The position numbers and the translations under genes were made by a program. A DNA stretch of 7,886 bases. Origin: Spirochaetales bacterium. GTDB taxonomy: Bacteria; Spirochaetota; Spirochaetia; SZUA-6; DRHE01. Below, piece after piece: positions 1-7,886 of this stretch. Each line of letters begins with the position of its first letter. Within the stretch, counting starts at the first letter, position 1. Under the pieces are notes generated by a model. It was not told where the DNA came from, searched no databases, and saw only the letters and a program-made list of their open reading frames with translations. Location: assembly GCA_016930895.1 (NCBI GenBank), contig JAFGFV010000046.1:1-7886 (forward strand), given 5' to 3'.

Positions 1-405
1 CGCCGCCGTACCCGCAAAGATGAGCAGCCCCGCAGGCAGGTCCCGCGCCCGCAAACGCCCCAGCCCGAAGCGCTGCCAGGGCGACGGGGCGCGGCGCGGA
101 GGCCTCCTGTCGGGCACCGCGTCCGGCCTTCGATCCGGCTGCCCTTGCCTTGCCGTCTCTCGGAGCCACAGGACATAGAGGAGCAGCGCAAGCTGCGGCA
201 GCGCAGCCAGAAGGGCCTCCGCCATGAAACGGCCGGGCGACTCGTTGGCTGCCTGCAGGTCCCCGCATCCGATCACGAGCCCCGGGAGATAGAAGGCCGC
301 GAACAGCAGCACCATCTCCAGCAGATTCTGCCTCACGATGGTACCCCGAGGCGAGCAGGAGGGCCGCTTGGGATCGGCAATAAAATCAGTTGATTCATTG
401 GCCAC
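1..405 (-). CDS. N-terminal part of a multi-pass membrane protein, probably a CPBP-family intramembrane metalloprotease (runs off the window)
   Basis: The reverse strand is open from a GTG at 405 to the window edge, giving 135 residues of an incomplete protein. A hydrophilic, proline-rich N-terminus is followed by one membrane segment at about residues 29-46 (VLLFAAFYLPGLVIG) and another at about 60-81. A strongly basic linker (about 82-121) ends in RFGLGRLRARDLPAG, and a third hydrophobic stretch then begins. This pattern, especially an F-G-L-x-R-x-R-x-x-D linker before a membrane segment, resembles CPBP (Abi/CAAX-type) proteases. The diagnostic EExxxR and FxxxH motifs would lie outside the window, so the family call is tentative. 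The start is uncertain. The GTG at 405 has no clear Shine-Dalgarno site and its first codons are AT-rich compared with the rest. A GTG at 336 (residue 24) is an alternative. It is divergent from the PilZ gene. Confidence 0.55.
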   Translation of the reverse strand, partial: MANESTDFIADPKRPSCSPRGTIVRQNLLEMVLLFAAFYLPGLVIGCGDLQAANESPGRFMAEALLAALPQLALLLYVLWLRETARQGQPDRRPDAVPDRRPPRRAPSPWQRFGLGRLRARDLPAGLLIFAGTAA

Positions 406-455
406 AATGATCGAAAAGGAAGTAGGAATGCGTGGGGATACTCGGAAGATATATC

Positions 456-465
456 ATAGCGCTAT
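456..465. repeat. 10-bp perfect palindrome in the CPBP/pilZ divergent gap
   Basis: ATAGCGCTAT reads identically on both strands and lies in the 73-base gap between the two divergent genes, 13 bases before the PilZ start codon. It overlaps TATCAT (452-457, plus) and TATGAT (458-453, minus), either of which could be a -10 element, but I found no convincing -35 at the right spacing for either. It might be an operator or chance. The PilZ start at 479 has no obvious Shine-Dalgarno sequence. Confidence 0.25.
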
Positions 466-478
466 TCGTTGCTGAACC

Positions 479-1492
479 ATGTGGATCATAGCCGTAGTCG
501 TCGCAGCGCTGCTCATCGGATTCTTCGTCTTTCTCAGGGTCGCCGGCCACGGCCGCTTCCCCTGGATCCAGTTCTACACCAAGGGCAAGGAGTCCGGTTT
601 CACCTTCCGCGAGATCGGGCTGCTGCGCAAGGTGGCGATCGAGACCAAGATCGACAACCCGACCTCGCTGTTCTGGTCGATCAAGCAGCTGGACCGCTCG
701 ATCAAGGAGATCATCATCAAGATCCGCGGTCGGGACATGCTCGATGACGCGGACTCCAACGACCTCCTGGGCAAGCTCTACGAGCTGCGCAAGCGCGTGG
801 AGTTCGATCTGCCCCGCTATCGCCTGGGTTTGCGCTCCACCCGGGAGATCATGGCCCGCCAGCGGGTCAGGGTCACGATTCCCGGCGCCGGGCCGTTCCA
901 GGCGATCGTCCTGGAGAACCCCCAGAGGTACCTGGCCATGTCGCGCCCCCAGGGACCGGGCCTGCCTCCCGGGTTCAAGTGGAGCGGACAGCAGATCGGC
1001 GTGCACTTCTGGCGGGCCGAAGACGCAGGCTACTTCTTCAAGAGCAAGGTCCTCAACGACTTCGTGGACCAGAACTACGAGATCATCCACGTCGCGCACA
1101 CCGACGACATCGCCCGCACCCAGAAGCGCCGCTCGATCCGGGTCAAGATGAACCACCCCGCGCAGGTCTATCCCCTGCGCTCGATCCAGGATGCCAACGA
1201 GCAGGAAGAGCGGGAACGCGGCTTGCGCTGCCGGCTCAAGGACCTGTCGGAAGACGGCGCAGCCCTCATGGTCGGCGGGCGCACCAAGGCGGGCGTGCCG
1301 ATCAAGCTGCAGTTCGAGCTGGCCGACTACCTGGTCGTCATGTGCGGTCTGGTCAAGGGCGTCAACTACGACCAGCAGAAGAACGTCTCCCTCCTGCACG
1401 TCCAGGCCGTCCCGCTGAGCGCCCGCACGCGCAACCACATCCTGACGTACGTGTACAACGTCTTCGGCGAACAGGAACGGGAACGGGCCTAG
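479..1492 (+). CDS. Membrane-anchored PilZ-domain protein, predicted c-di-GMP receptor
   Basis: The 337-residue product opens with one membrane segment (about residues 3-20, WIIAVVVAALLIGFFVFL). Next comes a mostly helical, charged region (about 30-115), then a YcgR-like beta-rich N-terminal PilZ-associated region (about 125-210). The C-terminal PilZ domain (about 213-327) contains both c-di-GMP contact motifs: R217-x-x-x-R221 (in QKRRSIRVKM) and D255-x-S257-x-x-G260 (in DLSEDGAAL). Proteins with these motifs bind c-di-GMP and often control motility or envelope behaviour; the target here is unknown. The FYTKGKESGFTFREI segment near residue 32 is a feature I associate with spirochaete PilZ proteins. 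The ATG at 479 is chosen because the membrane segment begins right after it, although no strong Shine-Dalgarno site is visible. The gene stands alone, divergent from the CPBP gene, and its stop codon overlaps that of pyk. Confidence 0.9.
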   Translation: MWIIAVVVAALLIGFFVFLRVAGHGRFPWIQFYTKGKESGFTFREIGLLRKVAIETKIDNPTSLFWSIKQLDRSIKEIIIKIRGRDMLDDADSNDLLGKLYELRKRVEFDLPRYRLGLRSTREIMARQRVRVTIPGAGPFQAIVLENPQRYLAMSRPQGPGLPPGFKWSGQQIGVHFWRAEDAGYFFKSKVLNDFVDQNYEIIHVAHTDDIARTQKRRSIRVKMNHPAQVYPLRSIQDANEQEERERGLRCRLKDLSEDGAALMVGGRTKAGVPIKLQFELADYLVVMCGLVKGVNYDQQKNVSLLHVQAVPLSARTRNHILTYVYNVFGEQERERA

Positions 1493-2928
1493 CCGCGGCC
1501 GACCACGTGCACCTTCATCACGTTGGTGCCCCCCGGTTCGAGCGCCGGGATCCCCGCCGATATGATCACCAGTTCCCCCTCGCAGGCCAAACCTTTCTCG
1601 ACGAGCAGCCGGTCGGTATCCGCGGCGGTCTGGAGGAAATCCTTTCGGAACTCCCGGAGCATCAGGGGGTGAACTCCCCACACCAGGGACAGCTGCTGCC
1701 AGGTGGAGCGCAGCGGGGTGACGGCCACGATCGGCACTGCGGGGCGGTACATGGAGATCAGCCGGGCGGTGCTGCCGGAGATCGTTTGCGCCACGATGCA
1801 GCGCGCCGAAAGGCGCTCAGCCGCATGGCAGACCGAGCGGGCCACCGCCAGCTGGGGTGAGTACCGCTGGTCTTCTTCCTCCGCCCTGACCCACCCCCTG
1901 TCGAGCCCGAGGTTGCGCTCCACGTGGTCGGCCACGCGCCGCATCATCTGGACGGATTCCACCGGGTACCCTCCCACCGCCGTCTCGCCGGAGAGCATGA
2001 TGGCGTCCGAGCCGTCGTAGATGGCGTTCGCCACGTCGGTGACTTCGGCGCGGGTGGGCAGGGGATTGCGGATCATGCTGTCGAGCATCTGGGTGGCCGT
2101 TACCGTGAGCACGCCCCGAAGGTTGGCCTTGCGGATGATCTGCTTCTGGTAGACCGGGATCATCGACAGGTCCCCCTCGATGCCCAGGTCCCCCCGGGCC
2201 ACCATCACCCCGTCGCTTACCTCCAGAATCGAATCGAGGTTGTCGATCGCCGTGGTCCGCTCGAGCTTGGCGATCAGCCGGGGAGGGTCCTCCACGCCGG
2301 CCACGAGCTCTCGCAGGTTGCGCATGTCTTCCGCCTCTTGGACGAAGGAGAGGGCCACGTAGTCCACTCCCTGGTCCAGGCCGAACTGGAGGTCCGCGAC
2401 GTCCTTGGCCGTGGGGGCCCGCTGAGTGAGCGTGAGATCCGGGAAGTTGACCCCCTTGTGCGAGCTCAGGAGGCCGCCGTGGACCACCGTGCACTCGAGA
2501 TGGTGCGCCGCCCTGGCCTCGACCCGCAGCTCGAGCATGCCGTCGTCGAGCAGGATCCGGGCTCCCACGGGCACGTCGGTCATGAGGTGGGGATAGTTGA
2601 CCGGAATGGCGCCGCGAAGCTCCGGGGCATCGGGAACCGGGGCCGGCGTCAGGCGCACGGTCTGACCCTCGGGCAGGCTCATTCCCTGGGGAGGCAGTTC
2701 GCCGACCCGGATCTTCGGGCCCCCGAGGTCCTGGAGAATGCCAATGCTGCGTCCGGTGTGCTCGCGCAGCGCCTTCAGGTTCTCGATGATCTGGAGGTTG
2801 GAGGCGTGCGAGCCGTGGGAGAAGTTGATGCGCGCCACATCCATGCCCTCTTCGGCCAACCGCTGCAGCTTCTCCGGGGTCGAGGACACGGGACCGATGG
2901 TGCACACAATCTTGGTCTTTCGTTGCAT
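1489..2928 (-). CDS. pyk: Pyruvate kinase, predicted potassium-independent type
   Basis: This 479-residue cytosolic enzyme converts phosphoenolpyruvate and ADP to pyruvate and ATP, the last step of glycolysis. The start MQRKTKIVCTIGP is the usual pyruvate kinase N-terminus and fixes the initiation codon. R33, N35, S37 (RINFSHGS) and D67 form the substrate and monovalent-cation site. K221 and E223 (AKLE), D247 (MVARGDLG) and TATQMLDSM supply catalytic and metal-binding groups. PTRAEVTDVANAIYDGSDAI and MLSGETAVGGYP are also canonical. The C-terminal regulatory domain is complete, and total length is normal for a bacterial enzyme. In the segment DLGGPKIRVG, K72 occupies the position of rabbit muscle Glu117, with Leu at the Thr113 position and Val at Thr120. 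That pattern marks potassium-independent enzymes. The stop overlaps the convergent PilZ gene, so no separate terminator fits between them. Confidence 0.97.
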   Translation of the reverse strand: MQRKTKIVCTIGPVSSTPEKLQRLAEEGMDVARINFSHGSHASNLQIIENLKALREHTGRSIGILQDLGGPKIRVGELPPQGMSLPEGQTVRLTPAPVPDAPELRGAIPVNYPHLMTDVPVGARILLDDGMLELRVEARAAHHLECTVVHGGLLSSHKGVNFPDLTLTQRAPTAKDVADLQFGLDQGVDYVALSFVQEAEDMRNLRELVAGVEDPPRLIAKLERTTAIDNLDSILEVSDGVMVARGDLGIEGDLSMIPVYQKQIIRKANLRGVLTVTATQMLDSMIRNPLPTRAEVTDVANAIYDGSDAIMLSGETAVGGYPVESVQMMRRVADHVERNLGLDRGWVRAEEEDQRYSPQLAVARSVCHAAERLSARCIVAQTISGSTARLISMYRPAVPIVAVTPLRSTWQQLSLVWGVHPLMLREFRKDFLQTAADTDRLLVEKGLACEGELVIISAGIPALEPGGTNVMKVHVVGRG

Positions 2929-2938
2929 AGAGGCTCTC

Positions 2939-2968
2939 AGTATAGCTCATCGTCGCTGCGGCGGCCAA
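2939..2968 (-). promoter_or_regulatory. Putative sigma70-type promoter for pyk
   Basis: Read on the minus strand, TTGGCC (2968-2963, 4 of 6 matches to TTGACA) is separated by 18 bases from TATACT (2944-2939, 5 of 6 matches to TATAAT). Only 10 bases separate the -10 from the pyk ATG, so initiation at the usual distance would leave a leader of about 4 bases. The GAGAG that could act as a ribosome site would then lie upstream of the transcript start. Either the mRNA is nearly leaderless or the real promoter is elsewhere. Confidence 0.45.
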
Positions 2969-3004
2969 GGGACCCGCGGCAAAGGCGAGGCGGTTCGCGA
3001 TTCA

Positions 3005-3033
3005 TTGATCTGGCGGGACACAGCCGCTACAAT
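3005..3033 (+). promoter_or_regulatory. Putative sigma70-type promoter for comEC-rsmA
   Basis: TTGATC (3005-3010) and TACAAT (3028-3033) are separated by exactly 17 bases, and the -10 matches consensus at 5 of 6 positions. Expected initiation near 3040 gives a leader of about 28 bases, containing GGGAG (3055-3059) 8 bases before the ATG at 3068. It lies in the same gap as the opposing pyk promoter, and the two -35 elements are about 36 bases apart. Confidence 0.6.
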
Positions 3034-3067
3034 AGCCGCAAGAGAATCCGCCACGGGAGTGGGACTG

Positions 3068-4654
3068 ATGGAGAGAGTGCGTCGGCCGCCCTCGCCGGCC
3101 CTGTTCCTGGCCGTGTCCCTGTTCGGCAGCACGCTTGTGAGCCTGAAGGCCGGGTATCTGCCGCTCCTTCCGCTCCTCGCGGCGCTGTGCACCGCCGCCG
3201 CAGCGGCCGCGTTGCTGCTGGCTCCGTCGTTCCTGCGAGGCTCCGGACGGAGGCTTGCGGCGGTGGCGCTGCTGTGCCTGGCCCTGGGCTGGGGAGCGGG
3301 CGCGGCCCGACTGTGGCCCCTGCTGCCCGTCCGGCTGGGAGGGGGTCGCGAGGCCTGCGCCGGCCAAGAGGCCGCCGCTCCTGGGACCCGAGCGGGACTC
3401 CTGCATTCCGGGCTTCCCCTGTCCCGGGTGAGGCGCTACCACGCCGTCCTGACCCGGGACAGCAGCGCTGCTCCCGGCGAGGCTGCCCGCTACGAGCTGC
3501 GGGTCACGCGCGTGGCCACCGCCGGCGGGGAGACTGTCGCCGCAGCGTCGGCCGCCGCCGTGCTGTGGGTCCCGCAGGGGCCCCGGCTGGCGGCGGGCCG
3601 ACGGATCGAGGTGGAGGGGAGGCTGAGACCCCAGGCCCCAGGGGGGCCACCCGCGCTGAGCTCGACGGTTTCCACGAAGGCGCTGACCGTCCACGGGTAC
3701 GCAAGCTCCCTGGCGGCACGCCGGGCGGGGCTCCTGGGGGCCGTCCGGTCGAGGCTGGGAGGGCTCGAGGCACCCGCTGCCGCCACCCTCGAGGCCTTGA
3801 TTCTCGGAAGCCGCGAGGAGATCTCGACGGAGCTGTACGAGGGGTTCCGCGCCAGCGGCAGCCTGCACCTCCTGGCCCTGTCGGGGCTGCATGCGGGAAT
3901 CCTGTACCTGCTGGTCACCCGCCTGCTCGCCTTCGTGCGCTCCCGGGGGTTGCGGAGCCTGGCGGCGGCCGCCGTGCTGGTGGCCTACCTGTTCGTGGCC
4001 GGGCCGCGCCCGTCCCTGTTCCGGGCGGTGGTCATGATTCTGGCTGCGGTCCTGGGGCGGCTGCTGGATCGGGATGCCCGGCCGCTCAACCTGCTGGCCC
4101 TGGCGGCGGCAGCCCTGATCCTGATCGATCCCGCCGCCGTGCTCACTCTTTCCTTCCAGCTCTCCTTCCTGGCAGTGGCCGGAATCCTGGTCCTGTCGCC
4201 GGGATTGCAGGGCTGGCTGGAAAAGGGGCTGCCGTCATTCGCTGCGGCTGCGCTGGCATACTCGACCGCGGCCCAGGCGGCTACGGCGCCGCTGCTGCTG
4301 GCTCGCTTCGGGGTGATTCACCCGATCGGGCTCCTCGCGGCCCTGCCGCTCATTCCCCTGGTCACCGTGTTCATTTGGGCCGGCCTGGGCTACCTGGCCC
4401 TGGCGGGGACCTTTCTGGGGGACGCGCTGGGGCTCGGGCTGCCCGGACTCCACGGGCTGCTGGAGGGGTGCGTGGGGCTCTGTGCCCGGGTACCGCCCCT
4501 GTTCGGTGCCGCTGCCGTGCCGCTGGTCGTCCTGCTCCTGGGAGTGTCGCTCCTGCCGTGCGTGTCTGGACGCCTGCCGGGAAGCCTGTCTGGAAACCTG
4601 CGTCGAGATCGGAGCGCCGTGCCGCAAGCGGTCTCGTATCCGGGGTCGCCGTGA
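3068..4654 (+). CDS. comEC: ComEC/Rec2-family DNA-uptake channel protein, short form without the C-terminal beta-lactamase-like domain
   Basis: ComEC forms the inner-membrane channel that brings single-stranded DNA into the cytoplasm during transformation. The 528-residue product has N-terminal membrane segments at about residues 10-50 and 62-86. A soluble region (about 120-210, ending RIEVEGRLRP and a beta-rich stretch) is consistent with the OB-fold-like DUF4131 domain. A polytopic Competence domain covers about 230-500. The hallmark HLLALSGLHAGI (S272-G273-L274-H275) is intact, followed by FVAGPRPSLFRAVVM and DPAAVLTLSFQLSFLAV, both typical of the family. Long ComEC proteins continue for some 200 residues as a metallo-beta-lactamase-like domain; here only about 30 polar residues follow the last membrane segment. 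The ATG at 3068 is supported by GGGAG 8 bases upstream and by the promoter; an in-frame GTG at 3059 is less likely. The stop overlaps the rsmA start. Confidence 0.88.
   Translation: MERVRRPPSPALFLAVSLFGSTLVSLKAGYLPLLPLLAALCTAAAAAALLLAPSFLRGSGRRLAAVALLCLALGWGAGAARLWPLLPVRLGGGREACAGQEAAAPGTRAGLLHSGLPLSRVRRYHAVLTRDSSAAPGEAARYELRVTRVATAGGETVAAASAAAVLWVPQGPRLAAGRRIEVEGRLRPQAPGGPPALSSTVSTKALTVHGYASSLAARRAGLLGAVRSRLGGLEAPAAATLEALILGSREEISTELYEGFRASGSLHLLALSGLHAGILYLLVTRLLAFVRSRGLRSLAAAAVLVAYLFVAGPRPSLFRAVVMILAAVLGRLLDRDARPLNLLALAAAALILIDPAAVLTLSFQLSFLAVAGILVLSPGLQGWLEKGLPSFAAAALAYSTAAQAATAPLLLARFGVIHPIGLLAALPLIPLVTVFIWAGLGYLALAGTFLGDALGLGLPGLHGLLEGCVGLCARVPPLFGAAAVPLVVLLLGVSLLPCVSGRLPGSLSGNLRRDRSAVPQAVSYPGSP
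4561..4608 (+). repeat. Degenerate 12-base tandem repeat at the 3' end of comEC
   Basis: Four successive 12-base units (from 4561, 4573, 4585 and 4597) resemble one another: CGTGTCTGGACG, CCTGCCGGGAAG, CCTGTCTGGAAA, CCTGCGTCGAGA. In the comEC frame they give a period-four peptide, VSGR-LPGS-LSGN-LRRD, after the last membrane segment. This is probably slippage in a weakly constrained tail. Confidence 0.45.
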
Positions 4655-5511
4655 ACTACGACTCGCCGCTGGAGATCCGCGCCACCCTCGAGAGGCTGGG
4701 GCTCAGCCCGCACAAGCGCTGGGGCCAGAACTTCCTCGTCAACCCGCATGCCCGCAGCCGGATCGTGGAGCTGCTGGAGGCGCAGCCTGAGGACACGGTC
4801 TGGGAGATCGGGCCGGGGCTGGGCTGCCTCACGGTCCTGCTGCTGCCCCGGGTGCGCTGCCTGGTCGGGTTCGAGGTGGACTGGGGGCTGGTCCGCTTCC
4901 TGGAGCGCGAGCTCGCGCCGCAGGGACCCTTGGAGCTGGTCCAGGGGGACGTGCTCAAGACCTGGAAACGGGAGCTGGACAGGAGGGGAGGGCCGCAGCG
5001 GCTCGTCGGGAACCTGCCGTATTCCTCGGCTTCGGCCCTGATCGCCGACCTCGCCGAGGCGGGCCTGCGCCCCCCCCGCATGGTGTTCACGGTCCAGCGG
5101 GAGCTGGCCCAGCGCATGACCGCCGTCCCGGGCGAGAAGGCCTATTCGTCCTTCTCCGTGCTCGTGCAGGTCGGCTACCGCGTCCAGTCGCGCATGGAGC
5201 TGAACCCCGGCTCCTTCTATCCGCCCCCGCAGGTGAGCTCCTCCGTGGTGGTGCTCAGTCCGCAGCTCGCGATCCGGCAGCCCGCCGACCGGGCCCTGTT
5301 CCTGCGCCTGGTCCGGGCCCTGTTCGTCTCCAGGCGCAAGACCCTTTGGAACAATCTCGCCGCCGGCGGGTTCGCGGCAGGCGGGCGGACAGAGCTACTG
5401 CGGGAGCTTCTGGCCCTGGAGGGGATCGATCCCGGCCTGCGCAGCGAGACCCTGGAGCCGGAGCAGTTCGTGCGGTTGGCCGACCGCCTCGCCGCTCCTA
5501 CAGGATCTTGA
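4651..5511 (+). CDS. rsmA: 16S rRNA (adenine(1518)-N6/adenine(1519)-N6)-dimethyltransferase RsmA
   Basis: RsmA (KsgA) uses S-adenosylmethionine to dimethylate two adjacent adenines near the 3' end of 16S rRNA, a late checkpoint in small-subunit assembly. Its absence gives kasugamycin resistance. The 286-residue product has the family's order of motifs: KRWGQNFLV (22-30), the SAM-binding EIGPGLGCLT (52-61), acidic E75/D77 in GFEVD, D100 in QGDVL, and the catalytic N121-L-P-Y124. VQRELAQRM and NPGSFYPPPQVSSSVV follow, then a C-terminal helical domain with FVSRRKTLWNNL. After NLPY the sequence is SSAS where many homologues have NISS or similar. The GTG at 4651 overlaps the comEC stop as GTGA, indicating translational coupling; no strong Shine-Dalgarno site of its own is visible. 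The 3' end overlaps convergent dapA by 14 bases. Confidence 0.95.
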   Translation: MNYDSPLEIRATLERLGLSPHKRWGQNFLVNPHARSRIVELLEAQPEDTVWEIGPGLGCLTVLLLPRVRCLVGFEVDWGLVRFLERELAPQGPLELVQGDVLKTWKRELDRRGGPQRLVGNLPYSSASALIADLAEAGLRPPRMVFTVQRELAQRMTAVPGEKAYSSFSVLVQVGYRVQSRMELNPGSFYPPPQVSSSVVVLSPQLAIRQPADRALFLRLVRALFVSRRKTLWNNLAAGGFAAGGRTELLRELLALEGIDPGLRSETLEPEQFVRLADRLAAPTGS

Positions 5512-6373
5512 GGCTTTCGAGCACCGCCCTGAGCTTCTTGCGGCTGTCCTCGGAAGGGGCACACATCGGCAGGCGGTAGGACTCGGTCAGCATCCCCTTC
5601 ATGGCCATGGCCGCCTTGATCGGGATCGGGTTGGTTTCGATGAAGATGGCCTTGAACAGGGGCAGGAGCTCGTAGTGCAGGGTGCGTGCGCGCTCCCAGT
5701 CTCCGTCGAGCGCCGCGTGGGTCAACGCGCGCATTCGGTCCGGCACGATGTTGCTGGCCACGGAGATGACCCCGCGGCCTCCCAGGCCCATGAGCGGGAA
5801 GGTCAGATTGTCGTCCCCGGAGAGGACGTCGAAATCCCCTGGTTTCTCGGCGATCAGCTCCATCATCTGGGCGATGCTCCCGCTCGCCTCCTTGACGCCC
5901 ACGATGTTGGGGTGCTGGGCCAGGCGGAGCATGACGGGGTTCTCGATGTTCTTGCCCGTGCGGCCGGGGATGTTGTACACGATCATCGGCAGGTCCACCG
6001 CGTCGGCAATGGCCGTGAAGTGGCGGTAGAACCCTTCTGCGGTAGGCTTGTTGTAGTAGGGGGCGACCTGGAGGCTGGCGTCCACCCCGATCCGCTTCGC
6101 GAGCTCGGTCAGATGGATGGCCTTGTCCGTGCAGTTGGAGCCCGTCCCGGCGATGACCGGCACGCGTCCTCCCGCCTGATCGACGACGATCCGGATCACC
6201 GCTTCGGTCTCCTCCGGTCCCAGCGTCGGGCTCTCCCCGGTGGTGCCCACGGGCACGAGGCCGTCGATCCCGTGCTCGATCTGGAAATCCACCAGCTTGC
6301 GCAGAGATGATTCGTCCAGGCTCCCGTCCTCCTTGAACGGGGTCACCAGCGCGGTCAGTGCTCCCTGGAACAT
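5498..6373 (-). CDS. dapA: 4-hydroxy-tetrahydrodipicolinate synthase, predicted lysine-insensitive
   Basis: DapA condenses pyruvate with aspartate semialdehyde, the first committed step to diaminopimelate (cell wall) and lysine. The 291-residue TIM-barrel protein aligns with E. coli numbering without gaps through the active site. T44 and T45 (GTTGES), Y107 (PYYNKP), Y133 (YNIPGRT), R138 and the Schiff-base lysine K161 (GVKEASGS) are all present. Residues that bind inhibitory lysine in E. coli DapA are only partly kept: S48, N80 and Y106 are present, but Ala49 is Pro, His53 is Pro, His56 is Thr and Glu84 is Lys. Loss of His56 and Glu84 predicts weak or absent lysine inhibition. The start is supported by AAGGAGG 6 bases upstream. 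It is divergent from dapB, with which it shares the pathway. Confidence 0.97.
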   Translation of the reverse strand: MFQGALTALVTPFKEDGSLDESSLRKLVDFQIEHGIDGLVPVGTTGESPTLGPEETEAVIRIVVDQAGGRVPVIAGTGSNCTDKAIHLTELAKRIGVDASLQVAPYYNKPTAEGFYRHFTAIADAVDLPMIVYNIPGRTGKNIENPVMLRLAQHPNIVGVKEASGSIAQMMELIAEKPGDFDVLSGDDNLTFPLMGLGGRGVISVASNIVPDRMRALTHAALDGDWERARTLHYELLPLFKAIFIETNPIPIKAAMAMKGMLTESYRLPMCAPSEDSRKKLRAVLESLKIL

Positions 6374-6379
6374 TACGGC

Positions 6380-6386
6380 CCTCCTT
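6380..6386 (-). promoter_or_regulatory. Strong Shine-Dalgarno site of dapA
   Basis: On the minus strand AAGGAGG ends 6 bases before the dapA ATG. It is the strongest ribosome binding site at a gene start in the window and fixes that start. Confidence 0.85.
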
Positions 6387-6412
6387 GTCGGCGTGGTGTG
6401 CGGAATCCGTCA

Positions 6413-6441
6413 ATCATAACGGCCGAGAGGCGATCGTTCAA
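6413..6441 (-). promoter_or_regulatory. Putative sigma70-type promoter for dapA
   Basis: On the minus strand TTGAAC (6441-6436) and TATGAT (6418-6413) are 17 bases apart, and the -10 matches consensus at 5 of 6 positions. Expected initiation near 6406 leaves a leader of about 33 bases containing AAGGAGG, too short for a lysine riboswitch or T-box. Confidence 0.6.
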
Positions 6442-6453
6442 GGCCCGCGCGTC

Positions 6454-6489
6454 GGCCCCGCCGCTGCGCGGCCCCGCCGCTGGGCGGCC
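6454..6489. repeat. 16-bp tandem repeat between the dapA and dapB promoters
   Basis: GGCCCCGCCGCTGCGC (6454-6469) is followed directly by GGCCCCGCCGCTGGGC (6470-6485), 15 of 16 identical, then by GGCC (6486-6489), which starts a third unit. The repeat fills most of the 48 bases between the two divergent -35 elements and ends at the base before the dapB -35. It could be a double operator bound on the same helix face with a 1.5-turn offset, or a simple GC-rich duplication. Confidence 0.6.
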
Positions 6490-6518
6490 TTGTCCGCTCA
6501 GAATGCATTTGCTACACT
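6490..6518 (+). promoter_or_regulatory. Putative sigma70-type promoter for dapB-tyrA, extended -10
   Basis: TTGTCC (6490-6495) and TACACT (6513-6518) are 17 bases apart. The -10 is preceded by TGC, an extended -10 (TGn) motif. Initiation near 6525 gives a leader of about 27 bases, which favours the ATG at 6552 over the in-frame TTG at 6525. Confidence 0.6.
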
Positions 6519-6540
6519 CGAGCCTTGGATCTTGGAGACG

Positions 6541-6545
6541 AGGAG
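6541..6545 (+). promoter_or_regulatory. Shine-Dalgarno site that decides the dapB start
   Basis: AGGAG lies 6 bases before the ATG at 6552. An in-frame ATG at 6546 directly abuts it and would have to use the weaker GGAG at 6534-6537. The 6552 start also gives MVRIVIHGCSGKMG, the usual compact DapB N-terminus. Confidence 0.65.
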
Positions 6546-6551
6546 ATGCTC

Positions 6552-7772
6552 ATGGTCAGGATCGTCATTCACGGTTGCAGCGGCAAGATGGGCAGGGTGG
6601 TCGCCGCCGCGGCGGCGGCGAGCCCGGACATCGAGATAGCGGCGGGGATCGACGTGGCGGCTCCCGAGACCCCGCCGGATTTCCCGGTGTACTCCGACCT
6701 GCTGGCCTGCGATGTCCAGGCGGATGTGGTCATCGATTTCTCCTCGCCCAAGGCCCTGGGCGGGCTGCTCGAAGCCGCGGCGGCCCGGGGGCTCGCCGTG
6801 GTGGTCGCGACGACCGGCCTGGCCCCCGAGGACCAGGAGCGGCTTGCCGAAGCGGCGCAGCGGATTGCGGTTTTCAGATCCGCCAACATGTCCCTGGGGA
6901 TCAATCTCCTGTCGGAGCTCGCGCAGAAGGCAGCCTCGGTGTTCGGCGATCGCTTCGACATCGAGATCGTGGAGCGCCACCACAACCAGAAAAAGGACGC
7001 CCCGTCAGGAACGGCGCTCCTCCTGGCGGACGCCATCAACGAAGTGTTCCTCGGGAACAAGCGCTATCTCTACGGCCGCCACGGGCGCAACGAGCAACGG
7101 GAGGTTCCGGACATCGGGATCCACGCCGTGCGGGCCGGAACGATCGTCGGCGAGCACGAAGTGATCTTCGCGGGCAAGGACGAGATCGTCGAGCTGCGCC
7201 ACAGCGCCTCCTCGCGGCAGATCTTTGCCCTTGGGGCCCTGCAGGCCGCTCGCTTTCTCAAGGGCAAGCCGCCGGGGCTGTACAGCATGAAGGAGATGAT
7301 CACCGCGGAGAGCGCAGTCACCCGCCTGTACACGACCACCGAGGAGGCCCTGGTGTCGCTCTACGGGGTGCCGTGGGACCCGGTGAGGATCGCCGAGGTG
7401 TTCCGGCGGATCGGCGAGGCGGGAGTGTGGGTGGACATGATCAGCCAGACCGCGCCCGTGGAAGGCTCGGTCAGCCTCTCCTTCACCTTGTACCGCACGG
7501 AGCTGCAGCGGGTGGGGTCCCTGCTGGAATCCCTCCGGGCGGACATGCCCGCGCTTCGCGCGCAGGTTCGCGAAGACATCGCCAAGATCGCCGTGGAGGG
7601 TCCCGGGATGGAAACCCAGTCGGGGGTCGCGGCGCGGGTGTTCGGCGTCCTCGCCGCCGAGGAGATCCAGATCCTGTCGGTGAGCACCTCGGAGACCAAG
7701 ATCACCCTGATCACCCAGGAGAAGGACGAAGGGAAAGCGGTCCAGTCCATCAAGGCCGCCTTCTCCATCTAA
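6552..7772 (+). CDS. dapB: 4-hydroxy-tetrahydrodipicolinate reductase fused to an aspartokinase-type ACT-ACT regulatory module
   Basis: The 406-residue product is much longer than ordinary DapB (about 220-270). Residues 1-250 form a full DapB, which reduces the DapA product with NAD(P)H. They include the dinucleotide-binding HGCSGKMG (7-14), D34 after the second strand (suggesting NADH use), VATTGL, SANMSLGINLL, and ERHHNQKKDAPSGTA with catalytic H143 and K147. RAGTIVGEHEVIF (194-206) and a C-terminal GLYSMKEMI follow. After a short linker, residues about 266-335 and 342-406 match the two ACT domains of aspartokinase (LysC), with GVPWDP, AGVWVDMISQ, GMETQSGVAARVF and the effector-site-like STSETKI (378-384). 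No kinase sequence is present. The reading frame is continuous and both halves look intact, so this is a true fusion, not a broken lysC. The effector is inferred to be lysine and/or threonine. A tyrA-like gene follows after 10 bases. Confidence 0.95.
   Translation: MVRIVIHGCSGKMGRVVAAAAAASPDIEIAAGIDVAAPETPPDFPVYSDLLACDVQADVVIDFSSPKALGGLLEAAAARGLAVVVATTGLAPEDQERLAEAAQRIAVFRSANMSLGINLLSELAQKAASVFGDRFDIEIVERHHNQKKDAPSGTALLLADAINEVFLGNKRYLYGRHGRNEQREVPDIGIHAVRAGTIVGEHEVIFAGKDEIVELRHSASSRQIFALGALQAARFLKGKPPGLYSMKEMITAESAVTRLYTTTEEALVSLYGVPWDPVRIAEVFRRIGEAGVWVDMISQTAPVEGSVSLSFTLYRTELQRVGSLLESLRADMPALRAQVREDIAKIAVEGPGMETQSGVAARVFGVLAAEEIQILSVSTSETKITLITQEKDEGKAVQSIKAAFSI
7342..7355 (+). promoter_or_regulatory. 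Possible internal translation start for a free ACT-ACT polypeptide
   Basis: AGGAGG (7342-7347) is followed after 5 bases by an in-frame GTG (7353-7355, V268), just where the first ACT domain begins. Initiation here would give a 139-residue ACT-ACT protein. Bacillus and Corynebacterium lysC make a comparable beta subunit from an internal start. The same bases encode Glu-Glu-Ala, so chance is a serious alternative. Confidence 0.25.
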
Positions 7773-7782
7773 GCCTGCTCCC

Positions 7783-7886
7783 ATGTCCGGTTCGGTGCAG
7801 GAAATCGGCGTCTACGGCCTGGGCCGTTTCGGCTCTTTCTACGCGGGCATCCTGCGGGGGATCGCCCCGGTGCTCGCCTACTCCCG
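7783..7886 (+). CDS. tyrA: N-terminal fragment of a probable prephenate dehydrogenase (runs off the window)
   Basis: Only 34 codons are in the window. After a short lead-in the protein has one beta strand and a dinucleotide-binding loop, IGVYGLGRFGSF, with the GxGxxG pattern (G12, G14, G17). The second strand ends VLAYS and is cut by the window edge. This resembles TyrA proteins that oxidise prephenate in tyrosine synthesis. Other Rossmann reductases such as ProC or ketopantoate reductase cannot be excluded from so little sequence. The second strand ends in Ser with no acidic residue visible there, which hints at NADP use but is weak evidence. The ATG lies 10 bases after the dapB stop with only a poor ribosome binding site, so the gene is probably co-transcribed with dapB. 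Confidence 0.6.
   Translation, partial: MSGSVQEIGVYGLGRFGSFYAGILRGIAPVLAYS

Follow-up and report, generated by a model that had tools for sequence, protein, structure and literature searches.

The question raised by this locus is what a pair of aspartokinase-type ACT domains does in a DapB protein. In the window (the whole stretch of DNA analyzed here, 7,886 nucleotides from a Spirochaetales bacterium), DapB continues in a single frame into such a pair, and the gene has the following parts.

6540..6545, plus strand: GAGGAG, likely ribosome-binding site, judged from its spacing of 6 nt 5′ of the ATG at 6552
6552..7772, plus strand: fused gene dapB-ACT-ACT, 406 amino acids plus TAA, ATG start (an alternative in-frame ATG at 6546 is possible)
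6552..7301, plus strand: DapB catalytic part, residues 1-250
7302..7337, plus strand: residues 251-262, comprising the linker and the first regulatory-region strand (258-262, which precedes ACT1 in the model secondary structure)
7344..7559, plus strand: ACT1, residues ~265-336, with the MISQTAP motif
7560..7769, plus strand: ACT2, residues ~337-406, with the motifs GPGMETQSG and STSETKI

The sequence-only reading of this gene had described an intact DapB followed by an aspartokinase-like ACT-ACT tail without a kinase, and the domain searches bear out both halves of that description. The protein scores 217.7 bits with the NCBIfam dapB model TIGR00036 (cut-off, 122) over model positions 1-269 of 270, matches the Pfam domains DapB_N (residues 2-113; E value of 1.2e-26) and DapB_C (residues 116-250; 1.2e-45), and carries HGCSGKMG at residues 7-14 and ERHHNQKKDAPSGTA at 141-155. 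Residues past DapB score as ACT rather than as some other domain: ACT_9 is found as two stretches, the best at 346-404 (6.6e-19), along with ACT_7 and ACT, and the tail is a pair of ACT domains with ACT1 nested in ACT2. All of the LysC-type motifs named by that reading are present, namely, GVPWDP (272-277), VDMISQ (294-299), GMETQSGVAARVF (352-364), and STSETKI (378-384). NCBIfam aspartate kinase models align only from about residue 245 onward, which is their regulatory part, and the 406-residue protein has no Pfam match to an amino-acid-kinase catalytic domain up to an E value of 1; the ACT-ACT tail sits where the kinase would be in an aspartokinase. In a PDB sequence search, the tail retrieves aspartokinase regulatory regions and the front part retrieves ordinary DapBs, and none of the 42 sequences listed matches both. 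Residues 1-250 are like the solved TIGR00036 DapBs (1arz and 1dih from Escherichia coli and 5us6 from Vibrio vulnificus) in family score, motifs, and fold, whereas those chains, among the 42 sequences listed, match the front part only.

All of the best 120 of 7,992 homologues, the window protein among them, combine DapB with ACT domains, and an uninterrupted fused frame is present in 58 distinct genomes (the frames were checked; in two cases, G004 and G252, the contig stops before the 3′ end of the gene). Such fusions are found at 7 of the 80 loci of the homologue survey, in 5 of 26 genomes in the order of G001 (the genome nearest to the window), in 23 of 30 in the order of G002, in 6 of 61 in the order of G004, and in 22 of 61 in the order of G006. 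Judged by record titles, the taxa sharing the DapB-ACT-ACT order belong to Spirochaetota and Clostridia, with Desulfobulbaceae represented by one protein name. In a 120-genome sample of the phylum of G001, the fusion occurs only in G001 itself, so that its distribution within that phylum is patchy. DapBs without the module are encoded in 5 of 30 genomes in the order of G002 and account for 26 to 27 rows in the order of G006, which makes the module dispensable there. That dapB was joined to a lysC fragment by misassembly or a frameshift has practically no chance of being right, since the same join, with a fixed DapB-to-ACT spacing, recurs in 58 genomes and in 119 other protein clusters listed among the best 120 of 7,992, and nothing in support of such an artefact was found. 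The fusion of DapB with an aspartokinase-type ACT pair is confirmed as real, conserved, and widespread.

Both parts of the fused protein are under constraint. In 173 of 178 fused proteins, M246 (end of DapB) and A266 (start of ACT1) are separated by 19 residues (two proteins have 18 and three have 20), which makes the linker nearly constant in length. Past DapB, the extension measures 156 residues in 27 of 65 rows and 147 to 159 in the others, except for a contig-cut gene (two rows, 124 residues), and the length of the extension varies mainly between the two ACT halves. In the fused set, DapB residues G8, G11, G14, H143, H144, K147, and S152-G153-T154 are conserved at 98.5% or more; the motifs GxxGxxG (8-14) and HH..K..PSGT (143-154), which we take to serve nucleotide binding and catalysis, are nearly invariant among the 178 sequences. 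The same sequences have 22 tail positions conserved at 90% or more, including S298, Q299, G350, G352, M353, Q356, G358, and T379-S380-E381-T382-K383. The dN/dS ratio of the ACT part is 0.034 to 0.116 in 7 of the 10 usable fused pairs and 0.173, 0.275, and 0.583 in the other three, with 0.048 to 0.232 for the DapB part of the same 10 pairs; the pair L244/L246 evolves fast, and the pair L242/L247 gave no usable ACT dS.

The ACT part is plainly detachable from DapB. The DapB of G150 is 58% identical to that of the window, ends at residue 252, and has a different gene on its 3′ side. A DapB encoded in G329 (L292, 2019-3245) has a tail of 148 residues that has ceased to score as ACT, apparently a fused module that is drifting. 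Fifteen changes of the fused label are needed on the DapB tree, at least 8 of them forced by well-supported branches, and module-less DapBs are nested inside fused groups, a pattern in which this tree does not distinguish gain from loss. The tree was built without roughly two in three module-less rows from the 80-locus survey, known duplicates, and short rows, and includes four genomes as identical double rows.

A module of the same class is also encoded by a gene of its own. At 12 of the 80 surveyed loci, a free ACT-ACT frame of ~150 to 190 codons lies on the same strand 3′ of dapB, and dapA lies 5′ of dapB at these 12 loci. New here is the free module directly 3′ of dapB in a further order of Clostridia, that of G012, where it is found in 47 of 58 genomes; 33 of these 47 had their open frames checked, and in two of the 47 (G187 and G198; L203 2318-2979 and L204 1867-2254) the gap between dapB and the ACT frame is 0.4 to 0.7 kb. 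Seven genomes of this order were considered as fused and rejected, as stops separate the dapB and ACT frames, and are counted as split. The ACT gene of Ruminiclostridium cellobioparum termitidis (L016) is preceded by an AAGGAGG of its own, 5′ of the ATG, and no kinase domain was found in its product (10794-11261), the free ACT-ACT protein scanned. A database search with this protein returned 280 proteins at E values of ≤0.001 from 371 candidates; among the best 120 of the 280, 26 are named, 16 of them as aspartokinase or aspartate kinase, 9 as ACT domain protein, and 1 as both. Free ACT-ACT proteins of ~156 residues are thus on record under the names aspartokinase and aspartate kinase, e.g., P0134 and P0174. 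The free proteins of Ruminiclostridium and its relatives are the same double ACT module as the fused tail, ~156 residues long, and adjoin dapB in the genomes examined, but they are encoded separately and have K or R for E354 and I, L, or T for Q356 in the ACT2 loop. Since this loop differs between free and fused modules, their ligands may differ as well. Fusion in some lineages and adjacency in others would usually mark a working partnership, and the position of the free-module gene next to dapB suggests that DapB is the partner of the module.

The sequence-only reading had also offered a second role for the ACT pair, docking onto a separate aspartokinase as a loose beta subunit and thereby coupling DapB with the kinase, and we consider this decidedly unlikely. 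In sequence as in structure, the module comes nearest to the regulatory regions of aspartokinases of the α2β2 type, a form described in a passage of PMC4691045. An aspartokinase exceeding the family cut-off is encoded in all 25 genomes examined, 19 of which have the fused or the free module; most of these kinases, however, align over the whole model and so have a regulatory part of their own, and the free module adjoins dapB. The classical beta subunit of α2β2 aspartokinase is an ACT-ACT module of this kind, which speaks for docking, yet a kinase of this type is clearly present in only 7 of the 58 fusion genomes (557 to 606 bits) and in 19 of 56 split genomes, the other 37 having none. These counts take scores above 440 bits with NF005155; the curated cut-off of 346 bits gives 11 of 58, as four more genomes score 346 to 355 bits. 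These four, judged by score only, were set aside because the DapG-type kinase L106 (645 bits with PRK08210, which we take to be the model of that type) scores 346.1 with NF005155. Partial NF005155 matches in G003 and G338 (228 and 206 bits) were counted as lacking the kinase. The kinase is accordingly absent from 47 to 51 of the 58 fusion genomes, some of which may be gaps in genomes whose completeness is not given. With the kinase in a minority of both fusion and split genomes, docking on an α2β2-type aspartokinase is unlikely as a general role.

A link between the module and this kinase was considered as a general rule and rejected, since the orders disagree in direction. In the order of G002, the kinase is found in 5 of 5 module-less genomes versus 7 of 23 fused ones (Fisher P = 0.008, not corrected for kinship), which could also be explained by a kinase-linked role. 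The order of G012 points the opposite way, with the kinase in none of 9 module-less genomes examined (of 11) versus 12 of 47 split ones (P = 0.18), and the order of G006 has it in none of 27 module-less or degenerate and none of 22 fused genomes.

What the module might bind was approached through the positions that presumably contact the ligands in the Thr/Lys pocket of Corynebacterium glutamicum aspartokinase. Relative to the α2β2 regulatory regions and beta subunits compared (5yei from Pseudomonas aeruginosa, 2dtj and 3ab2 from C. glutamicum, 2dt9 from Thermus, and 3s1t from Mycobacterium tuberculosis), the fused module lacks the kinase and has the G277, A279, and D274 positions replaced. 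G277 and A279 are replaced in free modules as well, with I at the A279 position in 88% of fused rows and 73% of free ones, whereas the D274 position is Y, L, F, or another residue in fused rows and mostly N in free rows, N being also found in 38% of the classical kinases compared. Q298 is kept in 96% of fused and 75% of free rows, and S381 and E382 are kept in most module rows; the T361 position is A in modules, as in 92% of the classical kinases of the comparison, and fused modules have Q356 where kinases mostly have H or N. The motif table left out four long rows (L006, L009, L010, and L011) and one duplicate kinase row. Mutations at 279, 298, 361, 381, and 382 are linked with feedback inhibition in a passage of PMC10464499. 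Replacement of the classical loop positions means that lysine or threonine binding cannot be transferred from aspartokinase to this module, which weakens the earlier expectation that the pair binds these amino acids as it does there.

The replaced loop positions, together with the related DapBs that have no module, would fit an ACT pair that has lost ligand binding and is a mere oligomerization or stability element. This is unlikely, as a scaffold would hardly need loop and interface residues conserved at 90% or more in 178 fused proteins, and a version of the module exists as a separate protein beside dapB.

The best reading of the fused protein, already proposed as an allosterically controlled reductase, is that it is probably an effector-controlled DapB, with the ACT pair as the small-molecule sensor that sets its activity, an assignment made from sequence. 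The two ACT domains would pair between subunits, and their interface would bind a product of the aspartate/diaminopimelate pathway, with lysine as the first candidate effector and meso-diaminopimelate as the second. The effect of binding would reach the DapB hinge region through the short linker and change how the DapA product is reduced. Where the genes are separate, the free ACT-ACT protein would serve DapB as a regulatory subunit.

A passage in PMC10464499 names aspartokinase and DapA as the usual sites of feedback control over lysine and diaminopimelate synthesis. Among the open-licence PMC papers listed by the searches, none, judged by its listing, deals with an ACT-bearing DapB or with a stand-alone ACT protein encoded next to dapB; the sequence-only reading likewise knew of no characterized DapB of this architecture. 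A regulated DapB, if real, would be a further, overlooked control point in the lysine and cell wall pathway, which is relevant to amino acid production and as a drug target. The chances are about even for a wider proposal, in which DapB would be under feedback control in many Clostridia and Spirochaetota, the kinase-less ACT-ACT module would be transferable, serving as a fused tail or a separate subunit, and the small free ACT-ACT proteins, several of them named “aspartokinase,” would be DapB regulators that use a nonclassical pocket to sense a lysine pathway product. A regulated DapB would also allow a direct test of how a sensor module passes from one enzyme of a pathway to another, and the names given to a family of small ACT-ACT proteins would be corrected.

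The modules have relatives among complete aspartokinases. The K1 aspartokinases, found in Geosporobacter and “Clostridium jeddahtimonense” (L094, L095, and L070/L088), have I at the A279 position and TTSE, as do fused and free modules, and share ISQTAP with fused modules, but their ACT region is still joined to the kinase. In an unrooted tree, K1 ACT regions and modules fall on one side of a branch from the classical kinases (SH-aLRT, 100). AU tests settled no order among fused, free, and K1, and a clade of fused plus free modules (p-AU, 0.61) was neither supported nor rejected. The ACT trees left out kinase regions of <60 bits or <110 residues and are thus without kinases of other classes; the second tree also omitted 11 rows that were long or duplicates and roughly half of the rows for free modules. 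In L070, the K1 gene is part of a lysine-type operon, 5′ of asd-dapA-dapB (names assigned by eye). This operon (3435-12702) looks, by eye, like lysA-lysC-dapF-deacetylase-asd-dapA-dapB-dapD/H-aminotransferase, and the ACT region of its aspartokinase is close to the DapB modules.

The other genes of the window are as follows.

479-1489: PilZ-domain protein
1492-2928, minus strand: pyruvate kinase
3068-4651: ComEC-type competence protein
4651-5508: KsgA
5498..6373, minus strand: dapA (4-hydroxy-tetrahydrodipicolinate synthase), divergent from dapB-ACT
7783..7886, plus strand: 5′ end of the next gene, cut by the window end, TyrA-like by analogy

The divergent arrangement of dapA and dapB-ACT is also found in L001, L132, L133, and L134. 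At position 56 of E. coli DapA, a passage in PMC5109050 links His or Glu with lysine sensitivity and Lys or Arg with insensitivity. DapA of the window has T56, along with P49, P53, and K84. Next to a fused dapB, H56 is found in none of 56 DapA rows and E in two; next to a split dapB, H56 is found in 46 of 46 rows (some rows represent the same genome twice). A trade of DapA lysine sensitivity for the ACT module was considered and rejected, since module-less relatives in the same orders mostly have K or R as well (5 of 5 in the order of G002 and 19 of 26 in the order of G006); as a test on independent pairs was also not significant (7 pairs, differing in about two), residue 56 is taken to be a lineage trait. 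No lysine riboswitch was detected in the window at the gathering threshold.

On the other side, the gene directly 3′ of dapB-ACT scores as PDH_N in L001 (11224-11973) and L212 (3135-3947), and the gene at 7783-7886 shares with these two the start motif IGVYGLGRFG/LGVYGLGRFG. The window ends 104 bases into this gene, and the 34 residues that they encode have no notable Pfam match by themselves; by analogy, it may encode a TyrA-like prephenate dehydrogenase. The genes for the PilZ-domain protein, pyruvate kinase, the ComEC-type protein, and KsgA are ordinary.
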